A model generated the notes under the pieces. The model made no database searches. It was not told the origin of the DNA and saw only the letters and a program-made list of their open reading frames with translations. Shown piece by piece: positions 1 through 64,000 of a stretch of DNA of 64,000 nt. Source of the DNA: Neoaquamicrobium microcysteis (GTDB lineage: Bacteria; Pseudomonadota; Alphaproteobacteria; Rhizobiales; Rhizobiaceae); the NCBI RefSeq assembly GCF_008180155.1, contig NZ_VSZS01000060.1, forward strand, positions 124,001 through 188,000, in the 5' to 3' direction. Position numbers and translations under genes: made by a program. How positions within the stretch are numbered: the stretch's first letter is position 1; every line of letters starts with the position of its first letter.

Positions 1-2
1 CG

Positions 3-689
3 ATCCGCATCCTCGCGAAAATCCTGGGCGACATGCACGACGAGACCGGCCGTATCACGGTCCCTGATTTCTACGACGGGGTCGAGGAAACGCCGAGCCA
101 GATCAAGGCGGCGTGGGACAAGCTCGACATCAGCCCGCTGCTTGGCGACATCGGCCTGTCCGTGCCGTCGGGAGAGAAGGGGCGGTCGATCCCCGAAATG
201 GTGTGGGCGCGGCCGACCGCCGAGTTCAACGGAATTTCCGGCGGCTATGAGGGCGACGGCTTCAAGACCGTGATCGCGGCGAAGGCATCGGCGAAAGTGT
301 CGTTCCGCCTCGTCGGCAACCAGGATCCGGAAGCGATCCGCGCTTCCTTCCGCAAGTTCGTCGAAGACCGCATCCCCGCCGACTGCTCGGTCACCTTCGA
401 GAAGCATGGCGGCTCGCCAGCGCTGCAGCTCGCGTATGACGCGCCGATCGTGACCAAGGCCGCATCCGCGCTGTCGGACGAATGGCCCAACAAGGCGTTG
501 GTGCTGGCAATGGGCGGCTCGATCCCGATCGTCGGCGACTTCAAGCGCAGGCTGGGCATGGAAACGCTGCTGGTCGGTTTCGGGCTGGACGACGACCGCA
601 TCCATTCGCCCAACGAGAAGTATGACCTGTCGTCGTTCCACAAGGGCCAGCGCAGCTGGGCGCGCATCCTGGCCGCGCTGACGGCATAG
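3..689 (+). CDS. M20-family metallopeptidase, C-terminal part (5' end outside window)
   Basis: The reading frame is open from base 3, so the gene begins upstream. The visible part holds the inserted dimerisation domain (GGYEGDG followed by an alternating beta pattern) and the end of the catalytic domain. The late motif IHSPNEKY contains the metal-binding His and nearby Glu seen near the C-terminus of M20 dipeptidases and ArgE/DapE/carboxypeptidase G2 relatives. These are zinc or cobalt enzymes that cleave peptide or N-acyl amide bonds in the cytoplasm. The metal-binding N-terminal half is missing, so substrate cannot be judged. The RNase D-like gene starts 16 bases downstream. Confidence 0.85.
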   Translation: MRILAKILGDMHDETGRITVPDFYDGVEETPSQIKAAWDKLDISPLLGDIGLSVPSGEKGRSIPEMVWARPTAEFNGISGGYEGDGFKTVIAAKASAKVSFRLVGNQDPEAIRASFRKFVEDRIPADCSVTFEKHGGSPALQLAYDAPIVTKAASALSDEWPNKALVLAMGGSIPIVGDFKRRLGMETLLVGFGLDDDRIHSPNEKYDLSSFHKGQRSWARILAALTA

Positions 690-705
690 ACGGGAGGGTA
701 GACAG

Positions 706-1323
706 ATGACGATCCGCTTTCACCGGGGCGACCTCGCCGACCTCTCCAACTACGATGTCGATGCAGTCGCCATCGATACCGAGACGCTGGGGCTAAACCC
801 GCATCGCGACCGGCTGTGCGTGGTCCAGCTCTCGCCGGGCGACGGCACGGCCGACGTGGTCCAGATCACGCCGGGGCAGAAGCGTGCGCCCAACCTCGTG
901 TCGCTGCTGAAGAACCGCAAGATCACCAAGCTGTTCCACTTCGGGCGCTTCGATCTGGCGGTGCTTTATCATGCGTTCGGTGCCATGCCGGAGCCGGTGT
1001 TCTGCTCCAAGATCGCATCGCGGCTGACCCGCACCTATACCGACAGGCACGGGCTCAAGGACATCTGCAACGAACTGCTGGGCGTCAGCCTGTCGAAGGT
1101 GCAGCAGTCATCGGACTGGGCGGCCGAAACGCTGTCGCCGGAACAGCTGGAATACGCCGCCTCGGACGTCCTTTATCTCCACCAGCTTCGTGAGAAGCTG
1201 AACTTCAGGCTGGAACGGGACGGTCGGGTTAAGGAGGCGGACGCCTGCTTCCGCTTCCTGCCTACGCGCGCCAAGCTGGACCTGATGGGCTGGGACGAGC
1301 AGGACATCTTCGCCCACTCGTAG
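706..1323 (+). CDS. RNase D-like 3'-5' exonuclease
   Basis: The 205-aa protein is a stand-alone DEDDy exonuclease domain. Motif I is AIDTETLGL, motif II is HFGRFDLAVL, and motif III is YAASDVLYL with the Tyr and Asp that define the DEDDy class. It is much shorter than E. coli RNase D (about 375 aa) because the C-terminal HRDC domains are absent, which is common for the short RNase D-like proteins of alphaproteobacteria. The likely role is 3' trimming of structured RNAs such as tRNA precursors. A GGGAGGG ribosome-binding site at 692-698 supports the ATG at 706. The gene ends 7 bases before the convergent acyltransferase gene. Confidence 0.85.
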   Translation: MTIRFHRGDLADLSNYDVDAVAIDTETLGLNPHRDRLCVVQLSPGDGTADVVQITPGQKRAPNLVSLLKNRKITKLFHFGRFDLAVLYHAFGAMPEPVFCSKIASRLTRTYTDRHGLKDICNELLGVSLSKVQQSSDWAAETLSPEQLEYAASDVLYLHQLREKLNFRLERDGRVKEADACFRFLPTRAKLDLMGWDEQDIFAHS

Positions 1324-1330
1324 TCATGGC

Positions 1331-2431
1331 TCACGAAGCCGTCGGGCTGCCCGCCAACTGCGGCTTGGCGGGCGCGCGATCGATATAGGCCCAGTCCGGC
1401 CGCTCGAACAGGAAGCGGCCGCGGCCCGTCCACTGGACGAGGCCGTAGAGCACTACCGGCCCGGTAACGCCGGCGATCGTGACCAGCAGCGCGACCATAC
1501 CGATATCCGTGATGATCCCGGTGCGGATGAGCACCACGCGCGCAACCGCCATCGGCAGGAAGAAGGCCAGGTAGATGACGATCGAGTGTGCGCCGAGCCA
1601 TGTAAGCCATTGCGACCACGACGCCTGAGAAAGCAGCGCCGATACGGCGACGATCGCCATGGCGCCTGCACCACCGAGCGCGAGCGACAGGACGGGCAGC
1701 GCCGCCAGCCCCGCGCCGCCACCCGCCGCGCCGTCCGACTGGAGGAGGAAGGCTAGCGAGGACGGCGCGGGGGTGAAAACGAAGATGCCGTTGACGACGG
1801 CCCAGAGCGCCAGAAGCGCGCCGGCTTTGGCGCGGTTGGCCAGAACCCATTCGGCGAGGTCGAAGATGCGCGCCGCCAGCGCGTAGCCGGCGAAGAAATA
1901 GACGTAGCGCGCGCAGAATTCGTCGAACAACATCGCGCCGGTATGGATCGGCAGCATCTCGAGCACGGCCGCCCACGCCAGCACCAGCCACACAGGCAGG
2001 CCCTTCACCAGCCGGGTGAAGACGAAGAAGATCGGCAGGATGTAAACGAACCACAGCGTGCCGAAGGGCTGTACGAAGGCCCAGAGATACTCGGAGATCG
2101 GAGCTGCAATGCCGTCCTCGGCGACCATTCCCGGAGCCTTGAAGGCGAACTGGATGGTCAGCCAGAGAATGTAGAAGTACAGGAAGTGGATGACCTTGCG
2201 GTCGATGTAGCGCAGCCACGGCCGGTCTATGACGAGGCCGAGGAACAGCCCGGAGATGAGAAAGAAGTCGGGCATTCGGAACGGGCGGGCGAATGCGACC
2301 ACGTCGTGCATGAAGCCTTCGCCACCCATGGCGATGCCGACGCCGAGCGTCGAGTGCATCATGACCACGAAGATGATGCAGATGCCTTTTGCGGTATCGA
2401 CCCAGCCGACACGCGATGCGGATTCAGCCAT
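1331..2431 (-). CDS. Acyltransferase-3 family integral membrane protein
   Basis: The 366-aa protein has about ten hydrophobic segments. Its N-terminus, RVGWVDTAKGICIIFVVMMH, is typical of acyltransferase-3 / OpgC-like proteins: an Arg, an Asp and a membrane His at the end of TM1. Members of this family move acetyl, succinyl or other acyl groups onto periplasmic or surface glycans. The acceptor here is unknown and no glycan-synthesis gene is adjacent. An AGGA site 4 bases upstream supports the start. The gene is transcribed away from the ABC operon at 2749 and converges on the RNase D-like gene. Confidence 0.75.
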   Translation of the reverse strand: MAESASRVGWVDTAKGICIIFVVMMHSTLGVGIAMGGEGFMHDVVAFARPFRMPDFFLISGLFLGLVIDRPWLRYIDRKVIHFLYFYILWLTIQFAFKAPGMVAEDGIAAPISEYLWAFVQPFGTLWFVYILPIFFVFTRLVKGLPVWLVLAWAAVLEMLPIHTGAMLFDEFCARYVYFFAGYALAARIFDLAEWVLANRAKAGALLALWAVVNGIFVFTPAPSSLAFLLQSDGAAGGGAGLAALPVLSLALGGAGAMAIVAVSALLSQASWSQWLTWLGAHSIVIYLAFFLPMAVARVVLIRTGIITDIGMVALLVTIAGVTGPVVLYGLVQWTGRGRFLFERPDWAYIDRAPAKPQLAGSPTAS

Positions 2432-2748
2432 TTTCCTGCTCCCTGCAAGGCCGCCTTCTGGCAGTTCTTGGAAGCAGCTTAGCGCACAAACGCCACCGAA
2501 CCGTTAATCGGAACCGGCATGAGAATGTGGCGGAACAGGCGCTTCAGCGGTCCGTTGCAAGCAAGCAAAATTCCTTTCCCGGCCGTTAATCGCGCATCTT
2601 CGTGCAAAAACTATTCCCGCAAGGCAATTGCATTGCGGAAACCGTACCTGACCTTGCGTCGGCCAGATTCCCGCTTGCTCTCCGTTATCGCATGCTCATA
2701 ATCGCGCCCAGCCCGGGCGGGGGCTTAATTCCAGAGGAGGCAATAACG
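2432..2748. other. Divergent intergenic region between acyltransferase and peptide ABC operon
   Basis: This 317-base stretch contains no credible gene. An in-frame extension of the downstream binding protein to 2602 exists but would put 49 residues in front of an obvious signal peptide. The right part carries the possible promoter described at 2675-2702 and a GGAGG ribosome-binding site at about 2736-2740. The left part must hold the promoter of the acyltransferase gene, but no convincing match is visible. Confidence 0.6.
2675..2702 (+). promoter_or_regulatory. Possible sigma-70 promoter of the peptide ABC operon
   Basis: TTGCTC (2675-2680) and CATAAT (2697-2702) are separated by 16 bases, about 47 bases upstream of the binding-protein ATG. 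The -10 box is good and the -35 box is weak. The call rests on sequence match only. Confidence 0.3.
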
Positions 2749-4344
2749 ATGTTGCAGAATATCATGAAGGCGGCGCTGCTTTCGGCCGCAGTGGTTGTTA
2801 CCGGCGTTGCAGGCGTTTCGCAGGCATTCGCCGAAGTGGTCTACAACCGCGGTAACGATACCGACCCGACTACACTCGACCATCACAAGACTTCGACGGT
2901 CGCCGAGGGCAACCTCATGCGCGACCTCTACGAGGGTCTCGTCGTCCAGAACAACGTCGCCGAGGTCGTGCCCGGCGTCGCAGAGAGCTGGGAAATCTCG
3001 GATGACGGCCTGACCTACACCTTCAAGCTGCGTGAAGACGCCAAGTGGTCGAACGGCGACCAGGTGAAGGCCAGCGACTTCGTGTTCGCTTACCAGCGCA
3101 TCCAGAACCCCGAAACGGCCGCGCCTTACGCTAACATGCTCTACCCGATCAAGAACGCCGAGGCGATCAACAAGGGCGAGATGGAGCCGTCGGAGTTGGG
3201 CGCCAAGGCCGTCGACGACACCACGCTGGAAATCACGCTGAACCAGCCGACCCCGTATTTCCTCGAGCTTCTGACTCACCAGACCGGACACCCGCTGCAT
3301 CAGGCTTCGGTCGAGGAGCATGGCGACCAGTTCACCCGTCCGGGCAACATGGTCACCAACGGCGCCTACATGCTGGAAAGCTTCACGCCCAACGACAAGA
3401 TCACCATGCGCAAGAACCCGCACTTCCATGATGCGGACAATGTGCAGATCGATGTCGTCAACTTCATCCCGTTCGAGGATCGCGCGACCTGCCTGCGCCG
3501 CTTCGAAGCCGGTGAAGTGCTGTCGTGCTCGGACCTCGACAACCAGCAGATGGACTACATGAAGGAGAATCTGGGCGAGCAGGTTCGCGTCGCGCCCTAT
3601 CTCGGCACTTATTACCTGCCGGTGAAGGTGAAGAAGGAAAAGTTGGCCGATCCGCGTGTTCGTCAGGCGCTTTCCATGGCGATCGATCGCGAGTTCCTGG
3701 CCACCGAAATCTGGCGCGATTCCATGTTGCCGACCTACTCCTTCGTGCCGAAGGGCATCGGCAACTACGGCGAGAACGCCGAGCTGCCTTACGCCAACGA
3801 CGACATCCTCGATCGCGAGGATGCGGCCAAGGCGCTGCTGGAAGAGGCTGGCGTTGAAGAAGGTTCGCTGACGGTCGAGCTGCGCTACAACACGTCGGAA
3901 AACCACAAGAACACGATGACCGCCATCGGCGACATGCTGAAGAACATCGGCGTCAACTCCACCATCGTCGAGATGGAGGGCACCGGATACTTCGACTACA
4001 TGAAGCAGGATGGCGACTTCGACATCACGCGCGCCGGCTGGATCGGCGACTACTCCGATCCGCAGAACTTCCTGTTCCTGTTCGAGAGCGAGAACCTGGG
4101 CTTCAACTATCCGCGCTGGGAAAACGCCGAATACGACGCGCTGATGAAAAAGGCCGGCGAGACCATCGATATCGACGAGCGCGCCGCCGTGCTGAAGGAA
4201 GCCGAGACCCTGCTTCTGGAAGAGCTGCCGATCATCCCGATCATGTACTATTCCTCCGGTTCGCTCGTTTCCGAGAAGCTGCAGGGCTGGGAAGACAATG
4301 TGATGAACGTCCACGGCACCCGCTGGATGTCCATCGCGCAGTAA
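2749..4344 (+). CDS. Peptide ABC transporter substrate-binding protein (OppA-like)
   Basis: The 531-aa protein starts with a signal peptide (about residues 1-28, ending SQAFA) and follows the normal order of the SBP_bac_5 family. First comes the N-terminal lobe with RDLYEGLV and LTYTFKLREDAKWSNGD, then DPRVRQALSMAIDRE in the middle, then the C-terminal lobe with FDITRAGWIGDYSDP near the end. Proteins of this type deliver oligopeptides from the periplasm to the Opp permease. The ATG at 2749 was preferred because it follows GAGGAGG and begins the signal peptide; upstream in-frame starts do not. It heads a four-gene operon and is followed by a strong hairpin. Confidence 0.92.
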   Translation: MLQNIMKAALLSAAVVVTGVAGVSQAFAEVVYNRGNDTDPTTLDHHKTSTVAEGNLMRDLYEGLVVQNNVAEVVPGVAESWEISDDGLTYTFKLREDAKWSNGDQVKASDFVFAYQRIQNPETAAPYANMLYPIKNAEAINKGEMEPSELGAKAVDDTTLEITLNQPTPYFLELLTHQTGHPLHQASVEEHGDQFTRPGNMVTNGAYMLESFTPNDKITMRKNPHFHDADNVQIDVVNFIPFEDRATCLRRFEAGEVLSCSDLDNQQMDYMKENLGEQVRVAPYLGTYYLPVKVKKEKLADPRVRQALSMAIDREFLATEIWRDSMLPTYSFVPKGIGNYGENAELPYANDDILDREDAAKALLEEAGVEEGSLTVELRYNTSENHKNTMTAIGDMLKNIGVNSTIVEMEGTGYFDYMKQDGDFDITRAGWIGDYSDPQNFLFLFESENLGFNYPRWENAEYDALMKKAGETIDIDERAAVLKEAETLLLEELPIIPIMYYSSGSLVSEKLQGWEDNVMNVHGTRWMSIAQ

Positions 4345-4359
4345 TAGTCCACCACGATC

Positions 4360-4393
4360 TGCCCATGCGCGGCCCCCGCGCATGGGCATTTTT
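4360..4393 (+). terminator. Perfect 13-bp hairpin with T-run between binding protein and permease genes
   Basis: Arms 4360-4372 and 4376-4388 are exact reverse complements, with a CCC loop and TTTTT directly after. This is a textbook intrinsic terminator shape located between the first and second genes of the operon. In ABC importers such elements usually let part of the transcripts stop after the binding-protein gene, so that this protein outnumbers the membrane complex, and they protect the upstream mRNA. The shape is seen; the partial-termination role is inferred. Confidence 0.8.
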
Positions 4394-4407
4394 GACCGGA
4401 GCAGGTC

Positions 4408-5325
4408 ATGTTCGCATATGTGCTCAGGCGTTTCGCCGGCGCGGTGCCGACGCTTTTCATCATCGTCACCATCGCTTTCTTCATGATCCGGCTGGCGCCG
4501 GGCGGTCCGTTCGACCTCGAACGGCCCCTCGACCCGCTCATCATGGCGAACCTCGAACGCGCCTTCAATTTCGACAAGCCGCTGTGGCAACAGTACCTGA
4601 TCTATCTGGGCAACCTGGCTCAGGGCGATCTGGGGCCGTCCTTCACGCGGCGCGACTTCACCGTGATGGATCTGTTCCGCACCGGTCTTCCGGTCTCGAT
4701 CCAGATCGGCGGCATGGCGCTGTCCATCGCGCTCGTGGTCGGCGTGTTTCTAGGCGCGCTGGCTGCTCTTCGGCAGAACACATGGGTCGATTACATGGTG
4801 GTCGGTACGGCCACCTTCGGCATCACCATTCCCACCTTCGTGATTGCGCCGCTGCTGTCGCTGTTCTTCGGCGTGATGATGGGTTGGCTGCCGGCCGGCG
4901 GCTGGGGCACGTGGCAGCACATGGTGCTGCCGATCGCAACGCTGGCGCTGCCGCAGATCGCCATCATCGCACGATTGACACGGGGCGCGACCATCGAGGC
5001 GCTTCGCTCCAACCACGTGCGCACCGCGCGCGCCTACGGCCTGCCGAACTACGTGGTCGTCGGCGTGCACGCGCTGCGCGCAGCCATCCTGCCGGTGGTT
5101 TCCTATCTGGGACCGACGGCGGCAGCACTTCTGACCGGGTCGGTGGTGGTCGAGACCATCTTCGGGATTCCCGGCATCGGGCGTTATTTCGTGCAGGGCG
5201 CGCTGGGGCGCGACTACACGCTGGTGATGGGGACGGTGGTGGTGATTGCGTGCTTCGTGATCGTCTTCAACCTGATCGTCGACATTCTTTATGCGTGGCT
5301 CGATCCGCGCGTGCGCTACGATTGA
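4408..5325 (+). CDS. Peptide ABC transporter permease 1 (OppB-like)
   Basis: The 305-aa protein has six predicted membrane helices and the OppB/DppB layout. It opens with a short cytoplasmic N-terminus and TM1 (MFAYVLRRFAGAVPTLF), then a periplasmic loop with the usual LWQQYLIYLGNLAQGDLG motif. The cytoplasmic EAA coupling loop is around RTARAYGLP, and the protein ends in LDPRVRYD. It forms half of the inner-membrane channel with the following gene. A GGAG site 6 bases upstream supports the start. The gene lies 15 bases after the hairpin's T-run, and the next gene begins 10 bases after its stop. Confidence 0.92.
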   Translation: MFAYVLRRFAGAVPTLFIIVTIAFFMIRLAPGGPFDLERPLDPLIMANLERAFNFDKPLWQQYLIYLGNLAQGDLGPSFTRRDFTVMDLFRTGLPVSIQIGGMALSIALVVGVFLGALAALRQNTWVDYMVVGTATFGITIPTFVIAPLLSLFFGVMMGWLPAGGWGTWQHMVLPIATLALPQIAIIARLTRGATIEALRSNHVRTARAYGLPNYVVVGVHALRAAILPVVSYLGPTAAALLTGSVVVETIFGIPGIGRYFVQGALGRDYTLVMGTVVVIACFVIVFNLIVDILYAWLDPRVRYD

Positions 5326-5335
5326 GGAGACGGGC

Positions 5336-6475
5336 ATGACCGATACCGTACTCCCCGTTGAACATCATGCCGCCGGCCGCTCCCTCGGCCAGGACGCGTG
5401 GATCCGCCTGCGGCGCAATCGTGCCGCGGTCGCAAGCGCCATCGTGCTGCTTCTGCTAGCGCTGGCGGGCATCGTCGGGCCGTGGCTGACGCCACACTCC
5501 TACGACCGCATCTACCCGCAATATGTGCGGGCGCCGGCCAGTCTCGAGGCCTACCCCAAGGAAGAGGCCATCCTGCCGGCCTTCGAAAGCGCACTGACGC
5601 GCGCACGAGTGCAGATCGGCGAGGTCGAGGTCTCCGGCTCGACGGTACGCGCGCCGGTCTCGGACGGCGAGGCGCTCGATCCGCGCATCGTGCGCTACAT
5701 CGACCGCTCCGACCTATTCTCGAACGCAAGGCTCGAGGATGCGGACGGCAACCCGCTCGCCGAAGGCGCAAGCGAAGGCGTGATGGTGGCAGACGTGCAG
5801 CGCCTGCGCTTCCTGTTCGGCACCGACGCGAACGGGCGCGACCTGCTCTCGCGCATCCTCATCGGCATCCGCATTTCGCTCGCCATCGGCGTGCTGGCAT
5901 CGGCGATGGCGCTGCTGCTCGGCGTGACCTACGGCGCGATTGCCGGCTATCTGGGCGGGCGCGTCGACAACCTGATGATGCGGGTGGTGGACATTCTCTA
6001 TTCGCTGCCCTTCATCTTCTTCGTCATCCTGCTGGTGGTCTTTTTCGGGCGAAGTTTCGTGCTGATATTCATAGCCATCGGCTGTACCGAGTGGCTCGAC
6101 ATGGCGCGCATCGTGCGCGGCCAGACGCTGACCATCAAACGTCAGGAATATGTGCAGGCGGCAGAGGCGCTGGGCGTATCCGATGCAGGCATCGTGCGCC
6201 GCCACATCATCCCCAACGCGCTCGGTCCGGTCGTGGTGTTCGTGACCCTGCTGGTGCCCAAGGCGATCCTGCTGGAGAGCCTGTTGTCATTCCTGGGGCT
6301 CGGCGTGCAGGAGCCGCTGACCAGTCTCGGCCTGTTGATCGCGGAAGGCGCGTCCAACATGCGCGGCGCGGCGTGGCTGCTGATCTATCCGGCGGTGACG
6401 CTGACGGCGATCCTTTTCGCGCTGAACTTCCTCGGCGACGGCCTGCGCGATGCGCTCGATCCGAAGGACCGCTGA
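5336..6475 (+). CDS. Peptide ABC transporter permease 2 (OppC-like)
   Basis: The 379-aa protein has TM1 near residues 30-50, then about 110 periplasmic residues before the conserved FGTDANGRDLLSRI motif, then the five remaining helices. The EAA loop (QEYVQAAEALG) couples to the ATPase. OppC and YejE proteins often have a long TM1-TM2 loop; this one is on the long side but has no visible repeats. The ATG at 5336 was chosen because it follows GAGGAGACGGGC; an in-frame ATG at 5291 lies inside the preceding gene. The next gene starts 1 base after the stop. Confidence 0.9.
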   Translation: MTDTVLPVEHHAAGRSLGQDAWIRLRRNRAAVASAIVLLLLALAGIVGPWLTPHSYDRIYPQYVRAPASLEAYPKEEAILPAFESALTRARVQIGEVEVSGSTVRAPVSDGEALDPRIVRYIDRSDLFSNARLEDADGNPLAEGASEGVMVADVQRLRFLFGTDANGRDLLSRILIGIRISLAIGVLASAMALLLGVTYGAIAGYLGGRVDNLMMRVVDILYSLPFIFFVILLVVFFGRSFVLIFIAIGCTEWLDMARIVRGQTLTIKRQEYVQAAEALGVSDAGIVRRHIIPNALGPVVVFVTLLVPKAILLESLLSFLGLGVQEPLTSLGLLIAEGASNMRGAAWLLIYPAVTLTAILFALNFLGDGLRDALDPKDR

Positions 6476-6476
6476 A

Positions 6477-8102
6477 ATGGACAAGCAATCCATCCTCGAA
6501 GTGCGCGGCCTCAATGTCGAGTTCGAGACGAACGATGGCGTCGTTCATGCCGTCAAGGGCATCGATCTAGACGTGAAGCCGGGCGAGGCGGTCGCCATCG
6601 TAGGCGAGTCCGGGTCTGGCAAGAGCCAGACCACGATGGCGATGATGGGCCTCCTGGCCTCCAACGGGCGGGCGAGGGGCTCGGCCAGATATCGCGGGCA
6701 GGAGCTGATCGGCCTCTCGGAACGCAAGCTGAACCGCGTGCGCGGCGAGAAGATCACGATGATCTTCCAGGAGCCGATGACTTCGCTCGACCCGCTGTAC
6801 CGCATCGGACGCCAGATCGCCGAGCCGCTGATCCACCATCGCGGCATGTCGGCGAAGGCGGCGCGTGCGCGCGTGATCGAATTGCTCGACCTCGTCGGCA
6901 TCCCCAACCCCGAGCGGCGGGTGGATTCCTACCCGCACGAGATGTCGGGCGGGCAACGCCAGCGCGTCATGATCGCCATGGCGCTGGCCAACGATCCCGA
7001 CGTGCTGATCGCCGATGAACCGACGACGGCGCTCGACGTGACGATCCAGGCGCAGATTCTCGCGCTGCTGGCCGAGCTTCAGCAGAAGCTCGGAATGGCC
7101 ATCGTCTTCATTACGCACGATCTGGGGATCGTGCGGCGCTTCGCCGACCGGGTCTATGTGATGCGCTCGGGCGAGGTGGTGGAAGAGGGCGCTACGGAAA
7201 CGCTCTTCGGCGCGCCGAAGCACCCCTACACGAAAATGCTTCTGGCTGCGGAGCCGACCGGCCGCAAGGCAGCCCCTCCCGCCGAAGCGCAGGTGTTGCT
7301 GGAAGGGCGCGACGTGGAGGTCGTGTTTGCCGCCGGAGGCGGGTGGTTCTCGCGCTCGGCCGGCGAGGTCCGCGCCGTCGACCACATCTCGGTCGCGCTG
7401 CGACAGGGCCAGACCATCGGAATCGTGGGCGAGTCCGGCTCCGGCAAATCCACGCTCGGCCGCGCGCTGCTGCGGCTTCTGCCCAGTGAGGGCACGGTGC
7501 GGTTTGTTGGGCAGGACATATCAGACGCCGACAAGCGCGCCATGCGCCCGCTGCGCAAGGAACTGCAACTCGTCTTCCAGGACCCGTTCGGTTCTCTGTC
7601 GCCGCGCATGACCGTGGGGCAGGTGGTGACCGAAGGGCTTAAAGTCCACGAGCCATCATTGCCGGCGCGCGAGCGTGACCGTCGCGCCGTGGAGGCGCTC
7701 AAGGAGGTGGGGCTCGATCCCGCAATGCGCAATCGCTATCCGCACGAGTTCTCCGGCGGACAGCGCCAGCGCATCGCGATTGCGCGCGCCATGATCCTGA
7801 AGCCCAAGGTGGTCGTGCTCGACGAGCCGACATCGGCGCTGGACCGCTCGGTGCAGAAGCAGATCGTCGATCTTCTGCGCGACCTGCAGAAGGCGCACGA
7901 CTTGTCCTACCTGTTCATCAGCCACGACCTCGCGGTCGTCCGCGCCATGGCCGACCACATCATCGTCATGAGGCAGGGCAAGATCGTCGAGGAGGGGCCG
8001 ACCGAGGCGATCTTCGACAATCCGCAGGAGCCCTATACGCAGGCGCTGATGGCCGCCGCTATCGACGGCACACCATTCCGCGAGGGTGTGGTGGAAGCTT
8101 AA
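6477..8102 (+). CDS. Fused dual-domain peptide ABC ATPase (OppD-OppF type)
   Basis: The 541-aa protein contains two complete ABC modules. The first has Walker A GESGSGKS (about residues 43-50), signature MSGGQRQRV and Walker [13 protein letters not shown]. The second has Walker [10 protein letters not shown] (about 318-326), signature FSGGQRQRI and Walker [13 protein letters not shown]. Both have a switch His in THDL or SHDL. Unlike the other fused ATPase in this window, neither half has the cysteine-bearing oligopeptide-transporter tail. It powers the OppB/OppC-like channel encoded upstream. The reading frame is intact, so the fusion is real and resembles YejF-like proteins. Confidence 0.9.
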
Positions 8103-8111
8103 CCGCCAATA

Positions 8112-8130
8112 CTCTATCAGTTTAGTAGAC
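8112..8130. promoter_or_regulatory. Operator-like palindrome, copy 1
   Basis: The 19-bp site CTCTATCAGTTTAGTAGAC matches copy 2 (8906-8924) at 15 of 19 positions and has TCTA/TAGA arms. It ends 4 bases before a TTGACA box. With the Rrf2 gene nearby, the simplest reading is a binding site for that regulator, but no footprint information exists here. Confidence 0.5.
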
Positions 8131-8134
8131 ATTA

Positions 8135-8162
8135 TTGACATCCTCGTCGGACGCGCCATACT
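8135..8162 (+). promoter_or_regulatory. Sigma-70-like promoter for the small-ORF genes
   Basis: A consensus TTGACA (8135-8140) is followed after 16 bases by CATACT (8157-8162), about 50 bases before the small ORF at 8214. The operator-like palindrome lies directly upstream. Confidence 0.45.
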
Positions 8163-8213
8163 CCCCCATGGCAAGTGCCTGCCGCCACTCATGTTCGATG
8201 ACAGGAGATGACG

Positions 8214-8396
8214 ATGATGCAGACATTGATCTACCGCGCGGAAGCGTTTCTGAAGAACGCTCTGCCCGTCGCGGAACAACCACGGGCAGATGGCGAGCCG
8301 GCCGCAACCGCTCCGGGATCGCAGCAATCCCGCGCCTCGGACCCGCTGCCTCAGCACGAGGAAAGTTTCTACTGGGCGTTGCACGCTCATTGGTAG
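8214..8396 (+). CDS. Small hypothetical protein, 60 aa
   Basis: The ORF begins at an ATG pair (8214 and 8217) after ACAGGAG. An ATG at 8208 overlaps that ribosome-binding site and is less likely. The protein starts MMQTLIYRAEAFLKNAL, has a Pro/Ala/Gln-rich middle and ends HEESFYWALHAHW. It has no signal peptide, membrane segment or known domain. It is supported by the good ribosome-binding site, the promoter upstream and the palindrome shared with a second small gene nearby. Codon use is weak evidence at this length. Function is unknown; location in a sulfur-related block is the only clue. Confidence 0.45.
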   Translation: MMQTLIYRAEAFLKNALPVAEQPRADGEPAATAPGSQQSRASDPLPQHEESFYWALHAHW

Positions 8397-8503
8397 GCAA
8401 CCGCCCTCAACCTTTTCGGCCTCCACGCGTTTCCATCCGTTCCGGACGCTCGGCGTCGTTGCCAAAAGCAATGCGAGCGTGTGCACCAGCAGAGGAGATG
8501 GTC

Positions 8504-8830
8504 ATGACACGCATTCTTCCGGCCCTTCACGAAGGGCATGCGCCAATTCACCTCCATGCGGCTTTTGAAGATGCCCTCCAGGCCTTCGAGGAGTGGGGGC
8601 TTGGCATAGACGAGCCAGTGGTCGCCTTCGAGGGGCGCGATGTTCCGATCAGTTCCGTATTCGGCCGGATGCGCACATGCTCCGACCTGCTGCCGCAGCG
8701 CATGCTCGATCTGGTTCGCGATGTCGCGGGACGTCATGCGGCGTCTCTCGAAGACGGGAGAACCAGCTATGCGGAAGCGGCGTTCATCCTACGCGCGCTT
8801 TGCGTAGAGCGGCTCCGCGACGAGGTATGA
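8504..8830 (+). CDS. Hypothetical protein, 108 aa
   Basis: The ATG at 8504 follows AGAGGAG at 8491-8497; an in-frame ATG at 8498 is possible but overlaps that site. The protein is mostly helical, with no signal peptide or membrane segment. It contains VVAFEGRDVPISSVFGRMRT and a long C-terminal helix (AEAAFILRALCVERL). I do not recognise the family. It lies between two small ORFs preceded by matching palindromes, and downstream of the same probable promoter as the 60-aa ORF, so it may belong to the same stress or sulfur response. Confidence 0.55.
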   Translation: MTRILPALHEGHAPIHLHAAFEDALQAFEEWGLGIDEPVVAFEGRDVPISSVFGRMRTCSDLLPQRMLDLVRDVAGRHAASLEDGRTSYAEAAFILRALCVERLRDEV

Positions 8831-8847
8831 GGGAATTTCTGTCTCCG

Positions 8848-8890
8848 TTTTCGGAAGACTATGGAACGACGTTCCAATCCTTTCCGAAAA
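8848..8890. other. 43-bp bipartite palindrome
   Basis: Outer arms TTTTCGGAA (8848-8856) and TTCCGAAAA (8882-8890) are perfect. Inner arms TGGAAC (8862-8867) and GTTCCA (8871-8876) are perfect, with symmetric 5-base internal loops and a 3-base apical loop. It starts 17 bases after the 108-aa gene and could end that transcript or fold into a regulatory stem in front of the next one. Confidence 0.6.
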
Positions 8891-8904
8891 TTAACAATCG
8901 ACAA

Positions 8905-8925
8905 AGTCTACCAATTTTGTAGACT
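8905..8925. promoter_or_regulatory. Operator-like palindrome, copy 2
   Basis: AGTCTAC (8905-8911) and GTAGACT (8919-8925) are a perfect 7-bp inverted repeat around CAATTTT. The core matches the site at 8112-8130. It lies 22 bases upstream of the ATG at 8947, in the position of a -10 region or leader, which would suit a repressor site. Confidence 0.6.
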
Positions 8926-8946
8926 GATTGCCGGATGGAGGTGACG

Positions 8947-9099
8947 ATGACATATGTGAGCAATCCGCGGCATGGCCGCAAGACTGCGAGAATCGACGCC
9001 GACAGGACGACCGTCCGCAATGTCGGGGCTGTAACCTACATCGCCTTCGCATTGTCAGTTGGCTTTGCTGCCGCCCTGATCTTCGGCTTCCTCGCCTGA
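8947..9099 (+). CDS. Small single-span membrane protein, 50 aa
   Basis: This ORF has a strong GGAGG (8937-8941) 5 bases before its ATG. The protein has a basic N-terminal half (MTYVSNPRHGRKTARIDADR) and one hydrophobic helix (about residues 27-49, ending LIFGFLA) at its very end. It would sit in the inner membrane with its basic part in the cytoplasm. The operator-like palindrome lies just upstream, and the luciferase-like monooxygenase gene follows after 118 bases. No family is recognised; it could be a small membrane regulator or transporter accessory. Confidence 0.55.
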   Translation: MTYVSNPRHGRKTARIDADRTTVRNVGAVTYIAFALSVGFAAALIFGFLA

Positions 9100-9217
9100 C
9101 GCATAGCGGGCGGCGGACGTCGCCCGCTTCATTATCAATTTCCAGATTCAGGAGTTCACAGGTCGGCTGCACCCGCAGCCGTCAACGGGGTTTGACGATC
9201 GAAAAAGGGAGATCGCC

Positions 9218-10159
9218 ATGTCTATACGACTTACGCATGTTCCCGCCGACCAGACTGGTTTCGAAAGTGAGGGTGATGCACCCTTCTTCTTCGAAGCAGA
9301 AAGAGCGCTTCGCACGCTGCGGCATCTCGAGGACGCGGGTTTCGACGGGGTGCTGATCGACAGCGCCGGCGGCGTTCTTGCCAATCTCGACCTCGCCGCC
9401 CAGGCGGCCTCCGGCACCTCGGCGCTTCAGATCGCCATAGTCCATTCGCCGGGCATACTGGCACCCGATATCGCCGCCCGTCAGATCGCCGCGCTGGACG
9501 CAGCAAGTGCCGGCCGGATCGCACTGCGCATCGCAGCCGACGGCATCGGATCGCGGCGAAGTGGGCCGGCGAGCCACGCTGCGTCATTCGGCAGACTGAG
9601 CGAATATCTCGTGCTTTTGCGAAGGCTGTGGGCAAACGAAGCGCCTTTCGAGCATCAAGGGCCGTTCTACACCGTAAGGGACGGGTATGTCGCGCTGAAG
9701 GGACCGCAGGGCATGGCGATTCCGGTTCGCATGGGCGGGCTCTCGGGCACTGCAGTTAGAACCGCGGCGCGCCATGCCGATGTATTCGAGCTGGCGCCGG
9801 GCACGCCTGAAGAGGTCCGGTTGCAGGTTTCCCGCGTTGTCGCTGCCGCCCGCGAGTTTGGCCGTGGCGACAAGATAGCCTTTGCGCTTCCCGTTCATCT
9901 TGGAAGCCCGTCTCGCGCGTCCGGCGTGCGTCTCTCCGGATCGCCCGAGGAAGTTGCCTTGGCGCTGCTACCCTACGCCGCGCTGGGGGTGACGGAACTG
10001 ATGATCGCAGGCTTGACGACCGCGCGCGAGATAGAACTTTTCGGCAGGCACACGGCGCCGCTGCTGCGCAATTCCATCCGCCGCCGTCTCGCGCCGGAGC
10101 CGGTTCTGCCGAGTGTCGGCGATGCGTCACCTGAAATGGCCGGGCGAAGCCGGCACTGA
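9218..10159 (+). CDS. Luciferase-like (LLM class) flavin-dependent monooxygenase
   Basis: The 313-aa protein follows the bacterial luciferase/SsuD barrel. It has an early AERALRTLRHLEDAGFDGVLI segment, a middle SEYLVLLRRLW helix followed by FEHQGPFYTV, then IPVRMGG and the late YAALGVTELMIAG strand. Family members use FMNH2 and oxygen to cleave C-S bonds or oxidise other substrates. It is shorter than SsuD (about 380 aa). Location between palindrome-controlled small ORFs, an Rrf2 regulator and the sulfate importer suggests organosulfur scavenging, which is inference. AGGGAGA upstream supports the ATG. It converges on the Rrf2 gene. Confidence 0.8.
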   Translation: MSIRLTHVPADQTGFESEGDAPFFFEAERALRTLRHLEDAGFDGVLIDSAGGVLANLDLAAQAASGTSALQIAIVHSPGILAPDIAARQIAALDAASAGRIALRIAADGIGSRRSGPASHAASFGRLSEYLVLLRRLWANEAPFEHQGPFYTVRDGYVALKGPQGMAIPVRMGGLSGTAVRTAARHADVFELAPGTPEEVRLQVSRVVAAAREFGRGDKIAFALPVHLGSPSRASGVRLSGSPEEVALALLPYAALGVTELMIAGLTTAREIELFGRHTAPLLRNSIRRRLAPEPVLPSVGDASPEMAGRSRH

Positions 10160-10186
10160 GCGCGCACCGGCCGGCAGTCATCGAAG

Positions 10187-10642
10187 TCAGGCGTGGACCT
10201 GCAACACGGCAGCGGCGTCGTCGTCGTTCGCCGGCTGGTCGCGCATTTCCGCAAGACTGCGATTGTCAAGAACCTCGGCAATCGCGGCGCGCACGTCCAG
10301 CATCATGTGGCGCACCTGGCAAGTGGCCTCGTCGCAATCGTCGCAGCGCTCGTAGCGGGTGCGGCTTGCGCAGGATATCGGCGCGAGCGGCCCGTCAAGA
10401 ACCCGGACGACATGACCGACCTTGATCTCGCTCGCGGGCCGCGCCAGCCGGTAGCCGCCGTCCTTGCCCTTGCGGCTCTGTACGAAGCCGGCATTGCGCA
10501 GTTCGCCGAGGATTGCGTCGAGAAACTTCTTCGGAATGTTGTTGGCACTGGCGATGTCGTTGACGAAGGCAAGCTGTCCAGCCGGCAGGTGCGCCAGATG
10601 CACGAGAGCCTTGAGCCCGTATTTGCCTTTTCTCGTCAGCAT
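10187..10642 (-). CDS. Rrf2-family transcriptional regulator with cysteine cluster
   Basis: The 151-aa protein has the Rrf2 winged helix (MLTRKGKYGLKALVHLA, recognition region near IPKKFLDAIL, wing at GKDGGYRLARP). It also has a Cys-rich segment with Cys at residues 91, 100, 103 and 108. IscR and RirA bind an Fe-S cluster through three cysteines in this same segment, so cluster binding is plausible, although the spacing differs. CymR, the Rrf2 regulator of sulfur genes in Firmicutes, lacks such cysteines. It lies downstream of cysA and beside the luciferase-like gene, which fits control of sulfur acquisition. Confidence 0.85.
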   Translation of the reverse strand: MLTRKGKYGLKALVHLAHLPAGQLAFVNDIASANNIPKKFLDAILGELRNAGFVQSRKGKDGGYRLARPASEIKVGHVVRVLDGPLAPISCASRTRYERCDDCDEATCQVRHMMLDVRAAIAEVLDNRSLAEMRDQPANDDDAAAVLQVHA

Positions 10643-10720
10643 CTGCGCGTGCGCCTCCCGGCGAGCAGCCGGCCGTTGAAACGGTTCCGGTGCGCGAAAT
10701 CCTGCCCGCCCCTACCCGTC

Positions 10721-10739
10721 ATGGGTGCGGATGACCCAT
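10721..10739. promoter_or_regulatory. Inverted repeat upstream of the Rrf2 gene
   Basis: ATGGGT (10721-10726) and ACCCAT (10734-10739) are perfect arms around GCGGATG, about 80 bases upstream of the Rrf2 start. The geometry (19 bp, 7-base spacer) equals that of the palindrome at 8906-8924, but the arm sequence differs. It is a candidate autoregulatory or foreign regulator site. Confidence 0.35.
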
Positions 10740-10873
10740 AGATTCCGTCGAACTGATATACAAGCTGGAAAAGGTTGCGTTTTTGTGTGTTTTTTATGGT
10801 GTGACAGCCACGCGGACGCGTCTTTCTCTACCTATGCAGGTATTTGCTTCAGTATTCGACCATGATCCGCCGA

Positions 10874-11893
10874 TTACGCGGCGAAGACGTTGCAACGCAG
10901 AACCTGTATGAAGCCGCGATCGTTGGCTGCGATCTTCGTGTCCGCCGCGACATCCAGTTCCACGACTTCGCCGCCTTCGGTGCGCGCCAGCACGCGCCGC
11001 CCTTCCGGCCTGTCGATCACGCGCGTGACCTGCGCGGGTATGCCGCCGCCGTCGGTCTGCCAGCCGAGATCGCCCGGCCGAGCCAGAAGCTCGACGGGAC
11101 CGTCAGCCACGCCCTGCGCGTCGAAACTCGCGCCCGCTATCACGGCCCTGCCGCCGGAAGCGGTGCCGGGCAGCCTGTTCGTATCGCCAAGGAACTTCAT
11201 CACGAAGGCCGAATCCGGCCGGCGGCAGACGTCTTCCGGCGTGCCCTGCTGCACGATGCGCCCCTGATCGAGAATGACGACGCGGTCCGCCAGATCCAGC
11301 GCCTCTTCCTGATCGTGGGTGACGAACAGCGTCGTGATGCCGAGCTCGTCATGGATTTCGCGCAGCCATCGGCGCAAGTCGCGCCGCACGTTGGCGTCGA
11401 GCGCGCCGAACGGCTCGTCGAGCAACAGAACCTTGGGATCGACGGCGAGAGCGCGGGCGAGCGCCACGCGCTGGCGCTGGCCGCCGGAAATCTGCGTAGG
11501 GAAGCGGTTGCCGAGCCCGTCGAGCTTTACCAGCCGCAGCAGTTCCTCGACCCGCGCGTCGATTTCCGGCTTGGCGCGGCGTACCTTGGAGACCTTCATG
11601 CCGAAGGCGACGTTCTCGCCAACCGTCATGTGCGGGAACAGCGCATAGTGCTGGAAGACGAAGCCGACGCCTCGCTGGCGCACCGGAATCTCCGTCGCGT
11701 CCTCGTCGCCGAAATAGATCGCGCCGCCATCGGCGTATTCCAGCCCCGCGACCATGCGCAGGATCGTGGTCTTGCCGGAGCCTGAGGGGCCGAGCAAGGC
11801 GACGAGCTCGCCGCTCCCGATCTCCAAGGAGACGCCATGGACCGCGCGGAAAGTGTCGAATGTCTTGATGACGTTGTCGAGGATGATCTTCAT
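10874..11893 (-). CDS. cysA: Sulfate/thiosulfate ABC transporter ATP-binding protein
   Basis: The 339-aa protein starts [20 protein letters not shown] and has Walker [10 protein letters not shown], signature ISGGQRQRV, Walker [18 protein letters not shown] and switch VTHDQEEA. The [12 protein letters not shown] stretch that begins the C-terminal regulatory domain is typical of CysA. It hydrolyses ATP to drive sulfate or thiosulfate uptake through CysT and CysW. Its ATG overlaps the cysW stop (ATGA), so the two are translationally coupled. It is the last gene of the leftward sbp-cysTWA operon; the Rrf2 gene follows 231 bases later on the same strand. Confidence 0.95.
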
Positions 11894-12783
11894 GACGTCT
11901 TTCCCTGGGCGATCGTGGCCGGCCCCGCAAGCGCCGGCCTGCCGGCACGGCCCGCACCGCGGCGCTCCAGCGCAAGCTTGGCGACGATGGTGACGAGAGC
12001 CAGCAGCGCGAGGATGGAAGCGGCCGCGAACGCGCCGACCGTGTTGTAGTCGTGGTAGAGAAGCTCGATGTGCAGCGGCAGCGTGTTGGTCTGGCCGCGT
12101 ATCTTGCCCGAGACCACCGACACCGCGCCGAACTCGCCCATCACGCGGGCATTGCACAGCACGACGCCGTAGAGCAGCGCCCAGCGGATGTTGGGCAGCG
12201 TGACCGACAGGAAGGTGCGCCAGCCTGACGCTCCCAGCGAGGTGGCCGCCTCCTCGAGGTCGCGCCCCTGCGCCTGCATCAGCGGTATCAGCTCGCGCGC
12301 CACGAACGGGGCGGTCACGAACATCGACGCCAGGACAATGCCCGGCAGCGCGAAGAGCACCTTGATCTCTGCCGACTGCAGCGCCGGGCCGAATAGGCCC
12401 TGAAGTCCGTAGACAAAGAGATAGGCGACACCCGCCACGATCGGAGAGATCGAGAACGGGATCTCGATGACGATCAGCAGGAAGCGCCGGCCCCAGAAAT
12501 CGAACTTGGTGATGGCCCACGCCGCTGCGATGCCGAACGCGGTGTTGAGCGGCACGGCGATCAGCGCTGTCATGACCGTGAGATAGATGGCGTGGCGCGT
12601 GTCGGGATGCGCGATGGTGGCCGTGAAATGGCCGACGCCCAGCGAAAATGCCTGGGTGAAAATGACAAGCAGCGGCGCAAGCACGAACAGCGCACCGATG
12701 ACGAGCACGAAGCCGATCATGAAGCGGCGGAAGGCCGGGGCATCGCCAATCCGGGGCGGCTTGTTGGCGTGGCGCGCGCTCAT
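11890..12783 (-). CDS. cysW: Sulfate ABC transporter permease CysW
   Basis: The 297-aa protein has six membrane helices and CysW hallmarks. These include [20 protein letters not shown] after TM1, the [15 protein letters not shown] coupling loop and [18 protein letters not shown] near the end. It pairs with CysT to form the sulfate channel. The ATG at 12783 begins [13 protein letters not shown]; longer upstream reading overlaps cysT in another frame and is rejected. The start is 2 bases past the cysT stop, and the end overlaps cysA. Confidence 0.94.
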
Positions 12784-12785
12784 GG

Positions 12786-13607
12786 TCAGTTCCTCGCCGT
12801 GTAGCGCAGGGCGCGCGCCTGCAAATAGTTGGTCAACGCCAGCATGACGAAGGCGGTGATGAGAAGCACGGAGGCGATGGCGGCTGCGCCCGCGTAATTG
12901 TATTCCTCCAGCCTGATGAAGGCGAGCAGCGCGGTGATCTCGGTCGACATCGGCCGGTTGCCGGCGATGAAGATGATCGCGCCGAACTCGCCCAGGCTGC
13001 GGGCGAACGTGAGCGACGAGCCGGCGAGCAGCGCAGGCGTCAGCAGCGGAAGGATGACGCGGCCGAAGATTTGCCAGTCGGTGCCGCCAAGCGACTGCCC
13101 GGCCTCCTCGAGCGCGGGGTCGAGGTCTTCGAGCACAGGCTGAACTGTGCGCACCATGAAGGGCATGCTGGTGAAGAACATCGCCACCATGATGCCGAGC
13201 GGCGTATAGACAACCTGAACGCCAAACTGCGCGAGGAGCGAGCCGAGCCAGCCATTCTGGGCGAACAACGCGGTGAGCGCGATGCCGGCGACCGCCGTGG
13301 GCAACGCGAAGGGCAGATCGACGATGGCATCGACAAATCGCTTGCCGGGAAACTCGTAGCGCACCAGCACCCAAGCGAGCGACATGCCGAAGACCACGTT
13401 GGCGGCGGTGGCGCCGAGTGCGCAAAGCACGGTGACGCGATAGCTGGCTACGGCCCGATCCGAGGATATGATGCGCCAGTAATCCTCGAACCCAAGGCTG
13501 GCCGCCTTGAAGACCAGCGCGCCAAGCGGCAGCAGGACGATCAGCGCGACATAAAACAGGGTTATGCCGAGCGACAGAGGCAGTCCTGGCAACACGCGGC
13601 GTCTCAA
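12786..13607 (-). CDS. cysT: Sulfate ABC transporter permease CysT (CysU)
   Basis: The 273-aa protein opens [19 protein letters not shown] and has six membrane helices. Its coupling loop is [19 protein letters not shown] and it ends with [18 protein letters not shown], both diagnostic of CysT/CysU. It is the first permease gene after the binding protein, separated from it by 80 bases that contain a strong hairpin. It works with CysW and CysA in the inner membrane. Confidence 0.94.
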
Positions 13608-13635
13608 CTGACGTACCCTTCGATCAAAATGGAGC

Positions 13636-13663
13636 GGCCGGCGGACTGCGCAGCCCGCCGGCC
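13636..13663 (-). terminator. GC-rich hairpin between sbp and cysT
   Basis: GGCCGGCGG (13636-13644) and CCGCCGGCC (13655-13663) are perfect 9-bp arms around a 10-base loop that itself contains the palindrome CTGCGCAG. On the transcribed minus strand it follows the sbp stop and is followed by a short T-rich stretch (CCATTTTGAT). It sits in the same place as the hairpin at 4360-4393, between binding protein and permease genes, and probably tunes their ratio. Confidence 0.6.
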
Positions 13664-13687
13664 TTGAACCCTAAAAGGGGTGGGGCG

Positions 13688-14689
13688 TCAACGTTCGCCG
13701 TAAATCTGGTCGAGCAGCGCGCCGGATGCGAAGTGGTTCTCCTGGATAGCATCCCAGCCGCCGAATACGTCTTCGGCTGTGACGAGGCGCACTTCCGGGA
13801 AGTCTTCGGCGAACTCGGCCTTTACCGTCTCGTCATGGACACGGTTGCCATGCTGGGCGACGATGCGCTGGCCTTCCTCTGAATAGAGGAATTCGAGATA
13901 GGCCTTTGCCAGTTCGCCGCTGCCGCGTCTGTCCGCGACACGATCGACGATGGCGACAGGGAACTCGGCCAAAAGGCTGACCGAAGGCACGACGAGATCG
14001 AACTTGTCGTCGCCGAACTCCCTGGCGATGCCGCGCGTCTCGGCCTCGAAGGTGATGATGACGTCGCCGATCCCGCGCTCCACGAAGGTGGTGGTCGCGC
14101 CACGGCCGCCGGTGTCGAACACGGGCACGTTGTCGAAAATCTTGGTGATGAACGCGGTCACCTGCTCCTGGTCGCCGTCGAAGGCTTCAAGCGCGTAGGC
14201 GGTTGCTGCCAGATAGGTGTAGCGCGCATTGCCCGAGGTCTTGGGGTTGGGGAAGATCACCTGCACGTCGTCGCGGGCGAGGTCGTCCCAGTCGTTGATG
14301 TCCTTCGGGTTGCCCTCGCGCACGAGGAAGGACGGAAACGAGTAGTAGGGCGAGGCGTTGTTCGGGAACTCGCTCTGCCAGTCCTCGCTGACGAGGCCGT
14401 TCTGGACGAGGAAGTCGATGTCCGTGACCTGGTTGAAGGTCACCACGTCGGCCTCCAGCCCCTCGACGATGGAGCGCGCCTGAGCGGACGTGCCGCTGTG
14501 CGACTGGTCGACCGTGACGTCCTGTCCCGTCGCCGCCTTGTAGGCCGGAACGAACGCTTCGTTGACGGCGACGAACAGTTCGCGCGCAATGTCGTAGGAG
14601 GCGTTGAGGATGCTGTTCGGCGACTGCGCCTGAGCGGGAGCCGTGAACACGAGCGCGGCTGCGGCGCCGGCGAGAAGAAGGCGTCTCAT
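13688..14689 (-). CDS. sbp: Sulfate-binding periplasmic protein
   Basis: The 333-aa protein has a signal peptide (MRRLLLAGAAAALVFTAPAQA) followed by NSILNASYDIARELF and QSHSGTSAQARSI, which are conserved sulfate-contact segments of Sbp/CysP. The stretch PNPKTSGNARYTYLAA and the end segment AYLEFLYSEEGQRIV also match. It binds sulfate or thiosulfate in the periplasm and feeds CysTWA. The ATG at 14689 was chosen over 14749 because AGGAG lies 6 bases upstream and the signal peptide begins there. It heads the leftward operon. Confidence 0.94.
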   Translation of the reverse strand: MRRLLLAGAAAALVFTAPAQAQSPNSILNASYDIARELFVAVNEAFVPAYKAATGQDVTVDQSHSGTSAQARSIVEGLEADVVTFNQVTDIDFLVQNGLVSEDWQSEFPNNASPYYSFPSFLVREGNPKDINDWDDLARDDVQVIFPNPKTSGNARYTYLAATAYALEAFDGDQEQVTAFITKIFDNVPVFDTGGRGATTTFVERGIGDVIITFEAETRGIAREFGDDKFDLVVPSVSLLAEFPVAIVDRVADRRGSGELAKAYLEFLYSEEGQRIVAQHGNRVHDETVKAEFAEDFPEVRLVTAEDVFGGWDAIQENHFASGALLDQIYGER

Positions 14690-15175
14690 AAGGGTCTCCT
14701 GAGGACGAAAACGCATTTGCAGATGTGACCACAATATCGGGGCCGACACCGCGCGAAGAGGCAGCGTGATGCGTGATGCGGGGTTGTCGTAGAAAATTCA
14801 TCCCCTTACCGCCGGTGATGAGCACGCGTTTTTCGCGGTGCGATCAACGGGCCCCTTCGGTCATTGGCAGGAGGTGGCCGGCGGAGCGCAGGCGCTGGCA
14901 GGCAGGAGCGGCTGGGTGCGCGTATGAGTGCGCACAAGTAGGCTTTTCCACAGACCCATCTCAGGGGGGTATGATTTGTCGCATCTGACGAGGATGTGAG
15001 AAATGCGTTCCTCACGTTTCAAAACAGCTTGAAATAAACAACTTTTCGCGTGTTACCGGCTTTTGGCGGCCCGGACGCGACAAGTAGCGACCCCGCCTGC
15101 ACCAGATTGCGGTTTTGACATGCCCCCGAATGGTGTTATGCGATTTTCAGCATCAATAAAAAGGGGAACTCAACC
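14690..15175. other. Divergent intergenic region, sbp / second peptide ABC operon
   Basis: The 486-base region has no convincing gene on either strand. It must contain the leftward promoter of the sulfate operon and the rightward promoter of the second peptide transporter; only the latter is clear (15115-15142). There is a short tandem GCGTGAT repeat near 14765-14778. I found no full match to the 8112/8905 palindrome here; TCGTAGAAAATT near 14787-14798 resembles at most a half-site. Confidence 0.6.
15115..15142 (+). promoter_or_regulatory. Sigma-70-like promoter of the second peptide ABC operon
   Basis: TTGACA (15115-15120) is consensus and is followed after 16 bases by TATGCG (15137-15142). 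The leader to the GTG start at 15176 is short and carries AAGGGGA. The -35 box is strong and the -10 box moderate. Confidence 0.45.
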
Positions 15176-16780
15176 GTGCTGCTCAGGAAAAATATTCTCG
15201 GTCTCGTTGCGACAACCACGCTGGTCGCCGCCATGGCGACAGGTGCTCTCGCGCAGGAGCGCGTGCCTGCGATCAACATCGACACGACGACCGAAGCCTA
15301 CGATCCGATCCGCTACGAGGCGGCCTACATCATCGCCGAGAAATGGCGTGAGCTGGGTTTGGAAGTGAACGTGCGGCCGACCGAATTTTCCACGCTGCTG
15401 GGCAAGTTCTACGATCAGCAGGATTTCGACGCGGCCATCGTGGGCTGGTCGGGCCGTATCGATCGTCTCGATCCGCATTTCTATCTGGGCACACTCGATT
15501 CACGCGCGACCAGCCTGGGCGCGAACAATCCCGGTGGCTACAGCAACCCCAAAGTCGATGAACTCTTCGACGCGCAGGCACGCGAGTTCGATACCGAGGC
15601 GCGGCGTGACCTCGTGCATGAACTGCAGGAAACCTATGTTCCCGATGCGCCGGTGATCGTGCTGTTCTACCGCGACGAGGTGGTCGCCTACAACAACACC
15701 GCCTTCGGCGAGATGAACGCCATGGCCGGTGAAGGTCTCTACAGCGAATGGACGCCGATGCAGGCACAGCCGCTAACCGACCGCAAGACGCTGCGCATCG
15801 GTGGCCCGCAGGAGCCCGACAATCTCAATCCGCTTGCCTCGACCTCGGTCTGGGGCTGGAAGTGGATGCGCCTCTACTACGACCGCCTCGTGCGCCTGAC
15901 GCCCGATGTCGAGCCGATGAACTGGATGGCGGCTTCGGTCGAGGCCGTCGACGAGACGACGATCGACGTCACGCTGCGCGAAGGTCTGACCTTCCACGAT
16001 GGCGAGCCGGTGACGGCCGAAGACGTGGCCTTCACCTTCGGCTACTATCAGGCGCAGGACTATGCCTATTTCGACGCCTACCTCGCCCCGGTCGATACAG
16101 TCGAGGCGACCGGCGACCTGACCGTTCGCTTCAACCTGAAGACGCCTTCGGCCTCCTTCGCAAACATCGCGCTTTCGCAGATTCCGATCCTGCCCAAGCA
16201 CATCTGGGAGGCGATCGAGAACCCGGGCGACCTCACGCCCGAGCAAATCCCGACCGTGGGTTCAGGCCCGTTCAAATACGCCAGCTACAATCGCGGCGAG
16301 ATCATGTCGCTGGAAAAGAACGCTGACCACTTCCAGGCCGACGACATTGCCGTCGACGGGGTCGAGTTCGTGATCTACGCCGACATGGAAGGCGTGTTCA
16401 CCGCACTCCAGACGCAGGCGATCGACATGACCGCGTGGCGCATGGAAGCAGGCCAGATTCCGCTGGCTGAATCCGCCGACCACCTCAGCGTCGTTTCGGT
16501 TCCCGACTTCGGCTACTACCACATGACCTACAACACGCGCCGCGCACCGTTCGACGATGTGGCCGTGCGTCGCGCTCTGACCAAGGCAATGGACCGCGAG
16601 CGGATGGTCAACGTGCTGCTCGACGGGCGCGGCGAAGTCGGCACCAGCGTCATCGCGCCGGTCAATGCCTTCTGGCACAACCCCTTCGTCGAAACCTTCG
16701 ATTTCGACATGGAAGCGGCAAAGGCCGAGCTGGAAGAGGCTGGCTATTCCTGGGACAGTGAAGGCCGGCTCGTAAAGTAA
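15176..16780 (+). CDS. Peptide-type ABC substrate-binding protein with apparent circular permutation
   Basis: The 534-aa protein starts with GTG, well placed after AAGGGGA, and has a clear signal peptide (residues 1-26, ending ATGALA). The family's normal C-terminal lobe comes first (about residues 28-195): AYIIAEKWRELGLEV, DFDAAIVGWSGRIDRLDP, GGYSNPKVDELF and VPDAPVIVLFYRDEVVAY. Only then (about 204-534) comes the normal N-terminal start, TLRIGGPQEPDNLNPL, then YDRLVRL, LREGLTFHDGEPVTAEDV and VRRALTKAMDRERM. It ends at the point (AKAELEEAGYSWDSEG) where ordinary relatives would enter the C-terminal lobe. All expected segments are present once, so this is reordering, not fusion or loss. Confidence 0.88.
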   Translation: MLLRKNILGLVATTTLVAAMATGALAQERVPAINIDTTTEAYDPIRYEAAYIIAEKWRELGLEVNVRPTEFSTLLGKFYDQQDFDAAIVGWSGRIDRLDPHFYLGTLDSRATSLGANNPGGYSNPKVDELFDAQAREFDTEARRDLVHELQETYVPDAPVIVLFYRDEVVAYNNTAFGEMNAMAGEGLYSEWTPMQAQPLTDRKTLRIGGPQEPDNLNPLASTSVWGWKWMRLYYDRLVRLTPDVEPMNWMAASVEAVDETTIDVTLREGLTFHDGEPVTAEDVAFTFGYYQAQDYAYFDAYLAPVDTVEATGDLTVRFNLKTPSASFANIALSQIPILPKHIWEAIENPGDLTPEQIPTVGSGPFKYASYNRGEIMSLEKNADHFQADDIAVDGVEFVIYADMEGVFTALQTQAIDMTAWRMEAGQIPLAESADHLSVVSVPDFGYYHMTYNTRRAPFDDVAVRRALTKAMDRERMVNVLLDGRGEVGTSVIAPVNAFWHNPFVETFDFDMEAAKAELEEAGYSWDSEGRLVK

Positions 16781-16796
16781 CCGGTCCGCACATAAC

Positions 16797-16831
16797 GCCT
16801 CCTCGCGTCGCCGCCGGCCGCGCGGGGAGGC
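16797..16831 (+). other. Stem-loop between binding protein and first permease gene
   Basis: GCCTCC (16797-16802) and GGAGGC (16826-16831) are complementary arms, and GC-rich inner sequences can extend the stem imperfectly. There is no T-run, so it is more likely an mRNA-stabilising element than a full terminator. It occupies the same operon position as the hairpins at 4360 and 13636. Confidence 0.4.
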
Positions 16832-16858
16832 TGCTCCATTCAGCGGAAGCCAAAAGCC

Positions 16859-17836
16859 ATGTCCCGCCGCAGCTATCTGATACGCCGCGCCCTGCAGGCG
16901 TTCGTATCGCTTTTCATCATCGCGACGTTGTTGTTCTTCTTGTTTCGCGCCGGTTTGCCGGACCCGACGACGGCGCTTCTGGCTGAAGGCCTGAGCCCGG
17001 AGCAGCGCGAAATGGTACGCCGCTCGTTTGGTCTCGATCAGCCTCTATGGCAGCAATATCTGCTGTTCCTGCAGAATGCCGTGCAGGGCGATTTCGGCTT
17101 CTCGTTCCACTATCGCGCCCCGGTGGCCGACATCATCTGGGAACGGCTCGGCAACACGATGGTGCTGATGCTGACGGCGATCACCATCGCCTATGTCATC
17201 GGTGTACCGCTGGGCGCATGGCTATCCTGGCGGCGGGGTACCAGAGCCGACACGACAGGCATCTTCGTAGGCCTGATGTTCCGCTCCGCCCCGATGTTCT
17301 GGACGGGCATGATCGGCATCCTCGTCTTCGGCGTGATGCTGGGCTTCTTGCCAACCAGCGGCATGCGCACGCTGCCCTACACGGCCACAGGGTTCTTCGA
17401 CAAAATCTTCACGCTCGACTTTCTATGGCATCTGGCGCTGCCGGCCATGATCGTGGCGCTTTACTATCTCGGCTCGCCGCTGCTCATCATGCGCAACACC
17501 ATGCTCGAGGTCTATGGCGAGGACTTTATCGAGATGGCACGCGCCAAGGGGCTGCCCGAGCGGCGCATCCTCTACAACCACGCTGCGCGCAACGCGCTTC
17601 TGCCCGTCGTCACGCAGCTTGCAGTGACGATCGGGCTGGCGGCCGGCGGGCAGGTGGTGGTCGAGGTGGTGTTCTCGTGGCCGGGGCTGGGCCGTGAGAT
17701 CCTCAACGCCGTGCGCACCTCCGATTTCCCGCTGGCGCAGGCGAGCTTCCTGGTCATGGCCGCCTTCGTCATCACCCTGAACCTGCTTGTCGATATCCTC
17801 TATTCGACGCTCGACCCGAGGGTGAGTTTCAAATGA
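16859..17836 (+). CDS. Peptide-type ABC permease 1 (DppB-like)
   Basis: The 325-aa protein begins MSRRSYLIRRALQAFVSLF and has six membrane helices. The expected periplasmic segment LGLDQPLWQQYL appears here as FGLDQPLWQQYLLFLQNAVQ. The cytoplasmic coupling loop is FIEMARAKGLPERRI, and the end is STLDPRVSFK. It has ordinary length for the family, so the oddities of this transporter are confined to its other subunits. It overlaps the next gene by ATGA, which couples their translation. Confidence 0.9.
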   Translation: MSRRSYLIRRALQAFVSLFIIATLLFFLFRAGLPDPTTALLAEGLSPEQREMVRRSFGLDQPLWQQYLLFLQNAVQGDFGFSFHYRAPVADIIWERLGNTMVLMLTAITIAYVIGVPLGAWLSWRRGTRADTTGIFVGLMFRSAPMFWTGMIGILVFGVMLGFLPTSGMRTLPYTATGFFDKIFTLDFLWHLALPAMIVALYYLGSPLLIMRNTMLEVYGEDFIEMARAKGLPERRILYNHAARNALLPVVTQLAVTIGLAAGGQVVVEVVFSWPGLGREILNAVRTSDFPLAQASFLVMAAFVITLNLLVDILYSTLDPRVSFK

Positions 17837-19581
17837 TCCTGCCGTCCTACTTCAAGAGCGCGCTCGCGCCGCTGCGGTTCATGCTGATGGACCGGCTGGC
17901 GGTGATCGGCCTCGCCGTCCTGTCGCTTATCGTCGCCATGGCGCTGGCCGCGCCGCTGCTCTCCACGCACGATCCGCGCGCCGTCAACGAGGTCGAGGAC
18001 GCCTCCGTGCTCGTCCGCTCCGGCGACGCCGAAACCGGGATCGTTTGGCGGCTCGAAAACTCGCTCGGCGATGTCGCAATCCAGGCGGCGGACGATGACG
18101 GCACCGGCAACGGCATCGCCGTCGGGCGCGAAGGCACGGCTTATCGCTATACGGTCGGTGAGGGCTGGAGCGGTATCGAAACGCCGGTGGATGCCGACCT
18201 GAACGGTGTGGCAATGGCCGCCGACGGCAAAGCACTGGCGGTCGGTTCTGGCGGAACGATCCTGCACCTCGATGGCGAAGAGTGGCAGGCGATCGAGGCT
18301 CCCGCGCCCGCCGATCTGAACGCTGTCGCGTGGCTCGACGCGGGCTCGGCGCTCATTGTCGGCTCCGGCGAGGAAATATGGCGGCTCGACCTTTCGCCAT
18401 CGCCGCAGGTCACCGAAATCGACAGTCCGGTAGGACGCGGCTTTCCACTGTATGCGGTTGCGCGCGACGCGGACGGCACCATGCTGGCGGTCGGCGATCG
18501 CGGCCTTGCGATCCGTTATGACCCCGCCGACGGCAGCGCCGCGATGGAGCGGCTGGGAACGTCGCGCCAGCTCAACGGCCTGCATATCTCGCCGAGCGGC
18601 AATGCGCTCGCCGTTGGAGAGCGCGGCACTGTAGTGAGCCGTGCGGGGCCTGAGGCCCGCTGGAGCGAGGAAACGGTCGCCGAAATGCGCGCGCTGCGCA
18701 GCGGCTGGGTCGGCGACGATGGTGCCGCCTTTGCAGTGGGCCGCAACGGCACGATCATCGAGCGCGCGGCAGACGGCGAAGCATGGCAGCCGGCAAGTAG
18801 CGAAAGCGAACGTCACTTCCGTGCGGTGATGGCGGCAGGCGAAAACGTCTTCGCGCTCGGTTCCGACCGGTTCGTCAATCGCCTCGCCGCGCCGAGCGCC
18901 GACCACTGGTTCGGCACCGATCATCTCGGCCGCGATCTCTACAGCCAGAACGTTCACGGTTCGCGCATCGCGCTGCTGGTCGGCTTTCTTGGTGCGCTGC
19001 TGGTGGTGCTGATCGGTACGAATGTCGGCCTCATAGCCGGCTATTTCCGTGGCCGGACCGAGACTGTGCTGATGCGCACGGTGGACGTGATGTACGGTAT
19101 TCCCTTCGAGCCTTTTGCGCTGATTCTCGTGCTTCTGTTCGAGCCGAGCCTGACCATCGTGATCCTCGCCGTGTCGCTGCTGACATGGCGCACGGTTGCG
19201 CGGCTCATCCGCTCCCAGGTTCTGTCGCTGCGCGAACGTCCGTTCGTGAAAGCGGCACGCGTCGCCGGCGCGTCTGACCTGCGCATCATGTACCTGCACA
19301 TCTTTCCGAACGTGATGCCGCTGGTGTTCCTCGAACTAGCCATCATCGTCGGCGTTTCGATCATCGCCGAAGCCACGCTCTCCTTCCTCGGGCTCGGGCC
19401 GCCGCAGTCGATCTCGTGGGGCGGCATCCTGCATAACGCACGCCTGTCGGGCGCTTGGCGCACAGCATGGTGGTGGAACCTGCCGCCGGGCTTCTTCATC
19501 ATGACGACGGTGCTGTCCGTGTTCTTCATCTCGCGTTCGCTTGAGCTGATCGCCAACCCGCGCCTGAGGGCACGCCAATGA
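17833..19581 (+). CDS. DppC-like ABC permease with seven-repeat propeller-like insertion
   Basis: The 582-aa protein is about twice family length. TM1 is near residues 21-42. The conserved FGTDHLGRDLYSQ motif that normally follows within a few dozen residues appears only at 360-372, and the remaining five helices and the coupling loop (FVKAARVAGASDLRI) are normal. Residues about 90-350 contain seven repeats, each marked by a VG-x-x-G core: 95 IAVGREG, 135 LAVGSGG, 174 LIVGSGE, 218 LAVGDRG, 259 LAVGERG, 300 FAVGRNG and 340 FALGSDR. Their spacing is 39-44 residues. This fits a seven-bladed beta-propeller of the YCF48/BNR-like kind. By DppC topology it would lie in the periplasm. Confidence 0.88.
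   Translation: MILPSYFKSALAPLRFMLMDRLAVIGLAVLSLIVAMALAAPLLSTHDPRAVNEVEDASVLVRSGDAETGIVWRLENSLGDVAIQAADDDGTGNGIAVGREGTAYRYTVGEGWSGIETPVDADLNGVAMAADGKALAVGSGGTILHLDGEEWQAIEAPAPADLNAVAWLDAGSALIVGSGEEIWRLDLSPSPQVTEIDSPVGRGFPLYAVARDADGTMLAVGDRGLAIRYDPADGSAAMERLGTSRQLNGLHISPSGNALAVGERGTVVSRAGPEARWSEETVAEMRALRSGWVGDDGAAFAVGRNGTIIERAADGEAWQPASSESERHFRAVMAAGENVFALGSDRFVNRLAAPSADHWFGTDHLGRDLYSQNVHGSRIALLVGFLGALLVVLIGTNVGLIAGYFRGRTETVLMRTVDVMYGIPFEPFALILVLLFEPSLTIVILAVSLLTWRTVARLIRSQVLSLRERPFVKAARVAGASDLRIMYLHIFPNVMPLVFLELAIIVGVSIIAEATLSFLGLGPPQSISWGGILHNARLSGAWRTAWWWNLPPGFFIMTTVLSVFFISRSLELIANPRLRARQ
17962..18900 (+). repeat. Coding segment for the seven-repeat insertion
   Basis: This segment encodes residues about 44-356 of the permease, between TM1 and the GTD-x-x-GRD motif. 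Repeats follow the pattern hydrophobic-A-VG-x-x-G-T-I, then a variable arm with a Trp in several copies, then L-x-x-V and D-G or a similar turn. The frame is open throughout and codon use resembles the flanking permease parts, so it is not a misassembly or a pseudogene remnant. Confidence 0.8.
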
Positions 19582-21860
19582 GCGCAAACCTTCTCGACGT
19601 TCGCGATCTGGCGATCCATTACCGCACAGGCTCTGGCCCTGTGCAGGCGGTCGATGGCATCGACTTTTCGATCCGGCCCGGCGAGGCGCTGGGCCTCGTC
19701 GGCGAGTCCGGCTGCGGCAAGACCACGGCCGCCAAGGCGATGCTGAAGCTTCTTCCACCAAACGGCGAAATCCCGCGTGGTCGCATCGACTTCGGCGGAC
19801 GCGATCTCGTACCGCTGGACGAGGAAGCCATGCGGCGCGTTCGCTGGAAGGATATCGCCTGGATTTCGCAAGCCGCGATGAACGCGCTCGATCCCGTCTA
19901 TCGCGTCGGCGACCAGATCGTCGAGGCGATGCAGGCCCACATCACCATCGACACCAAAGATGCGTGGGCGCATGGTGAGACACTGTTCCGTGCGGTCGGC
20001 ATCGACCCGTCGCGGCTGCGCGCCTATCCGCACGAGATGTCGGGCGGCATGAAGCAGCGCGCCATCATCGCGATGGCGATGGCGCTCGACCCCAAGCTGG
20101 TGATCGCAGACGAGCCGACGACCGCGCTGGACGTGGTGACGCAGGCGCAAATCCTCGCGCGGCTGAGCCGTTTGCGGCGCGAACACGGCATGTCGCTGCT
20201 GTTCATCACCCACGACATTTCAGTGGTGGTGCAGACCTGCGATCGGGTGGCTGTCATGTATGGCGGCAAGATCATGGAAACCGGGCCCGTACGCGAGGTC
20301 TTCCGCCTGCCGGCGCACCCCTACACGATGGGTCTGACCAACGCGTTTCCAACGCTGGAAGGAGCAAAGCGCGAGCTGATTTCCATTCCCGGCACACCGC
20401 CGAACCTTCTGAACCCGCCCAAGGGCTGCCGCTTTGCGGCGCGATGCCCGTTCGCAGAGGAGCGCTGCCGCGAGGAAGCGCCTGCGCTGCGACAGGTGAG
20501 CGGCGATCACGCGACCGCCTGCCACTTCCCCGAGCGCGCGGAAGAGTTCCGCGTCATCGCCTCGCGCAACGAGACTTGGGAGAAAGTCGGCGAACGGCTG
20601 GGCGAAGCCATGACACCGCCGGCGTCCAAGGCGCAGGTGGAAGGCGGCAACGTCGTTGAGGTCGAAGCCCTCAAGCGGCACTTCCCGATACCCGGCGGGT
20701 TCTTCTCCTCATTCGGCGGCGGCGAGGAAAAGAAGGTCCATGCGGTCGACGGCATCGACTTCGATTTGAAGGCAGGCGAAATACTGGGACTTGCAGGCGA
20801 ATCCGGTTCCGGCAAGACCACGACCGGCGAGATGCTGGTTAAGCTGCAGGAGGTGACCGAAGGCGAGATACGCTTCGATGGAGGCGACGTATCGACGCTC
20901 AAGGGCAAGGACTTGAAGGCCTTCCGCCGCGCCGCTCAGATGGTGTTTCAGGACCCTTACCAGACGCTCAATCCCCGCTTCACGATCGCGGACATCGTCG
21001 GTGAGCCCCTCAAGATCCACAAGCTCGCTAAGGGCGACGAGCTTTCGGCAAAGGTGAAGCAGGCGCTGGAACGCGCCGGGTTGAAGCCGGCCGACACCTA
21101 CCTGGAACGGTTCCCGCACGAGCTTTCGGGCGGGCAGCGCCAGCGTGTGGCGATCGCCCGCGCTATCGTTCTGGAGCCGCGCTTCGTAGTCGCCGACGAG
21201 CCGGTATCGATGCTCGACGTGTCGATCCGGGCCGGCGTGCTCAACCTGATGCGCCGGTTCCGCGACGAACTCGGCATATCCTTTGTCTATGTCAGCCACG
21301 ACCTGCCGACGATCCGCTACGTCGCGGACCGCACAGCGATCATGTATCTCGGCGAAATCGTCGAGGTGGGCCCGACCGAGACGGTGATTGCAGAGCGCAA
21401 GCATCCCTACACGCAGCTCCTGCTGGATGCGAGCCCCGAGCCCGATCCCGACGTGGTGAAGCCGCCGCTGGAGGCGGCAGGTGAAATCCCCAGCGCCATC
21501 GAACCGCCGAACGGCTGCCGGTTCCACACGCGCTGCCCGTTGGCGACCGTGGAGTGTGGCTGGGAAGGGCGTGACGTGGCATCCGCGATCGCAGCGCGCA
21601 AGCTTGCCGGCGTCGATGTCTCCACGCTTGGCGAGCCGAAGGTCGAGGGGCTCGACATCGTGGTCACGGCGCCGCAAGGCACCGACGCAGCACGCGTCGA
21701 GATCGAAGGCGTCATGCGCGAGCGCAGCGAGGCGCTGGCGGACGCGGCACGCATGTCGGCGGATGGCGGCGCGTTGCGGCTTTCTTTCGAGCGAAAGTCG
21801 TCGCCGGCAATCCGCAATGTGGGCGTCGGCCACAAGGTCGCCTGCGTGCTCTACGACTGA
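19578..21860 (+). CDS. Fused dual-domain peptide-type ABC ATPase with C-terminal extension
   Basis: The 760-aa protein joins DppD-like and DppF-like halves. Half one has Walker A GESGCGKTT (42-50), signature MSGGMKQR and Walker [13 protein letters not shown]. Half two has Walker A GESGSGKTT (about 407-415), signature LSGGQRQRV and Walker B FVVADEPVSMLD. Each half ends with a cysteine motif of the oligopeptide-transporter tail (GCRFAARCPFAEERC; GCRFHTRCPLATVEC), a region known to hold an Fe-S cluster in some DppD proteins. About 100 residues follow the second motif, containing VEGLDIVVTAPQGTDAARVE and ending VGVGHKVACVLYD; I do not recognise them. The start overlaps the permease stop (ATGA). 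Confidence 0.9.
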   Translation: MSANLLDVRDLAIHYRTGSGPVQAVDGIDFSIRPGEALGLVGESGCGKTTAAKAMLKLLPPNGEIPRGRIDFGGRDLVPLDEEAMRRVRWKDIAWISQAAMNALDPVYRVGDQIVEAMQAHITIDTKDAWAHGETLFRAVGIDPSRLRAYPHEMSGGMKQRAIIAMAMALDPKLVIADEPTTALDVVTQAQILARLSRLRREHGMSLLFITHDISVVVQTCDRVAVMYGGKIMETGPVREVFRLPAHPYTMGLTNAFPTLEGAKRELISIPGTPPNLLNPPKGCRFAARCPFAEERCREEAPALRQVSGDHATACHFPERAEEFRVIASRNETWEKVGERLGEAMTPPASKAQVEGGNVVEVEALKRHFPIPGGFFSSFGGGEEKKVHAVDGIDFDLKAGEILGLAGESGSGKTTTGEMLVKLQEVTEGEIRFDGGDVSTLKGKDLKAFRRAAQMVFQDPYQTLNPRFTIADIVGEPLKIHKLAKGDELSAKVKQALERAGLKPADTYLERFPHELSGGQRQRVAIARAIVLEPRFVVADEPVSMLDVSIRAGVLNLMRRFRDELGISFVYVSHDLPTIRYVADRTAIMYLGEIVEVGPTETVIAERKHPYTQLLLDASPEPDPDVVKPPLEAAGEIPSAIEPPNGCRFHTRCPLATVECGWEGRDVASAIAARKLAGVDVSTLGEPKVEGLDIVVTAPQGTDAARVEIEGVMRERSEALADAARMSADGGALRLSFERKSSPAIRNVGVGHKVACVLYD

Positions 21861-21937
21861 GCGCGCATATGGGCTTGCAGGCAGCGTGACGGCAAGGCTA
21901 TTGGCTTTGCCACCCTCTCGTTGTGAAGGACGCTCGC

Positions 21938-23077
21938 ATGCGCAAGATGCTTACCATCGCCGACCTCAAGGATCTCGCGCGGCGGCGCGTGCCGACGATG
22001 TTCTTCGACTATGCCGATTCCGGCGCATGGACCGAGAGCACCTACCGCGCCAACGAAGAGGATTTCGCCAGGATCAAGCTGCGGCAGCGCGTTCTGGTCG
22101 ATATGACCGACCGCTCGCTCGAAAGCAGGATGATCGGCGAGAAGGTCTCGATGCCCGTGGCACTGGCCCCGACCGGCCTGACAGGCATGCAGCATGCCGA
22201 CGGGGAGATGCTAGCCGCGCAGGCGGCCGAGGCATTCGGCGTGCCGTTTACGCTGTCGACCATGAGCATCTGCTCGATCGAGGATGTCTCGTCGGTCACC
22301 ACTAAGCCGTTCTGGTTCCAGCTCTACGTGATGCGCGACCGTGATTTCGTCGGCAATTTGATCGACAGGGCGAAGGCTGCGAATTGCTCGGCGCTGGTGC
22401 TCACGGCGGATCTGCAAATCCTCGGCCAGCGTCACAAGGATGTGCGCAACGGCCTGTCGGCGCCGCCGAAGCTGACCCTGCCAAACCTCGTCAACATGGC
22501 GCTGCGTCCGCGCTGGTGCTTGGGTATGCTGGGCACGTCGCGCCGCACCTTCCGCAACATTGTCGGTCACGCCAAGGGCGTGGGCCACCTGTCGTCGCTG
22601 TCTTCGTGGACGGCCGAGCAGTTCGATCCGAAGCTGTCGTGGGACGATGTCGCCTGGATCAAGGAACGCTGGGGCGGCAAGCTGGTCATCAAGGGCATTC
22701 TGGATGAGGAGGATGCGCATATGGCAGCCGCTACCGGGGCTGACGCGATCATCGTCTCCAACCATGGCGGCCGCCAACTCGATGGCGCGCTTTCGTCCAT
22801 CGCCATGCTGCCGCGCATTGTCGATGCAGTCGGTGACAAGATTGAAATCCATGTCGATGGCGGCATCCGCTCGGGCCAGGATGTGCTGAAGGCCATCGCG
22901 CTGGGCGCGAAGGGCACCTATATCGGCCGACCCTTCCTCTACGGGCTCGGCGCGATGGGCAAGGACGGGGTGACGACCGCGTTGGAGATCATCCGCAAGG
23001 AGCTCGACATCACCATGGCGCTCTGCGGCAAGCGCAACATCGCCGATGTCGACGGCTCGGTGCTGGCGCAGGTCTAG
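21938..23077 (+). CDS. FMN-dependent alpha-hydroxy-acid oxidase/dehydrogenase (LldD-like)
   Basis: The 379-aa protein has the family's TIM barrel: FFDYADSGAWTESTYR near the start (FMN site), VALAPTGLTGMQHADGE, FQLYVMRDRDF, and IIVSNHGGRQLDGALSS with the catalytic His and substrate Arg. DGGIRSGQDVLKAIALGA binds the phosphate. Such enzymes oxidise L-lactate, glycolate, mandelate or related 2-hydroxy acids. The ATG at 21938 has GAAGGA 7 bases upstream; a GTG at 21923 lies inside that site. It lies 77 bases after the transporter operon and may be co-transcribed, but the natural substrate is unknown. Confidence 0.9.
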   Translation: MRKMLTIADLKDLARRRVPTMFFDYADSGAWTESTYRANEEDFARIKLRQRVLVDMTDRSLESRMIGEKVSMPVALAPTGLTGMQHADGEMLAAQAAEAFGVPFTLSTMSICSIEDVSSVTTKPFWFQLYVMRDRDFVGNLIDRAKAANCSALVLTADLQILGQRHKDVRNGLSAPPKLTLPNLVNMALRPRWCLGMLGTSRRTFRNIVGHAKGVGHLSSLSSWTAEQFDPKLSWDDVAWIKERWGGKLVIKGILDEEDAHMAAATGADAIIVSNHGGRQLDGALSSIAMLPRIVDAVGDKIEIHVDGGIRSGQDVLKAIALGAKGTYIGRPFLYGLGAMGKDGVTTALEIIRKELDITMALCGKRNIADVDGSVLAQV

Positions 23078-24180
23078 TATTTCAAGGCGGCGTCGGTCAC
23101 CACGACGCCTGCGCGCGCGGAACGCTGGGCTGCGATGCCCATCGCCACCGCGCGCCACCCGTCTTCCAGCGTAACCTCAACCGGCCCTTCCCCGCGCAAC
23201 GCGGCGCAGAAGCGCTGGTGCTGGTAGAAGGTAGAGCCATTGTGGTCGCCGGCCGCCAGAAGGGTCGGGTCTACCGGTATCTCGACCACGCGTGGGCCGC
23301 CGGGCTGACGAGGGCTGACGACGACCAGCGGTGTCGGCGGATCGCCGGCCTCGGGCGGCCAGAAGCGGGTGGGGCCGGGCACAAGGCACTCGATCTTGCC
23401 TGCTGCGCCAACCGCGCTGATCTCTTCCTGATACCGGCTGCCCTCGGCGAACATGCACAGTTCCAGCATGGCACGCGCGCTGCTGGCGAAGTCGATGATG
23501 ACGTAGCCGTTGTCCCAGATGTCGGGTGTCTCGTTCCCGTAGCGCTCATCGAGATGGTTTACCGCCTGCCCTGCAGAAGCCATGACACGCACCGGCTCGG
23601 ATTTCAGGATCAGGCGCATCAGGTCGAAGAAGTGACAGCATTTCTCGACGAACGTTCCGCCGGACGTGCGCTCGAAGCGGTTCCACGCGCCGACCTTGTC
23701 GAGAAACGGATAGCGATGCTCCCGGATCGTGAGCATACGGATGCCGCCGGTGGCCGCCTCCGCCTCGGCGATGAATTTCGCCACCGGCGGCATGTAGCGG
23801 TATTCCATCGCTACCCAGACAGGTGCGGGATAGCGAGCGGCGAAATCCCGCATCGCCTCGGCTTCCGTCGGGTCGATGAAGAGCGGCTTTTCCACGATGA
23901 GCGGAAGCGGCCGTGTAGCTGCTATCTCGCGCAACTGAGCTGAATGCACGTGGTTGGGGCTGGCGATCAGCACGCAGTCGATGTCCGGATGCGCCAGCAC
24001 ATCGCGGACTGAACCGACCAGTGCAGCCGCCGGCGCAAGCGAGGCGGCAATCGTCCGCATGGCCTCGTCAGGCTCGAATATGACCGTGACGCTGGTGTCG
24101 GGCAGCAGCGCGATGTTGCGCAGGTGCTCCTGCCCCATCATGCCGCATCCAATGATGCCATACGAAATATGCTTGCCCAT
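23074..24180 (-). CDS. Gfo/Idh/MocA family NAD(P)-dependent oxidoreductase
   Basis: The 368-aa protein opens with a Rossmann motif (YGIIGCGMMGQEHLRN), then LIASPNHVHSAQL, the conserved VEKPLF lysine motif and, later, GGTFVEKCCHFFDL with the catalytic-region His. These enzymes usually oxidise or isomerise sugars, inositols or sugar acids. The ATG at 24180 was chosen because the Rossmann strand starts eight residues later. Its TAG stop overlaps the TAG stop of the convergent oxidase gene in the palindrome CTAG. The GntR gene lies 7 bases upstream on the same strand, so the two form one leftward unit. Confidence 0.88.
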   Translation of the reverse strand: MGKHISYGIIGCGMMGQEHLRNIALLPDTSVTVIFEPDEAMRTIAASLAPAAALVGSVRDVLAHPDIDCVLIASPNHVHSAQLREIAATRPLPLIVEKPLFIDPTEAEAMRDFAARYPAPVWVAMEYRYMPPVAKFIAEAEAATGGIRMLTIREHRYPFLDKVGAWNRFERTSGGTFVEKCCHFFDLMRLILKSEPVRVMASAGQAVNHLDERYGNETPDIWDNGYVIIDFASSARAMLELCMFAEGSRYQEEISAVGAAGKIECLVPGPTRFWPPEAGDPPTPLVVVSPRQPGGPRVVEIPVDPTLLAAGDHNGSTFYQHQRFCAALRGEGPVEVTLEDGWRAVAMGIAAQRSARAGVVVTDAALKY

Positions 24181-24187
24181 GATTTTC

Positions 24188-24889
24188 CTAGCGAAGCCGA
24201 GAGACATAGCGCGCGACCGTGTGGTCGAACCATGTCCGGGAGTACTCTGCGCTGGCGCCGTCCTGCGTCCAGCCGATGCGCTCGATGAAACCGGCCGGCT
24301 GGCCCGGCGTGAGGCCAAGGCCGGCTGGCGTCCAGTCAGGCGCGTCGGCTACGCCCACGCGGTCCTCGGCCCGCGCTATCCAGATGCCGAGTGCCCGCCG
24401 GTAGTAGAGGTAGAGCGAGTCCGACAAGTCCTCCGGTTGGATCCGGTCGACGTAGCTGCCATCAAGCCAGATTTCCTCCACCGCAGCGGGCCTGCCGCCG
24501 AGGCTCCGCAGCCGGCGAACCCGATGACCTTCCGGGCTGGAGCCGAAGGCGGGCATATCGTCTGTCTTGGCGAGGCGCCCTACTGAAATGACGCGCGCGG
24601 TCGGCAACCCACCGCCCTCGACAAGCTCCAGACGGAAAAGCGCGTAGACGCTTTCGACTTCACTTTTGGAGCGGATGTAATTGCCCGAGCCCTGTATGCG
24701 TTCCAGCAGGCCCTTGGCGTGCAGGTCGGCCAGGGCCTTGCGCAAGGTGCCAACCGCGATGCCGAGGCTTGCCGCCATATCGCGCTCGGGTGGCAGCTTC
24801 TCCCCGTCGAGCCTCATGCCTGCAGCAATCTCCCGTATCAGCATCTCGCTGATCTGCTGGTGTACGGGAAGGGCGTAATTGCTGGTCAT
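24188..24889 (-). CDS. GntR-family regulator, HutC/UTRA type
   Basis: The 233-aa protein has an N-terminal winged helix (VHQQISEMLIREI, LPPERDMAASLGIAVGTLRKAL, GLLERIQGSGNYI). A UTRA effector domain follows, with LRSLGGRPAAVEEIWLDG and a C-terminal AEYSRTWFDH strand. Such regulators sense sugars, amino acids or catabolic intermediates and bind palindromes at their own promoters. The ATG at 24889 (MTSNYALPVHQQ) is preferred over a GTG at 24916 that lies in the operator-like region. It is divergent to the SsuD-like cassette and co-directional with the Gfo/Idh/MocA gene, so both units are likely targets. Confidence 0.88.
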   Translation of the reverse strand: MTSNYALPVHQQISEMLIREIAAGMRLDGEKLPPERDMAASLGIAVGTLRKALADLHAKGLLERIQGSGNYIRSKSEVESVYALFRLELVEGGGLPTARVISVGRLAKTDDMPAFGSSPEGHRVRRLRSLGGRPAAVEEIWLDGSYVDRIQPEDLSDSLYLYYRRALGIWIARAEDRVGVADAPDWTPAGLGLTPGQPAGFIERIGWTQDGASAEYSRTWFDHTVARYVSRLR

Positions 24890-24906
24890 GGTCGGCGCGC
24901 GAAAAA

Positions 24907-24933
24907 ATTGATACACTATTGATCTACATCAAT
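24907..24933. promoter_or_regulatory. Operator-like repeats in the GntR/monooxygenase divergent region
   Basis: ATTGAT (24918-24923) and ATCAAT (24928-24933) are a perfect inverted repeat with spacer CTAC. A further direct copy ATTGAT occurs at 24907-24912, 11 bases upstream of the first arm. The site lies between the divergent start codons and is the best candidate for the HutC-type regulator's operator. Confidence 0.45.
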
Positions 24934-25007
24934 GGCGATGTTACGCAAGAGGAAATCGCCCGGCTCCGAAAAGCGGAGGTTTCGGGCAACAACGGAAGGA
25001 CAGACTC

Positions 25008-26165
25008 ATGACGGTGGTGCCGGTTACGTCGGCCGATCTGGATGCGGCGGAGGTCTCCTGGTTCGCGGCTCTCTGCTCCGATGACTACCGACATCTCGGC
25101 GTGCCGGACGGCAGCCTGCGCTCGAGCTGGGAACATTGTTCCGACATCGTCACAACCGCAGAGGAACTGGGCTTCCGCAACATCCTGTGCCCCTCCTCCT
25201 ATCAGGTGGGGCAGGACACGTTGTCTTTCGTAGCGGGCTGTGCGCCGATTACGTCAAGCATCAATTTGCTGGCCGCAGTGCGCTGCGGTGAGATGCAGCC
25301 CATCATGCTGGCGCGCACGGTGGCTACGCTCGACCACATGCTTAAAGGCAGGCTGACCCTCAACATCATATCCTCGGATTTTCCAGGCGAGACGGCCGAC
25401 AGCCGCTTCCGCTACCAGCGCTCGCGCGAGGTGGTGCAGATCCTGCGGCAGGCATGGGAGCGCGACGAGATCGATCACCATGGCGAAGTGTACGATTTCG
25501 CCAAAGTGTCGGCCGACCCGGCAAAGCCCTACCAGCAAAATGGCGGGCCGCTGCTCTATTTTGGCGGCTATTCCCCCGATGCGCTGGAACTGTGCGCCGA
25601 GCATTGCGACGTCTACCTGATGTGGCCGGAAACGAAAGAGCAGCTTGCCGAACGGATGCGCGCGGTGCACGAGCGCGCCGCCGCCTACGGCCGCACGCTA
25701 GACTATGGTCTGCGGGTCCACATGATCGTGCGCGACACCGAGGCGGAAGCGCGCGAATACGCGCGAGAACTGGTGTCGAAACTGGATGACGAGCAGGGCA
25801 GGGCGATCCGCGCCCGTGCGCTCGACGCAACTTCGCTGGGTGTCGCGCAGCAGGCGAAAAACCGGGAGGCTGCCGACGCGGAGGGTTTCATCGAGCCGCA
25901 TATGTGGACCGGTGTGGGGCGTGCGCGCTCGGGCTGCGGCGCGGCACTGGTCGGATCGACCGATCAGGTGCTCTCCGAGATCGAGGCCTACCGCAAGATG
26001 GGCATCCGCGCCTTCATCTTCTCGGGCTACCCGCATCTGGACGAATGCCGATCGTTCGGCGAGCGCGTTCTGCCGCAGCTTTCGACATGCTCGCTGCCGC
26101 ATGTGTATGGCCGCGTACCAGACGGTCTGCCAGCAACGCCGCTTGGAACGGGAGAACGCCGCTGA
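25008..26165 (+). CDS. SsuD-like FMNH2-dependent monooxygenase
   Basis: The 385-aa protein aligns by eye along the length of alkanesulfonate monooxygenase SsuD. Matching points are [68 protein letters not shown] with [23 protein letters not shown] and [20 protein letters not shown]. It would use FMNH2 from a partner reductase and oxygen to release sulfite from a sulfonate or to oxidise a related substrate. Some SsuD active-site positions may differ, so the substrate is open. The gene is the first of three overlapping genes and ends in TGATG with the aldo-keto reductase. Confidence 0.88.
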
Positions 26166-27058
26166 TGGAACGCGTTAAGCTGAGCAGCGGTCTTGAACTG
26201 TCTCGCATCGTCTATGGCATGTGGCGGCTGGGCGACGACCGCGATACGTCGCCGAAGCATATACAGGCGAAGATTGAGGCCTGTCTTGAGCAGGGCATCA
26301 CCACACTTGACCAGGCGGACATCTATGGCGGCTACCAGGCCGAAGCGTTTCTGGGCGGTTGCTTCCAGGCGGCGTCCCACCTGCGCGACAAGGTTGAGAT
26401 CGTCACCAAATGCGGCATCGTCGCGCCTGTAGGTCGCTATGCGGACCGGCGCGTAAAGCACTACGACACGACGGCAGCGCATATCAGGCATTCGGTTGAT
26501 GACTCGCTCAAGGCGATGGCGATCGAGCGCATAGACCTGCTGCTTGTCCACCGCCCCGATCCGTTGATGGACCACCACGAAACCGGCGCGGCGCTGGATG
26601 AGGCCGTGCGATCGGGCAAGGTGCGCGCCGTCGGCGTCTCGAACTTTCGGCCCTACGACTTCACCCTGCTTCAGTCGGCCATGAAGATGCCGCTTGTCAC
26701 GAACCAGATCGAGCTGTCGCTGGCGGCGCATGAAAGCTTCGTCAACGGAGATGTCGCCTTCCTGCAGGAACGCGGCCTTGCGCCGATGGCATGGTCGCCG
26801 CTCGGTGGCGGCAGGTTGATGCGGGAGGCGGGCACCCCGCTCGGCCAGAAGCTTTCGGCGGTCGCAGAGGAATGCGGCGTGGATGCGTCGGCTGTCGCGG
26901 TTGCGTGGCTGCTCGCCCACCCTTCCCGCATCCTGCCGGTGATGGGCACCAACGACCCGTCGCGCATCGCTGCACTGTCGAGCGCGCTGTCTGTGCCGAT
27001 GGACCGCGAGACATGGTTCGAGCTCTATACCGCTGCGCTTGGAAGGGAGGTCGCCTGA
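26165..27058 (+). CDS. Aldo-keto reductase, YdhF-like
   Basis: The 297-aa protein is an NADPH-binding AKR barrel: LSRIVYGMWRLGDD at the start, ITTLDQADIYGGYQAE with the catalytic Asp and Tyr, VTKCGIV with the Lys, IDLLLVHRPDPLMD with the His, and AVGVSNFRPYD. The late ILPVMGTNDPSRI binds the cofactor. It reduces aldehydes or ketones, plausibly the carbonyl released by the monooxygenase beside it. Its start overlaps the monooxygenase stop by one base and its stop overlaps the flavin reductase start, so the three are made together. Confidence 0.9.
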   Translation: MERVKLSSGLELSRIVYGMWRLGDDRDTSPKHIQAKIEACLEQGITTLDQADIYGGYQAEAFLGGCFQAASHLRDKVEIVTKCGIVAPVGRYADRRVKHYDTTAAHIRHSVDDSLKAMAIERIDLLLVHRPDPLMDHHETGAALDEAVRSGKVRAVGVSNFRPYDFTLLQSAMKMPLVTNQIELSLAAHESFVNGDVAFLQERGLAPMAWSPLGGGRLMREAGTPLGQKLSAVAEECGVDASAVAVAWLLAHPSRILPVMGTNDPSRIAALSSALSVPMDRETWFELYTAALGREVA

Positions 27059-27588
27059 TGTATCACTTCGCCGACGCGGAGCCCGACCGCTCCATGAAGC
27101 GTTTTGTGCCCGGCCCGGAAAGGCAGCGCGAGTTTCGTGACGCGCTCGGGCGTTTCGCGACGGGCGTCACCGTGGTCACGACGATCACGGATGAGGGGCC
27201 GGTCGGCATTACCGCCAACAGCTTTTCCTCGGTGTCGCTCGAACCCCCCATAGTGCTGTGGTCGATAGGACGCCATTCCCGGCGGTTTCCGGCTTTCGAG
27301 CGCTGCGAGCGCTTTGCCGTCCACGTGCTGGGAGCCGACCAGATCGATCTCAGCCGGCGCTTCGCGCGCTCCGGCGACGCGTTCACAGGGCTGGAGCATG
27401 ACAGGAACGAAGATGGCGTGCCGCTGCTGCGTGGCTGCCTTTCGCGCTTCGAATGTGAGCGGTTCGCAGCCCATGATGGCGGCGACCACGTCATCATGGT
27501 CGCACGGGTAAATGCCGCCAGCCTCGCCAACGGCGAGCCGCTGCTGTTTGCCGCAGGAGGTTACGGCAGGTTCGATCGGTTCGTGTGA
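27058..27588 (+). CDS. Flavin reductase (FMN-dependent, short-chain DIM6/NTAB type)
   Basis: The 176-aa protein has the flavin reductase split-barrel core: FRDALGRFATGVTVVTT, GITANSFSSVSLEPPIVLWS and FAVHVLGADQIDLSRRFA, with GDHVIMVARV near the end. It would supply reduced FMN to the SsuD-like monooxygenase. The one-base overlap with the aldo-keto reductase (TGATG) and the shared operon make this pairing likely. It converges on the LacI-type regulator gene 20 bases downstream. Confidence 0.92.
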   Translation: MYHFADAEPDRSMKRFVPGPERQREFRDALGRFATGVTVVTTITDEGPVGITANSFSSVSLEPPIVLWSIGRHSRRFPAFERCERFAVHVLGADQIDLSRRFARSGDAFTGLEHDRNEDGVPLLRGCLSRFECERFAAHDGGDHVIMVARVNAASLANGEPLLFAAGGYGRFDRFV

Positions 27589-27608
27589 TGAGGCAAGGGG
27601 AGGAGGCC

Positions 27609-28667
27609 TCAATCGTCTCGTCGGACAGGACCCGTCGACTGGCGTTGGACGATGTGGCAGGCAAACTCCACGCGGCGGGGCGGGAGGTGGCGCCCCCCGA
27701 GGTCGTCGAGCAGAAGATCGAGCGCGGCCGCGCCGATCTCGCGCATCGGAATGTGCATGGTCGAAAGCGGCGGGTTGTGAAACGCGGCCTGCGGCAGGTC
27801 GTCCATGCCCATCACAGACACGTCGGACGGCACCTTCAGGCCCGCAGCTTCGAGCCCCATCATCGCGCCGACTGCGAGGCTGTCACCGGCAGCCAGAACG
27901 GCGGTGAAATCGCGTCCGTTCTGCTTCAGCCGCTGGCCGATGGCTTCGGCAGCGAGCTCCGGCAGCCAGTCCGGCACATCGACCACCATGTCGGCGGCTG
28001 CGCCCAGGCCATACGCGCGAAGCGCGTCCTGCCAGCCCTCGAAGCGCCGCTCGATGGTGCGCCGGCCGCGCCGCATCAGGAACAGGATACGCTCGTGACC
28101 CTGCGCGATCAGGTGTTCGGTCGCCAGCCGCGCGGCCGAACGGTTGCATGGCGTGACGCTGGAGCGGCGCATCTCGGGATCGTCGCCGTTCACCAGCACG
28201 ATGGGTTTGTCGAAACCGCTGGCGAGCGTGAGCATGGACTCGTCGTCGAGCGTCAGGAACAGGCAGCCGACGACGCCGTCGTCGTCGCGGGCTTCCTCAA
28301 GAAGCGCCATTTCCTCGCCAGTGTTGGCGATGGCGCGCGAGACGATCTCGACACCCAGCGCGCTCGCTCGCTCGTTCAGCCCTTCAAGTACGTAGAAGGT
28401 GAACTGGTTGCGCACGTAGTCGACCATCGCAGCGCTGGAGGCCGCCAGGATCACCTTTCGGCCCGCTATCGAGGCGGGAACGGTATAGTTGAGCTTGCGC
28501 GCGGTCTCGATGATGGCGGCGCGAAGGTCGTCACGCACGCCCTTCCCGCCTGCGAGTGCGCGGGAGGCTGTGCTGACCGAAACGCCGCAGCGTGCGGCGA
28601 CATCTTCCAGCCGCACACGGCGGCTGGGCGTGGCGCGTTTTCCGCCGGCAATCATGGGTGCGCGCAT
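27609..28667 (-). CDS. LacI-family transcriptional regulator
   Basis: The roughly 352-aa protein has the LacI helix-turn-helix (VRLEDVAARCGVSVSTASRALAG) and hinge region. A periplasmic-binding-like sensor domain follows, with PIVLVNGDDPEMR, RILFLMRRGRR and VMGMDDLPQAAFHNPPLSTM. Starts at 28667 and 28655 are both possible. It is divergent to the GH105-KduI-ABC operon, and the intergenic region holds palindromes typical of LacI-family operators. It probably represses that operon until a uronate-containing oligosaccharide or its product binds. Confidence 0.9.
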   Translation of the reverse strand: MRAPMIAGGKRATPSRRVRLEDVAARCGVSVSTASRALAGGKGVRDDLRAAIIETARKLNYTVPASIAGRKVILAASSAAMVDYVRNQFTFYVLEGLNERASALGVEIVSRAIANTGEEMALLEEARDDDGVVGCLFLTLDDESMLTLASGFDKPIVLVNGDDPEMRRSSVTPCNRSAARLATEHLIAQGHERILFLMRRGRRTIERRFEGWQDALRAYGLGAAADMVVDVPDWLPELAAEAIGQRLKQNGRDFTAVLAAGDSLAVGAMMGLEAAGLKVPSDVSVMGMDDLPQAAFHNPPLSTMHIPMREIGAAALDLLLDDLGGRHLPPRRVEFACHIVQRQSTGPVRRDD

Positions 28668-28682
28668 CCTGCCAAAATCCCG

Positions 28683-28728
28683 TTGCGGCAATCTGCAAAG
28701 AATTTTCAGATTGCGCAACTCTTTGCAG
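28683..28728. promoter_or_regulatory. LacI-type operator cluster
   Basis: TTGCGGCAA (28683-28691) and TTGCGCAA (28711-28718) are perfect palindromes with the central CG or CGG typical of LacI-family sites. They lie in larger nested repeats: GCAATCTG (28688-28695) with CAGATTGC (28707-28714), and CTGCAAAGA (28693-28701) with TCTTTGCAG (28720-28728). The cluster sits between the divergent regulator and GH105 genes. Confidence 0.6.
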
Positions 28729-28772
28729 TGTGGAACTTGTCATGTCCACACGGAAGCGACACGGGAGGAGAC

Positions 28773-29879
28773 GTGGCTTCGTCGGCAGCAACGATACGTG
28801 CGCATATGGAGCGTCTGGTCCGTGGCATGACCGAACTGCGGCATGACGGACGTTTCGACGAGCCCAATCTCGACGGCAGCGCGGGCGATTATATCAGCTT
28901 TGATTCCTGGGAATGGCCTCAGGGCGTGGGGCTCTATGGGCTCGTTCGGCTATGGCTCTACACCGGCGACGCCGGGCTGCGCGCAACGATCGAGGCTTGG
29001 TATGAGCGCCGCATCGACGCCGGGCTGCCGCCGCTGAACATCAACACGACCGCGCCGATGCTCGCGCTGTCGCTGCTGTGGCGCGAAACCCGCGATCCCC
29101 GATGGGAAAAGCCGCTCGCCGAATGGGCCGAGCGGGTGATGCGCGATCTGCCGCGTACGCCGGAAGGCGGCTTCCAGCACGACGTATCCGACAAGGTCAA
29201 CGACGACGAGCTGTGGGACGACACGCTGTTCATGGCCGGTCTGTTCCTTGCCTGCTACGGCAGCGCCGCCGCCAAGCCCGAGCTGGTGCAGGAAGCGCAG
29301 CGCCAGTTCCTTGTCCACTCGCGTTATCTTGCCGATCCGCAGAGCGGGCTTTGGTTTCACGGTTGGACCTTTGCAGGGCGGCACAATTTCGCCCGTGCGC
29401 TATGGGCGCGCGGCAATGCGTGGATCACCGTCGGCATTCTCGACCTGATCGAGCTTTGCGACGTGGCAGAGCCGCTCCGGTCCTACCTCCTGGGCATATG
29501 GGAAACCCAGGTCGAGGCGCTGCTGAAGCTGCAGGTGCCGTCGGGCGCATGGCGCACGCTGCTGGACGACCCGTCGTCCTATGAGGAAATGTCGGCAACG
29601 GCCGGGTTCGGATACGGGCTTCTCAAGGCCGCTCGGCTGGGTTTCGGGCCGCAGGCATGCGGGGCTGCAGGCGGCCGTGCACTGGAAGCAGTTCTTACCA
29701 ACATAGGCGCCGACGGCGTGCTGGGCAACGTGTCCTACGGCACCCGCATGGGCCACGATCTGCAGTTCTACCGCGACATACCCATCCAGCCCACGGGGTA
29801 CGGACAGGCGCTGGCGATCCTGTGTCTGACGGAAGGGCTGATCCACGCGCAGCAAAAGGAAGAAGGCAAGGCAGCATGA
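28773..29879 (+). CDS. GH105/GH88-like unsaturated glucuronyl/galacturonyl hydrolase
   Basis: The 368-aa protein starts at GTG 28773, four bases after GGAGG; an ATG at 28806 is the alternative. It has the alpha/alpha-barrel motifs of GH105: YISFDSWEWPQGVGLYGL, DELWDDTLFMAGLFLA with the catalytic Asp region, and ARALWARGNAWITVGILDL. These enzymes remove the unsaturated uronic acid from oligosaccharides made by polysaccharide lyases, giving 5-keto-4-deoxyuronate. No signal peptide is seen, so it acts in the cytoplasm after import. The next gene, KduI, overlaps by ATGA and uses the expected product. Confidence 0.88.
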   Translation: MASSAATIRAHMERLVRGMTELRHDGRFDEPNLDGSAGDYISFDSWEWPQGVGLYGLVRLWLYTGDAGLRATIEAWYERRIDAGLPPLNINTTAPMLALSLLWRETRDPRWEKPLAEWAERVMRDLPRTPEGGFQHDVSDKVNDDELWDDTLFMAGLFLACYGSAAAKPELVQEAQRQFLVHSRYLADPQSGLWFHGWTFAGRHNFARALWARGNAWITVGILDLIELCDVAEPLRSYLLGIWETQVEALLKLQVPSGAWRTLLDDPSSYEEMSATAGFGYGLLKAARLGFGPQACGAAGGRALEAVLTNIGADGVLGNVSYGTRMGHDLQFYRDIPIQPTGYGQALAILCLTEGLIHAQQKEEGKAA

Positions 29880-30712
29880 CGATGAGAGTTCTCTACGGCG
29901 CAGGCCCGGGCGATATCGACGGCTACGGCACGGACCGGCTGCGCGCGGAGTTCCTCATCGAGAAGCTGTTCGTGCAGGGCGAGCTTGCCTTCGCCTACAC
30001 CCATGTCGACCGGATGATCGTCGGCGGTGCGGTGCCGACTGGTGCGAAGCTCTCCTTCGGCGACGGTAAGGATGTCGGCACGCCGCATTTCTTCACCGCG
30101 CGCGAGATGGGCATCGCCAATCTCGGCGGTCCGGGCGCGATCACCGTGGACGGAAGGCGTTTTGCACTCGAGAACCGCGACATCCTTTATGTGGGGCGCG
30201 GCGCGAAGGAAGTGGTGCTGGAAAGCGAGGATGCCGCAAGGCCGGCATGGTTCTACATGAACTCCGTGCCGGCCGGCGCGGATATCGAGCACCGCCTGAT
30301 CCGCAAGGCGGAGGCCAAGCCGCTCGATCTTGGCGAGGAAAAGCGCGCCAACAAAAGGCGGCTCGCCATGTACATCCACCCGGAAGTCGCGCCATCCTGC
30401 CTGCTCCTGATGGGCATCACCGACCTCGCGCCCGGCAGCGTTTGGAACACGATGCCGCCGCACCTGCATGAGCGCCGCATGGAGGCATACCTCTATTTCG
30501 ATATGGCCGCGGAGGACCGCGTCGTTCACCTGATGGGCCGGCCGGACAACACGAGACACCTAATGGTGGCGAATGGCGACTGCGTGCTCTCGCCGGCATG
30601 GTCGATCCACATGGGAAGCGGCACCGGCCCCTACGCCTTCGTGTGGGGCATGACCGGCGAGAACCAGGCCTATAACGACGTCACTCCCGTCCCTGTCGAG
30701 AGGCTGCGATGA
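29876..30712 (+). CDS. kduI: 5-keto-4-deoxyuronate isomerase
   Basis: The 278-aa protein has the same length as E. coli KduI. The metal site is in NTMPPHLHERRMEAYLYF (two His and a Glu), with VGGAVPTGAKLSFGDG near the start and a late cupin strand (SPAWSIHMGSGTGPYAFVW). It converts 5-keto-4-deoxyuronate into 2,5-diketo-3-deoxygluconate, the step after GH105 or oligouronide lyases. No kduD or kdgK is in the window, so later steps must be encoded elsewhere. It overlaps genes on both sides by ATGA. Confidence 0.93.
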   Translation: MTMRVLYGAGPGDIDGYGTDRLRAEFLIEKLFVQGELAFAYTHVDRMIVGGAVPTGAKLSFGDGKDVGTPHFFTAREMGIANLGGPGAITVDGRRFALENRDILYVGRGAKEVVLESEDAARPAWFYMNSVPAGADIEHRLIRKAEAKPLDLGEEKRANKRRLAMYIHPEVAPSCLLLMGITDLAPGSVWNTMPPHLHERRMEAYLYFDMAAEDRVVHLMGRPDNTRHLMVANGDCVLSPAWSIHMGSGTGPYAFVWGMTGENQAYNDVTPVPVERLR

Positions 30713-33222
30713 ACGCAACAGGGCACGTCAGGGGCGATTTCGCGCTGCGCCGGCCGCTCGCAGCCGGCTCGCCCATCGTCTACTGGCAGCTCGGCGCAAC
30801 GGCCGAGCAGCGTTATGACGTACCCGACCAGCCGATGAAGGGGGAGATGGACCCCTTCTTCTTCCTGACCAAGCACAAGAATTTCATCCCGCACGAATAT
30901 CCCTGTCGAACGCAGTTCATCGCAGATCGGCGCGGCAAGCGGCCGCTCCCGCAGGGCGCGTTCGCGGCGGTGCGCAACTGGCTGCCATTCGGCTCGCCGC
31001 GTGTCGATCTCTCAGGCTTCTGGTTCCGTCCCACCGTCATCGGTACATGGGCACGCACGGTCATCGCGGCATCTACTCCCGGCCGCGCCCGGCTACGCCT
31101 GCGCACCTGCGGTGGGGCGGTTCTTTTCGTCAACGGCGCCGAGGTGGGCTGGATGGCGCCCTACGGTCGCAACCTCGAAACCGAAGTCGAACTCGAGGCG
31201 GATCTAGCCGCCGGAGCGAACGAGATCGCGCTGTGGTTCGACGATTTGGCCGAGCGTGACGCGCGCTACTATTTCCAGCTCGACTATCTGGAAGGTCCGA
31301 CGGCCGAACACGCATTGCCCACCGCCGCGCAAGGGGAAATCGCTGCGGCGATCGAGGACGCGCTGGAGGCGATGCATTTCGAGAAGCCGTCTTATGTCGA
31401 CGGTGAAGTGGCGCTGCTGACGGCGGCGCCATTGCCGGTGGATGCCGACGTATCCGTGGTGGTCGAGGGCGACTTCATGTCCATCGAGGAGCCTTTGAAG
31501 CTGCAGCGCGGCCTAAGGGCGGGCGAGGCCCGTTTGCCCATAGCGGATACGAACGACCTGCCGGCCGACTTTCGTCACTTCAAGGTGACCCTGACGGCTT
31601 CCGGCTTCAGCGCATCGCGCGTGTTCGGCGTCGAGATTTGCCACGCCGCCCGGCAGGGCGCTGCGCCGAAGGCACTGGCGGCGCGCGTGACCGAAGCGCT
31701 GGACGAGGTGGCGCTGCACGCCGAGGCCGACACGGTACGCGCATTGGCGCGGCTTGCTACGGGATGCGGTGGCACCGAAACCGACGCGATGATCGAAGGC
31801 GCGTTGCCGGCTATCGAAGACTGTCATGACTGCGCCGACTTCATTCTTGTGCCGCTTCTGTGGTGCCGCCATTCCTACGCCGATACCATCACTCCCGCGC
31901 TGGTCGAGCGCATCGACGCGGCAATCCTCGGGTATCGCTACTGGATGGATGAGCCGGGCAACGACGTGCAGTGGTATTTTTCGGAGAACCACGCGCTCCT
32001 ATTCCACACGGCCGCCTATCTCGCTGGCCACGTGCTGCCAGAAAGACGCTTCGTCCGGTCAGGCCGGTCCGGTAAGGATCAGTCGGCTGTCGGCCTTGCT
32101 CGCGTGCGCGCATGGCTCGACCATTTCGAGCAATGGGAGATGGCTGAATTCAACTCGGCCCCGTATTTCCCCATCGATCTCAAGGGACTTACAGCGCTCT
32201 ACGCCCTTGCGCCCGACGAAGACGTCAGGAAACGGGCGTGCGCTGCAATCATCCGTCTTGTCGAAGTCGTCGCGCGCTCGGCCCATCGTGGCGTGTTGAC
32301 CGGTGCACAGGGCCGTTCCTACGAACATACGCTGCGCGCGGCGCGGTCGCTGGAGCTGTCGGGCATAGCCCGCATGGTCTGGGGCAGCGGCAATTACGGC
32401 ATGCGGTTTCACGCGCTGCCGCAACTGGCGCTATGCCTGCGAGATCACGGCCTCGAAATCCCTCAGGCGCTGGCGGACATCGCATCTTTCGATTCGCCCG
32501 GCGCGCAGGAATGGTGCTTCGCACAGGGGCAGGGCCGCATCGCCAAGCTGTACCACTGCAAGACGCGCGACTGGGCGATGGGCACGGCGGTGGCCTATCG
32601 CTGGAATGAATGGGGCTATCAGGAAACGGTGCTGCATCTGCGGATGGGCGACAACGCCGATGCACAGGTCTGGATCAACCATCCCGGAGAGACGATCCAT
32701 TCGGGCTACGGCCGGCCGTCATACTGGGGCGGTTCCGGCACCTTGCCGCGCGTCCAGCAATATCGCGGCCTAGCCGTCTTGCTTTTTGATTGCGCTGCCG
32801 AGCAACCAGATTTCACGCACGCATGGTTTCCGAAGGGCATTTTCGACGAGGTGGGGATCGACGGAGACACGGCTCATGCGCGTAGCGGAAACGCTCTGCT
32901 CCAGCTCAGGGCCGGTGGTGGTTTGCAGCTTGTAGATCGCGGGCCGACGGCCGGCAACGAGTTGCGGGTGCAGGGTCGCAAGACTTCATGGATCGTGCGT
33001 CTCGGACAGGTCGATCGGCATGGAAAGCTGGACGCCTTTGCGCGAAACTTTTCCGCCATAACACTCCGCCGCGAAGAGGACGGCCTGCTGCTGGTGGACG
33101 ATCCGGAGTATGGTGTCGTCCGGTTCCATCCGGACGGACGTGTGGAGGCCGAGGGTCGTTTGATCGATCCCTCGCTATGGACGGTGAAGGGAGACGCCGT
33201 CCTGTTGAAGGACCCTGCCTGA
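30709..33222 (+). CDS. Large putative carbohydrate-active protein, family not recognised
   Basis: The 837-aa protein has no signal peptide. Residues about 90-200 look like a beta-sandwich carbohydrate-binding or accessory domain (ARLRLRTCGGAVLFVNG, AGANEIALWFDD). The middle (about 330-620) is helical, like an alpha/alpha toroid, with SENHALLFHTAAYLAG and GSGNYGMRFHALPQLAL. The C-terminal part is beta-rich (AWFPKGIFDEVGID, GGLQLVDRGPTAGNELRV). This architecture resembles heparinase II/III-like lyases and some glycosidases, but I cannot place it in a numbered family. Coupled to kduI by ATGA and followed by a sugar ABC importer, it probably acts on imported uronate oligosaccharides. Confidence 0.8.
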   Translation: MNATGHVRGDFALRRPLAAGSPIVYWQLGATAEQRYDVPDQPMKGEMDPFFFLTKHKNFIPHEYPCRTQFIADRRGKRPLPQGAFAAVRNWLPFGSPRVDLSGFWFRPTVIGTWARTVIAASTPGRARLRLRTCGGAVLFVNGAEVGWMAPYGRNLETEVELEADLAAGANEIALWFDDLAERDARYYFQLDYLEGPTAEHALPTAAQGEIAAAIEDALEAMHFEKPSYVDGEVALLTAAPLPVDADVSVVVEGDFMSIEEPLKLQRGLRAGEARLPIADTNDLPADFRHFKVTLTASGFSASRVFGVEICHAARQGAAPKALAARVTEALDEVALHAEADTVRALARLATGCGGTETDAMIEGALPAIEDCHDCADFILVPLLWCRHSYADTITPALVERIDAAILGYRYWMDEPGNDVQWYFSENHALLFHTAAYLAGHVLPERRFVRSGRSGKDQSAVGLARVRAWLDHFEQWEMAEFNSAPYFPIDLKGLTALYALAPDEDVRKRACAAIIRLVEVVARSAHRGVLTGAQGRSYEHTLRAARSLELSGIARMVWGSGNYGMRFHALPQLALCLRDHGLEIPQALADIASFDSPGAQEWCFAQGQGRIAKLYHCKTRDWAMGTAVAYRWNEWGYQETVLHLRMGDNADAQVWINHPGETIHSGYGRPSYWGGSGTLPRVQQYRGLAVLLFDCAAEQPDFTHAWFPKGIFDEVGIDGDTAHARSGNALLQLRAGGGLQLVDRGPTAGNELRVQGRKTSWIVRLGQVDRHGKLDAFARNFSAITLRREEDGLLLVDDPEYGVVRFHPDGRVEAEGRLIDPSLWTVKGDAVLLKDPA

Positions 33223-33284
33223 GCGGCGGGCGTTGAGGTAGAAATTCAAGCGGATCGGGAGCCGCAAAACCGGAGGAGAATACG

Positions 33285-34550
33285 ATGAAAAGCAGAAAAC
33301 TACTGTTGGCCCTTACAGCGGGCCTGATGTCATCGACCGTAGCTTTCGCGGGCGACGTTCGCGTCATGTGGTATTCCGATGGCGTGGAAGGCGAGGTCAT
33401 CCAAGACCTGCTCAACCGCTTCATGGAGGAAAACCCCGGCATCAACGTCATTCTCGACAATGTCGCCTATCAGGTGATCCAGGAGCAGTTGCCTATCGAG
33501 CTAGAGGCGGGCCGAGGGCCCGACATCGCTCGCGTCACCAACATCAAGACGCTGGCGGACCACTGGCTCGATCTGACCCCCTATATCGAGGATCCGGAAT
33601 ACTGGCAGACCAATCTAGGCGACCAGTTCGACTGGATGCGCCCCGACGGCTCCGACATCATTCCGGGCTTCATGACGCAGCTTACGCTGACCGGCGGCTT
33701 CGCCAACAAGACGCTGTTCGAGCAGGCCGGCGTGGAATTGCCGGGCGAGGACGCGACCTGGGACGAGTGGGTCGAGGCGGCCGGCAAGGTGCAGGACAGC
33801 CAGCAGCTCAACGCCGCCTTCGCGATCGACCGCACCGGCCACCGCATCTCGGCGCCCAATATTTCCTACGGCGCCAACTACATCGGCGAGGACAGGCTTC
33901 CCGCCCCGATCGATGATGCCACCAAGGAATTCACCACCAAGCTGGTGGAATGGACCGAGAGCGGCCGAATGAACAAAGAGGTCTGGGTTTCGGCGGCTGG
34001 CACCACCTACCGCGCTGCCGCGGACGACTTCATCAACGCCCAGATCGCTTACTACTATTCCGGCAGCTGGCAGATCGCCAACCTTTCGACCAAGATAGGC
34101 GATGCGTTCGACTGGGTCGCGACCGGCTCGCCCTGCGGCCCTGCCGCCTGCACAGGCCTGCCCGGCGGTGCCGCGCTCGTCGGCATCAAGTACACGCAGA
34201 ACCCGGAAGAAGTCGGCAAGGTGATGGATTACCTCGCCAGCGAAGACGTCGTTCGCGAGTTCACCGAGCGCACGCTTTTCCTGCCCGCCCACAAGGGCGT
34301 CATCGCTGGCGAGATTGATTTCCAGAGCGACGATCCCAACGTCAAGGCCGCGCTCGACGCCTTCGTGAAGGCGACCAGCAAGGTGAGCGAAGTCGCAAAC
34401 GCGCTTCCGGCCTGGAAGTGGGGCACCCCGGTCTATGGCGTGCTGGTCACGCGTATCAGCCAGGTGATGGCCGGCGAGCTGACGCTCGACGAAGCCTTCG
34501 CGCGCATGGACGAGGACATCGCGGCCCAGGTCGCGGAAGCCGGCAACTAA
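33285..34550 (+). CDS. Sugar ABC transporter substrate-binding protein (family 1)
   Basis: The 421-aa protein has a signal peptide (MKSRKLLLALTAGLMSSTVAFA). The mature part has the family pattern GDVRVMWYSDGVEGEVIQDL, LEAGRGPDIARVTN, WDEWVEAAGKVQDS and INAQIAYYYSGSWQIANL. It binds an oligosaccharide in the periplasm and passes it to the two permeases downstream. Its place after GH105 and KduI genes suggests an unsaturated uronate-containing oligosaccharide. GGAGGAG 6 bases before the ATG is a strong ribosome-binding site, consistent with high output. Confidence 0.92.
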   Translation: MKSRKLLLALTAGLMSSTVAFAGDVRVMWYSDGVEGEVIQDLLNRFMEENPGINVILDNVAYQVIQEQLPIELEAGRGPDIARVTNIKTLADHWLDLTPYIEDPEYWQTNLGDQFDWMRPDGSDIIPGFMTQLTLTGGFANKTLFEQAGVELPGEDATWDEWVEAAGKVQDSQQLNAAFAIDRTGHRISAPNISYGANYIGEDRLPAPIDDATKEFTTKLVEWTESGRMNKEVWVSAAGTTYRAAADDFINAQIAYYYSGSWQIANLSTKIGDAFDWVATGSPCGPAACTGLPGGAALVGIKYTQNPEEVGKVMDYLASEDVVREFTERTLFLPAHKGVIAGEIDFQSDDPNVKAALDAFVKATSKVSEVANALPAWKWGTPVYGVLVTRISQVMAGELTLDEAFARMDEDIAAQVAEAGN

Positions 34551-34566
34551 GCCGGCAGGGCTGGCC

Positions 34567-35592
34567 GTGGACAAGCCCAACAATCGCCTAATCTCACTGG
34601 GCGGCGCCGCGATCGCGGCGCCGCTCGGCTGGCTCGCGCGCGCCATCGATCCCCCGCTACGTGCCCTTCAGAAGCTGGGCGGCACCAACGCGATGGCAGC
34701 GTTCTTCCTCGCTCCGAACATGCTGATTTTCGGCGTGTTCGTGCTTTTTCCGCTGCTCGTGAACATCGTCTACTCGATGACGGGCGGTAACGCACTGTTC
34801 CTGACCAACCGGACCTTCGTCGGGCTGGACCAGTACGAGCGCCTGTTTTCCTGCGCCAACTATCTCGACCCCAGAAGCTGCCGTGAGGACCTATTCTGGA
34901 CCGCCGTGTGGAACACTGCCTGGTTCGTGGTGCTGCAGGTCACGCTGATGGTGGGCGTCGCGCTGGTCACCGCGCTGATCCTAAACCGCGAGCTCAAGGC
35001 GCGCGGTTTCTGGCGCGCGGTGTTCTTCTTCCCCGTGCTGCTGTCTCCCGTCGTCGTGGGTCTCATCTGGCGCTGGATCCTGCAGCGTGAGGGGCTGCTG
35101 AACTTCATGCTCTATTCGGCAGGCGGCGAGCCGGTGAACTGGCTGGTCGAGCGCGACTGGGCCTTCTTCTGGGCGATCACCGTCTCCGTGTGGGCGCATA
35201 TGGGCTTCTACGCGCTGATCCTGCTGGCGGGCCTGCAGGCAATCCCCAAGGACCTCTACGAGGCGGCCGAAATGGACGGCACGCGGCCCGTGCGCGTGTT
35301 CTGGCGTATCACCCTTCCGCTGCTGATGCCCAATCTGCTGGTCGTGCTGGTGCTGACGCTGATTCGTGCCGTGCAGATATTCGACGAGGTCTATGTGCTG
35401 ACAGGTGGCGGACCGGGCACCAGCACCCTCTTTATAACGCAGTACATCTACGAGATCGGCTTCGCTTCTCATCTGCGCAATCCCGGCCTCGCCTCGGCGG
35501 CCTCGATCCTGATGGGGCTGGTGCTGATCGTGCTTACCCTGTTCCAGCTTGGCGTGGCGCGCCGCAACGACAGACGGAGCGGCAAGACATGA
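34567..35592 (+). CDS. Sugar ABC transporter permease 1 (MalF-like)
   Basis: The 341-aa protein begins at a GTG with only a weak ribosome-binding site, 16 bases after the binding-protein stop. After a 45-residue cytoplasmic tail come six membrane helices (first at AFFLAPNMLIFGVFVLFPLL). The coupling loop is LYEAAEMDGTRPVRVFWRI, and the GGGPGTSTLFITQYIY motif is typical of this family. The long N-terminal tail is plausible but an internal start cannot be excluded. It overlaps the next gene by ATGA. Confidence 0.9.
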   Translation: MDKPNNRLISLGGAAIAAPLGWLARAIDPPLRALQKLGGTNAMAAFFLAPNMLIFGVFVLFPLLVNIVYSMTGGNALFLTNRTFVGLDQYERLFSCANYLDPRSCREDLFWTAVWNTAWFVVLQVTLMVGVALVTALILNRELKARGFWRAVFFFPVLLSPVVVGLIWRWILQREGLLNFMLYSAGGEPVNWLVERDWAFFWAITVSVWAHMGFYALILLAGLQAIPKDLYEAAEMDGTRPVRVFWRITLPLLMPNLLVVLVLTLIRAVQIFDEVYVLTGGGPGTSTLFITQYIYEIGFASHLRNPGLASAASILMGLVLIVLTLFQLGVARRNDRRSGKT

Positions 35593-36641
35593 GCAGGATT
35601 TCCGCCTTCCTCTTGCGCCGGCGCGGCGGCGAGCGCTGGCATTGGACCGACGTGTTCACCTGGTTCTGGCTGATCGCCGGCTTCCTGGTGATGTTCGGGC
35701 CGGCGGCTTGGCTGGTGAACTCGTCCTTCAAGACCCCGGCGGCGCTTGCCGAGTTCCCGCCGACCATCCTGCCCTACGTCACGGAACTCGTCACCGTTGA
35801 GGGCTACGACCAGCCTCTGCCGCTCTATCGCGTGACGCTGGAAGACGGCACGGAACGCGTTCTGGCGGAAGTCCGGCGTATCGGCATCGTCGCGCAGATG
35901 GTCGACCCTGCCGACCCGGCCGAGGTTATCCGCGTTAACATCAACCAGCGCACCCCGCAGCGCACCGTGTCCTTTGCCACCGAGAATTATGTCCAGCCGC
36001 TGGTTGCCAACGATTTCCTGCGCTTCCTGTGGAATTCCGTCTTCGTCACCGTGATGGCCACGATCATCACGCTCTTGACCAATTCGATGGCGGCGTTCGC
36101 GCTCTCGAAATACAATTTCCGCGGCCGTTCGACCGTAATGATGCTGGTGATCGCGACGCTGATGGTGCCGCTGTCAGTCATCATCGTACCGCTTTATTCA
36201 GTCATCTCCGCGATGGGGCTGTTCAACTCGCTCTGGGGCGTGATCCTGCCGACCGTCGCGACGCCGACCGGCGTCTTCATGCTGCGGCAATACATGCTGA
36301 CCATTCCCGACGAGCTGATCGACGCGGCGCGCATGGACAAGGCGTCGGAATGGCAGATCTACTGGCGCATCGTCCTGCCGCTGACGGCGCCGGCGCTGGC
36401 CGTGCTGGCGATTTTCTCCGTGGTGTGGCGCTGGAACGACTTCCTCTGGCCGCTGATCGTGCTGTCGAGGCGCGAACTCTACACGCTGCAGGTCGGTCTC
36501 AACACTTACGCCGGCGAGCTCAACGTACAATGGCACTTCATCCTTGCGATGACCGTCGTGACCATGATCCCCGTCGTGCTGGTGTTCATCTTCCTGCAGC
36601 GCTTCATCACCACCGGCATCGCCGGTACCGGATTGAAATAG
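35589..36641 (+). CDS. Sugar ABC transporter permease 2 (MalG-like) with extended periplasmic loop
   Basis: The 350-aa protein has TM1 near residues 27-47 and then about 90 extra residues before the normal permease core. This loop includes LPLYRVTLEDGTERVLAEVR and reads as a small beta domain. The core has five more helices, the coupling loop ELIDAARMDKASEWQIYW and the end TTGIAGTGLK. Relatives without the insertion are about 275 aa. The ATG at 35589 overlaps the previous stop; longer upstream reading lies over the previous gene. The insertion faces the periplasm by family topology. Confidence 0.9.
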   Translation: MSRISAFLLRRRGGERWHWTDVFTWFWLIAGFLVMFGPAAWLVNSSFKTPAALAEFPPTILPYVTELVTVEGYDQPLPLYRVTLEDGTERVLAEVRRIGIVAQMVDPADPAEVIRVNINQRTPQRTVSFATENYVQPLVANDFLRFLWNSVFVTVMATIITLLTNSMAAFALSKYNFRGRSTVMMLVIATLMVPLSVIIVPLYSVISAMGLFNSLWGVILPTVATPTGVFMLRQYMLTIPDELIDAARMDKASEWQIYWRIVLPLTAPALAVLAIFSVVWRWNDFLWPLIVLSRRELYTLQVGLNTYAGELNVQWHFILAMTVVTMIPVVLVFIFLQRFITTGIAGTGLK

Positions 36642-36650
36642 GGAGCGAAG

Positions 36651-37742
36651 ATGAGCCGCATCACCCTAAGCAAGGTGGCGAAAGCCTTCGGCGCCGTGAA
36701 GGTGCTGCACGATGTCGACCTCGACATCGCCGAGGGCGAGCTGATCGTGTTCGTCGGCCCGTCAGGCTGCGGCAAGTCCACGCTCCTGAGGCTAATCGCC
36801 GGGCTCGACCAGCCGACCACCGGTACGATCTCGATCGACGGAAAGGACGTCACCCGCGTCGCAGCCGCCGATCGGGGCCTGGCGATGGTGTTCCAGTCCT
36901 ACGCCCTCTACCCGCACATGACGGTGCGGCAGAACCTCGCCTTCGGGCTGGAGAATGCGCGCATGCCGCGCGCCGAGATCGACCAGCGCATCACCGAGGC
37001 GGCACGCATGCTTGACATCGCCCCCTATCTGGCACGGCGGCCGGGCCAGCTTTCAGGCGGCCAGCGCCAGCGTGTCGCCATCGGTCGGGCCATCGTGCGC
37101 AACCCTACTGCCTTCCTGCTGGACGAGCCGCTCTCGAACCTCGACGCCGAACTGCGTATCTCGACCCGCGCCGAACTGGCTGCACTGCACGAGCGGCTTT
37201 CGGCGACGATGATCTACGTAACCCATGACCAGACCGAGGCGATGACGCTGGCCGACAGGATCGTGGTTCTGCGCGCCGGCCGCATCGAGCAGGTCGGCTC
37301 GCCGCTGGAACTCTACAACACCCCTACCAATCTGTTCGTCGCTGGCTTCATCGGCGCGCCGCGCATGAATTTCCTCCCGGCGAAGATCGGTGAAACGCGT
37401 GCCGGCAAGACCGCGATCCGGCTGGAAGGGGCAGGTCCGCTGGAGGTGCAGGCGGCGTCTGCAGCTGCCCACGGTGAGGTTACGGTCGGGCTGCGCCCAC
37501 ACCACCTGCGATTGGTTTCAGACGGGGAAGGCGGGATCCCGGCGCAGGTCAAGCTGGTCGAGGCGCTAGGCTCGGAAACTGTGGTGCACACCACCACGGC
37601 CAACGGGGATGGAATGCTTGCCGTGCTCGGCGGCCAGCACAAGGTGAGCGCGGGCGAGACGGTGCATTTCCGCTTCGATGCGGCCGACCTCCACCTGTTT
37701 GGTGTCGACGGACTGAGGATAGAGGCTGTCACGACCCCTTGA
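36651..37742 (+). CDS. Sugar ABC transporter ATP-binding protein (UgpC/MalK-like)
   Basis: The 363-aa protein starts MSRITLSKVAKAFGAVKVLH and has Walker A GPSGCGKST, signature LSGGQRQRV, Walker B FLLDEPLSNLDAELR and switch VTHDQTEAMTL. A C-terminal regulatory domain (VTVGLRPHHLRLV) typical of MalK-like subunits follows. It completes the importer encoded upstream and may be shared by other sugar importers. Its last 14 bases overlap the end of the convergent alpha/beta hydrolase gene. Confidence 0.93.
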   Translation: MSRITLSKVAKAFGAVKVLHDVDLDIAEGELIVFVGPSGCGKSTLLRLIAGLDQPTTGTISIDGKDVTRVAAADRGLAMVFQSYALYPHMTVRQNLAFGLENARMPRAEIDQRITEAARMLDIAPYLARRPGQLSGGQRQRVAIGRAIVRNPTAFLLDEPLSNLDAELRISTRAELAALHERLSATMIYVTHDQTEAMTLADRIVVLRAGRIEQVGSPLELYNTPTNLFVAGFIGAPRMNFLPAKIGETRAGKTAIRLEGAGPLEVQAASAAAHGEVTVGLRPHHLRLVSDGEGGIPAQVKLVEALGSETVVHTTTANGDGMLAVLGGQHKVSAGETVHFRFDAADLHLFGVDGLRIEAVTTP

Positions 37743-38622
37743 GATGCGCCAACAGAAACGCCAGCACCGCGTCACGCATGGCGGGGCTTTCCCGATGCCC
37801 GGTTTCCGGTTCTCGATGAAGCACGAGGCGGTCTGAGGCATTCGCAGCGGCATAGGCCGCGCGCGTCTCGGCAAGCGCGCGATCCACCGCAGCCGGCGGC
37901 GTCAGCGGGTCCAGATCGCCGATGCAGATCAGTTGCGGGCGTGGCGCGATAAGCCCGGCGGTCTCGCCGCCGGATGCGATGTTAAGCAGGCCGGGTATCG
38001 TGAGGTAGATTCCGTGCAGATCGTGTGCGCCGGTTTCGATAAGAGCGGCGAAGTCGGCATAGCAGCACAGATGCGCCACGCAGGCGATGCGTTCGTCGAC
38101 CGCCGCCAGCCAGTAGCCGAACGTCGCGCCCATCGAGATGCCGAAGGCGCCGATGCGCGTGGCGTCCACGTCGGGGCGCGCCGCAAGCCAGTCGATCATC
38201 GCAGCCTGTTCGCCAATCATCTGGCCGGCAAGCGACCTGCCGTTCCAAAGTAGGGCCTTCGATGCGGCACTTTCGCTTATCGTCGCGCGCTCGCCGAAGC
38301 AGGGCATGTCGATGGCCAGCGTCACGAAGCCCATCGAGGCCAGCACAGGCCCAAGCGGGGCTTGCAAAGCTGGTCGGCCGTCCAGCAATTCGCCTGCGCC
38401 GATGTCGTATCGTGCGCCGTGGGCGTGGAGGTAGAGGATGGCAGGCGCAGGGGCATCGCTGCTCGGTCGCGTGAGAACGCCACGAACCGCCTCGCCGCCT
38501 GCCGTATGGAAGACGAGGCGTTCGACCACGTACCTGCCCATGTCGCTGCTCTGACGGCTCTGCTCCGTCAGGCTGTGCCGGCCTATCTCGAACGCGCTGC
38601 GCAGGCTTTCGACGATCTCCAC
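37729..38622 (-). CDS. Alpha/beta hydrolase (dienelactone hydrolase-like)
   Basis: The 297-aa protein starts at GTG 38622, 6 bases after AGGAGG. It has an oxyanion-hole strand ILYLHAHGARYDIGAGE, nucleophile elbow GAFGISMGATFGYW (Ser in G-I-S-M-G), acid region CIGDLDPLTPP and His region PETGHRESP, a full Ser-Asp-His triad. Substrates of this group include lactones, acetyl esters and acyl compounds. It is the last gene of the leftward TRAP/CoA-transferase operon, 39 bases after the FMN reductase, so it probably opens an ester or lactone in that pathway. Confidence 0.82.
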   Translation of the reverse strand: MEIVESLRSAFEIGRHSLTEQSRQSSDMGRYVVERLVFHTAGGEAVRGVLTRPSSDAPAPAILYLHAHGARYDIGAGELLDGRPALQAPLGPVLASMGFVTLAIDMPCFGERATISESAASKALLWNGRSLAGQMIGEQAAMIDWLAARPDVDATRIGAFGISMGATFGYWLAAVDERIACVAHLCCYADFAALIETGAHDLHGIYLTIPGLLNIASGGETAGLIAPRPQLICIGDLDPLTPPAAVDRALAETRAAYAAANASDRLVLHREPETGHRESPAMRDAVLAFLLAHLKGS

Positions 38623-38661
38623 GGCATTCCTCCTGTCGTCGTCACGCCGCTGGTTGCGCGA

Positions 38662-39195
38662 TCAGCTTTCCAGCGCCTTTATAAACGCGTTCAGCGCTTC
38701 GAACAGGAACGTCTCTGTCGGTTCGTCTGCAAGGCGGCCATCCTTCACCTTGGTGCTGGCGTGCGTCACGACGACTTCCTGCCAGACGAAGGTGTTGGCC
38801 AGCACGCCGCCGAGGATGTTCTTGAGATGCGCCTGCGCGCGAACACCGCCCAGTGCACCTCCCGACACCGATGCGATGAAGATCGGCTTGTCCTTGAACA
38901 CTGAAGCGTAGCCGGGGCGCGAGGCCCAGTCGATGGCGTTCTTGAGGACACCGGGAACGCTGTAGTTGTATTCCGGCGTTACGATAACCAGTCCGTCGGC
39001 TCGGTCGATAGCCGCCTTCAGTTCCACCACGATCGAGGGCGGAGGGTCGAGGTCGGCGTTGTAGTGCGGCAGCGCCCCGATTTCGAAACCGGTCGTCTCG
39101 ACCGTTCCTTCCAGTCGGTCGCGGATCGTGGCGACGACCGCACGGGAGGAGGATGCCGCGCGCAGGCTGCCGGCAAGGCAAAGGATATTCGTCAT
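38662..39195 (-). CDS. NAD(P)H-dependent FMN reductase (flavodoxin-like)
   Basis: The 177-aa protein has the FMN_red pattern: CLAGSLRAASSSRAVV at the phosphate loop, VIVTPEYNYSVPGVLKNAIDW and a late SVSGGALGGVRAQAHLKNIL. It reduces FMN, quinones or metal oxyanions, and in a catabolic operon it may serve a flavin monooxygenase or reduce a quinone intermediate. Its ATG overlaps the last base of the TRAP large-permease stop (TAATG). An upstream in-frame extension lies over that gene and is rejected. Confidence 0.9.
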   Translation of the reverse strand: MTNILCLAGSLRAASSSRAVVATIRDRLEGTVETTGFEIGALPHYNADLDPPPSIVVELKAAIDRADGLVIVTPEYNYSVPGVLKNAIDWASRPGYASVFKDKPIFIASVSGGALGGVRAQAHLKNILGGVLANTFVWQEVVVTHASTKVKDGRLADEPTETFLFEALNAFIKALES

Positions 39196-40517
39196 TAAAG
39201 TCTCGCAAGCCAGACGGAGATTGAGGGGAAGGCGATAAGGATAAACAGACAGAGCAGCATCGCGCCGATGAAAGGCAGCGCGCCGCGGAATATCTCGCCC
39301 ACCGCGAGCGTCTTGTCGTCCAGTGCCGATTTGATCGTGTAGACCGAAAGCCCGAAAGGCGGGGTCAAAAGGCCGATCTCGACCGCGACGACGGTCAGCA
39401 CGCCGAACCATATCAGGTCGAACCCTGCCTCGCGCGCCACCGGCAGGGCTATCGGGAGCAGGATCAGCATGATCGAGATGGAATCGATGAAGCAGCCCAG
39501 CAGAATGACCAGCAGCAGAAACAGGAACAGGAAGCCGTAGGGACCGATGAAATCACCCAGCAGCACCTGCGCCAGATGGGCCGGCAGTCCGGACATCGCC
39601 AACATGCGGCTGAAGAAGGTGGCGGCAACGATGAGGAACAGCACCGACACGGTGATGCGGCCCGTCTCCACCATCAGCGACCAGAAGCTGCCCGGCGTCA
39701 GCGAGCGCCGGAAAAGCGCGATGACGAGCGCGCCCAGCGCGCCCGCGGCCCCCGCCTCGGTCGGGTTGAGGAAGCCGCCATAGATGCCCCCCAGCACGAC
39801 CACGATCAGCGCTACGATTGGAAAGCCCTTGCCGAGCAGCGCCACGAAGGTGGGCTCCGGTAATGCGTCGCGCTCAATGCCGACCACCTTGCGGTCGAAC
39901 ACCCAGTCACGACGAAAGGATGCCATTGCGACGATGACGACGGCGAAGATGAGGGACAGAAGGATGCCGGGACCAACGCCTGCAAGGAACATGCGCCCGA
40001 CCGATTCTTCAGCCAGCACGGCATAGATAATCATTAGAAGCGACGGCGGCAGAAGCATGCCCAGCACCGAGCTTCCCGCCACGACTCCCGTGGCGAAACG
40101 CGTGGAATAGCCGTGACGCGCCATTTCGGGAACGGCTATGCGGGAGAACACCGAAGCCGATGCAATCGAAATACCCGTGATCGAGGCGAAAACGGCGTTT
40201 GCGCCGACGGTGGCGACCCCAAGGCCTGCCTTCAACCGGCGTAGCATTCGCTCGAAGAGATCGAACGTATCCTTGCCCAGCCCCGATACCGTGACCAGCA
40301 GACCCATAAGCACGAAAAGAGGCACGACGGCGAACAGGTATTCGCGAAGGCTGTCATTGGCGACGGAGCCGATCATCCGCAGCGCCACAGTTTCGTTTCG
40401 GATGAAAGAGACGCCGGCAAACGAAACCAGCAGCATCGCTGTCGCGATCGGCATGCCTATCAGGATCAGCACCATCATGACGACGAGCGCCAGAGCGCCG
40501 ATTTCGATGCCCGTCAT
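39195..40517 (-). CDS. TRAP transporter large permease (DctM)
   Basis: The 440-aa protein has about twelve membrane helices in the DctM pattern: MTGIEIGALALVVMMVLILI, FPIVALIVVVLGGIYGGFLN with the conserved PTEAGAAGALGAL stretch, and LTPPFGLSVYTIKSAL near the end. It forms the sodium-driven transport channel with DctQ. Its ATG overlaps the small-permease stop by ATGA. The imported solute is probably an organic or aromatic acid, judging by the CoA transferase and lyase genes upstream. Confidence 0.93.
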   Translation of the reverse strand: MTGIEIGALALVVMMVLILIGMPIATAMLLVSFAGVSFIRNETVALRMIGSVANDSLREYLFAVVPLFVLMGLLVTVSGLGKDTFDLFERMLRRLKAGLGVATVGANAVFASITGISIASASVFSRIAVPEMARHGYSTRFATGVVAGSSVLGMLLPPSLLMIIYAVLAEESVGRMFLAGVGPGILLSLIFAVVIVAMASFRRDWVFDRKVVGIERDALPEPTFVALLGKGFPIVALIVVVLGGIYGGFLNPTEAGAAGALGALVIALFRRSLTPGSFWSLMVETGRITVSVLFLIVAATFFSRMLAMSGLPAHLAQVLLGDFIGPYGFLFLFLLLVILLGCFIDSISIMLILLPIALPVAREAGFDLIWFGVLTVVAVEIGLLTPPFGLSVYTIKSALDDKTLAVGEIFRGALPFIGAMLLCLFILIAFPSISVWLARL

Positions 40518-41086
40518 CGTGTCTGCTCTCCACCGGCTGCCGCCAGCCTGAACTGGGCGAGGGCCCGAATGAGGAACTGGATGGTGGCGACGGCGATGCC
40601 CGCGAGGATCAGCACACGAAACGGCCAGGTGGGTGCCGTCATGACGCCTGTCACGCCGATGAAGTCCATGCTGCCGATGTCGCGTCGCAGTATGCCGAGC
40701 GTCGACCAGGCGATGAGGGCGCACACGACGACGCCCGCGAGTTCCCAGAGTCCGCTGACCAATGCCAGCATGCGCGGGCTCTTGCGCTCCAGCCAAAGCA
40801 GGAAGAACTCAATCCGTGCAAGCCGGTTGTGACGGATCGTCGTTCCCAACTGCAGGAAGACGATCATCACCAGCGTAAGCGCACCGAGTTCGGAAATGAG
40901 CGGGAGGGAACTGCCGAACATGTTGCGCGCGGCGATGTCCGCACAGATCATCGCCATGAGCAACCCGATCATGAGGGTGCCGAGCGCGGCCATGCCGTCT
41001 ACCAGCGCGGCCCAGAGCCTGGCAGCCGGCCCGACGTGCCGGCGATCCGTTGGGGGAGCGCCGGCCGGTTCTTCTTGTTGATGCAT
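40514..41086 (-). CDS. TRAP transporter small permease (DctQ)
   Basis: The 190-aa protein has four membrane helices: one at residues about 28-50 (MAALGTLMIGLLMAMICADI), then around LGALTLVMIVFLQLG, ELAGVVVCALIAW and FRVLILAGIAVATIQF. The RNMFGSSLPLISE stretch after TM1 is typical of DctQ. It bridges binding protein and large permease. The gene lies 36 bases after the binding-protein stop and overlaps dctM by ATGA. Confidence 0.9.
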   Translation of the reverse strand: MHQQEEPAGAPPTDRRHVGPAARLWAALVDGMAALGTLMIGLLMAMICADIAARNMFGSSLPLISELGALTLVMIVFLQLGTTIRHNRLARIEFFLLWLERKSPRMLALVSGLWELAGVVVCALIAWSTLGILRRDIGSMDFIGVTGVMTAPTWPFRVLILAGIAVATIQFLIRALAQFRLAAAGGEQTR

Positions 41087-41122
41087 CGTCAGCGTCCGCG
41101 TGGCGATGGCTCTCCGCTTGCC

Positions 41123-42202
41123 CTACTCGCTCTTGTCCCAGTCGCGAACGGGCGTTTCGCCCCGCGCACGCAACCCTTCCATGTAGGCTGCGAGGAACTC
41201 GCGTGCAGGCAGGCCGCGGGCTTCGCCATCCGCCGCCCATTCGCCGGCGATGTCGGGCAGCCCGTTCACCCAGGCCGTACGATCTTCTTCCGACATTTCG
41301 CTCACCGTCACCGGTGGGTTCTGGCCGGCGCCCAGCTCGACCATCTTGCCGAAGGCTGCTTCATGCGCCTCGAGCAGGTTCTTGCCATGCGCGTCGGTGT
41401 AGAACTTGCCGGCTTCGACCATCGCGTTCTGGACCTCTTCGGGCAGTCCGTCCCAGCTGTCCTTGTTGATGGCAACCGCACCCGAGAAGGCCGTGCCGAT
41501 GCGCACGCGGGTGATGTAAGGGGCGACCTCATAAAGCTTGGCCGGCAACACGCCGAGCGCCAGCGACAGGACGCCGTCTGATACACCCGTTTGGATGTCG
41601 GTATAGAAGGTCGTCAGCGCGCCATCGACAGCGTTGGCACCTGTGCCGCGCAGCCATGAACCCAGCACGCCGGGCGCCGAAATCTTCATGCCGTTGAGGT
41701 CGGACAGGCTTTCGATCGGCTGCTTGGTGTAGATGTCGTAGCCGTCGGTGCCGGTCAGCCCGAGTACCTTGAGATTGTATTGCTCCCACTCATTGCGGAA
41801 AGCCTCGTTGTTTTCCAGAAGTTCGCCCATCACCTCGAGCTGAACCGGCGGGTTGGCGGTTGAGAACGGCGCATAGCTCGAAACCTGGCTAAGCGGCAGC
41901 TTGGCCACTTCGAGGAAGGAGAAGACCCAGCCAATGTCGGTGACACCCTCTTCAACCGACGAAAGCGTGGCATTGGCCTTGTAGAGCTGACCGCCGAAGG
42001 CTTCCTGCCATTCGATCTTGTAATTGCCGCCCTCGGCGAGGATACGGTCGGTCTCGGCCATGAAATGCGACTTGATCATGCCCACCCACGGGATGGTGAG
42101 CGGGTGGCTCGACGCGACCGTCAGGTTGATCGTTTCCTGAGCCATCGCGGCGGTTGGAAAGGCTACGACGCTTGCAAGCAGCAGTCCGGTAAGTTTTCTC
42201 AT
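41123..42202 (-). CDS. TRAP transporter substrate-binding protein (DctP family)
   Basis: The 359-aa protein has a signal peptide (MRKLTGLLLASVVAFPTAAMA) and a DctP core: LTVASSHPLTIPWVGMIK, IGWVFSFLEVAKLPLSQVSS, LNGMKISAPGVLGSWL (an unusual Pro/Gly in place of the common Arg-based carboxylate clamp), DGVLSLALGVLPAKLYEVAP and LPEEVQNAMVEAG. The lack of the usual R-x-P-x-x motif suggests a solute other than a simple C4-dicarboxylate. GGAGG upstream is strong. It follows the CoA transferase gene after 38 bases in the same operon. Confidence 0.9.
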   Translation of the reverse strand: MRKLTGLLLASVVAFPTAAMAQETINLTVASSHPLTIPWVGMIKSHFMAETDRILAEGGNYKIEWQEAFGGQLYKANATLSSVEEGVTDIGWVFSFLEVAKLPLSQVSSYAPFSTANPPVQLEVMGELLENNEAFRNEWEQYNLKVLGLTGTDGYDIYTKQPIESLSDLNGMKISAPGVLGSWLRGTGANAVDGALTTFYTDIQTGVSDGVLSLALGVLPAKLYEVAPYITRVRIGTAFSGAVAINKDSWDGLPEEVQNAMVEAGKFYTDAHGKNLLEAHEAAFGKMVELGAGQNPPVTVSEMSEEDRTAWVNGLPDIAGEWAADGEARGLPAREFLAAYMEGLRARGETPVRDWDKSE

Positions 42203-42240
42203 TTCGGTTCCTCCCTGGTTATTCTTGAAAAGGCGGGTCC

Positions 42241-43386
42241 TCAGCCCGCCAGCCGTTTCGCCACTTCCGCCCTTATCTCGTCGCCATGTTCGTCGAGCAC
42301 GGGGGGCGGAAGCACTTCGAGGTCGGCCTCGCCGTCGAAGCTGTAAGGCGGACGCACGGTCTTGAACGGGCCCATCTGCGGATGGGTCGCCTCGACCGCG
42401 ATCTGCAGGTGCTTTGCCTGCGGGTCTTCAAGTGCCTCGTCGGAATCGTAGGCAGGCGAATGCGGCACTTCGTTTTCGAGCAACAGCGTGCACCATTCGT
42501 CACGCGAGCGCGTGGCGAAGACGGGCGTCAGTATGTCGATGAGGTCCTGCTGGTGGTTGATCCGCTTGAGCCGCTCGGCAAAGCGCTCGTCGGTCAACAG
42601 CTTGGGCTGTTGGGTAGCGGCGGCCAGCCCTTCCCAGAACTTCTGCGGCGATGACAGGTGGATGGCGATCCATTTCCCGTCCGAGCAGGCGAATGTGTAG
42701 GACTGCGAAACCATCGGACGGCTGAGCGGCCCCATCACCTCGCCGACGCTGAAATAGTGCGTGAAGGAATCGAGGTTGAAATGGCACATGGCTTCCAGCA
42801 TCGAAATGTCGAGGCGGCGTCCCTTGCCCGTCTTTGAACGTTCCAGCAAAGCCGCAACGATGCCGAGCGCTGCATAATGGCCCGTTACCGCGTCGGCGAT
42901 CGCGGGACCGATCACGCGCGGATTGGCCGGGGGCGTCAGCAGGCGCAGATAGGCGCTCGCCGCCTGCGCGACAGTGTCGTAGGCGGGCCGGTCGCGTGAC
43001 GGGCCGCTCTGGCCGAAGCCGGTGATGGCACAGTAGACGAGGCCGGGATTTATGCGCTGCAGTTCCTCCGCTCCGGCCCCCAGCCGCTCCGCAACGCCGG
43101 GGCGGAAGTTCTGGATGAAGATGTCAGCGGTCCGGATGAGATCGTGGAAGGTCGCCCGTTCGTCCATCTTGTTTGTATCGAGTGCGATCGAGCGCTTGTT
43201 GCGATTGTAGGTCTGGAAGTGCGGCGAATAGAGCCCGCCCTTGAAGGCGCGGAACGGGTCGCCCGCGCCGGGGCGTTCTACCTTGATGACGTCGGCACCA
43301 AGATCGGCCAGGTGCATGCCTGCGGCCGGGCCGGTGATGTAGGTTCCCATTTCGACGACACGGATATCCTTGAGTATCTTGGTCAT
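42241..43386 (-). CDS. CaiB/BaiF family (type III) CoA transferase
   Basis: The 381-aa protein begins MTKILKDIRVVEMGTYITGP and has the N-terminal class III signature AGMHLADLGADVIKVERPGAGDPFR. The catalytic Asp falls in RLDISMLEAMCHF. These enzymes move CoA from a donor such as succinyl-CoA or acetyl-CoA to a carboxylic acid. Next to a citryl-CoA lyase-like gene, it probably activates a tricarboxylate or hydroxy-diacid for cleavage. The ATG at 43386 starts at the family's usual N-terminus. It lies 10 bases after the lyase stop. Confidence 0.9.
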   Translation of the reverse strand: MTKILKDIRVVEMGTYITGPAAGMHLADLGADVIKVERPGAGDPFRAFKGGLYSPHFQTYNRNKRSIALDTNKMDERATFHDLIRTADIFIQNFRPGVAERLGAGAEELQRINPGLVYCAITGFGQSGPSRDRPAYDTVAQAASAYLRLLTPPANPRVIGPAIADAVTGHYAALGIVAALLERSKTGKGRRLDISMLEAMCHFNLDSFTHYFSVGEVMGPLSRPMVSQSYTFACSDGKWIAIHLSSPQKFWEGLAAATQQPKLLTDERFAERLKRINHQQDLIDILTPVFATRSRDEWCTLLLENEVPHSPAYDSDEALEDPQAKHLQIAVEATHPQMGPFKTVRPPYSFDGEADLEVLPPPVLDEHGDEIRAEVAKRLAG

Positions 43387-43396
43387 CGGTTCGTCC

Positions 43397-44203
43397 TCAG
43401 GCCTCGGAAGCGGGCTTCGAGCCGCGTCCGTCATATGCGATTGCCATGTCGGCCTTATGAGACATGATGAAGCCTATGGACCGTTGCGATTCCTCGTAGA
43501 GATGCGCGACCAGTCCCGCTGCGCGCGCTAGAAGCGGAATGCCTTTCATCGCCTCGAGCGGCCATCCGGCATCGAGCATAAGAGCCGGTATCGCGCCTGA
43601 CACATTGATGGGCAGCCGCCGGTTCATGATGGTGGGAGCCAGTTCGGCGATCTTGCGCAGGCAGCCGATATGGTCGCCCGTCACGCCGAGTTCGTCGGCC
43701 AGCGACAGCAATTTGTCGGCACGCGGATCGCCGGCACTATGCTGCGGATGGCCGATGCCCGGCACCTTGGCACGCTGCGCTTTCAGCGCCTCAAGGCCGC
43801 GACGCGCCGCGTCATCGAGGTTCGAGCCGGGCTTGCGGCCTTCGTCCAGCACCTCGACGATATAGCGGCCGGCGGTTTCCGAGCTTCCGGCAACCACCGA
43901 GCCCATGCCGAGCAGGCCCGCGGCCATTGCGCCCTGCCAGGCTTCGGGCGCTGCCGCCAGCGTCATGCGTGCGGCTTGCACGCTCGGCACCAGTCCGTGC
44001 TCCGCAATTGCCACCATGCACGCATTGGTAATGGCGCGCTGCACGTCGGTCGGACGCTCGCCGAGGACCAGCAGCCAGAAATAGTCGGTGAAGTCGATCT
44101 TGCCGATCAGGTCCGCGCACAGGTCGTTGCCGCGTATCGTTATGCTTTCCGCATCCGAAGTGGCGATGGCCGTGAACGCCTGTTCCTGCTTGCCGATGCG
44201 CAT
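43397..44203 (-). CDS. Citryl-CoA lyase-like protein (short citrate synthase family)
   Basis: The 268-aa protein is a short citrate-synthase fold: ITIRGNDLCADLIGKIDFTDYFW at the start, GAMAAGLLGMGSVVAGSSE, then KVPGIGHPQHSAGDPRADKL with the active-site His, and MNRRLPINVSGAIPALMLDAG. Short members such as the CoA-lyase subunit of ATP-citrate lyase cleave citryl-CoA or related acyl-CoAs. With the adjoining CoA transferase it could split a tricarboxylate-CoA. The ATG at 44203 has GGAG 8 bases upstream and is preferred over 44224. It is the first gene of the leftward operon. Confidence 0.82.
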   Translation of the reverse strand: MRIGKQEQAFTAIATSDAESITIRGNDLCADLIGKIDFTDYFWLLVLGERPTDVQRAITNACMVAIAEHGLVPSVQAARMTLAAAPEAWQGAMAAGLLGMGSVVAGSSETAGRYIVEVLDEGRKPGSNLDDAARRGLEALKAQRAKVPGIGHPQHSAGDPRADKLLSLADELGVTGDHIGCLRKIAELAPTIMNRRLPINVSGAIPALMLDAGWPLEAMKGIPLLARAAGLVAHLYEESQRSIGFIMSHKADMAIAYDGRGSKPASEA

Positions 44204-44215
44204 GCAAACTCCAAA

Positions 44216-44231
44216 TTTTCGCATTGCGAAG
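44216..44231. promoter_or_regulatory. IclR-type operator, copy A
   Basis: TTCGC (44218-44222) and GCGAA (44226-44230) are perfect arms around ATT, preceded by TT. The TTTTCGC-N3-GCGAA pattern is repeated at 46138-46151. It lies between the divergent lyase and dioxygenase operons, 13 bases upstream of the lyase start, and is likely bound by the IclR-type regulator encoded at 45221. Confidence 0.55.
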
Positions 44232-44346
44232 TTTTTTTCTCTTGTCGGAAAGGTATGGCGCGATCTACCTTCCTGTCAAGCCTGACGGCCGGCTGTGGAA
44301 TGTCATGCCGGGCGCTGCTATCGAGAGAGCCGGGAGGATACACGCG

Positions 44347-45204
44347 ATGCGCGACATCAATCAGTTCACGATCACCGAAGCCGTGAAGAAGAGCTTCCGT
44401 ACGGAAGAAGGCTCGCGGTTCAAGTTCCTGCTTGAGAGTCTCATCGACCATCTGCACGACTACACCCGCGAAACCAACCTCACCCACGAGGAGTGGATGC
44501 GCGTGCTGATGTTCCTCTACGATTGCGGGAAGATTTCCACGCCCGAGCGGCACGAGTTCATTCTCTTGTCCGACGTGCTGGGCTTCTCCGCACTGGTGGA
44601 CATGATAAACACGCGCGGCGGCGCCACCGAGGGCAGCAATCTCGGCCCGTTCTATCTCGACAATGCGCCCAGGAAGCCGCTGGGCGCAGACCTCGCCGGT
44701 CCCCGGCAAGGCGTTTCCGTGCTATGCCACGGCGTCGTGCGCGACACATTGGGCCATCCGATCCCAGGCGCGATCGTCGATACCTGGCAGGCCGATGGCT
44801 CCGGCACTTATCCGATCCAGGAGGAGGGGCAGGACAAATACGACCTGCGCGGCCTCTTCGAGGCCGACGACCAGGGCCGCTACTACTACACCACCATCTT
44901 GCCCAAGCCCTACACCGTGCCCTATGACGGCCCCGTCGGCGAGTTGCTGCGTGCTGGCGACCGTCACTCGTGGCGGGCCTCTCATCTGCACTACATGATC
45001 CGGGCGGAAGGGATGCGCGGCATCGTCACCGAAGTCTTCTTCGAAAACACCGAATATGTAGACAACGACGCGGTCTTCGGCGTGCGCCGGTCATTGATCG
45101 CCAAGCTCGAACCATACAAGGCTGCGAAGGCGGGCGACTTTCCGCTGGAGCGCCAGCCCGACGCGATGATCAACTTCGATTTCGTGCTCGCGCCGGGCGA
45201 CTGA
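44347..45204 (+). CDS. Intradiol ring-cleavage dioxygenase
   Basis: The 285-aa protein has the N-terminal helical linker domain (LTHEEWMRVLMFLYDCGKI) and the Fe(III) catalytic domain. Iron ligands are expected at Tyr in GSGTYPIQEE, Tyr in DQGRYYYTTI, and the two His in SHLHYMIRAEGM. Hydroxyquinol and catechol 1,2-dioxygenases share this layout; the linker domain and length fit either. It cleaves an aromatic diol between its hydroxyls to a muconate or maleylacetate. GGGAGG 9 bases upstream supports the ATG. The IclR regulator gene follows 16 bases later. Confidence 0.88.
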   Translation: MRDINQFTITEAVKKSFRTEEGSRFKFLLESLIDHLHDYTRETNLTHEEWMRVLMFLYDCGKISTPERHEFILLSDVLGFSALVDMINTRGGATEGSNLGPFYLDNAPRKPLGADLAGPRQGVSVLCHGVVRDTLGHPIPGAIVDTWQADGSGTYPIQEEGQDKYDLRGLFEADDQGRYYYTTILPKPYTVPYDGPVGELLRAGDRHSWRASHLHYMIRAEGMRGIVTEVFFENTEYVDNDAVFGVRRSLIAKLEPYKAAKAGDFPLERQPDAMINFDFVLAPGD

Positions 45205-45220
45205 GAGAGGGAAACACTGG

Positions 45221-46036
45221 ATGCGCGACGAGGATGCGAAGGCCGAGCGGCCCTCCGAGTTCGTGGAGGCGCTGGCCAAGGGGCTGTCGATTCTCGAGAG
45301 CTTCGATTCGCAGCATCCAGAAATGACGTTGAGCGATGTCGCGCGCCGCGTCGGGCTCAGCCCTGCGGCGGCGCGGCGAAGCCTGATTACGCTTCAGGCG
45401 ATGGGCTATGTCGGCCAGACCAACAAGCGGTTCCACCTTCGGCCCAAGGTGATGAGCTTCGGCTCGGCCTTCTATTTCTCTGCCCGCGTGGACGAGGTGC
45501 TTCAGCCGGAACTGCGCCACCTCGTGAGCACCTTCGGCGACGCCTCGTCGGTTGCAACGCTCGAAGGACATGACGTGCTCTACGTTGCGCACTATTCCGA
45601 GCAACGCGCGCGCCGACCGACCGCCACCGTTGGCGCACGCTACCCTGCCCATGCAACCTCGCTCGGCCGCGTGCTTCTGGCGGGTCTGCCGGACGCGGAT
45701 TTCGACCGTTATCTGCGCGATGTCGACCCGGTGCCGCTGACCAAGAAGACGGTCGTCGACAAGGCACAGTTGCGCGAGATCGTCGAGGGCGTACGCGAGC
45801 AGAACTACTCGACCACGGTCGACCAGCTTGACTACGGCATCACCGCGCTTGCGGTGCCGATCCGCGGTGCGTCGGGGCGCACGATCGCAGCGCTCAACTC
45901 GTCGGGCTATTCGGGGCTGCTGACTGCGGAGGATCTGTTGAAGAACCGCCTTCCCGAACTGCGTGCATCTGCCGCCCGCCTTTCGCAGACGCTGTCGCGA
46001 TACCCCGTTCTCGAATCCATCATCGGCACGCGCTGA
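45221..46036 (+). CDS. IclR-family regulator (PcaR/PobR-like)
   Basis: The 271-aa protein has an N-terminal winged helix (FVEALAKGLSILESFDSQ, MTLSDVARRVGLSPAAARRSLITL) and a C-terminal effector domain (DASSVATLEGHDVLYVAH, ARYPAHATSLGRVLLAG, ITALAVPIRGASGRTIAALN). This form is common among regulators of aromatic-acid catabolism such as PcaR, PcaU and PobR. It is co-directional with the dioxygenase, and near-identical palindromes before both flanking units suggest it controls all of them. Confidence 0.92.
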   Translation: MRDEDAKAERPSEFVEALAKGLSILESFDSQHPEMTLSDVARRVGLSPAAARRSLITLQAMGYVGQTNKRFHLRPKVMSFGSAFYFSARVDEVLQPELRHLVSTFGDASSVATLEGHDVLYVAHYSEQRARRPTATVGARYPAHATSLGRVLLAGLPDADFDRYLRDVDPVPLTKKTVVDKAQLREIVEGVREQNYSTTVDQLDYGITALAVPIRGASGRTIAALNSSGYSGLLTAEDLLKNRLPELRASAARLSQTLSRYPVLESIIGTR

Positions 46037-46128
46037 CCTCGCACGCCGAGGTACTTCCGCATTCGCGGCAGGCCGTAGCGCTCGATTGTTGCATTGACAC
46101 GCTCGCGTGTTGCGACCTACCATTGCAA

Positions 46129-46154
46129 CGAAAATATTTTCGCCTAGCGAAAAT
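46129..46154. promoter_or_regulatory. IclR-type operator, copy B, with adjacent palindrome
   Basis: ATTTTCGC (46136-46143) and GCGAAAAT (46147-46154) are perfect 8-bp arms around CTA. An overlapping perfect palindrome CGAAAATATTTTCG occupies 46129-46142. The region lies 66-91 bases upstream of the amidohydrolase ATG. It shares TTTTCGC-N3-GCGAA with copy A. Confidence 0.6.
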
Positions 46155-46219
46155 TTTGATGGAGCATGACTTTGGGTCATGTTGCTGTCATTGGCCGGTT
46201 TTCTTTGGGAGGAGAAATC

Positions 46220-47689
46220 ATGTGCAGATTCTGCGAGTTGGGGCGTGCCCCGGCCGACCACAGCGCGGCAGCTGGCGGCGGTTTTTCTGCCTCAGCGGTT
46301 GCCCGCCCCTCCGCCATACCGATGCCGGCGCGTTCAGGCGAGGCGGGCCGCCGGCTCCTCCTGCGCGGCGGGCACGTCCTCAGCATGGATGCCTCGGTCG
46401 GTGATTTCGTCGTGGGCGACGTGCTGATCGACGGCAACAGGATCGCTGCGGTGGGACGGAAGCTGGACGCGGGCGATGCCGAGGTGATCGACGCAAAGGG
46501 TATGATCGTCATGCCTGGCTTCATCGATACCCACCACCACCAGTTCGAGACCGCTCTTCGTGGCTTTCTTGCCGATTGCATCCTCGTCAACGACGGTCAG
46601 CCGCACAGCGCGTTCAACTACTACGAACACATGCTGCAGAAGTTCTCGATGGTCTATCGGCCGCACGATGTGTATGTGAACGAGCTGTTCGGCTCCATCG
46701 CGCAACTCGATGCCGGCGTCACGACGGTGATGGACGTGTCGCAGATCCACCATTCGCCGGAGCATTCCGACGCGGTGGTGCAGGCGCTCAAGGATGCCGG
46801 CCGCCGCGCGGTGTTCGGCTATTTCGAGGGCTGGGGTGACCGGGCCAAGTATCCCGAGGATGCCAGGCGTCTGCGCGCCGAGCACTTCTCTTCCGATGAC
46901 GGCCTTATAACCATGGTCATGGGCGGGGAGATCTATATCCCCGGCTACGAGAATGCATGGAAGATCGGGCGCGAGCTGGGTCTGCCCATCGCTCTGCACG
47001 TGGTCGGCACCTTCGGGATGCAGCCGGTGTTCGATGAGTTAGCCCGCAGCGGCCAATTCGGCTCCGACAACATCTTCATCCACATGACCGGCATGTCCGA
47101 CATGGCGTGGCAGGCGGCCGCCGACGCTGGAGCGCACGTTTCGCTCTCCGTTCCCATCGAGATGACGATGCGCCACGGCATGCCCCCCATCCAGAAGGCG
47201 CTGGACCTCGGCATGCAGCCGTCGCTGTCGTCCGACGTCGAATGCACCATGACGGCCGACCCGTTCACGCAGATGCGTTCGGCAATGACCCTGCAGCGCG
47301 CCTTCATCAACGAAGAGGCGTTGGGCGGCCGGACCGATTGTGCGGCGATGGTGACCTCGCGCGACGTGATCCGCTTCGCGACGCTCGAAGGCGCCAAGGG
47401 CCTCAAGCTCGATCATCGGACGGGCAGCCTGACGCCGGGCAAGGAAGCCGACATCGTCATGCTTGATGCCACCGCCATCAACGTTGCGCCGCTCAACCAC
47501 GTCACCGGCGCGGTGGTAACGCTGATGGAGCGCTCCAACGTCGATACGGTGATCGTCGCCGGCAGCATCCGCAAATGGAAGGGCGAACTGGTAGGCTTCG
47601 ACGTGGCGAAGCTGCGCGGCGAGCTGGAGGCAAGCCGCGACCATCTGTTCGAGGCGTCCGGCATCGACCGCGACATCTTCCGCGCCTGA
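46220..47689 (+). CDS. Amidohydrolase (ATZ/TRZ-like metallohydrolase) with N-terminal extension
   Basis: The 489-aa protein has the amidohydrolase barrel: MPGFIDTHHHQFETALRGF with metal-binding His, GVTTVMDVSQIHHSPEH, LPIALHVVGTFG, IFIHMTGMSD and SLSSDVECTMTADPF with the catalytic Asp. Relatives deaminate or dechlorinate nitrogen heterocycles such as triazines, guanine derivatives or pyrimidines. About 40 residues precede the usual start (RRLLLRGGHVLSMD); they begin MCRFCELGRAP, a C-x-x-C pair, and are Ala/Gly/Ser-rich afterwards. GGGAGGAG exactly 5 bases before this ATG argues that the extension is translated. The MetE-like gene follows after 10 bases. Confidence 0.88.
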   Translation: MCRFCELGRAPADHSAAAGGGFSASAVARPSAIPMPARSGEAGRRLLLRGGHVLSMDASVGDFVVGDVLIDGNRIAAVGRKLDAGDAEVIDAKGMIVMPGFIDTHHHQFETALRGFLADCILVNDGQPHSAFNYYEHMLQKFSMVYRPHDVYVNELFGSIAQLDAGVTTVMDVSQIHHSPEHSDAVVQALKDAGRRAVFGYFEGWGDRAKYPEDARRLRAEHFSSDDGLITMVMGGEIYIPGYENAWKIGRELGLPIALHVVGTFGMQPVFDELARSGQFGSDNIFIHMTGMSDMAWQAAADAGAHVSLSVPIEMTMRHGMPPIQKALDLGMQPSLSSDVECTMTADPFTQMRSAMTLQRAFINEEALGGRTDCAAMVTSRDVIRFATLEGAKGLKLDHRTGSLTPGKEADIVMLDATAINVAPLNHVTGAVVTLMERSNVDTVIVAGSIRKWKGELVGFDVAKLRGELEASRDHLFEASGIDRDIFRA

Positions 47690-47699
47690 GGAGAACGAC

Positions 47700-48737
47700 A
47701 TGAACAAGAAACTGCCGCTGCTGCCCACGTCGCTGGTCGGTTCCTACGCCCAGCCCGAGTGGCTCATCGACCGCAAGAAGCTGGCTGGGCGGTTCCCGCC
47801 GCGCGTGCGTGCGCTGGAGCTTTGGCGCGTTGCGCCGGAATGGCTCGATCAGGCGCAGGATGACGCTACGCTGCTGGCGATCCGCGATCAGGAGCGCGCG
47901 GGGCTAGACATCATCACCGATGGAGAGATGCGCCGCGAGAGCTATTCCAACCGCTTTGCCACCGCACTTGAGGGTGTCGATCTCGACAATCCGGGCTCGG
48001 CGCTCGACCGCTCGGGCCATCCCAACCCGGTTCCGCGCGTCGTAGGCAAAATCCGCCGAAAGCACGCGGTCGAGGTGCGCGACGTGGAGTTTCTGCGCGC
48101 CAACACAGACCGCGTCATCAAGATCACCGTGCCCGGCGCATTCACCATGGCACAGCAGGCGCAGAACGATTTCTACGAGAGCGAGGAGGAATTGGCGCTC
48201 GACTACGCGGCCGCAGTCAACGAGGAAATCAAGGATTTGTTTGCCGCCGGTGCCGACATCGTGCAGGTGGACGAGCCCTATATGCAGGCTAGGCCGGAAA
48301 AGGCGCGCCAGTACGGCCTGAAGGCGTTGAACCGTGCGCTCGAGGGTGTGGAAGGCGAAACGGCCGTGCATATCTGCTTTGGCTATGCCGCGATCATCCA
48401 CGAACGGCCGGAGGGCTACTCCTTCCTGCCAGAACTTGCCGGGTCGGCGGCAAAGGCCGTTTCGATCGAAACCGCGCAATCCGGTCTCGACTGCTCGGTG
48501 CTTGCCAAGCTGCCCGACAAGAAGATCATCCTCGGCGTGCTCGACCTTTCCGATCCCGAGGTGGAGAGCGCGGAAACTGTTGCCGCCCGGATTCGCCGTG
48601 CGCTGCCTTATGTCTCGGCCGACCGCATCGTGATAGCGCCCGATTGCGGGTTGAAATACCTGCCGCGTGAAACCGCCTTCGGCAAGATGAAGGCGATGGC
48701 TGACGGTGCAGCTCTGGTGCGGGCCGAACTGTCCTAA
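47700..48737 (+). CDS. MetE C-terminal-domain family protein (cobalamin-independent methionine synthase II)
   Basis: The 345-aa protein contains only the catalytic barrel of the MetE family: LLPTSLVGSYAQPEWLID, LDIITDGEMRRESYSNRF, AGADIVQVDEPYMQARPEKA, VHICFGYAAI with His and Cys, and RIVIAPDCGLKYLPRE with the last zinc-ligand Cys. Full MetE is about 750 aa with two barrels, so this is not a normal methionine synthase. Short members include epoxyalkane:coenzyme M transferase and methyltransferases in catabolic loci. A zinc-thiol methyl or alkyl transfer in the pathway of the preceding amidohydrolase is plausible. Its TAA stop overlaps that of uxuB. Confidence 0.85.
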   Translation: MNKKLPLLPTSLVGSYAQPEWLIDRKKLAGRFPPRVRALELWRVAPEWLDQAQDDATLLAIRDQERAGLDIITDGEMRRESYSNRFATALEGVDLDNPGSALDRSGHPNPVPRVVGKIRRKHAVEVRDVEFLRANTDRVIKITVPGAFTMAQQAQNDFYESEEELALDYAAAVNEEIKDLFAAGADIVQVDEPYMQARPEKARQYGLKALNRALEGVEGETAVHICFGYAAIIHERPEGYSFLPELAGSAAKAVSIETAQSGLDCSVLAKLPDKKIILGVLDLSDPEVESAETVAARIRRALPYVSADRIVIAPDCGLKYLPRETAFGKMKAMADGAALVRAELS

Positions 48738-50200
48738 CGCAGACCGGCGGCGATCGCCGCTTCCATATCGTCGGCGATCAGCAGGTCGAGAAAGGCTTCG
48801 ACCTGCGAGCGCCAGATGGCGTTGTCGCTGAGGCTGGGCGGAAAAAGCCCCGGCATCGCGAAAAGCACTGCAGCCACGGCCTGTCCGGTTTGCTGCACAC
48901 CTTGCAGGTTCGCGACGATCTCCGCCCCGCGCGGGTCACGCAGATCGTAGCTCCGTCCCGTGCCAACCCTGCCAAGCGCGTAGCGCATCCATGCGGCGAC
49001 CGCGAGCGCAAAGGTTTGCGCGCCGTCGCCCCGCGCAAGCAGTTCGCTCGCGGGTTCGAGGAGGCGTTGCGGGAGCTTCTGTGTGCCATCCATTGCGATC
49101 TGGTATGTGCGATGTGCCATGGCGCGGTTTGTGAAGCGGGCGACGAGCTGGTCCGCATAGCCGTCAAGGTCGATGCCGGGCACGGGATCGAGAGTCGCCG
49201 CGGCCGCCTGCATATGCAGCCGCACCAACTGGGCAAAGCGCGCGTCCGCCATCGCGTCACGGACGAACTCGTGGCCGGCGGGGAATCCCAGATAGGCGAT
49301 CAGCGAGTGCGAGCCGTTTAGCATGCGCAGCTTCATCTTCTCGTACGGCGTCACGTCTTCGACGAACAGCGCCCCCGCCCGCTCCCAGTCCGGTCGTCCG
49401 GCGGCGAAACTGTCCTCGATGATCCATTGCGAAAACGGCTCCGTCTCGACCGCCGCAAGGTCACGCCGGCCCGTCAGGCGCTCGGCGTCGGCCAGCGTGG
49501 CGTCCGTGCTTGCGGGCGTGATGCGATCGACCATGGTGGATGGGAAGGAGGCCGTGTCGTCGATCCATCGCGCGAGCTCCGGATCGCGTCGTTCCGCAAA
49601 CTCCAGGACCAGCCTCTTCAGCAGCGCTCCATTGTTCGGCAGGTTGTCGCAGCATAGGGACGTGAAAGGTACTCTCTTCGCCGCGCGCCGCCGAGCCAGC
49701 CCCTCCACCAGGTAGCCAACTAAGCCTCGTGGCGCGCGGGGGCTGGCGAGATCGGCCGCGATGTCGGGGTGGCCGGTGTCGAGGCCTCCACTTGCGGGGT
49801 CGATGCCGTAAGCCTTCTCGGTAACCGTCAGGCTGACAATGGCGGTATGGGGATCGGCGAGCAGTTCAAGCAGCCGGTGGGGCTCACGTGCGGCTGCGAT
49901 GGTCGAAATCACGCAGCCGATGATGCGCGCGTCGGTCTGTGCCGTGCCGCGTACAAACAGTGTATAAAGCCCGTCCTGCACGGCTAGCGCGTCGACCGTT
50001 TCCGTGCTGCGGAGGCTGGTGGCAACGATGCCCCAGTCGCCGCCGCCCGCCAATGCCGCGTCGTTATAAGCGGCCGTATGCGCACGGAAGAATGCGCCGG
50101 ACCCGATATGCAGGATGCGCGGGCGCAGCTGTCGCCGGTCGTAGTGGGGCTGCTCGACTGCAGGGTCGATGTCAAACAGGTCGGTCAGCGGGGCACTCAC
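48734..50200 (-). CDS. uxuB: Fructuronate/tagaturonate reductase (mannitol dehydrogenase family)
   Basis: The 488-aa protein starts at GTG 50200, overlapping the uxaC stop in GTGA. It has a Rossmann region (RILHIGSGAFFRAHTAAYN) and the family signature VEDVTPYEKMKLRMLNGSHS, with the conserved Lys, Asn and His of polyol dehydrogenases. It interconverts D-fructuronate and D-mannonate with NADH. In the same operon, UxaC makes fructuronate from glucuronate and UxuA dehydrates mannonate, so the UxuB assignment over a mannitol dehydrogenase is well supported by context. Confidence 0.9.
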   Translation of the reverse strand: MSAPLTDLFDIDPAVEQPHYDRRQLRPRILHIGSGAFFRAHTAAYNDAALAGGGDWGIVATSLRSTETVDALAVQDGLYTLFVRGTAQTDARIIGCVISTIAAAREPHRLLELLADPHTAIVSLTVTEKAYGIDPASGGLDTGHPDIAADLASPRAPRGLVGYLVEGLARRRAAKRVPFTSLCCDNLPNNGALLKRLVLEFAERRDPELARWIDDTASFPSTMVDRITPASTDATLADAERLTGRRDLAAVETEPFSQWIIEDSFAAGRPDWERAGALFVEDVTPYEKMKLRMLNGSHSLIAYLGFPAGHEFVRDAMADARFAQLVRLHMQAAAATLDPVPGIDLDGYADQLVARFTNRAMAHRTYQIAMDGTQKLPQRLLEPASELLARGDGAQTFALAVAAWMRYALGRVGTGRSYDLRDPRGAEIVANLQGVQQTGQAVAAVLFAMPGLFPPSLSDNAIWRSQVEAFLDLLIADDMEAAIAAGLR

Positions 50201-51615
50201 AGCCTGTATGCCCTCTTCGCCAGCCCGTAGCAGAGCTCGGTGGCAATTTTCTCCGCCTCCGCCCCATCCATGCGGTGCTCGGCGGTCATGCGCGCGAGAA
50301 AACCGCAAACCTCCCGCCGCCACACGTCATGGCGCGCCGGAATGGAAAGCAGGGCGCGGGTGTCGTCGTTGAAGCCTGCGAGGTTTGCAAATCCGGCCGT
50401 CTCCACAACCTGATCGAGATAGCGGCGGATGCCGTTCGGGCTGTCGTGGAACCACCAGGGTGGGCCGATAAGAAGGCAGGGCCAATGCCCCGCCATCGGT
50501 GCAAGCTCGCGGGCGTAGGTGCTTTCGTCGAGCGTGAACAGGATGATCCGCAAGCCGGATGCGTGGCCGTGGCGATTGAGCAGCGCGTCCAGCCCGCCGA
50601 CCCAGTCCGCGCGCGCCGGTATGTCAGCACCCATGTTGGGACCATACGTGGAAAGTAGGGCACGGTCTGTGCTGCGGCGCGAGCCGGCATGGATTTGCAT
50701 CGTCATGCCGTCCTCGGCCGAAAGCCCGGCCATCTCGGTCAGCATCTGTCCACGAAAGAGTTCCGCTTCGGTAGGGGTAAGCGCGCCCTTCAGCGCCATG
50801 TCCAGCAGCCGCTGTTTCTCCGGCAGCGGCAGATCGGCGGTCTGGGCGCTCGGCGCGCCGTGGTCCGTGGCGGTCGCGCCGTGCTCGCGGAAGAAGGCGC
50901 GGCGGCGGCGATGGGCCTCGATCATGCCGTCCCAACTCGCAGTGTCGGTGTCGGTGATCTCTCCCAGGCACTGGAGATTTTCGGCAAAGCCCGGCGCTTC
51001 CGGGTCAGTGACCGCATCGGGCCGGTAGGTTGTGCGCACGCGACCGATCCAGCCATCGGCGAGCAGCTTGCGATGATGATCCAGCGGGTCGAGCGCGCCT
51101 TCCGTCGTTGCGATGGTTTCCATGCCGAACCGTGAAAACAGTGCCCGCGGCCGAAATTCAGGACGCCCGAGCTGTTCGCCTATGTGGTCATAAAGACCGT
51201 CAGCGTTCGCCGGCGTCAGCGGTTCCGGGCAGCCGAGGACGGCTGACATGGCGTGATCAACCCAGAGCCGCGACGGCGTGCCGGCAAAGATGTGGTAGTG
51301 CTCCGCAAAGACCCGCCAGATGGCGCGGCCGTCCACCTGCGGCGCGGTCCCGTCCAGCCGTGGCAGGCCAAGCGCGGCGTGCGGTACGCCAGCGCTGTGC
51401 AGCATGCGGAAAAGATAGTGGTCCGGGGTCACCAGCAGCGAGGCGGCGTCCTCGAAGGGCTCGTCGTCGGCAAACCATGCCGGGTCGGTGTGGCCGTGCG
51501 GGCTGACGATGGGCAGGTCGCGCACCGTCGCATAGAGATCGCGCGCGATGTTGCGCAACGCCGGTTCAGGCGGAAAGAGACGGTCGGGGTGCAGAAAGCC
51601 GTCGCTTATGCTCAC
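50197..51615 (-). CDS. uxaC: Glucuronate (uronate) isomerase
   Basis: The 472-aa protein has the expected length for UxaC. It opens SDGFLHPDRLFPPEPALRNI and has the metal HxH in LPIVSPHGHTDPAWFADDEP. Other family blocks are ALFSRFGMETIATTEGALDPL, MQIHAGSRRSTDRAL and LAGFNDDTRALLSIPARHDV. It isomerises D-glucuronate to D-fructuronate and D-galacturonate to D-tagaturonate in the cytoplasm. It overlaps uxuA upstream by ATGA and uxuB downstream by GTGA, giving tight coupling of the whole pathway. Confidence 0.95.
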   Translation of the reverse strand: MSISDGFLHPDRLFPPEPALRNIARDLYATVRDLPIVSPHGHTDPAWFADDEPFEDAASLLVTPDHYLFRMLHSAGVPHAALGLPRLDGTAPQVDGRAIWRVFAEHYHIFAGTPSRLWVDHAMSAVLGCPEPLTPANADGLYDHIGEQLGRPEFRPRALFSRFGMETIATTEGALDPLDHHRKLLADGWIGRVRTTYRPDAVTDPEAPGFAENLQCLGEITDTDTASWDGMIEAHRRRRAFFREHGATATDHGAPSAQTADLPLPEKQRLLDMALKGALTPTEAELFRGQMLTEMAGLSAEDGMTMQIHAGSRRSTDRALLSTYGPNMGADIPARADWVGGLDALLNRHGHASGLRIILFTLDESTYARELAPMAGHWPCLLIGPPWWFHDSPNGIRRYLDQVVETAGFANLAGFNDDTRALLSIPARHDVWRREVCGFLARMTAEHRMDGAEAEKIATELCYGLAKRAYRL

Positions 51616-52823
51616 CGGAAGGCTCCGGTTGCGGTCAGTGCGCGTTCGACGCCCCGCAGTTCCGCCAGCCCCTTGAGGCGGCCGATTGCCGGGTAACCGG
51701 GCTGGGCGCCACGCTTCATGTCGTCCAGAATGTCCTGTCCGTGGTCGGGTCGCATAGGGATGATGGCGTCAGCACGTCCTTCGGCCCGCCGCCGCGCTTC
51801 CTCGCGCAAGAGCGCCGCCACGACCGCCACCATGTCGGTGTCACCGCCAAGATGTTCGTCCTCGTGGAAGGAGCAGGGAATGCTGTCGCCTTCCTTGCGC
51901 ACGTTGCGCAGGTGGACGAAATGGATGCGCGGCGCGAGCCGCTCGGCCATGGCGGGCAGGTCGTTGTCGTGGCGTGCACCCAGGGAGCCGGTGCACAGCG
52001 TCACCCCGTTGGCAGGGCTGTCGACCGCATCGAGCGCGGCGCGATAATCGGCTTCGGTGGACATGATGCGCGGCAGGCCCATGATAGGAAATGGCGGATC
52101 GTCGGGATGGCAGCATAGCCGCAGCTCAAGGCGCTCCGCCAGCGGCGTCACCTCAGAGAGGAAATCGATCAGGTTCGCGCGAAGCCGATCGGGGCCTATT
52201 TCCGCATAGTTGGCCAACTGCCTGCGCAGACCCTCGAGCGAGTGGTCCTCCTTGGAACCAGGCAGGCCGGCATTGACGGTGCGGGCCAGAAGCCTGGCGG
52301 CATCGTCGTCCATGCCGGCGAAGCGGCGCGCGGCGTCCTCGACCACCTCCGGCGCATAATCCTGCGCGGCATCGCGCCTTTCCAGAATGTGGATGTCGAA
52401 AGCCGCGAAGTCATGGAGATCGAAGCGCATCGTGGTGCCGCCATGCGCAACGCGCCATGCCAGCGCTGTGCGTGTCCAGTCCAGCACGGGCATGAAATTG
52501 TAGCAGATGACGGCGATGCCTGCCGAAGCCAGGTTCTCCATCGAAATCTTGTAGTTGTCGATATGCGTGCGCCAGTCGCCCGTCTGCGTCTTGATGGCTT
52601 CCGAAACGGGCAGGCTTTCGACGACCTCCCATTCTAGCCCGGTCGCGGCACCGTCCGGCAGGCGTCGCACCTCATCCTGGCGCTTCGTGATTTCGTGCGG
52701 GCTCCACACGACGCCATAGGGCACATGGTGGAGCGCCGACACAATGCCCTGCGCGCCCGCCTGTTTCGCATCAAGAAGCGTTACCTTGTCGACGGGGCCG
52801 AACCAGCGCCACGTATGTCTCAT
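51612..52823 (-). CDS. uxuA: Mannonate dehydratase
   Basis: The 403-aa protein starts MRHTWRWFGPVDKVTLLDA, diagnostic of UxuA, followed by QGIVSALHHVPYGVVWS. The metal-site region RLCCHPDDPPFPIMGLPRI lies mid-protein and HLRNVRKEGDSIPCSFHEDE near the end. It removes water from D-mannonate to give 2-keto-3-deoxygluconate. kdgK and kdgA, needed next, are not in the window. The start lies 12 bases after the TRAP large-permease stop, so import and catabolism genes form one operon. Confidence 0.95.
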   Translation of the reverse strand: MRHTWRWFGPVDKVTLLDAKQAGAQGIVSALHHVPYGVVWSPHEITKRQDEVRRLPDGAATGLEWEVVESLPVSEAIKTQTGDWRTHIDNYKISMENLASAGIAVICYNFMPVLDWTRTALAWRVAHGGTTMRFDLHDFAAFDIHILERRDAAQDYAPEVVEDAARRFAGMDDDAARLLARTVNAGLPGSKEDHSLEGLRRQLANYAEIGPDRLRANLIDFLSEVTPLAERLELRLCCHPDDPPFPIMGLPRIMSTEADYRAALDAVDSPANGVTLCTGSLGARHDNDLPAMAERLAPRIHFVHLRNVRKEGDSIPCSFHEDEHLGGDTDMVAVVAALLREEARRRAEGRADAIIPMRPDHGQDILDDMKRGAQPGYPAIGRLKGLAELRGVERALTATGAFR

Positions 52824-52835
52824 TGGCTGGTCTCC

Positions 52836-54113
52836 CTAGAAGACGAGATTGGGAAGGAAAAGAACGACGCCGGGCATGAACAGCAGCGCGAGCACCAGCA
52901 GCAGAACGGCGCCAATGAGCGGCAGCGACTCTCGGGTGTAGCTCTCTATGCGGCAGTTCAGCAGACTGCAGACGGTGAACATGGCGACGCCCACCGGCGG
53001 CGTCATTCCGCCCAGGGTGACGACGATCATCATCAATATGCCGAAATGCACCGGGTCGAACCCGACCGACGTGATGATAGGAACGACGATGGGCGTCAGA
53101 AGAAGCATCATCACCGTGCCTTCAAGGAACAGGCCGATGACGAACAGGAATGCCAGCACCGCGATCACGACCAGATGCGGCTCACTGATTGTCCCCAGCA
53201 GCAATCCGGAGAGCTGCTGTGGCACCTGCAGGAAGGTGATCGCAAAACCGACGATGCCCGACATCAGAATGATGAGCATTATCATGCCGATATCGGAAAT
53301 CGCTTCGCGAAACGCGTTCAGCGTCCTGTCGGGGGTCAATTCGCGGTGAGCCAGCGTGCCGATGACGACTGCGTAGATGACTGCGCCCGCGCCGACTTCC
53401 GAAGGTGTCAGCACGCCGCCGCGTATGGCGAATACCAACAGGACCGGAAACAGCAGCGCCCATTTGGCTCCCCACATCGCCCGGCCCAACTCGCCTGCCG
53501 TGGGCTTGCGTGCATCGGCAGCGACATAGTCGCGCTTACGGGCGATGATGTAGATCGTTACCATCATCACTATCATCATCAGGATGCCCGGAATGATGCC
53601 GGCCATGAACAGGCGACCGATGGAGACGTTGCCGACATAGCCGTAGAGGATGAGGCCGATGGAAGGCGGCAGCACCGCCGTAATCAAAGCGGTAACGGCG
53701 ATGACGGCTGCCGAAAACCCCTTCGAATAACCCTGCGCGAGCATCGACGGTCCGAGGATGCGGGCCTCCATGGCAGCTTCGGCCACGGCGGAGCCGGAAA
53801 CGCCGCCCATCAACGTGGACAGGATTACCGACACCTGCGCAAGCCCACCTGCCATCCACGATACCGCGACGTTAGCGAAGTGAAACAGCCGCTCGGTGAT
53901 GCCGCTGGCGTTCATCAGGTGCCCGGTGAGCACGAAGAAGGGTACGGCCAGCAGAGGAAAGCTCTGGCTCATGGTCGCGATGCGCTGCACGCCGATGGAA
54001 AGCGGCATGATGTCGGACTGAAGGAAGAAGACGAAGCCGGATATTCCGATGACGAACGCTATCGGCGCGCCGATGAAGAGCAGGACGAGAAAGACTATGC
54101 CGATGGCGATCAT
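52836..54113 (-). CDS. TRAP transporter large permease (DctM), probable hexuronate importer
   Basis: The 425-aa protein has about twelve membrane helices with DctM landmarks: FFVLTGHLMNASGITERLF, MGGVSGSAVAEAAMEARIL, PPSIGLILYGYVGNVSIG, LTPSEVGAGAVIYAVVIG and TLGGMTPPVGVAMFTVCSLL. With the small permease it forms a sodium-driven importer. Placement in one operon with uxuA, uxaC and uxuB indicates glucuronate, galacturonate or another hexuronate as solute. The ATG overlaps the small-permease stop by ATGA. Confidence 0.93.
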   Translation of the reverse strand: MIAIGIVFLVLLFIGAPIAFVIGISGFVFFLQSDIMPLSIGVQRIATMSQSFPLLAVPFFVLTGHLMNASGITERLFHFANVAVSWMAGGLAQVSVILSTLMGGVSGSAVAEAAMEARILGPSMLAQGYSKGFSAAVIAVTALITAVLPPSIGLILYGYVGNVSIGRLFMAGIIPGILMMIVMMVTIYIIARKRDYVAADARKPTAGELGRAMWGAKWALLFPVLLVFAIRGGVLTPSEVGAGAVIYAVVIGTLAHRELTPDRTLNAFREAISDIGMIMLIILMSGIVGFAITFLQVPQQLSGLLLGTISEPHLVVIAVLAFLFVIGLFLEGTVMMLLLTPIVVPIITSVGFDPVHFGILMMIVVTLGGMTPPVGVAMFTVCSLLNCRIESYTRESLPLIGAVLLLVLALLFMPGVVLFLPNLVF

Positions 54114-54628
54114 GGCTGGCGCCCCGCCGACACGGTGATCTCATCGTCAGGTTTGGTGTAGATCAGCGTCTCGCCATCGCGCCGCGTCCATGCCTGCACA
54201 AGATTATGGAATAGCGCGCCGCACAGCATCACGCAGCCGACCGGCACCGCGACGGTGACGAAAGCGTAGGAAAGCCCGCTATCGCCGAAGACGCGCTGAC
54301 GGTTGAGCCAGGTCAGCTTGGTCCCTTCCACGGCCAGCACGGCGAGAAAGGCGACAATCAGCAGCGTAACGGCCGTCTCGACAGCCAGCCGATGCTGGTA
54401 GGGCGCCCGGCGCACGAGGAGATCCACCCCGAGATGGCCCTTCTCGCGCATCGCGCGGGCGGCTCCGATGAAGCAGAGCCATATGAACAGCAGCTGCGCC
54501 ATGTCCACCGACCATATCAACGGCTGGCCGAAGAAGCGCATAACGGCGGCCATGAACACCAGCAGCGTTGTGCCGGCGAGAAGCACGACCGCGACCGCGA
54601 ACTCGATCTGACCAAGTCGCCTGAGCAT
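54110..54628 (-). CDS. TRAP transporter small permease (DctQ)
   Basis: The 172-aa protein has four membrane helices, the first at about residues 10-32 (FAVAVVLLAGTTLLVFMAAV), then the conserved WSVDMAQLLFIWLCFIGAAR region, a third at VTLLIVAFLAVLAV and a fourth at YAFVTVAVPVGCVML. Length and spacing are ordinary for DctQ. It links the binding protein to the large permease in the hexuronate importer and lies 65 bases after the binding-protein stop. Confidence 0.9.
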   Translation of the reverse strand: MLRRLGQIEFAVAVVLLAGTTLLVFMAAVMRFFGQPLIWSVDMAQLLFIWLCFIGAARAMREKGHLGVDLLVRRAPYQHRLAVETAVTLLIVAFLAVLAVEGTKLTWLNRQRVFGDSGLSYAFVTVAVPVGCVMLCGALFHNLVQAWTRRDGETLIYTKPDDEITVSAGRQP

Positions 54629-54693
54629 GGGAAACTCCGAAAAGAAGGAGCGGCGGGCGGGCCCGCGCGCCCCTATGGAGGAGAGCTGGACGA

Positions 54694-55668
54694 TTACTGG
54701 GCGGCTATGCTCTGCACAGTTTCGCGCAGGTCGCCGTAGCCCAGAACGTCATAGACGCCGGCGGTCGCATCACGGAAAGGCGTGACGTCGATTTCGGTTA
54801 TGGTTGCGCCGGCGGCTTCGAGGTCCGCCTCGATCTGCGCGAGTGCCGCTTCGGTGCCGCGTGATGCTTCGTCGCCCGCCGCAAGCGCTTCCTCTCGCAG
54901 CATGGTCTGCACGTCCGCAGGCAGGCTGTCGAACCAGGCCGCGCTGGTCACCATCCCGGTGATGAGACTGATGTGACCGGTCTTGGTTACATGGGGTGCC
55001 ACCTCATGCAGCTTGGAACCCCACAGAGCTGGCAATTGCACCTCAACCGAGTCGATCACGTTCTGCTGCAAGGCCGAATACACCTCTGCATAGGGCATCG
55101 GCGTTGGCGTCGCACCCATCGCCTTCACCGTCTCGGTCCACACCGGCGCACCCGGTGTACGCATGCGCGAGCCGGAAAGATCGGCCGGCGTTGCGACCGG
55201 CTTGTCGGTGACCACATGGCGCTCGCCCTGCCACCAGTTGAACGAGAGGATCTGATGGCCCGAAGCTTCGCGCAGCTTGCCCACCCACTCCTCGAACAGG
55301 TCGGAGGTCACGACGTTGCGGATGCCGTCATAGCCGGAAGCCAGATAGGGCGCGCCAAGAATACCGAGTTCGTTCTGGAAGACGGCGAGGCGTCCGCCAT
55401 CGACGATCACCGCCACCGGGGCACCTGCACGGGCCTGTTCGAGCACATCCTCGTCGGGACCAAGTTGCGAATTGGGGAACAGCTTGATCTCAACGGCGCC
55501 GCCCGAACGCTCCGCTACCGCGTCGCGGAAACTCTCAAGCCCCTTGTAGAGCGGGTCGGTCGTGGTAAGGGCCGTATTGATGCTGAGCGTATGGTCTGCG
55601 GCGAGCGCCGGCCCTGCGACGGCAACGAAGCCGGCGGCGAGAATTGACGTGAACGAAACGAACCTCAT
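54694..55668 (-). CDS. TRAP transporter substrate-binding protein (DctP family), probable hexuronate binder
   Basis: The 324-aa protein has a signal peptide (MRFVSFTSILAAGFVAVAGPALA) and a DctP core: LSINTALTTTDPLYKGLESF, VEIKLFPNSQLGPDEDVLEQ, DLSGSRMRTPGAPVWTETVK with the conserved Arg that clamps the solute carboxylate, and YAEVYSALQQNVIDSVE. The ATG at 55668 follows GGGAGGAAATC and begins the signal peptide; an upstream start at 55809 overlaps the divergent regulator gene. It heads the leftward hexuronate operon. Confidence 0.92.
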   Translation of the reverse strand: MRFVSFTSILAAGFVAVAGPALAADHTLSINTALTTTDPLYKGLESFRDAVAERSGGAVEIKLFPNSQLGPDEDVLEQARAGAPVAVIVDGGRLAVFQNELGILGAPYLASGYDGIRNVVTSDLFEEWVGKLREASGHQILSFNWWQGERHVVTDKPVATPADLSGSRMRTPGAPVWTETVKAMGATPTPMPYAEVYSALQQNVIDSVEVQLPALWGSKLHEVAPHVTKTGHISLITGMVTSAAWFDSLPADVQTMLREEALAAGDEASRGTEAALAQIEADLEAAGATITEIDVTPFRDATAGVYDVLGYGDLRETVQSIAAQ

Positions 55669-55734
55669 GATTTCCTCCCTGAGCGAACGATAGGCCCTCC
55701 AAAGCCTCTTCCGGAGACTAGAATGGTAGTATAT

Positions 55735-55745
55735 TGTTGTCAACA
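55735..55745. promoter_or_regulatory. Palindrome at the start codon of the GntR gene
   Basis: TGTTG-T-CAACA (55735-55745) is a perfect 5-1-5 palindrome whose last base is the A of the ATG. A TATATT box (55730-55735) lies 9 bases upstream of that ATG. This is a candidate operator for the FadR-type regulator, placed to block its own transcription start. Confidence 0.4.
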
Positions 55746-56455
55746 TGAGTCTTGATTTCGAACTTGCGCCGCTGGCCGACGACAGCCAGCGCGCCCGCCA
55801 GGCGACCATTGGATCGCGTGTCTACGACACGGTGCGAGCCGCCATCGTTCAGCTGCGCTTCCGGCCGGGAAACCCGCTTTCGGAAGCGGAGATCGCGCGC
55901 CAGCTTGGCGTGTCGCGCCAGCCGGTGCGCGAAGCCTTCATCAAGCTGGCTGAGTCGGGGCTGGTCGAGATCAGGCCGCAGCGCGGTACCTTCGTGCGCC
56001 TGATCTCACGGCGCGAGGTCGCCAATGCGCGCTTCATACGAGAGGCCATCGAGGTCGCGATCGTGAAAAAGGCGGCGACGGACGCGGCAGCGAGCGACGT
56101 TACCACGCTGGAAAGCCTTATTCGCGAGCAGCGCGCCGTCGCGGTGAGCGGGGACAACGTCGCCTTTCTGCGGCTGGACGAGAAGTTCCATCAGGCGGTG
56201 GCTTGCAGCGCCGACTGCGAGGACGCATGGCGGGTGCTGGAGGGGCTCAAGGCGCAGATGGATCGCGTGCGCTATCTATCGCTGCCGGAAGCGACGCCGC
56301 TCGAGACGATCATCGAGCAGCACGAGCGCATCGTGCGTGCCATCGCCGCCGGCAAACCTGACGAGGCGGAGCTTGCCATGCGTCAGCACCTTTCGGAAAT
56401 CCTGCTATCCCTGCCCAAGCTCGCCGCGGGGCACCCGGCCTATTTCGTGGATTGA
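55745..56455 (+). CDS. GntR-family regulator, FadR/FCD type (UxuR-like role)
   Basis: The 236-aa protein has a GntR winged helix (SRVYDTVRAAIVQLRFRPGN, LSEAEIARQLGVSRQPVREA, VEIRPQRGTFVRLIS) and an all-helical FCD effector domain with metal-site residues (LRLDEKFHQAVAC; EQHERIVRAI). It is divergent to the TRAP-uxuA-uxaC-uxuB operon and is the probable uronate-responsive repressor. No ribosome-binding site is visible before the ATG, and a -10-like TATATT is only 9 bases away, so translation may be leaderless. Confidence 0.88.
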   Translation: MSLDFELAPLADDSQRARQATIGSRVYDTVRAAIVQLRFRPGNPLSEAEIARQLGVSRQPVREAFIKLAESGLVEIRPQRGTFVRLISRREVANARFIREAIEVAIVKKAATDAAASDVTTLESLIREQRAVAVSGDNVAFLRLDEKFHQAVACSADCEDAWRVLEGLKAQMDRVRYLSLPEATPLETIIEQHERIVRAIAAGKPDEAELAMRQHLSEILLSLPKLAAGHPAYFVD

Positions 56456-56698
56456 CCGGCATTCCGTGCGGCGAGGTTGCCGCATAGGTGCAAATGGAGC
56501 ATGGGACCCGCGCGTTAAGTGCCGATGAACACAAGCTGCCGCCAAAAAAATCAAGGACGGGTGTCGGGAAGCGCGCCGACAGTTCGTCCTTAGAGCGCTC
56601 GGTGGCCATCGAGCGGTCTTTGTCGGCAGTCACCAAGCGGCGGTGGGCTAAGGTTGCTCCCACCGATGTTGTCGTCCACAAGGGGAAGGAGAACCAAT

Positions 56699-57142
56699 AT
56701 GCCCAGCATCGTAACCTTGCACCGCGTTATTGCAGCCAAGCCCGAGAAGGTCTTCAGGGCCTTCGTTGAGGCGGACGCGATTGCAAGCTGGCTTCCACCT
56801 TACGGCTTTCTCTGCACTGTGCACGAGCTGGACGCCAAGGTAGGAGGCAGGCACCGGATGTCCTTCCGAAACTTCACGACTGGCCGCAGCCATTCCTTCG
56901 GCGGGACCTATAAGGAGCTCGCTCCGGGCGAGCGGCTGGTCTACACCGACAGCTTCGACGATCCGAACCTCCCAGGCGAGATGGTCGTCACGGTGACCCT
57001 CAAGGCCGTGTCCATTGGAACGGAGGTAAATATCGAGCAGAAGGGGATACCGGACATAATTCCGCGCGAGGCTTGCTACCTCGGCTGGCAGGAATCGCTG
57101 CGCAAGCTTGCGAAGCTCGTCGAGCCCGAGATCAACCAGTAG
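56699..57142 (+). CDS. SRPBCC/AHSA1-like (START fold) protein
   Basis: The 147-aa protein matches the AHSA1 pattern: LHRVIAAKPEKVFRAFVEAD, IASWLPPYGFLCTVHELDAK, VGGRHRMSFRN, LAPGERLVYTDSFDDPNLPG and, at the end, CYLGWQESLRKLAKLVEPE. Such proteins form a hydrophobic cavity and bind ligands or act on toxins and stress targets; the actual role here is unknown. It begins after GAAGGAGAACCAAT, and stands alone between two regulator genes. The 243 bases before it contain no gene I can support. Confidence 0.85.
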   Translation: MPSIVTLHRVIAAKPEKVFRAFVEADAIASWLPPYGFLCTVHELDAKVGGRHRMSFRNFTTGRSHSFGGTYKELAPGERLVYTDSFDDPNLPGEMVVTVTLKAVSIGTEVNIEQKGIPDIIPREACYLGWQESLRKLAKLVEPEINQ

Positions 57143-57199
57143 GCAATCCTCTCCCTCCATCGCGTCCGCTGTTCGTGCCGGCGGCGATGCCCGTGGCGA

Positions 57200-57895
57200 C
57201 TACGCCTCGATTTGCGCTTCCAGATGCTTCAGCGTGAGGTTGTATTGGTCGAACAGGCGCTGTTTGGCGAGTTCGGCGTCACCGTCCAGTGCAGCCTCCA
57301 TTATGAGCCGGTGCTCTTCCACGGAGTCGCGACGGGGATAACCGCTCATCGAAATGTAGCGGTAGCGCTCCGCCTGATCCATCATCTCGTTGCAAAACTT
57401 TATCAGCCAGAACGAGCCGCACGCGCCGATCAGCGCATTGTGGAAGGCCCGGTGCTTGATCTCCCACTCTGTGTTGTCGCCGCCTTCCTCCGGGGTCTGA
57501 ATGCGGGTCCGCGACAGCCGATGGAAGGAGAGGACAATGTTGTCCTCCCAGATTTGCGTTCGGTTGGCGATCGACTCTTCAAGTGCCTTTCCTTCCAGCC
57601 AGCAGCGCGTCCTGACGAGTTCGCGCAGCTTTTCCAGAGACAGTTCGGGGACGAAGAAGCCCCGCTGGTCGTGGCGATCGACGAGATGCTCCGACGACAG
57701 CCGGTTGAGCGCCTCGCGAACCGGATTTGCGCCGACGCCGTAACGCGTCGCTACCTGCTCGATCTGGAGCTTCTGGCCGGGCTTGAGCTCGCCCTTCAGA
57801 ATATCCTGACGGAGCCTGCGATAGACGAGCGTCGCCGCCGTCGCCTTCTCGCCACGCCCCCCGGTACTCCCGACCTCCGGCACGTTCAGCGCCAT
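57200..57895 (-). CDS. GntR-family regulator, FCD type
   Basis: The 231-aa protein has a GntR winged helix (ATLVYRRLRQDILKGELKPG, LQIEQVATRYGVGANPVREA, LVDRHDQRGFFVPELS) and a helical FCD domain (WEIKHRAFHNALIGACGS; VEEHRLIMEAAL). It is the last gene of a leftward unit beginning with the NMT1-type binding protein, 34 bases after the permease stop. It may control that importer and the divergent FAH-family gene. The ligand is unknown. Confidence 0.88.
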   Translation of the reverse strand: MALNVPEVGSTGGRGEKATAATLVYRRLRQDILKGELKPGQKLQIEQVATRYGVGANPVREALNRLSSEHLVDRHDQRGFFVPELSLEKLRELVRTRCWLEGKALEESIANRTQIWEDNIVLSFHRLSRTRIQTPEEGGDNTEWEIKHRAFHNALIGACGSFWLIKFCNEMMDQAERYRYISMSGYPRRDSVEEHRLIMEAALDGDAELAKQRLFDQYNLTLKHLEAQIEA

Positions 57896-57929
57896 GTTCG
57901 CCCCTCTTCCCCGTTGTCAGCTATCCTCG

Positions 57930-58787
57930 TCACTGTGCCATGCCTCCGCCGGCCGAAGATTTCTGCCAGAACACAAGGCGCCGCTCCACCCATACGACGG
58001 TCCAGAAAAGGGCGAGACCCAGCAGGCTGAGATAGATGATGAGCGAGAAGACGCGCGGCGTGTTGAGCTGCGATGCGGCGACCCGGATCAACTCGCCGAA
58101 ACCCTTGCCGCCGCCCAAAAACTCGCCGGTGATCGCGCCGGCCATAACACCGACCGCCGCGATCTTGAGGCCCGTAAACATCTGCGGCAACGCCAGCGGC
58201 AGCTTCATCTTGATGAGCGTCTGGAGACGCGTTGCGCCCATCGTCTTGAACAGGGCGCGGGCGTGTTCGTCGGAGGCGTGCAGGCCGGCTGCGGTGCCGA
58301 CGACGATCGGAAAGGTGGCGATAAATGCGGCAAGCGCCACCTTGGACGATATGCCGAATCCGAGCCACGCGAGGAAGATCGGGGCAAAGGCCACCTTGGG
58401 CATGGTGTCGATGGCAACCAGATAGGGCAGGACGGCGCGCTCGCCGAAAGCGAACTCACCCACGATGATGCCGAGGCTGAAGCCGATAGTCAGGGCTATC
58501 GCGTAGCCGAAGATCACTTCCTTGAAGGTTATCCAGAACGCGGTCAGCATGTAGCCGCCGGTAAGGAGGTTCTGGCCGACGAAGGCGATGTCCTGCGCCG
58601 TTTCCCACGGACCCGGCAGAATGATCGGCGACACGAGGCCAGACAGGTGAATGACCTGCCACGTAAGCAGGAACGCGACCATGAGGCCGGTCATGCCGAT
58701 CCATCGCGGCAGGCGGTCCATGAAGGTGACAGGTTCGGACCATACCGTGTCCGGCCGAGCGCCTTGAGAGTTGTCGACGGCGGTCAC
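57930..58787 (-). CDS. ABC transporter permease (SsuC/TauC/ThiX-like)
   Basis: The 285-aa protein has six membrane helices of the BPD_transp_1 type found in nitrate, taurine, alkanesulfonate and pyrimidine importers: LMVAFLLTWQVIHLSGLVSP, LPYLVAIDTMPKVAFAPIFL, the coupling loop EHARALFKTMGATRLQTLIK and LGGGKGFGELIRVAASQLNT. The start overlaps the ATPase stop by ATGA. Adjoining FAH-family and SDR genes suggest an organic or aromatic-acid solute and not a sulfonate. Confidence 0.9.
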   Translation of the reverse strand: MTAVDNSQGARPDTVWSEPVTFMDRLPRWIGMTGLMVAFLLTWQVIHLSGLVSPIILPGPWETAQDIAFVGQNLLTGGYMLTAFWITFKEVIFGYAIALTIGFSLGIIVGEFAFGERAVLPYLVAIDTMPKVAFAPIFLAWLGFGISSKVALAAFIATFPIVVGTAAGLHASDEHARALFKTMGATRLQTLIKMKLPLALPQMFTGLKIAAVGVMAGAITGEFLGGGKGFGELIRVAASQLNTPRVFSLIIYLSLLGLALFWTVVWVERRLVFWQKSSAGGGMAQ

Positions 58788-59596
58788 AGGAATGCTCCCT
58801 TGTCGAGGTGCGTGCGAATGTGACGGACATATTCGCCGAACTTGCGGTCTGTCATCATATCGAGGGTGCGCGGCCGCGGCAGGTCGATCTCGACGGTCTC
58901 GACGAAGGTCCCGGGTCGCGGTGACATGACGTAGACCACGTCCGAAAGGATGACCGCCTCCGGGATCGAGTGCGTGATCAAAAACGCAGTCGCTTGGCGT
59001 TCCATGCAGATACGCTGCAATTCCATGTTCATGAAGTCGCGAGAAAGTTCGTCGAGTGCGCTAAACGGTTCGTCAAGCAGCAGCACTGCCGGCTCGGTGA
59101 TGAGCATGCGGCAGATTGCTGCCCTCTGCGCCATGCCGCCGGACAGATCGCCCGGTCGGCGGTGCTCGAAACCCTTCAATCCGACAAGGTCCAGAAGGGC
59201 CAAGGCGTCGGCGTGCTTTGCCTTGGCAGCGGCGCGCCCGTCACGGATTTCGATCGGCAGCACGATATTCTCGATCGTCGTCCGCCACGGAAACAGCGTG
59301 GCATGCTGGAACATCATGCCGATGTCCCGCCGCGTGCCGGTTACCGGCGTCCCCTGCAGATAGACGCTGCCTCCCGTAGGTGGGACGAGGCCAGCCATGA
59401 TCTTGAGCAGCGTGGTCTTGCCGCAGCCTGACGGGCCGATGACAGAGGCGAAGCCGCCTTCGTTTAAGGTAAGATCGACCCGGTCGAGCGCCTTGAGATT
59501 ACCGCGGGCGTAACTTTTGGTCACGCCACGCAGTTCGTAGACCGGCCGGCCATGATGGCCGGCCGTCGCTTCGGTGATCCGGTGGACCGCAGTCAT
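58784..59596 (-). CDS. ABC transporter ATP-binding protein (SsuB/TauB-like)
   Basis: The 270-aa protein has Walker A GPSGCGKTT, Q-loop FQHATLFPWRTTIENI, signature LSGGMAQRA, Walker [17 protein letters not shown] and switch ITHSIPEAVILSD. This form belongs to the nitrate/sulfonate/taurine group. The ATG at 59596 (MTAVHRITEATAG) overlaps the binding-protein stop by ATGA; the longer frame upstream reads through that gene in another frame and is rejected. Confidence 0.92.
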   Translation of the reverse strand: MTAVHRITEATAGHHGRPVYELRGVTKSYARGNLKALDRVDLTLNEGGFASVIGPSGCGKTTLLKIMAGLVPPTGGSVYLQGTPVTGTRRDIGMMFQHATLFPWRTTIENIVLPIEIRDGRAAAKAKHADALALLDLVGLKGFEHRRPGDLSGGMAQRAAICRMLITEPAVLLLDEPFSALDELSRDFMNMELQRICMERQATAFLITHSIPEAVILSDVVYVMSPRPGTFVETVEIDLPRPRTLDMMTDRKFGEYVRHIRTHLDKGAFL

Positions 59597-60621
59597 TCCG
59601 CGTTCCAGGCTTCGACGAAGTCGTTCGTATAGGCGGCCTCGAGATCGTCCAGCGGTGCGGAGAGCGCCCCGGTTTCCACCGAACTGTCGTGCCACATCTG
59701 CCAGTGCTCGGGCGGCTGGTAGCCGTAGCCCTTCGACATGTCGAGCGGCGTGATGCGATCCTGTATCGCCGTTAGCAGCGCCGCGGCGAACTCCTTGTCC
59801 TCGCCCTCCTGCGGATTGCCGGCGGCGGCATGCTCGAGCACCTTTTCGCGGTTGGCGGGATCCATGCCGAACTTAGTTCCCTTTACGAGCGCCTTGCCGA
59901 AGGCTTCGACGACATCCGGGTTCTCTTGGAGATAGGAGCGGGTAACGGCCCAGCCATTGCCGAAAAAGGAGAGATACTCGTCCGGCGTTATTTCACGAAG
60001 CGGGATGCCGCGCGACTGGATGATCGCCGCGTCGCTTACCGCCGCTGCGTATGACTGTATCTCGTCGTTGAGGAACGCAGCCGCAGCGGTGCCGCCGTCG
60101 CCGACCGCGAGAAATTCGTAGTCGGTGCCTTCCGCCAGGTTTTCACCGGCCAGAATGGCACGACTGAACCCGACCTCGGCACCGTCGGCAGTGCCGACGC
60201 CAACCGTCGTGCCTTTCAGGTCCGCCGGGCCCTGGACGGCGGATTCATCCTTCACGACGAGGCCGAAGATCGACTTGGGAAACTGATTGTAGATGAAGAC
60301 GACGTCTTCGCCGCGCGCACGCGCGCCGAGCAGCGGTCCAGGCCCCGGATTGCCGATCTGCGCCTGGCCTGCGGCCATCGATTGCAGCACCGACGCCGAC
60401 CCGTTGACGGCCTCGACTGTGACATTGAGACCCAACTCCTCGAAATAACCCTCGCCGATGGCGACATGCATCGGGAAGTTGTTGATGGCCGAAGGGTTCG
60501 GCACCACCACCGTGATGTTCTTCTCCTGTGCAGACGCTGTATGTGCGACGCCCAGCGAGCATGTGACCGCCAGCGCGAACGTCGCCATGGCGATGCGGCC
60601 AAACCGCATTTCTCGTTCCAT
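59593..60621 (-). CDS. NMT1/THI5-like ABC substrate-binding protein
   Basis: The 342-aa protein has a signal peptide (MEREMRFGRIAMATFALAVT, cleaved after about HTASA) and an NMT1/SsuA-type core: NNFPMHVAIGEGYFEELGLN, SMAAGQAQIGNPGPGPLLGA and VQGPADLKGTTVGVGTADGA. Members bind thiamine precursors, sulfonates, riboflavin precursors or aromatic acids. The strong GGGAGGAAG before the ATG fits high expression. It heads the leftward operon SBP-ATPase-permease-GntR and is divergent to the FAH-family gene. Confidence 0.9.
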   Translation of the reverse strand: MEREMRFGRIAMATFALAVTCSLGVAHTASAQEKNITVVVPNPSAINNFPMHVAIGEGYFEELGLNVTVEAVNGSASVLQSMAAGQAQIGNPGPGPLLGARARGEDVVFIYNQFPKSIFGLVVKDESAVQGPADLKGTTVGVGTADGAEVGFSRAILAGENLAEGTDYEFLAVGDGGTAAAAFLNDEIQSYAAAVSDAAIIQSRGIPLREITPDEYLSFFGNGWAVTRSYLQENPDVVEAFGKALVKGTKFGMDPANREKVLEHAAAGNPQEGEDKEFAAALLTAIQDRITPLDMSKGYGYQPPEHWQMWHDSSVETGALSAPLDDLEAAYTNDFVEAWNAE

Positions 60622-60928
60622 TGTGTCTTCCTCCCTTTTTGCCAGATCCTCCGATACCGGCAGGCAGCATTATCTACATTTTTGCGTTGAGCTGTCAAAA
60701 ACAGATGTTCAATAGTTTGGTGCTGGAAGTCCGTTATCAGAGTGGATGATAGCGAAAGCCCTTACATAAGCAGCGGTTAGTCGCGCCTCGTCGCTGGATC
60801 TCATGCCGGAGAAAGCAGCATAGAAGCATTGCATATGTAGATTCCGCATAGATCGTAGATTTTTTGATGCGTTCGAGGGTTTTATGTGCTTTATGCCTCC
60901 CCGTAGTCGCGCAGTCAGGGAGGAAAAT
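60622..60928. promoter_or_regulatory. Divergent intergenic region with GTAGAT repeats
   Basis: No gene is supported in these 307 bases. TGTAGAT at 60836-60842 and CGTAGAT at 60854-60860 are 18 bases apart, and the inverted copy ATCTACA lies at 60672-60678, near the binding-protein start. These could be regulator half-sites for both divergent units. Local AT content is higher than in the flanking genes, as expected of promoters. Confidence 0.35.
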
Positions 60929-61621
60929 ATGAGCGCTGGGTATGTGATTGAAGCTCCGAAGCAGGCGAGCATCGCGGTGACGGGGAGTGACCAGCGCTTT
61001 CCGGTGCGCCGCATCTATTGCGTCGGCCGCAACTATGTGGCGCATGTGCGCGAGATGGGTGGCGACGAGCAGCGCGATCCGCCGATTTTCTTCCAGAAGC
61101 CGTCGGATGCCGTGATCGATAGCGGCAGCACTATTCCCTACGCGACGATCACCGAAAACTTTCACCACGAGATGGAGATGGTGATCGGGCTCAAATCGGG
61201 CGGCTACAACATCTCCGAGGAGGATGCGCTTCGCCATATCTGGGGTTATGGCTGCGCCCTCGACATGACCCGTCGCGACATCCAGGGTAATGGCAAGCCT
61301 TGGGAGATCGGAAAATCTTTCGATCAGGCCTGTCCGTGCGGGCCCCTGTCGCCGGTTGCGAGCGTGGGCCACATCGACAAAGGGGCGATAAAGCTGACGG
61401 TGAACGGGGAGACGAGACAGGAATCCGATCTCTCTCTGCTGATCTGGCGCGTGCCGGAGATCATCGCGAACCTGTCGACCTATTTCGAGCTGATGCCGGG
61501 CGACATCATCCTGACGGGCACGCCGCACGGCGTGGGCCCGGTGCAGGTTGGAGACGAACTGGTCGGCACCATCGCCGGGCTGGAGCCCCTCAAGATCAAG
61601 ATCGGCCCACGCCCATCCTGA
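60929..61621 (+). CDS. Fumarylacetoacetate hydrolase (FAH) family protein
   Basis: The 230-aa protein has the FAH core: IYCVGRNYVAHVREMGGD, PPIFFQKPSDAVIDSGSTIP, FHHEMEMVIGL with the metal-binding Glu-x-Glu, GCALDMTRRDIQ, WEIGKSFDQACPCGPL and GDIILTGTPHGVGPV. Single-domain members include fumarylpyruvate hydrolase, oxaloacetate tautomerase/decarboxylases and 2-hydroxyhepta-2,4-dienedioate isomerases. The GDIILTGTP-x-G-V-G-P motif and length are closest to acylpyruvase-like enzymes. GGGAGG upstream supports the ATG at 60929. It converges on the truncated Ldh-family gene. Confidence 0.9.
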   Translation: MSAGYVIEAPKQASIAVTGSDQRFPVRRIYCVGRNYVAHVREMGGDEQRDPPIFFQKPSDAVIDSGSTIPYATITENFHHEMEMVIGLKSGGYNISEEDALRHIWGYGCALDMTRRDIQGNGKPWEIGKSFDQACPCGPLSPVASVGHIDKGAIKLTVNGETRQESDLSLLIWRVPEIIANLSTYFELMPGDIILTGTPHGVGPVQVGDELVGTIAGLEPLKIKIGPRPS

Positions 61622-61792
61622 GTGTCGGGCTATAATCTGCGACCACGGACAAGCGGCAGGTGGCAAAGCGAGGGCTGGGGCGAATTTGTCGGTATCGGCA
61701 GATCCACTGCGGCTCTCTACTTATCGAAGGTTAATCCCGGCTCTATGTCTCATCCGCATCACCGGCGAGTGGCCTGATCATAACCACCGCAT

Positions 61793-62542
61793 TTATCGTC
61801 TTCGACATCGTCTCGAGCGACCCTTGAAGCCGAAGGCCCCGCCCAGCGGCGCAAGCATGTCGGCGGCGTGCGGATCGACTACGTCCTGCCCGTTGGGGTC
61901 GGACGCGGTCCCTTGGGGCAGCGGCAGGCCGAGGCTCTTGTAGAGCTGGATTCGGTTGTAGGGGATGGCGCTGGTAGCCATGTCCAGCAGCCACGGACGC
62001 TCGCCCGCGACGGGAACCGCGAACGCTATGGGGTTTGTGCCGTGAAAGCGCTGTGCGCCTTCGTGCAGCCGCACGAAGCTGTCCGAGTTGCAAACACACA
62101 AGCCGGCGTAACCGGCTTTCACTGCTTCCATCGCGAAGGCACCCGCCGGGCCGAAATGCGACGAGTTGCGGATCGCCACTGCACCGATGCCGAAACGGGC
62201 GGCGAGCGAGACGGCATGGCGCATCGCCTCATATGCAGCGTAGGCGCCGTGAGCGGCATCCGCATCGAGCGTCGCGATGGCACCGAACTCGGTGACGAAG
62301 CGCATCTGCGGTTCGCGCTTGATACGCCCGCCCTCCAAGGCGGTTACGTAGTGATCGAGCAGGCGAACGCCGTGGCTGTCCACCCCAAGCCGCGACCCAT
62401 GCATCATTGCATCCGTCGCTGCGCGCGCGGTCTTCTCGCCGGCCCCAGCGGCAAGGAGCGTGGTGAGACAGAAAGCGTCCAGCGCCTCAACCGCAATCTT
62501 CTGGGCAGGCACTGTCTGCTTCGTGGCATTCGCGGTCGTCAC
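61793..62542 (-). pseudogene. Ldh-family (malate/L-lactate/ureidoglycolate) dehydrogenase, C-terminally truncated
   Basis: The 249-aa reading frame has the Ldh_2 N-terminal and middle parts: GVDSHGVRLLDHYVTALEGG with the catalytic His, IRNSSHFGPAGAFAMEAVKA, FHGTNPIAFAVPVAGERPWL and LDMATSAIPYNRI. Relatives are about 330-360 aa. Here the sequence ends ADMLAPLGGAFGFKG plus ten basic residues, at the point where the last cofactor-domain segment (GGxKGxGL...) should continue. None of the three frames downstream restores it, so a deletion or rearrangement near 61830 is likely. The GTG start overlaps the SDR stop. Activity is doubtful. Confidence 0.7.
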
Positions 62543-63282
62543 AGCGTCTGGCCTCCGTCGCAAACGATCACCGTGCCGGTCGTAAACGCGGCTTCGTCGC
62601 CGGCGAGCCAGACGGCGGCTGCAGCCATCTCATCCACGCTGCCAAGCCTCCCGATCGGCTGTCTCTCTGTAAATTGCCTGCGAGTAGCCTCCGGATCGTC
62701 GGTCGCCTGCATGCGCGCTTCGAGCGAGGGCGAGAGCGTCGTGCCCGGCGCCAGCACATTGCAGCGCACGCCCGCACGGATCGTGTCGCGCGCAACGGCC
62801 TTGGAGAGGCCGATAACGGCGGCCTTGCTGCTTCCATACGCTGCCCGACCGGCCACGCCGGTGATGGACGATGCGACTGACGCGACGTTGATGATCGAAC
62901 CCGAACGGCGTTCGATCATGCCGGGTAGGGCAGCGCGGATCGTATGGAACATCGACGTGACGTTCTGCTCGAAGCTTCTCAGCCAGTCTTCTTCCGATGC
63001 CTCAAGAATGCTGCCGGAATGCACCCAGCCGGCGCAGTTGAACAGGATATCGATGGTGCCAGCATCGGCGACCGCGGACCGCACGTCATGCCCATCTGTA
63101 ACGTCCAGTTCAACGATCTCGATGCGTTCCGATATCCGTGGGAGGTCGGCCATCTTGGACAAGGTGCGGCTTGAGGCAACGACGCTTGCTCCCTCGCGCG
63201 CAAATGCCAGGGCGACGGCGCGACCTATGCCTTGCCCCGCTCCAGTCACGAAGGCGCGCTTGCCGACGAGGCGACCCGTCAT
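62539..63282 (-). CDS. Short-chain dehydrogenase/reductase (SDR)
   Basis: The 247-aa protein is a classical SDR: cofactor motif VTGAGQGIGRAVALAFAREG, ILFNCAGWVHSG (NNAG variant), Ser and Y-x-x-x-K in VASSITGVAGRAAYGSSKAA, and the C-terminal GTVIVCDGGQTL. It oxidises an alcohol or reduces a ketone with NAD(P). The ATG at 63282 has GGGAGGAAGG upstream and is preferred to 63306. It is the first gene of a leftward unit with the truncated Ldh gene, under the tandem palindromes at 63324-63357. Confidence 0.92.
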   Translation of the reverse strand: MTGRLVGKRAFVTGAGQGIGRAVALAFAREGASVVASSRTLSKMADLPRISERIEIVELDVTDGHDVRSAVADAGTIDILFNCAGWVHSGSILEASEEDWLRSFEQNVTSMFHTIRAALPGMIERRSGSIINVASVASSITGVAGRAAYGSSKAAVIGLSKAVARDTIRAGVRCNVLAPGTTLSPSLEARMQATDDPEATRRQFTERQPIGRLGSVDEMAAAAVWLAGDEAAFTTGTVIVCDGGQTL

Positions 63283-63323
63283 GAATTCCTTCCTCCCGGA
63301 TGCCACTGCCGATATCGTCTTGT

Positions 63324-63357
63324 GTCTACACTAGACGGTATCGTGTGTACACTAGAC
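63324..63357. promoter_or_regulatory. Tandem palindromic operators in SDR/GntR divergent region
   Basis: GTCTACACTAGAC (63324-63336) is a perfect 5-3-5 palindrome. GTGTACACTAGAC (63345-63357) matches it at 12 of 13 positions. They are 21 bases apart, two helical turns, so bound dimers would sit on the same face of DNA. They lie between the SDR start (63282) and the regulator start and are the likely sites for the GntR-type protein encoded to the right. Confidence 0.65.
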
Positions 63358-63453
63358 ATTAGCGCGATGGCTTGGCAAGCTGAATCTCGCGGTGGCATTG
63401 CCTTTGGCGAAAACCTATTCTGGTCATGCCGCACGAGGCCGCGAGGAGAGATA

Positions 63454-64000
63454 TTGCAAGACAGGATGCAGAACCGAACCGATGCCGAGGAGGTCCCGAT
63501 CGCCGCGGGCTCTTCACCTCGCCTGTATGAGCGCGTCTTCGACATCCTGTCCGAGCAGATCGCGCAAGGGCGTTTCGGCACCGAAGCGGCCCTGACCGAA
63601 ACCGCAATAGCGTCCCGCTTTGGCGTTAGCCGCGCCCCGGCAAGGCGTGCGCTTGCCGAATTGGAACAGGCGGGACTGATCCGGCGAGCGAAGCAGCGGG
63701 GTTTCGTGGTTGCCGACGAACATGTCAATGCGGCAGCCAGGCCTGGCAAGGCATCGGAGGGCGACGAAAAGCTTGTATCCTTGCCCAGTTGGGAGCGCAT
63801 CTATCGCGATGTGGAAAGCGAAATCATAGCGCGCATTTCGTTTGCCACGTGGCGGTTGAACGAGGCGGAACTCGCGCGCCAATATGGGGTCAGCCGCACG
63901 GTGGCGCGTGACGTCATCGGCCGGCTGCAGCAAAGTGGTCTGGTACAGAAGGACGACAGGTCGCGCTGGTTTGCCCCGGCGCTTACCACGCAGCATGTCA
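63454..64000 (+). CDS. GntR-like regulator with two winged helices (3' end outside window)
   Basis: The frame is open to the window end. TTG 63454 is preferred because GAGGAG lies 5 bases upstream; ATG 63466 and ATG 63367 are in-frame alternatives. The first winged helix (about residues 24-85) reads LYERVFDILSEQIAQGRFG, TETAIASRFGVSRAPARRAL, AGLIRRAKQRGFVVA. After a linker (AARPGKASEGDEKL) a second one follows: SWERIYRDVESEIIARISF, LNEAELARQYGVSRTVARDV, SGLVQKDDRSRWF. Most GntR proteins have one winged helix plus an effector domain, so two in tandem is uncommon. Any effector domain lies beyond the window. Confidence 0.8.
   Translation, partial: MQDRMQNRTDAEEVPIAAGSSPRLYERVFDILSEQIAQGRFGTEAALTETAIASRFGVSRAPARRALAELEQAGLIRRAKQRGFVVADEHVNAAARPGKASEGDEKLVSLPSWERIYRDVESEIIARISFATWRLNEAELARQYGVSRTVARDVIGRLQQSGLVQKDDRSRWFAPALTTQHV

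Follow-up and report, generated by a model that had tools for sequence, protein, structure and literature searches.

We find that an importer operon in the stretch of DNA analysed here (the window, 64,000 nucleotides in full) encodes an OppC/DppC-type permease whose first and second transmembrane segments (TM1 and TM2) are set apart by about 290 extra residues, and that this propeller permease is real, conserved, rare and unexplained by error. The extra residues hold seven repeats that probably fold as a YCF48-like propeller. Judging from profiles and alignments, the substrate-binding protein (SBP) of the same operon is circularly permuted, with its C-half first, a property absent from the sequence-only reading that had described the permease.

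Operon organization

The operon comprises four open reading frames (ORFs) in a row on the plus strand, and permease C, which overlaps both neighbours by four bases, is thereby one of that row. The features, in window coordinates, are as follows.

15176..16780, plus strand: SBP (SBP_bac_5, cluster C type), circularly permuted by AppA (1xoc) alignment and half-models; signal-like N-terminus, then canonical C-half, then canonical N-half
15260..15769, plus strand: canonical C-half of the SBP, placed first (residues 29-198, 344 bits; model built from the same family, window SBP included)
15776..16753, plus strand: canonical N-half of the SBP, placed second (residues 201-526, 707.9 bits; model built from the same family, window SBP included)
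16859..17836, plus strand: permease B (DppB-like), of ordinary length, its stop overlapping the permease C start
17833..19581, plus strand: permease C (DppC-like), 582 aa, with inserted propeller-like domain (ORF, Pfam and repeat analysis)
17872..17970, plus strand: TM1 region of permease C, residues 14-46 (Pfam and hydrophobicity)
18019..18882, plus strand: seven-repeat propeller-like insert of permease C, residues 63-350 (repeats, profiles and hydrophobicity)
18895..19578, plus strand: GTDHLGRD motif, TM2-TM6 and coupling region of permease C, residues 355-582 (Pfam and sequence match)
19578..21860, plus strand: fused double ATPase (DppD-DppF type), 760 aa, its start overlapping the permease C stop

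Next downstream lies a gene for an FMN-dependent dehydrogenase. Upstream, the minus strand at 10874-14749 carries ORFs for an SBP_bac_11 solute-binding protein, two permease-like proteins and an ATPase, which we take, judging by eye, to be a sulfate or thiosulfate-type importer. In a second OppC-type permease (5291-6475, plus strand, 394 aa), the GT motif comes only at residue 177, which leaves a long segment after TM1 at the site that the insert occupies in permease C; the insert model gives no match to this second permease.

A DppC-type permease interrupted by seven repeats

The ORF at 17833-19581 translates without a stop into 582 aa. The Pfam domain OppC_N matches before the insert, at residues 19-50 (29.9 bits, cut-off 23.9), and BPD_transp_1 after it, at residues 398-579 (73 bits, cut-off 26.4). 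The earlier description of the flanks as an ordinary DppC permease is thus upheld, as is that of a GTDHLGRD motif after the repeats, which begins at residue 361. Both domains, together with an operon containing an SBP, permease B and Dpp-type ATPases, place the protein in the OppC/DppC family, from which it departs in lacking a short TM1-TM2 loop. The absence of stops, together with the purifying selection described below, rules out a pseudogene.

The sequence-only reading had listed seven VG-x-x-G cores, at residues 95, 135, 174, 218, 259, 300 and 340. The positions hold, with spacings of 40, 39, 44, 41, 41 and 40, and the strict form is found in only five of the seven: core 3 is VGSGE, core 7 is LGSDR, and an extra VG-x-x-G at residue 293 is out of repeat register. 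Self-similarity at lags of 36-46 across residues 55-353 scores 341, against 164 ± 15 in shuffles, and none of 1000 shuffles reaches the score of the insert; repeat detection had been suggested as a check. Seven repeats of about 40 residues are characteristic of YCF48 (PF14870).

On the Kyte-Doolittle scale, residues 14-46 (TM1) and 374-406 (TM2) rise above 1.6 and no 19-residue stretch within residues 47-373 does—i.e. hydrophobicity gives no extra membrane segment inside the insert. Sequence supports the proposed position of the repeat domain between TM1 and TM2, and family topology supports its proposed periplasmic location. A distance of 314 residues separates the DP and GT motifs in the window permease C, compared with 26-28 in the five sister permeases in which a script found both motifs, taken nearest each other (L036, L074, L075, L077 and L101); the L073 sister has 27 residues to its GT motif from its first DP-like place. 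The sister loops of L073, L101, L102 and L103 run from a DP-like motif through an R-L step to P-S and the GT motif, and the flanks of the window insert follow the same course; loops of the other sister permeases are more divergent. The insert model matches none of 20 compared permeases (8 sister and 12 canonical), in line with the statement that the family normally carries no such domain.

Fold of the insert

The insert is probably a YCF48-like, seven-repeat propeller-like domain that would close into a ring. On the window insert, the PSII_BNR profile (YCF48, PF14870) scores 26.4 bits, just below the Pfam gathering score of 27, with a match spanning model positions 48-296 of 303, and it reaches E < 0.01 in three of eight inserts. 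Eukaryotic propeller models in Pfam also match the window insert, far under their cut-offs, and WD40 membership was rejected on this ground; no Pfam propeller family scores above its cut-off on this insert. Aligned by hhalign with three YCF48-like sequences, the insert alignment gives 98.4% (E 1e-14, 229 columns, one repeat skipped), compared with 0.1% for a control against the unrelated SBP alignment. Of the three sequences, only the Azoarcus protein is annotated as YCF48-related (PSII_BNR, 101 bits); one of the others is a plasmid match that lacks annotation, and the last is a partial match in a genome. Among plasmid matches of the insert outside permeases, three of four are annotated as YCF48-related, and the insert profile has four weak matches to PDB sequences, the best being a G-protein beta subunit (E 0.0029).

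Residue W72 precedes the first core by 25 residues, the same spacing as that from W112, W151 and W277 to their cores; the remaining three of the seven spacings are 27, 24 and 24 (positions picked by eye). The W72 spacing fits an N-terminal strand that would close blade 7, in which case both ends of the ring would lie side by side, as insertion into a loop needs.

By eye, a 621-residue stand-alone protein (L012, 1141-3006, minus strand) seems to carry two sets of similar repeats.

A circularly permuted binding protein

The window SBP belongs to cluster C by profile (SBP_bac_5, 254.1 bits, cut-off 32.4), and peptide- and nickel-type SBPs lead the best 60 of its 86 matches to PDB chains (E up to 1e-10). 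Its half order departs from the canonical one, with the C-half before the N-half. Residues 24-345 of AppA (1xoc) align with positions 204-523 of the SBP family profile (143.9 bits), and residues 366-490 with positions 37-165 (20.6 bits, E 0.0014), while Pfam SBP_bac_5 profile positions 1-284 match residues 246-530 of the 534 in the window SBP. That the best Pfam stretch on the window SBP covers no more than these residues is a warning for annotation; in the records inspected, permuted SBPs are annotated as plain substrate-binding proteins.

Half-models built from five permuted SBPs of the propeller group were run on the ORFs of 28 sources. Among 32 SBPs, the C-half comes first in 17, the order is canonical in 8, and no C-half was detected in 7. 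The 17 come from nine propeller genomes and eight others, namely G002, G004, Microvirga, Neorhizobium, two Roseomonas and the haloarchaea Halalkalicoccus and Natrononativus. All ten propeller genomes carry a permuted SBP, which lies on the same stretch as the propeller permease in eight of the first nine and also in the tenth; the genome of L015 has it on another contig (L039).

Eight of 347 order genomes match the SBP junction model. The seven besides the window's own are all permuted, and six of these have an ordinary permease C nearby; an earlier junction model (five close rows) had found the window's own genome only among 289 class genomes. Seven of ten plasmid records with a junction match were inspected; the remaining three are from Neorhizobium, and OM-1 has a further matching place beyond those inspected. 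Permuted SBPs are found without a propeller at 15 loci, with an ordinary permease beside 14 and no permease C in the stretch of the fifteenth. The permutation therefore does not require the propeller, and a necessary tie between the two is ruled out. With these 15 loci, two of them haloarchaeal, the permutation is wider than the propeller and probably older. The counts are no measure of frequency, since the loci were chosen by junction similarity and include near-copies (G002 and G004; L101 and L102).

On the megaplasmids of Halalkalicoccus (L073, 5524-7173) and Natrononativus (L078, 5491-7185), both on the plus strand, permuted cluster C SBPs lie by ordinary permeases, and the permutation thus crosses domains of life. 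Another permuted SBP, at 9063-10676 on the minus strand of L099, is close to the propeller-type ones (387 bits) in a stretch with no permease C, and is perhaps an orphan binding protein.

Distribution of the propeller permease

The search for other permeases with the insertion, proposed in the sequence-only reading, brings the fusion to ten genomes, the window's own included. The alternative raised there, that the window had been misassembled, is rejected together with chance fusion because these ten genomes, of which at least four are metagenome-assembled, carry the same fusion. Carriers with taxon names belong to the Rhodobacteraceae and to Nitratireductor of the Hyphomicrobiales.

Within the genus, the fusion is present in three of eight genomes, window's own included, and among 60 relatives it is present in the own genome, G005 and G007; another of these relatives (G058) has two weak insert matches in a stand-alone protein. 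Genome contigs gave five loci with the fusion, of which four are metagenome-assembled; two bear the label Pararhodobacter and the other three Rhodobacteraceae. The scan behind them used six short patterns of the query and reaches close relatives alone. Of 72,556 plasmid records, five match the insert, and the sole permease among these five is on the megaplasmid of Nitratireductor sp. OM-1 (insert 47.7% identical). In the family of L014, two of 265 genomes drawn have the fusion, L014's own being one. Across 385 class and 347 order genomes drawn, the window's own genome alone has a full match, and four class genomes have partial insert matches (35-62 bits); in the L014-family, class and order scans, scoring was limited to the top 6 or 9 candidates in each genome.

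Phylogeny and selection

In a permease C tree of 29 rows, the 9 propeller permeases form one branch (100/99) and 8 permeases beside permuted SBPs form another (97/91), and these two permuted-SBP groups stand together, apart from 12 canonical permeases (100/99). In the SBP tree, the 17 permuted SBPs share one branch (99/97), and long branches leave the deeper SBP order unsure. Neither tree includes the seven order-scan loci or the propeller permease of the tenth genome. The simplest reading is that the permutation came first and the propeller later, each once in the sample; we infer this order because the permutation is the more widespread of the two, the trees being rooted for drawing only.

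The propeller evolves faster than the membrane part and is constrained. Invariant positions across the 9 propeller permeases number 89 of 288 in the propeller and 195 of 232 after it, and 13 of the 21 arginines in the window propeller are invariant in all 9. In seven pairs, dN/dS is 0.14-0.38 for the propeller and 0.014-0.067 for the membrane part, rough ratios because five of these pairs have a dS above 0.7 in the propeller; purifying selection on the propeller is found in every pair tested. By dN, the propeller changes at 2.6 to 26 times the rate of the membrane part, and at 5-fold or more in five of seven pairs. Propeller and SBP are alike acidic overall, with net charges of -22 and -43 respectively.

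A tethered docking platform and its alternatives

We tentatively favour, as a little short of probable, a reading in which the propeller, tethered beside the gate on the periplasmic side, serves as a platform for positioning the SBP. It ranks as most likely because of the site of the DppB scoop, the arginine patch of YCF48 and the loading of AztC by AztD. In E. coli DppABCDF, DppA caps DppB and DppC, and a scoop that follows TM1 of DppB enters the DppA cleft and seals the cavity (PMC12136057). YCF48 binds D1 carboxylates through an Arg patch (PMC10403576), and the AztD propeller docks to and loads AztC, the binding protein of a zinc importer (PMC6689063).

A seven-bladed YCF48-like propeller would have been inserted, once in this sample, into the periplasmic TM1-TM2 loop of permease C, in a cluster C (peptide/nickel-family) importer lineage using a permuted SBP. 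Its repeats would close into a ring on the periplasmic face beside the gate, at a site in subunit C that would correspond by pseudo-symmetry to the DppB scoop. Permanently tethered there, the propeller may bind and orient the loaded SBP, and the contact would probably be made by a conserved face rich in arginine, in the way that YCF48 holds on to the carboxylates of its membrane partner; the proposal of such a face rests on the invariance of the arginines, not on mapped positions. The substrate is probably a small peptide or a gamma-glutamyl compound, and an M20 peptidase gene lies near the operon in G005 and G007, and a gamma-glutamyltranspeptidase gene in L014 and L018. Against the platform stand the sister systems that lack a propeller, the acidity of both propeller and SBP, and the nature of AztD as a soluble, 8-bladed, metal-carrying protein, and the faster evolution of the propeller is weak for a tight interface. 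More broadly, it is possible, if rather doubtful, that there is a cluster C sub-class with permuted SBPs in bacteria and haloarchaea, one branch of which added a propeller that permanently holds or loads the SBP; in that case, SBP docking would be guided by a tethered receptor and not by free diffusion alone.

The propeller could instead be a second ligand site, one that binds substrate or a signal and passes it to the SBP or gate, or controls opening. The invariant clusters ESERH, GSDRF, GERG and GRNG could form a pocket, and the AztD propeller binds its ligand and passes it to the importer's binding protein (PMC6689063). We consider this unlikely, though well worth weighing, given an SBP that is itself intact and conserved and an insert for which the lack of any Pfam propeller family over cut-off suggests no ligand. 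Rather less probable is recruitment by the propeller of some other periplasmic protein, such as a substrate-preparing peptidase or transpeptidase: the M20 peptidase or gamma-glutamyltranspeptidase genes near four operons would fit, as would a stand-alone YCF48-related gene directly after an RND permease gene in Azoarcus, but neighbours vary between genomes, the window having its dehydrogenase next downstream, and peptidase genes also occur beside propeller-free systems.

The fold match to YCF48, which promotes D1/D2 assembly (PMC10403576), would also suit an assembly or stability factor for the permease, fused in cis as a counterpart of YCF48 for photosystem II. Yet sister permeases lack the propeller, and a fused factor would remain attached permanently, so we hold this to be improbable. 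Most improbable of all is a tolerated passenger with no transport role: the insert does evolve faster than the membrane part, but purifying selection in seven of seven pairs and retention in ten genomes speak against it.

Relation to known systems

E. coli DppABCDF resembles the window importer in operon content (SBP, permeases B and C, ATPases) and in permease C family sequence, which matches from residue 355 on. It differs in the short TM1-TM2 loop of DppC (300 aa) and the canonical order of DppA, whereas the window has a propeller-like domain of about 290 residues and a permuted SBP. Structures of E. coli DppABCDF in the PDB include 8z1v. The E. coli system is described as five separate subunits with a free binding protein (PMC12136057). 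YCF48 and the bacterial YCF48-related proteins (PF14870) share the seven repeats, and their profile covers most of its model on the window insert; YCF48 is a stand-alone protein, however, whereas the window insert is fused inside a permease and scores just below the Pfam cut-off.

Long PstC forms with an extra domain after TM1 exist, and on sequence grounds the nearest architecture found is the long PstC phosphate permease of the window's own phylum (L148-L151). These ORFs of 754-809 aa, located with TIGR02138, are also type I importer permeases and have 382-452 residues from TM1 to the next hydrophobic segment, with weak propeller matches in two of four. They differ in belonging to the phosphate family and in having a longer insert, which the insert model does not match (E 0.12 or more). 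The PstC model is absent from the best 25 of 28 NCBIfam matches of the window permease, and our permease model does not match the four long PstC proteins. Another candidate model for long PstC, PF12501, gave one frame of 795 aa and was discarded as the wrong model.

AztD is likewise a periplasmic beta-propeller working with an ABC importer binding protein; it is a separate, soluble, 8-bladed, metal-carrying zinc chaperone outside the permease (PMC6689063). TpMglB-2 of Treponema pallidum is a naturally circularly permuted importer binding protein, proposed as 'cluster Bc', with a sugar-binding cluster B fold (PMC4990184), whereas the window SBP is of the cluster C, peptide type. Among the matches listed in the open-access literature, no title or abstract start describes a propeller inside an ABC importer permease or a permuted cluster C SBP.

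In this importer lineage, the order of the SBP halves has changed and, in one branch, a large domain was added at the docking side of the permease. The pairing of a propeller permease with a permuted SBP is rare and conserved, which makes it a natural test of importer-SBP recognition, and the propeller-free sisters are ready natural controls, so that what SBP topology and the TM1-TM2 loop each contribute to docking and release can be tested directly.

The Azoarcus YCF48-related gene (L152, 4755-5735, plus strand) directly follows genes for DUF1329, DUF1302 and RND permease proteins, a neighbourhood from which YCF48-like propellers may serve other transporters too.
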